A DNA stretch of 8,387 nucleotides from Bacteroidales bacterium (GTDB taxonomy: Bacteria > Bacteroidota > Bacteroidia > Bacteroidales > UBA10428), in NCBI GenBank assembly GCA_016935595.1, contig JAFGQQ010000332.1, positions 1 to 8,387 on the forward strand. The letters are read 5' to 3'. Positions 1 through 8,387 of this stretch are shown here, one piece after another. A program made the translations under genes and the position numbers. The notes under the pieces were generated by a model. That model searched no databases and was not told the origin of the DNA. It was given only the letters and a program-made list of their open reading frames with translations. Position 1 is the first letter of the stretch, and the number at the start of each line of letters is the position of its first letter.

Positions 1-2
1 AT

Positions 3-71
3 AGAAAAAATAAAGGTGATGGAATTTCAAAACCGCTTAAAAATCAAGTTGAGACACCCAAATATATATAA
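3..71 (+). CDS. Possible C-terminal tail of an upstream gene (partial)
   Basis: This is a short reading frame that is open from the left edge and ends in TAA at 69-71. The last residues read GISKPLKNQVETPKYI, a plausible soluble C-terminus. A second frame is also open from position 1 to the TAA at 82-84 (ending LRHPNIYKNII), so the frame cannot be decided from the window alone. No family is recognised. The piece may equally be non-coding. Confidence 0.25.
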   Translation, partial: RKNKGDGISKPLKNQVETPKYI

Positions 72-189
72 AAATATTATATAACATTTTTATAATTAGA
101 TACTTGAAACTAAAGAAAAATAGTAATGCGGAAAACAGGAAAAAAACTTATTGGATTTAATCCTGTTGTTTTAAAATATAAGACAGAAT

Positions 190-234
190 TTGTATCATAC
201 AATTTTTGTATTATACAAAGATTGTACTATATTT
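190..234 (+). promoter_or_regulatory. Triple palindromic operator-like array
   Basis: Three units lie head to tail with centres exactly 16 bp apart: TTGTATCATACAA at 190-202, TTGTATTATACAA at 206-218 and the degenerate TTGTACTATATTT at 222-234. The first two are perfect odd-length palindromes, TTGTAT-N-ATACAA. The array overlaps both boxes of the predicted promoter, so a dimeric regulator bound here would be expected to block or control transcription of the ATPase gene just downstream. The regulator is unknown; the ATPase carries a C-terminal winged-helix-like region and could be autoregulatory, but that is inference. Confidence 0.55.
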
Positions 235-235
235 A
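205..235 (+). promoter_or_regulatory. Bacteroidetes-type promoter for the ATPase gene
   Basis: TTTG at 205-208 is followed after 19 nt by TATATTTA at 228-235, which matches the Bacteroidetes primary-sigma consensus TTTG-N19-21-TAnnTTTG in all but the last base. Transcription would start near position 242, leaving a leader of about 15 nt before the ATG at 257. This also argues against the in-frame TTG at 206 being the translation start, because it lies inside the -33 box. Confidence 0.55.
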
Positions 236-256
236 CATAAAAAATATAACCCTATT

Positions 257-1369
257 ATGGATTTACAAGTTGGGAAACCAGTTACAGGAGATAACCTTAT
301 AGGGCGTAAAAATGAAATAACATTAATTACAGAACTTCTAAAAGAAGGTCAAAGTGTCGCCCTTATAGCTCCAAGAAGATATGGCAAAACTTCTTTAATG
401 CTTGAGGTTATTGGCCAGCTAGTAAAAGATAATTTTTACTCTTGCTATGTTGATATTTTTTCTGTACCAAATATTAAAATTTTTGCTGAAAGGATCACTG
501 AAAGTGTTTTGTCAAACGTTAAAATGTCAACTATTTTCAGGAAATTTAAAAATAATGTTGTTGAATTAGCAAAACAATTACAGATTAAACAGGAATTTGA
601 TGGAATGGAATTTGTTTTAGGTTTTTCTCAAAAAGATATAAATGAATGGCAATTACTTGAGCAAAGCATCGAATTTATTGAAAAATATGCAATAAAGAAA
701 AATAAAAAAATTATTGTTGCCTTTGATGAAATTGGGGATATCAAAAAACTGGACGGAGAGCAAATAATTAAATTATTAAGGTCAAAAATTCAACTCCAGA
801 AAAATACAGCGTACTTATTTACCGGCAGTTATGAATCAGTAATGGAACAAATGTTTGTCCGTTCAAATTCTCCTTTCTACCGTTTTGCAAGAATAATAAA
901 TATTGGAACAATTGATTTAAATGAATTCTCAGCATATATAATTAAAAAATTAGCTTCAGAAAATATTACGATTAAAAATGATGTTATTAAAGAAATACTT
1001 CGATTTACAGGAGGCCATCCGTATTATACACAGCTATTATTACAGGAATTAGTATTACAATTCAGGCTTTCTAATAATAAAAAGTTACCTGGGATTTCAG
1101 TAACTATTAATAATTTATTAATAATTGAAAAAAACTATCTCGAAAAATATTGGGAAACTATATCAGTTATTAAAGAAGAGCGGATAGTATTACTGGAACT
1201 GGCAGCAGGAAGCAAATCGCTTTATTCGGTTATAAACAGAAAAGATGTAAATATTGCCAGGGCATTAAAAAATTTAACAGGTAAAGGTGCAGTTATTAAA
1301 AAAGAAAACGCGTATTTTTTAACTGATCCTTTATTTGAATATTGGATTAAAAAATATGTTATTGCATAA
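257..1369 (+). CDS. Archaeal-type AAA/STAND-like ATPase (ATPase_2 family)
   Basis: A 370-residue stand-alone P-loop ATPase. It has the Walker A motif APRRYGKTSL (residues 39-48) and the Walker B motif IIVAFDEIGD (152-161). It also has a sensor-like YLFTGS (186-191), the GGHPYY motif (252-257) typical of the archaeal ATPase / MNS-type STAND group, and a C-terminal winged-helix-like region (about 305-356) ending in DPLFEYWIKKY. The N-terminal GDNLIGRKNEI segment is the usual lead-in to this family. The frame is open from a TTG at 206, but that codon lies in the promoter, so ATG 257 is chosen. No SD is visible, as expected for Bacteroidetes. The cellular role of these ATPases is poorly known; they often occur as many paralogues and behave as accessory genes. 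Nothing links it by function to the glycan genes downstream, and a terminator separates it from them. Confidence 0.85.
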   Translation: MDLQVGKPVTGDNLIGRKNEITLITELLKEGQSVALIAPRRYGKTSLMLEVIGQLVKDNFYSCYVDIFSVPNIKIFAERITESVLSNVKMSTIFRKFKNNVVELAKQLQIKQEFDGMEFVLGFSQKDINEWQLLEQSIEFIEKYAIKKNKKIIVAFDEIGDIKKLDGEQIIKLLRSKIQLQKNTAYLFTGSYESVMEQMFVRSNSPFYRFARIINIGTIDLNEFSAYIIKKLASENITIKNDVIKEILRFTGGHPYYTQLLLQELVLQFRLSNNKKLPGISVTINNLLIIEKNYLEKYWETISVIKEERIVLLELAAGSKSLYSVINRKDVNIARALKNLTGKGAVIKKENAYFLTDPLFEYWIKKYVIA

Positions 1370-1394
1370 AAATTAATGTGATATTGAACGCTAG

Positions 1395-1553
1395 CCTTAT
1401 TTTGATATTGATTTTTCAAAAGTACTTTACTTAACCGATACAGGTCGCAGGTGGGATGGGGTGAAGGTAAATATAAGAGATAAATTCGATTCACATTTCA
1501 CCTCTCACATCTCACATTTCACATCTCACATTTCACAATTCTTCCCGCCATAA
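1395..1553 (+). pseudogene. 3' remnant of an unidentified gene, running into a heptamer array
   Basis: This frame is open from 1395 (after a TAG at 1392-1394) to TAA at 1551-1553, but has no plausible start codon. The first part is protein-like: PYFDIDFSKVLYL followed by TDTGRRWDG and KVNIRDKFD (about 1395-1490). This looks like the end of a conserved enzyme rather than random sequence. I recall similar C-termini in Bacteroidetes proteins of polysaccharide loci, perhaps polysaccharide-deacetylase-like, but I cannot name the family with confidence. The rest (SHFTSHISHFTSHISQF and FFPP) is translation of a heptanucleotide repeat. The 5' part of the gene is missing and is not found upstream, where the ATPase gene lies. 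The best explanation is a gene truncated by deletion or by arrival of the ATPase gene. A short expressed peptide is unlikely. Confidence 0.45.
1491..1539. repeat. Heptanucleotide tandem array, unit TCACATY, 7 copies
   Basis: Seven adjacent 7-mers with phase held throughout begin at 1491, 1498, 1505, 1512, 1519, 1526 and 1533. Five are exact TCACATT or TCACATC (often alternating) and two are variants (TCACCTC, TCACAAT). The array directly continues the reading frame of the gene remnant, replacing its natural end. Confidence 0.9.
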
Positions 1554-1624
1554 TATTCAAAAATAGATTAAAATAATGATTAATCATTTGTAAATATTAT
1601 TTATTTGCTATTATTTAATAACAC

Positions 1625-1655
1625 AAATGCCCTCACTAATGGGCATTTTCTTTTT
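1625..1655 (+). terminator. Rho-independent terminator
   Basis: The stem AAATGCCC (1625-1632) pairs perfectly with GGGCATTT (1641-1648) around an 8-nt loop, followed by a T-rich tract TCTTTTT to 1655. The T-tract is on the + strand side, so it should end transcripts from the ATPase gene and the remnant, insulating them from the glycan genes. It lies about 255 nt beyond the ATPase stop codon, with no other intact gene in between. Confidence 0.8.
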
Positions 1656-1724
1656 AAGTAAGAATTTTTTTTTCAATTGTAAGAAAAAATCTATTTTTAG
1701 ATATTTTAAATTATGGAAGAATGA

Positions 1725-1776
1725 AACCCTCATTAAAAATATTCATGCCCTTTTGTGAATATTTTTAATGAGGGTT
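1725..1776. repeat. Perfect 21-bp inverted repeat (long hairpin)
   Basis: The arm at 1725-1745 (starting AACCCTCATT, ending ATATTCA) is an exact reverse complement of 1756-1776, separated by a 10-nt loop, TGCCCTTTTG. It would fold into a very stable RNA hairpin. There is no T-tract after it, so it is not a standard terminator, and no target-site duplication is visible at its edges. It lies 130 nt upstream of wecB, so it may be a leader or attenuator structure for the glycan operon or a relic of a mobile palindrome. Confidence 0.85.
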
Positions 1777-1813
1777 CGCCGAACACAATAAATAAATTAA
1801 TTATAATGGTGAG

Positions 1814-1834
1814 GCCTGCCTGCAGCAGGCAGGC
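1814..1834. repeat. GC-rich palindrome, copy 1
   Basis: The arms GCCTGCCTGC (1814-1823) and GCAGGCAGGC (1825-1834) are perfect reverse complements around a single A. It stands out as a block of very high GC in AT-rich surroundings. A related copy lies inside wecB at 2961-2983 and shares the first ten bases exactly, which marks both as members of one dispersed palindromic repeat family. Confidence 0.85.
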
Positions 1835-1906
1835 AACAAAAACCACTATCTAAAAAATAAAAATATAAATAACTGATATTAAGCAGTTTAATTAAAACAT
1901 ATTCAC

Positions 1907-3064
1907 ATGAAAATCATTTCAGTAGTCGGAGCACGTCCAAACTTCATGAAAATTGCCCCATTTATCAGGGCCATTCAACATTCAACATTCAACATTCAGC
2001 ATTTGCTAGTGCATACAGGTCAGCATTACGACGACCGGATGTCTTTAAAATTTTTTAAGGATTTAGGAATTCCGGAAGCTGATATTAACTTGGGTGTTGG
2101 TTCAGGCACACATGCCGAACAGGTTGGACAAACCATGATAGAATTTGAAAAAGTCCTCCAAAAGGAAAGACCCGACTGGGTGGTTGTTGTTGGAGATGTA
2201 AATGCTACCCTGGCTTGTTCAGTCACAGCTAAAAAAGAACATATTAAATGCTGCCATATTGAAGCTGGACTCAGATCGGGTGATATGACCATGCCTGAAG
2301 AAATAAACAGGCTCGTAACAGATCGGCTTTGCGACCTGCTGCTCACACCCGATAAATTATCAATTGAAAATCTTAAAAAGGAAGGGGTTGAAAATTTTAA
2401 AATCAAATTTGTCGGCAATATAATGATTGACACGCTTGAAGCAAACCGGGCAAAAGCAGAAAAATTAAATGTCGAAGATATCATTAAAACAAATGCCATA
2501 CACAATATCCACGATATTCAGCATTTAAACAAATATGCACTAATGACACTCCATCGCCCTTCAAATGTCGACCATGAAGAAGTATTGAAATCTTTGGTAA
2601 CTTTTATTCACGAGCATGTTTCACAAGATATTAAACTGATATGGACAATCCATCCACGTGCTAAAAAACAATTGGAATTATATAAACTATGGGATTCCTT
2701 GCTAAAAAACAAAAATATAATTCTGTTACATCCCCTGGGATATCACGATATGTTAAGGTTAAATATGGATGCAACCATCATGCTAACCGATAGTGGTGGT
2801 TTACAGGAAGAATGCACAATTCTTGGCACACCTTGTTTGACTCTTCGATGGAATACCGAAAGGCCAATAACTTTGAAAGAACACGGAGGAGCATCTGTTT
2901 TAGTAGGCAATAATATAGATAGAATTCGTAAAGAATTTATCAATACATTAAAAGAAAACCGCCTGCCTGCCGGCCAGGCAGGTAAATCCCACCGGCCTGA
3001 ATTGTGGGATGGACATACTGCAGAAAGATGTTTGCAGGCTATTCTTAACTATCATCCCGAATAA
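1907..3064 (+). CDS. wecB: UDP-N-acetylglucosamine 2-epimerase (non-hydrolysing)
   Basis: A cytoplasmic enzyme that interconverts UDP-GlcNAc and UDP-ManNAc, supplying ManNAc-type sugars for surface glycans. At 385 residues it is full length for the family. Visible motifs: GARPNFMKIAPF (8-19), HTGQHYD (36-42), VVGDVNATLAC (95-104), HIEAGLRSGD (117-126), PEEINRLVTDR (130-140), LHRPSN (215-220), WTIHPR (246-251), DSGGLQEE (295-302) and LWDGHTAER (366-374). By analogy with E. coli WecB, D97, E119, E131 and H216 should be catalytic, and the late DSGGLQEE stretch binds the nucleotide. ATG 1907 starts directly at the conserved MKIISVVGARP. It is followed after 8 nt by the DUF354 gene, a common pairing. 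The gene carries repeat-derived segments: heptamer sequence at residues 22-33 and probably 197-207, and a GC palindrome read as RLPAGQAG at 352-359. All are in frame and no key residue is lost, so it is probably active. Confidence 0.95.
   Translation: MKIISVVGARPNFMKIAPFIRAIQHSTFNIQHLLVHTGQHYDDRMSLKFFKDLGIPEADINLGVGSGTHAEQVGQTMIEFEKVLQKERPDWVVVVGDVNATLACSVTAKKEHIKCCHIEAGLRSGDMTMPEEINRLVTDRLCDLLLTPDKLSIENLKKEGVENFKIKFVGNIMIDTLEANRAKAEKLNVEDIIKTNAIHNIHDIQHLNKYALMTLHRPSNVDHEEVLKSLVTFIHEHVSQDIKLIWTIHPRAKKQLELYKLWDSLLKNKNIILLHPLGYHDMLRLNMDATIMLTDSGGLQEECTILGTPCLTLRWNTERPITLKEHGGASVLVGNNIDRIRKEFINTLKENRLPAGQAGKSHRPELWDGHTAERCLQAILNYHPE
1972..2006. repeat. Heptanucleotide tandem repeat CATTCAA inside wecB
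   Basis: Three exact CATTCAA units (1972, 1979, 1986) are followed by CATTCAG (1993) and the decayed CATTTGC (2000). It is translated as IQHSTFNIQHL (residues 23-33), just before the conserved HTGQHYD. Because 3 x 7 nt equals seven codons, the array keeps the frame after every third unit. Confidence 0.85.
2961..2983. repeat. GC-rich palindrome, copy 2, in frame in wecB
   Basis: The arms CCTGCCTG (2962-2969) and CAGGCAGG (2975-2982) surround a 5-nt CCGGC centre. It begins with the same ten bases as the copy at 1814. It is read as RLPAGQAG between a helix ending INTLKEN and the conserved KSHRPELWDGHTAER tail, a place where WecB proteins normally have no such peptide. The family is thus an in-frame insertable mini-element. 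Confidence 0.8.
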
Positions 3065-3072
3065 ATTGTATA

Positions 3073-4173
3073 TTGAAAATCTTCATCGAAATCGGTCATC
3101 CAAAATATTTTCATGGTTCAAAGAATTTTATTGGAACCATGAAGAAAGAGGATCATAAATTCATGATTGTAGCCAGGGATAAAGATTGTACATTTGCCCT
3201 TCTTGATCATGCCGGAATACCATATATCAAAGCCAAACAAGGTTCAACAAAATTATTCGGAAAATTTATTTATTATATAAAAACCGTATTCTTTTATATA
3301 AAACTTTCTCTGAAATTTAAACCGGACCTAATTTTCAGTTTTGGATCCCCATACGCAGCAGTTTTGTCATTTTTAATACAAAAACCCCATATTGTTTTCG
3401 ATGATACTGATTATAACCCGATAATACAGTTTTTATATAAACCTTTTAGTAAGGCCATTATTGTACCCTCGTGCTTTCAAAGTAAAAAAGGCAGAAAACA
3501 TATTTCTGTAAATACTTATCTTGAACTGGCTTATTTACACCCAGCATATTTCAAACCTGATAATACCATTTTCCAAATTCTTAACCTTGATCCTGGTAAT
3601 TTTTATATCGTGGTTCGTTTTGTATCGTGGAAAGCTGTTCATGATATAGGTAAACAAGGCATTTCAAATGATCAAAAGAAATATATAATTAAGAAGTTAT
3701 CAGAATATGCCAGAGTTTATATTTCGTCAGAAGTTCCTGTTCCCATTGAGATTCAGAATTACATTCATCCAATCCAGCCCCATTTAATGCATAACTTACT
3801 GGCAAATGCATCTCTCTATTATGGAGAAAGTCCGACAATGGCAGCAGAAGCAGCTGTGCTTGGCATACCATCTGTTTATGTATCAAATTCAAAACGGGGT
3901 TATGTTGATGAACTCACAAACAAATATCAGCTCATTTTTAGTTATAGTAACTCTAAAAAGGATATTGAGTTTTCAATTCAAAAAAGCATTGAAATATTAA
4001 AAACTTCAGATATAAAAAACAACTGGCAACAAAAACGCTATAAAATGCTGTCAGAAAAAACAGACCTGACAAAATTCCTCACCTGGTTTATTAACAACTT
4101 CCCTGAAAGCTTTAAAATCATGAAAAAAAATCCCAATAACCAACAACTAATGACCTTTATAAATACCAAGTAA
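3073..4173 (+). CDS. DUF354 family protein, GT-B-like, glycan biosynthesis
   Basis: A 366-residue protein of the DUF354 family, which has a predicted GT-B (MurG/WecB-like) fold and is commonly encoded next to UDP-GlcNAc 2-epimerase. The start is TTG at 3073, 8 nt after the wecB stop, because the conserved family N-terminus MKIFIEIGHPKYFH begins exactly there; the next in-frame ATG would delete it. Further signs are ARDKD (34-38), KPDLIFSFGSPYAA (83-96), VFDDTDYN (108-115) and the nucleotide-sugar-site-like GESPTMAAEAAVLGIPSV (251-268). No membrane segment is certain. The reaction is unknown; a glycosyltransferase or epimerase-like role in the same pathway as WecB is inferred from fold and neighbour. 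The last residues (about 354-361) are encoded by heptamer repeat sequence, so the natural C-terminus appears to have been overwritten. It is co-transcribed with wecB. Confidence 0.85.
   Translation: MKIFIEIGHPKYFHGSKNFIGTMKKEDHKFMIVARDKDCTFALLDHAGIPYIKAKQGSTKLFGKFIYYIKTVFFYIKLSLKFKPDLIFSFGSPYAAVLSFLIQKPHIVFDDTDYNPIIQFLYKPFSKAIIVPSCFQSKKGRKHISVNTYLELAYLHPAYFKPDNTIFQILNLDPGNFYIVVRFVSWKAVHDIGKQGISNDQKKYIIKKLSEYARVYISSEVPVPIEIQNYIHPIQPHLMHNLLANASLYYGESPTMAAEAAVLGIPSVYVSNSKRGYVDELTNKYQLIFSYSNSKKDIEFSIQKSIEILKTSDIKNNWQQKRYKMLSEKTDLTKFLTWFINNFPESFKIMKKNPNNQQLMTFINTK
4133..4155. repeat. Heptamer repeat (CYAATRA type) at the 3' end of the DUF354 gene
   Basis: CCAATAA (4133), CCAACAA (4140) and CTAATGA (4147), followed by CC, form three in-phase 7-mers inside the last codons of the DUF354 gene (residues 354-361, within NPNNQQLM). 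The same unit recurs three times in the following gap, which identifies it as part of that repeat family. Confidence 0.75.
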
Positions 4174-4225
4174 CAATTTTATTAATCGGTTACATAAAAG
4201 AACCTAAATCACAAGCTAATATATC

Positions 4226-4430
4226 CTAATGACCAATAACTAATTACTAATGTCCTATTTAAAATGAAGTGGCAGTAGCAGTCGGCAGTTGCAGTATATA
4301 TAAATTATACAAAGCAAAATTAACCAATGACTAATGATCAATTTAAACAGAGAATAGCAGTGGCAGAAGACAGTAGCATAAAAAATTAATAATATCTCAT
4401 AACTATATTCCAATAACCAATGACAAACAT
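4226..4430. repeat. Dispersed heptamer clusters CTAATGA/CCAATAA mixed with GGCAGT repeats
   Basis: Almost all of this gene gap is repeat sequence. Heptamer clusters of the CTAATGA/CCAATAA type lie at 4226-4255 (four units in phase), 4324-4344 (CCAATGA, CTAATGA, TCAATTT) and 4396-4430 (five units, two of them clear). Between them sit two clusters of GGCAGT-type repeats, 4271-4296 (GGCAGTA, GCAGTC, GGCAGTT, GCAGTA, so an effective 13-bp period) and 4356-4378. The two families alternate along the gap. No ORF, RNA gene or terminator is seen here. Confidence 0.8.
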
Positions 4431-4497
4431 CGTATTACCAACTATCCCCGTCAAAACTTCTTTTCAAAAATAAATTTCCTTTTTTTCTTTTCCCGAT

Positions 4498-4505
4498 TAT
4501 ATTTA
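4498..4505 (+). promoter_or_regulatory. Possible -7 box for the sugar transferase operon
   Basis: TATATTTA is the same octamer used as the -7 box of the ATPase promoter and lies 30 nt before the ATG at 4536, a suitable leader length. No convincing TTTG is present 19-21 nt upstream; that position is a T-rich run. It is therefore a weak call, supported by the 362-nt gap that makes a separate promoter for this gene pair likely. Confidence 0.35.
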
Positions 4506-4535
4506 TTACCTTCACACAAGTAGAACAATACAATT

Positions 4536-6065
4536 ATGTACAAAAGGGCGTTATTTTTAATCCTCATTGACATTGCAGTTCTGGTGGCTTCCTTTCTTTT
4601 CTGGATATGGCTAAAACCGGCAACTTTGCGTGTTTATCTTCCGAATTATATCAGGCCATTCATAATATTCTCAATCATATGGATCGGGTCTTCAATTATT
4701 ACTGATAAATATATCATTACATCCAGAAAAAGATTAATGCAAATTAATAAAAACATATTATATGCTAACTTTTTAGCCCTGGCATTTGTCTCCATTTTAA
4801 TGTATACCGTTAGAATTGCTTTCTTTTCAAGGCAGGTAGTATTTGGCACAGTTCTTCTGGCTACTATACTCGATTTAATTATAATTGACATTTATTATTA
4901 TTTTGCACATGCTAAAGATTATTCCCCTTCAAACGGAACACTCATACTTCCCGAGGAAATAAAACTGGTTGACAAAGAAAAATTTATTGATGAAAAAATT
5001 TATGAAAAGCATGTAGAATATACTGAAAGTATTAAAAACTATATTACCCAGGAATGCAGTGTTGAAGTATTTAATTTTATCCAGGAAAATATCGATCCGT
5101 TTTATCCAAGAACACTTATTCTTTCTACAACTACCAGGTTTAATGTTGATAAACAGCCGGATGAATTCTACGAAAATTTAATTAATCTGAAACGCATTAA
5201 CGACATAAGGTATATTAACAAATTTTTTGAATCGGTTAACGTAAAACTGCCTTTTGGCGGCGTATTTATTGGTTGTGCTGAAACAAAAGAGTTGCGAAAA
5301 AAAAGGATCTTAAATAAATTCCCTATTCTCATCAACTATATATTTTATTTTTTCGACTATATCATTAAACGTGTATTCCCTAAGTTTGCCGTTACAAAAA
5401 GTTTGTACTTTTTTCTCACACGCGGCCAAAACAGGGTTTTATCAAGGGCTGAAATATTAGGCAGGCTTTATTCTTGTGGTTTCGAAATTATAAGGGAACA
5501 CAATTTACAAAATTATTATTTCTTTATTGTTCATAAAATCAAAAATCCTTATTATGACGATAATCCAACCTATGGGCCGTTTATAAAACTACGCAGAATT
5601 GCAAAAAACGGAAAAATGATTAAAGTATATAAATTCCGTACCATGCATCCTTATTCCGAATATATACAGGAATTGATATATAACAGGCATAATTTAGATG
5701 AAGGTGGTAAAATTAAGAACGATTTCAGGGTAACCACATTAGGCAAAATCTTAAGAAAGCTTTGGCTCGATGAAGTGCCTATGTTATTAAACCTGTTAAA
5801 AAGGGAAATAAAAATTGTAGGTGTACGTCCTTTAAGCAAGCATTATTTTAGCCTTTATACAAAAGAACTTCAGGAGCGGCGAATAAAATATAAACCCGGG
5901 TTAATCCCCCCTTATTATGTTGATTTGCCTGTAACACTCGAAGAAATTATTGAATCGGAAATACGTTACCTTGATGCTTATGATAAACATCCTTTTAAAA
6001 CCGATTTTAAGTATTTCTTTAAAGCCATGTATAACATTATTTTTAAGCATGCAAGGAGTAATTAA
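4536..6065 (+). CDS. Polyprenyl-phosphate sugar-1-phosphate transferase (bacterial sugar transferase)
   Basis: A 509-residue membrane enzyme of the bacterial sugar transferase family, which moves a sugar-1-phosphate from a UDP-sugar to undecaprenyl phosphate to start a surface glycan. The N-terminus has about four membrane helices (5-26, 38-56, 75-93, 101-122), then a soluble middle region (about 127-340). The catalytic domain follows: GPFIKLRRIAKNGK (347-360), YKFRTM (365-370), KNDFRVTTLGKILRK (394-408), the LDE acid pair (D412, E413) and VGVRPLSKHYF (428-438). The usual KRxFD re-entrant membrane helix that directly precedes the catalytic domain is missing there; a hydrophobic stretch at 262-295 may replace it, separated by an inserted LSRAEILGRLYSCGF segment (302-316). 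The VGVRP motif replaces the more common VGPRP. This long layout is, from memory, typical of a Bacteroidetes subgroup. The sugar specificity cannot be told. It overlaps the next gene by 17 nt. Confidence 0.9.
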   Translation: MYKRALFLILIDIAVLVASFLFWIWLKPATLRVYLPNYIRPFIIFSIIWIGSSIITDKYIITSRKRLMQINKNILYANFLALAFVSILMYTVRIAFFSRQVVFGTVLLATILDLIIIDIYYYFAHAKDYSPSNGTLILPEEIKLVDKEKFIDEKIYEKHVEYTESIKNYITQECSVEVFNFIQENIDPFYPRTLILSTTTRFNVDKQPDEFYENLINLKRINDIRYINKFFESVNVKLPFGGVFIGCAETKELRKKRILNKFPILINYIFYFFDYIIKRVFPKFAVTKSLYFFLTRGQNRVLSRAEILGRLYSCGFEIIREHNLQNYYFFIVHKIKNPYYDDNPTYGPFIKLRRIAKNGKMIKVYKFRTMHPYSEYIQELIYNRHNLDEGGKIKNDFRVTTLGKILRKLWLDEVPMLLNLLKREIKIVGVRPLSKHYFSLYTKELQERRIKYKPGLIPPYYVDLPVTLEEIIESEIRYLDAYDKHPFKTDFKYFFKAMYNIIFKHARSN

Positions 6066-7749
6066 AATAGCATTATTTTACATATTAATAGTTATTAATA
6101 TCCCCGGATTATTCTCTCAAACTGTATATGTTAATGCATCGAATAAAAATATTTACGAATTTCTGGATGAGCTGGCGAATGATAAAATAATTACGATTAA
6201 TTCAACCATCAAACCTTATTCCAGAAAATATATCCTGGTTAAACTTAAAGAAGCAAATAAAAAAATTGATGAATTAACAATAAGACAATTGGAAGAACTT
6301 GAATTTTACTTAAAAGATTACGGTTTCGATGAAGAAAATAATGTTAATCCATTATCACAAAAAGCAAAATTGAATATTTTTAAAAAGCATCCTGCTTTTT
6401 GCACATCGTTAAATCCCCTGGGTTTTTTCTACAAAGATTCTTTATTCACTTTCTCCATCCGTCCAATCTGGGGCACGCAATTTTATATAAACAAAAATGA
6501 CACGGTAAGGCATACATGGGGAGGTGCCGAAGCATATGCATACATTGGTAAACATTTAGGTTTGTATGCAAGCTTGCGCGACAACCAGGTTACAAAAATG
6601 TTGAATTTTCCGACTTTTTACACACAGATAAAAGGTGGAAGTTACCAGCCTGGAAAGAGTATTAAAGGAGGAGCCGATTTTAATGAAATGATAGGTGGAA
6701 TAACCTGGTCGTGGAACTGGGGAGAAATTGGCCTGATAAAAGATAATATTATTTGGGGTGATAATTACCATGGTTCGAATATTTTTTCAGGAAGAACACC
6801 CTCCTTTGCTATGGTTAAATTGCATTTAAATCCTGTAAAATGGTTCGATTTTAATTATCATCACGGCTGGTTAATATCTGAAGTTGAGGATAATGTAAGG
6901 TCGTACATTACTTCGAATGGGGATAACCGCATTGTTTACCGAAAAAAATATATTGCAGCAAACATGTTTACAATTACTCCTTTTAAAGGAATAAATGTAT
7001 CATTAGGTAATTCCATAATTTATAGTGATATGGATTTTCATCCGGCTTATTTAATTCCGATATTCTTCTATAAATCTGTCGACCATACACTCAATCATAA
7101 TATAGACAACCAGAATTCCCAGATGTATGGTAGTTTGTCTGTTCGTCTTGTTAAGCACTGGCATTTTTATACATCTGTTTATATTGATGAGCTTCAACTT
7201 GCCCGGGTAACTGATAAAAACCGACATAATTTCTATAGTTATAAAATTGGTTCAAGACTTACAAACTGGCCTGTAAAAAATATAGCCCTGACAGGTGAAT
7301 ATACACACTCAAATCCCATTGCTTATAAGCACCGTGTACCTACTCTTACTTTCGAATCGAACCAATATAATTTAGGTCATTATTTAAGGGATAATTCAGA
7401 AGAAATATATGTTGAACTCTTAATTAAACCAGTAAGCAGGATGAAATGTAGAATATATTATCTAAATGCAAAACATGGAAATGAGTATCAATATATATTC
7501 AATCAGCAAATCAGGGCAGATGAATATCCCTTACTAAAGGATATAACCTGGAAAAATGAAAGCATTTCTTTAAATGCAGATTACGAGTTTTTGAATAACT
7601 GCTATGTATTTATACAATTAATGAAAAGCAATATACAGGGATTTGATGTGGATAACCAGACTGCACAATATTATTTAAATTTATATACACCAGAAATATT
7701 TCAGAGAGATATTTTTACATTTATAGGTGGAATTAATTTTGGATTTTAA
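6049..7749 (+). CDS. Outer-membrane beta-barrel, capsule assembly Wzi-like
   Basis: A 566-residue exported protein. ATG 6049 is chosen because it opens a clear signal peptide (hydrophobic core about residues 5-22, then SQ just before TVYVNA); the frame runs further upstream only inside the previous gene. A short helical N-terminal domain (about 33-90: IYEFLDELAND, KPYSRKYI, LEELEFYL) resembles that of Bacteroidetes Wzi-family proteins. After it come alternating amphipathic strands rich in aromatic residues and Asn/Gly, including the segment WGDNYHGSNIFSGRTPSFAM (236-255), and the chain ends GGINFGF with a C-terminal Phe, the usual signal for outer-membrane barrel insertion. In E. coli, Wzi is a lectin-like barrel that anchors capsule; a similar role in assembling or holding the polymer here is inferred from family resemblance and from the sugar transferase directly upstream. 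The 17-nt overlap suggests translational coupling. Confidence 0.7.
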   Translation: MQGVIKIALFYILIVINIPGLFSQTVYVNASNKNIYEFLDELANDKIITINSTIKPYSRKYILVKLKEANKKIDELTIRQLEELEFYLKDYGFDEENNVNPLSQKAKLNIFKKHPAFCTSLNPLGFFYKDSLFTFSIRPIWGTQFYINKNDTVRHTWGGAEAYAYIGKHLGLYASLRDNQVTKMLNFPTFYTQIKGGSYQPGKSIKGGADFNEMIGGITWSWNWGEIGLIKDNIIWGDNYHGSNIFSGRTPSFAMVKLHLNPVKWFDFNYHHGWLISEVEDNVRSYITSNGDNRIVYRKKYIAANMFTITPFKGINVSLGNSIIYSDMDFHPAYLIPIFFYKSVDHTLNHNIDNQNSQMYGSLSVRLVKHWHFYTSVYIDELQLARVTDKNRHNFYSYKIGSRLTNWPVKNIALTGEYTHSNPIAYKHRVPTLTFESNQYNLGHYLRDNSEEIYVELLIKPVSRMKCRIYYLNAKHGNEYQYIFNQQIRADEYPLLKDITWKNESISLNADYEFLNNCYVFIQLMKSNIQGFDVDNQTAQYYLNLYTPEIFQRDIFTFIGGINFGF

Positions 7750-7853
7750 AATTAGATATATTTTAGGAATGGGGCACACCTCTGGTATTCTGTCAAGCTT
7801 AAAATTTCATATAAATTTTAAAGAGGACTCCAAAAAATCTTAAATTTCAAAAA

Positions 7854-7925
7854 ACGCCTACTTCGCATTCCGCTAAAGCTTTACTATGCTATGCTATAGC
7901 TTCTCTACAGTTAGGACAGAAGTGA
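7854..7925. repeat. Repeat-like block with short direct and inverted repeats
   Basis: The block is richer in GC than its surroundings and contains CTTCGCATTCCGCTAAAGCT, a direct repeat CTATG CTATG CTATA (7884-7898), and the inverted pair AAGCT (7876-7880) / AGCTT (7898-7902), and it ends near GGACAGAAG. It looks like a decayed member of a dispersed intergenic repeat, because similar CGCTAAAGCTT strings occur in Bacteroidetes genomes as I remember them. No second copy lies in this window. Confidence 0.35.
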
Positions 7926-7994
7926 GAAATAAGAACTTTTCCAAAGTTTAATGAATTTATATTATAATAAAAGCCAATAGATTAGTAAACAGTA

Positions 7995-8015
7995 TTTCCA
8001 ATATAATATTGGAAA
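7995..8015. promoter_or_regulatory. Perfect 21-bp palindrome
   Basis: The arms TTTCCAATAT (7995-8004) and ATATTGGAAA (8006-8015) are exact reverse complements around one A. It has the odd-length symmetric form of a dimer-binding operator. It lies 22 nt upstream of an ATG (8038) preceded by AAGGGATAATAAACA, but that frame stops after six codons, so there is no clear target gene. Confidence 0.5.
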
Positions 8016-8303
8016 ATTTAATAAGGGATAATAAACAATGAAAACACCATTAAAATAATACGATAATACAAAAGCCAACAGCAATGTTATCTCTGTTTAA
8101 AATCTACATGTCTTCTAACCCTTAAAATCCGGTTCATAAAATTATCAAATAGATAAAATGGTCAAACGAACCAAATAAACTTCCTTTTCTTTAATTCTTC
8201 ATTATATATAATACATTATTCATCATCCTTCTTTTTTTAAACACACTACTTCAGTTTTCTAATGCACTATGCTTTTGTACCCCTTATCAGCTTCTGTGAA
8301 CAC

Positions 8304-8387
8304 TTAATCCCTGATACAACGTACCGATAAACCGGTAGTCTTAAAATTGATGCCGCCATTTAAATAGACATAGCGGTAATCGATAAA
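8304..8387 (-). CDS. C-terminus of a FISUMP-type surface or secreted protein (partial)
   Basis: On the minus strand the frame is open from the right edge to TAA (complement of 8304-8306), giving the last 27 residues, which read YRYVYLNGGINFK followed by TTGLSVRCIRD. The closing G(L/F/Y)SVRC(I/V)RD pattern is characteristic of the Fibrobacter succinogenes major paralogous (FISUMP) domain, found at the end of many predicted secreted proteins and lipoproteins of Bacteroidetes and Fibrobacteres, whose function is unknown. The gene is convergent with the glycan genes and its start lies outside the window. Confidence 0.7.
   Translation of the reverse strand, partial: FIDYRYVYLNGGINFKTTGLSVRCIRD

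Follow-up and report, generated by a model that had tools for sequence, protein, structure and literature searches.

A short palindrome upstream of and in frame within wecB probably belongs to a hairpin mini-element of Bacteroidota

The closest described counterparts of the element reported here are REPs, which PMC3733652 divides into GTAG and CGTC super-families, some lying within genes (uvrA among the hosts) and some within other palindromes. According to the same source, RPE-4 and RPE-6 of the Rickettsia palindromic elements (RPEs) are CGTC repeats, and RPE-1 is longer than the element studied here. In organelles, the mitochondrial GC clusters, the Allomyces double-hairpin elements and the sponge RHE are dispersed hairpins that are optional between relatives and merge, the Allomyces elements having no flanking duplications, according to PMC2800124, PMC4478555 and PMC7218506. 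Our literature search on LPAGQAG-like peptides, the palindrome and related topics found no description among the titles and abstracts that it listed, most subscription papers being outside its coverage.

The window analysed here is a stretch of 8,387 nucleotides from a Bacteroidales bacterium (assembly GCA_016935595.1, contig JAFGQQ010000332.1); other genomes and loci are given by our own numbers (G and L). By profile matches, the window contains an AAA ATPase gene, wecB, a DUF354 gene and a sugar transferase gene. The features under study are the following.

1814..1834, no strand assigned: intergenic copy, a perfect 21-nt palindrome, GCCTGCCTGCAGCAGGCAGGC (DNA fold)
1907..3064, + strand: wecB, the invaded gene, encoding a non-hydrolysing UDP-N-acetylglucosamine 2-epimerase (TIGR00236 at 298.7 bits, above the cut-off; PF02350)
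2962..2982, no strand assigned: in-gene copy, a 21-nt near-perfect palindrome, CCTGCCTGCCGGCCAGGCAGG, inside wecB (DNA fold)
2963..2983, + strand: seven extra WecB codons, LPAGQAG, residues 353-359 (homologue alignment)

An earlier note on this DNA had proposed that the same GC-rich palindrome lies both upstream of wecB and within it, and we confirmed this at 1814-1834 and 2962-2982. The limits given for the first copy hold, but the inner copy, which the note had placed at 2961-2983, is best set at 2962-2982; likewise the stem is common to both copies, but the loops differ (CAG in the first, CCGGC in the second). By DNA folding, the intergenic copy, separated from the wecB start by 72 nt, forms 9 bp with a 3-nt loop (-10.2 kcal/mol), and the in-gene copy forms 8 bp with a 5-nt loop (-8.5 kcal/mol). 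Allowing at most one mismatch, CCTGCCTGC matched the window five times against 0.33 expected, a number reached in none of 200 shuffles. The 19-nt core with the loop of the intergenic copy was found again in G037, once upstream of wecB there (L057:3827).

Other repetitive or structured stretches were seen in the window: a tandem TCACATTTCACATC-like array at 1491-1540, downstream of the ATPase gene; a 52-nt hairpin at 1725-1776 with 21-nt perfect arms (-19 kcal/mol as DNA, z -10), either a terminator or another small element; and low-complexity CCAATAACCAATGACTAAT-like and GGCAGTAGCAGT-like stretches at 4220-4440, between the DUF354 gene and the sugar transferase gene.

The inner copy had been said to add RLPAGQAG to WecB without breaking the frame. 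The frame is indeed kept, but the addition comprises seven residues (L353-G359) and not eight, R352 being ancestral; LPAGQAG sits between R352 and K360, near the conserved LWDGHTAER tail, as the note had it, which occupies residues 366-374 after the insert. Using the best 120 of 7999 scored WecB homologues, we found the insert columns empty, at the protein level, in 119 of the 119 closest listed, none of which carries the residues that the note had allowed might be present in all of them. Across the insert site the closest relatives read KENR-KP-HRPELWDG, and the WecB loci closest to the window's are mostly from named Bacteroidales or Bacteroidetes. Removal of the 21-nt palindrome would leave CG|T AAA, arginine and lysine, matching these relatives; the element would have entered the arginine codon after its second base, adding LPAGQAG to a flexible loop. 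In an AlphaFold2 model (mean pLDDT 75.2, from an alignment of 17 rows), residues 354-362 have pLDDT below 50 and lie between helices 337-349 and 371-380. Apart from the insert, wecB is intact, its product presumably working. The 5' end of the gene also has tandem ATTCAAC units (window 1973-2000); the residues that they encode, IQHSTFNIQH, fall in a loop that differs from homologue to homologue, which makes the units a possible second, simple-repeat source of coding sequence in wecB.

Across genomes, the unit consists of an 8-bp stem, CCTGCCTG/CAGGCAGG, and a loop of 3-5 nt, for a total of 19-21 nt; the 121 bacterial strict elements measure 20 nt in 65 cases, 19 nt in 31 and 21 nt in 25. Among 48 genomes reached through 49 of 80 WecB loci, strict copies occur in 16, at 35 places, and the reversed pattern at none. 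Related genomes thus carry the palindrome at scattered places; a lack of further copies in the genome was what the note had allowed might speak against its reading. In a wider set of 395 Bacteroidota genomes, 55 carry strict copies (at most 18 per genome) against 4 for the reversed control, and 46 of the 58 control places lie in G280, where the loci inspected show a different palindrome with GTAG beside it. That other palindrome, of 20-21 nt and the form GGACGGAC...GTCCGTCC (L360-L369), has 46 copies in G280 and 10 in G165. A looser pattern applied to six genomes, with overlaps counted, gave 292 (G031), 37 (G037), 5, 5, 6 and 4 forward matches and none for the control. The family of G366 has copies in 26 of 61 genomes, with up to 19 strict copies in one. 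Assembly error is an unlikely source, since the length of some carrier contigs is about that stated for the whole genome (G366, 3.86 Mb; G101, 2.59 Mb; G298, 4.5 Mb).

Most copies in the sampled genomes fall outside recognisable genes, and few elements of G031 (396 kb) lie within ORFs of at least 100 aa, taken mechanically. A viral collection yielded 33 stretches with the 20-mer, the ORFs there being mostly spurious-looking. Other repeats frequently enclose copies; a 20-mer of G031 lies exactly within a second one, and at five loci of G509 (L378-L382) the palindrome occurs repeatedly within one longer composite repeat (TCTGAGC-like ... TTGTCGAAG).

An empty paralogue was found for 14 of 88 distinct elements, some of the 88 having flanks too short for this search, and the joined flanks match without gaps near the junction. 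The best pair (L165:277 and L164) is 98.8% identical over 81 nt; others are L159:17723 and L164 (98.3% over 59 nt), L106:1231 and L154 (96.9% over 65 nt), and L192:1115 and L107 (96.3% over 54 nt). In the clearest pairs the palindrome is the sole insertion at the site, with no target duplication, while the weaker empty sites involve tandem-like repeats (L004, L114, L118) or identities of 78-80% (L104, L159:19193, L163:664). At sites with an empty paralogue, insertion is exact and occurs without target duplication. The flanks of 156 elements gave no target consensus beyond a rarity of A at the first outer base; GA stands on one side in 24 of the 156. A preference for hairpin loops as targets was considered and rejected: among 158 joined empty sites, unpaired junctions were not in excess in predicted folds (p 0.22).

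Slippage and fold-back template switching can produce short palindromes, and on that account each copy would have been made in place, with no mobile unit. A weak G+C periodicity in the flanks is consistent with this. However, many genomes have this one sequence inserted at sites unrelated to each other, while fold-back would duplicate what lies nearby, and the reversed palindrome is rare. Loops are also alike within genomes: pairs with the same loop make up 0.347 of within-genome pairs against 0.160 when permuted, a value as high being reached in none of 5000 permutations. The loop tends to be genome-typical, and the elements are amplified within genomes. We consider an origin in place very improbable.

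The earlier note had mentioned PAGQAG- or PAGRQA-like peptides from unrelated proteins and had proposed a protein-invading palindromic mini-element. These peptides are real, since in-frame copies encode LPAGQAG, LPVRQAG, CLSGRQ, LPAGRQ and similar peptides in unrelated conserved proteins, and the proposal is supported by in-frame copies in WecB, an SNF transporter, DUF2400 and five further genes of G366. All six frames of the window copy are free of stop codons, so that a protein loop can accommodate a 21-nt copy (or a 20-nt copy plus one base); among 40 strict sequence variants, 14 are interrupted by a stop in at least one frame. The in-frame copies checked measure 21 nt in 5 of 5 cases against 25 of 121 overall, a comparison confounded by the mostly 21-nt copies of the family of G366. 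One in-frame exception to 21 nt is L392, in the PurL gene of G366, where a 20-nt copy keeps the frame through one extra base, with A on both sides, a possible 1-bp duplication.

G366, a single contig, has 15 strict copies, of which six lie in frame within recognisable genes (DUF2400, PBP1C, UvrA, NAD_binding_10, penicillin amidase and PurL, by Pfam) and two more (L278, L389) precede every domain of an amidohydrolase and an amylase and may lie upstream of where translation really starts. Aligned with 7eby, the penicillin amidase shows its insert as a clean gap of seven residues; for UvrA and PurL, alignment with solved structures is ambiguous at the insert. By mechanical count, elements lie in ORFs in 19 of 112 (loose), 29 of 81 and 8 of 26 cases in three sets, and 18 such ORFs were compared with Pfam, L217, L251, L328, L372 and L375 giving no match. 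In L243 the first domain comes after the element, and the true start may do so too; in L395 the element follows all domains.

Two protein families give a view of how the insert varies among relatives; in both, insert DNA was examined for the query rows and the other rows are read at the protein level, where decayed inserts (SQSTGLAG, IPG) may be unrelated indels. The SNF transporter of G224 (L266) has relatives of 93% and 90% identity without the insert. Among 113 SNF rows (8 of 121, whose loop pattern did not match, were left out of the tree), the loop is longer at one site in 20, LPAGQAG-like residues stand three positions beyond that site in 5, and 88 show neither feature. On a quick tree, the insert changes at least 14 times over these two sites, against a mean of 23.5 for shuffled labels, and the "no insert" state changes 13 times, 6 of these forced by starred branches. 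As the insert is clustered beyond shuffled labels, part of its spread is inheritance. In DUF2400 (L281) the insert occurs at one position in 11 of 106 scoreable rows, query included, 15 of 121 rows being unscored.

Could the insert have been selected for a function, the added peptide or an mRNA hairpin regulating WecB? The kept frame and the second copy upstream of wecB would fit. Yet similar peptides turn up in unrelated proteins, the checked genes using two reading frames, the WecB insert lies in a low-confidence loop of the model, and the insert comes and goes in SNF transporters; we give selected function hardly any credence.

As to what moves the element, one possibility is a REP hairpin that a RAYT (Y1 HUH) transposase mobilises or once mobilised, the untagged copies being a tagless or degenerate form. 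The earlier note had pointed to a REP-type Y1 transposase as something to look for, and in related genomes the outcome was divided. On the positive side, GTAGAGTC precedes five of eight strict copies in G150 and GTAGG precedes a sixth, and at L422 of this genome a RAYT-like frame of 174 aa stands between two hairpins that are tagged with GTAGAATC and have CCTGCCTGC/GCAGGCAGG arms. G244 has four tagged places, three of them strict. In some genomes the hairpin is therefore a GTAG REP. RAYT is the best named candidate mover because the hairpins of G150 and G244 are GTAG-tagged and the RAYT-like gene of G150 is flanked by them. A Y1 gene also stands between untagged strict copies in G300 (L344), Y1_Tnp matches are more numerous in 34 carriers than in 34 hand-picked non-carriers that are not lineage-matched (median 3 against 2, p 0.028), and intragenic REPs are described in PMC3733652.

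Against this, tags are close to or below chance outside G150 and G244: GTAG lies within 3 nt of 2 of 121 elements (3.4 when shuffled) and CGTC also of 2, and within 12 nt of 147 elements GTAG was found 6 times (shuffled 12.2) and CGTC 12 times (shuffled 10.2). The window's two copies have neither tag; as the REP tag is absent, we class them not as GTAG REPs but as a tagless variant. Among 99 Y1 loci scanned, strict copies occur in one (L344) and loose copies in five (L192, L344, L352, L402, L422). The association with carriers is weak: Y1_Tnp is present in 27 of the 34 carriers and 20 of the 34 non-carriers (p 0.11), 7 carriers have no Y1 match (including G244 and G101, whose 2.59-Mb contig has four copies), G079 has 18 copies and one marginal Y1 match, and copy number does not track Y1 number (rho 0.21, p 0.23). 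The GTAG form may be the ancestor of the untagged family, or one type of enzyme may move both; a REP hairpin mobilised by RAYT is a real possibility, although we would not call it probable. A Y1-like frame in L192 (G037) begins with a member of the family, an imperfect palindrome of 22 nt, which is read as MPACRQ.

A different route would lead through repair, the hairpin being captured to fill the ends of breaks made by endonucleases, particularly the GIY-YIG enzymes of tRNA cassettes. At L084, L248, L274, L312, L269 and L323, a partial copy of a tRNA contains the palindrome, and the intact tRNA stands no more than about 500 bases away; such copies provide additional empty sites. L163 has a nested form, and L238 (an IMG/VR contig) is a similar case. 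A GIY-YIG frame follows the tRNA fragment in L084, L238, L274 and L312, and 7 of 158 strict elements have such a frame at most 200 bp away. Junctions fall in tRNA-like sequence in 8 of 121 cases (two of them short matches of 15-20 nt) against 224 of 20000 non-ORF positions (ARAGORN), a background drawn partly from loci chosen for elements. GIY-YIG matches number a median of 9 in carriers against 3 in the same hand-picked non-carriers (p 1.2e-5), and intron endonucleases have been proposed for yeast mitochondrial GC clusters, as PMC4478555 describes. Most copies, however, lie far from any GIY-YIG frame, and copy number does not track GIY-YIG number (rho 0.13, p 0.47); we regard capture at endonuclease breaks as unlikely.

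The cassettes at L084, L238, L274, L312, L248 and L269 combine a partial copy of a tRNA with a small GIY-YIG frame and an intact tRNA (none by ARAGORN in L238), and have the appearance of independent tRNA-directed mobile genes. In G308 (C1:120132-122327; L269, L453, L457, L461), five GIY-YIG matches follow one another in 450-bp steps, with a palindrome in a tRNA-Leu-like fragment per unit. On an IMG/VR contig (L231:2239-2330), ARAGORN calls a whole 92-nt tRNA-Met with the palindrome in its variable region.

We think it very likely that the window palindromes are copies of a non-autonomous Bacteroidota hairpin mini-element, spread as a hairpin by a trans-acting enzyme. Copies would spread within a genome from a resident template; an enzyme acting in trans, with a RAYT like the one next to the tagged hairpins of G150 as the best named candidate, would join a single-stranded hairpin to other DNA; and the seven or so added residues would then be inherited, decay or be lost.

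Such an element resembles REPs as PMC3733652 presents them, that is, short multicopy hairpins, mostly intergenic, some in genes (again including uvrA) and some nested. It agrees with the definition of REPs as multicopy palindromes of 20-40 bp, here at 19-21 nt and up to 19 strict copies per genome, and in G150 and G244 it bears the GTAG tag, in G150 beside a RAYT-like gene. Unlike REPs, the window's and most other copies have no GTAG or CGTC tag, few Y1 genes adjoin the hairpin, and the element also sits in partial tRNA copies. MITEs are likewise non-autonomous inverted-repeat units, but have separate terminal repeats and are far longer than 19-21 nt; the element here is far shorter, without separate terminal repeats, and its best filled and empty pairs show no target-site duplication, L392 with its possible 1-bp duplication aside. 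With RPEs it shares in-frame palindromic insertion into unrelated proteins (WecB, SNF, DUF2400 and the five further G366 genes), whereas RPE-1 is longer, a comparison by description (PMC3733652). The mitochondrial elements are alike in habit only, as dispersed optional hairpins; they belong to organelles rather than bacterial genomes and are longer, yeast GC42 having 42 nt and an AG target (PMC2800124, PMC4478555 and PMC7218506).

A bolder version, which we put forward as speculation and rather doubt, is a tagless nano-element of 19-21 nt that split from GTAG REPs, spreads across Bacteroidota without tag or target duplication, enters proteins repeatedly in frame at the same codons, and settles in the decoy tRNA copies that GIY-YIG cassettes make, endonuclease breaks being perhaps its way in. 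If true, it would be among the smallest mobile units in bacteria. Genomes with both a GTAG tag and a RAYT (G150), set beside genomes with neither, make the question of the mover directly testable. Insertion of the palindrome explains LPAGQAG-like loops in environmental proteins, and, with filled and empty versions of genes among relatives, provides a countable bacterial case of non-coding repeats becoming protein sequence.
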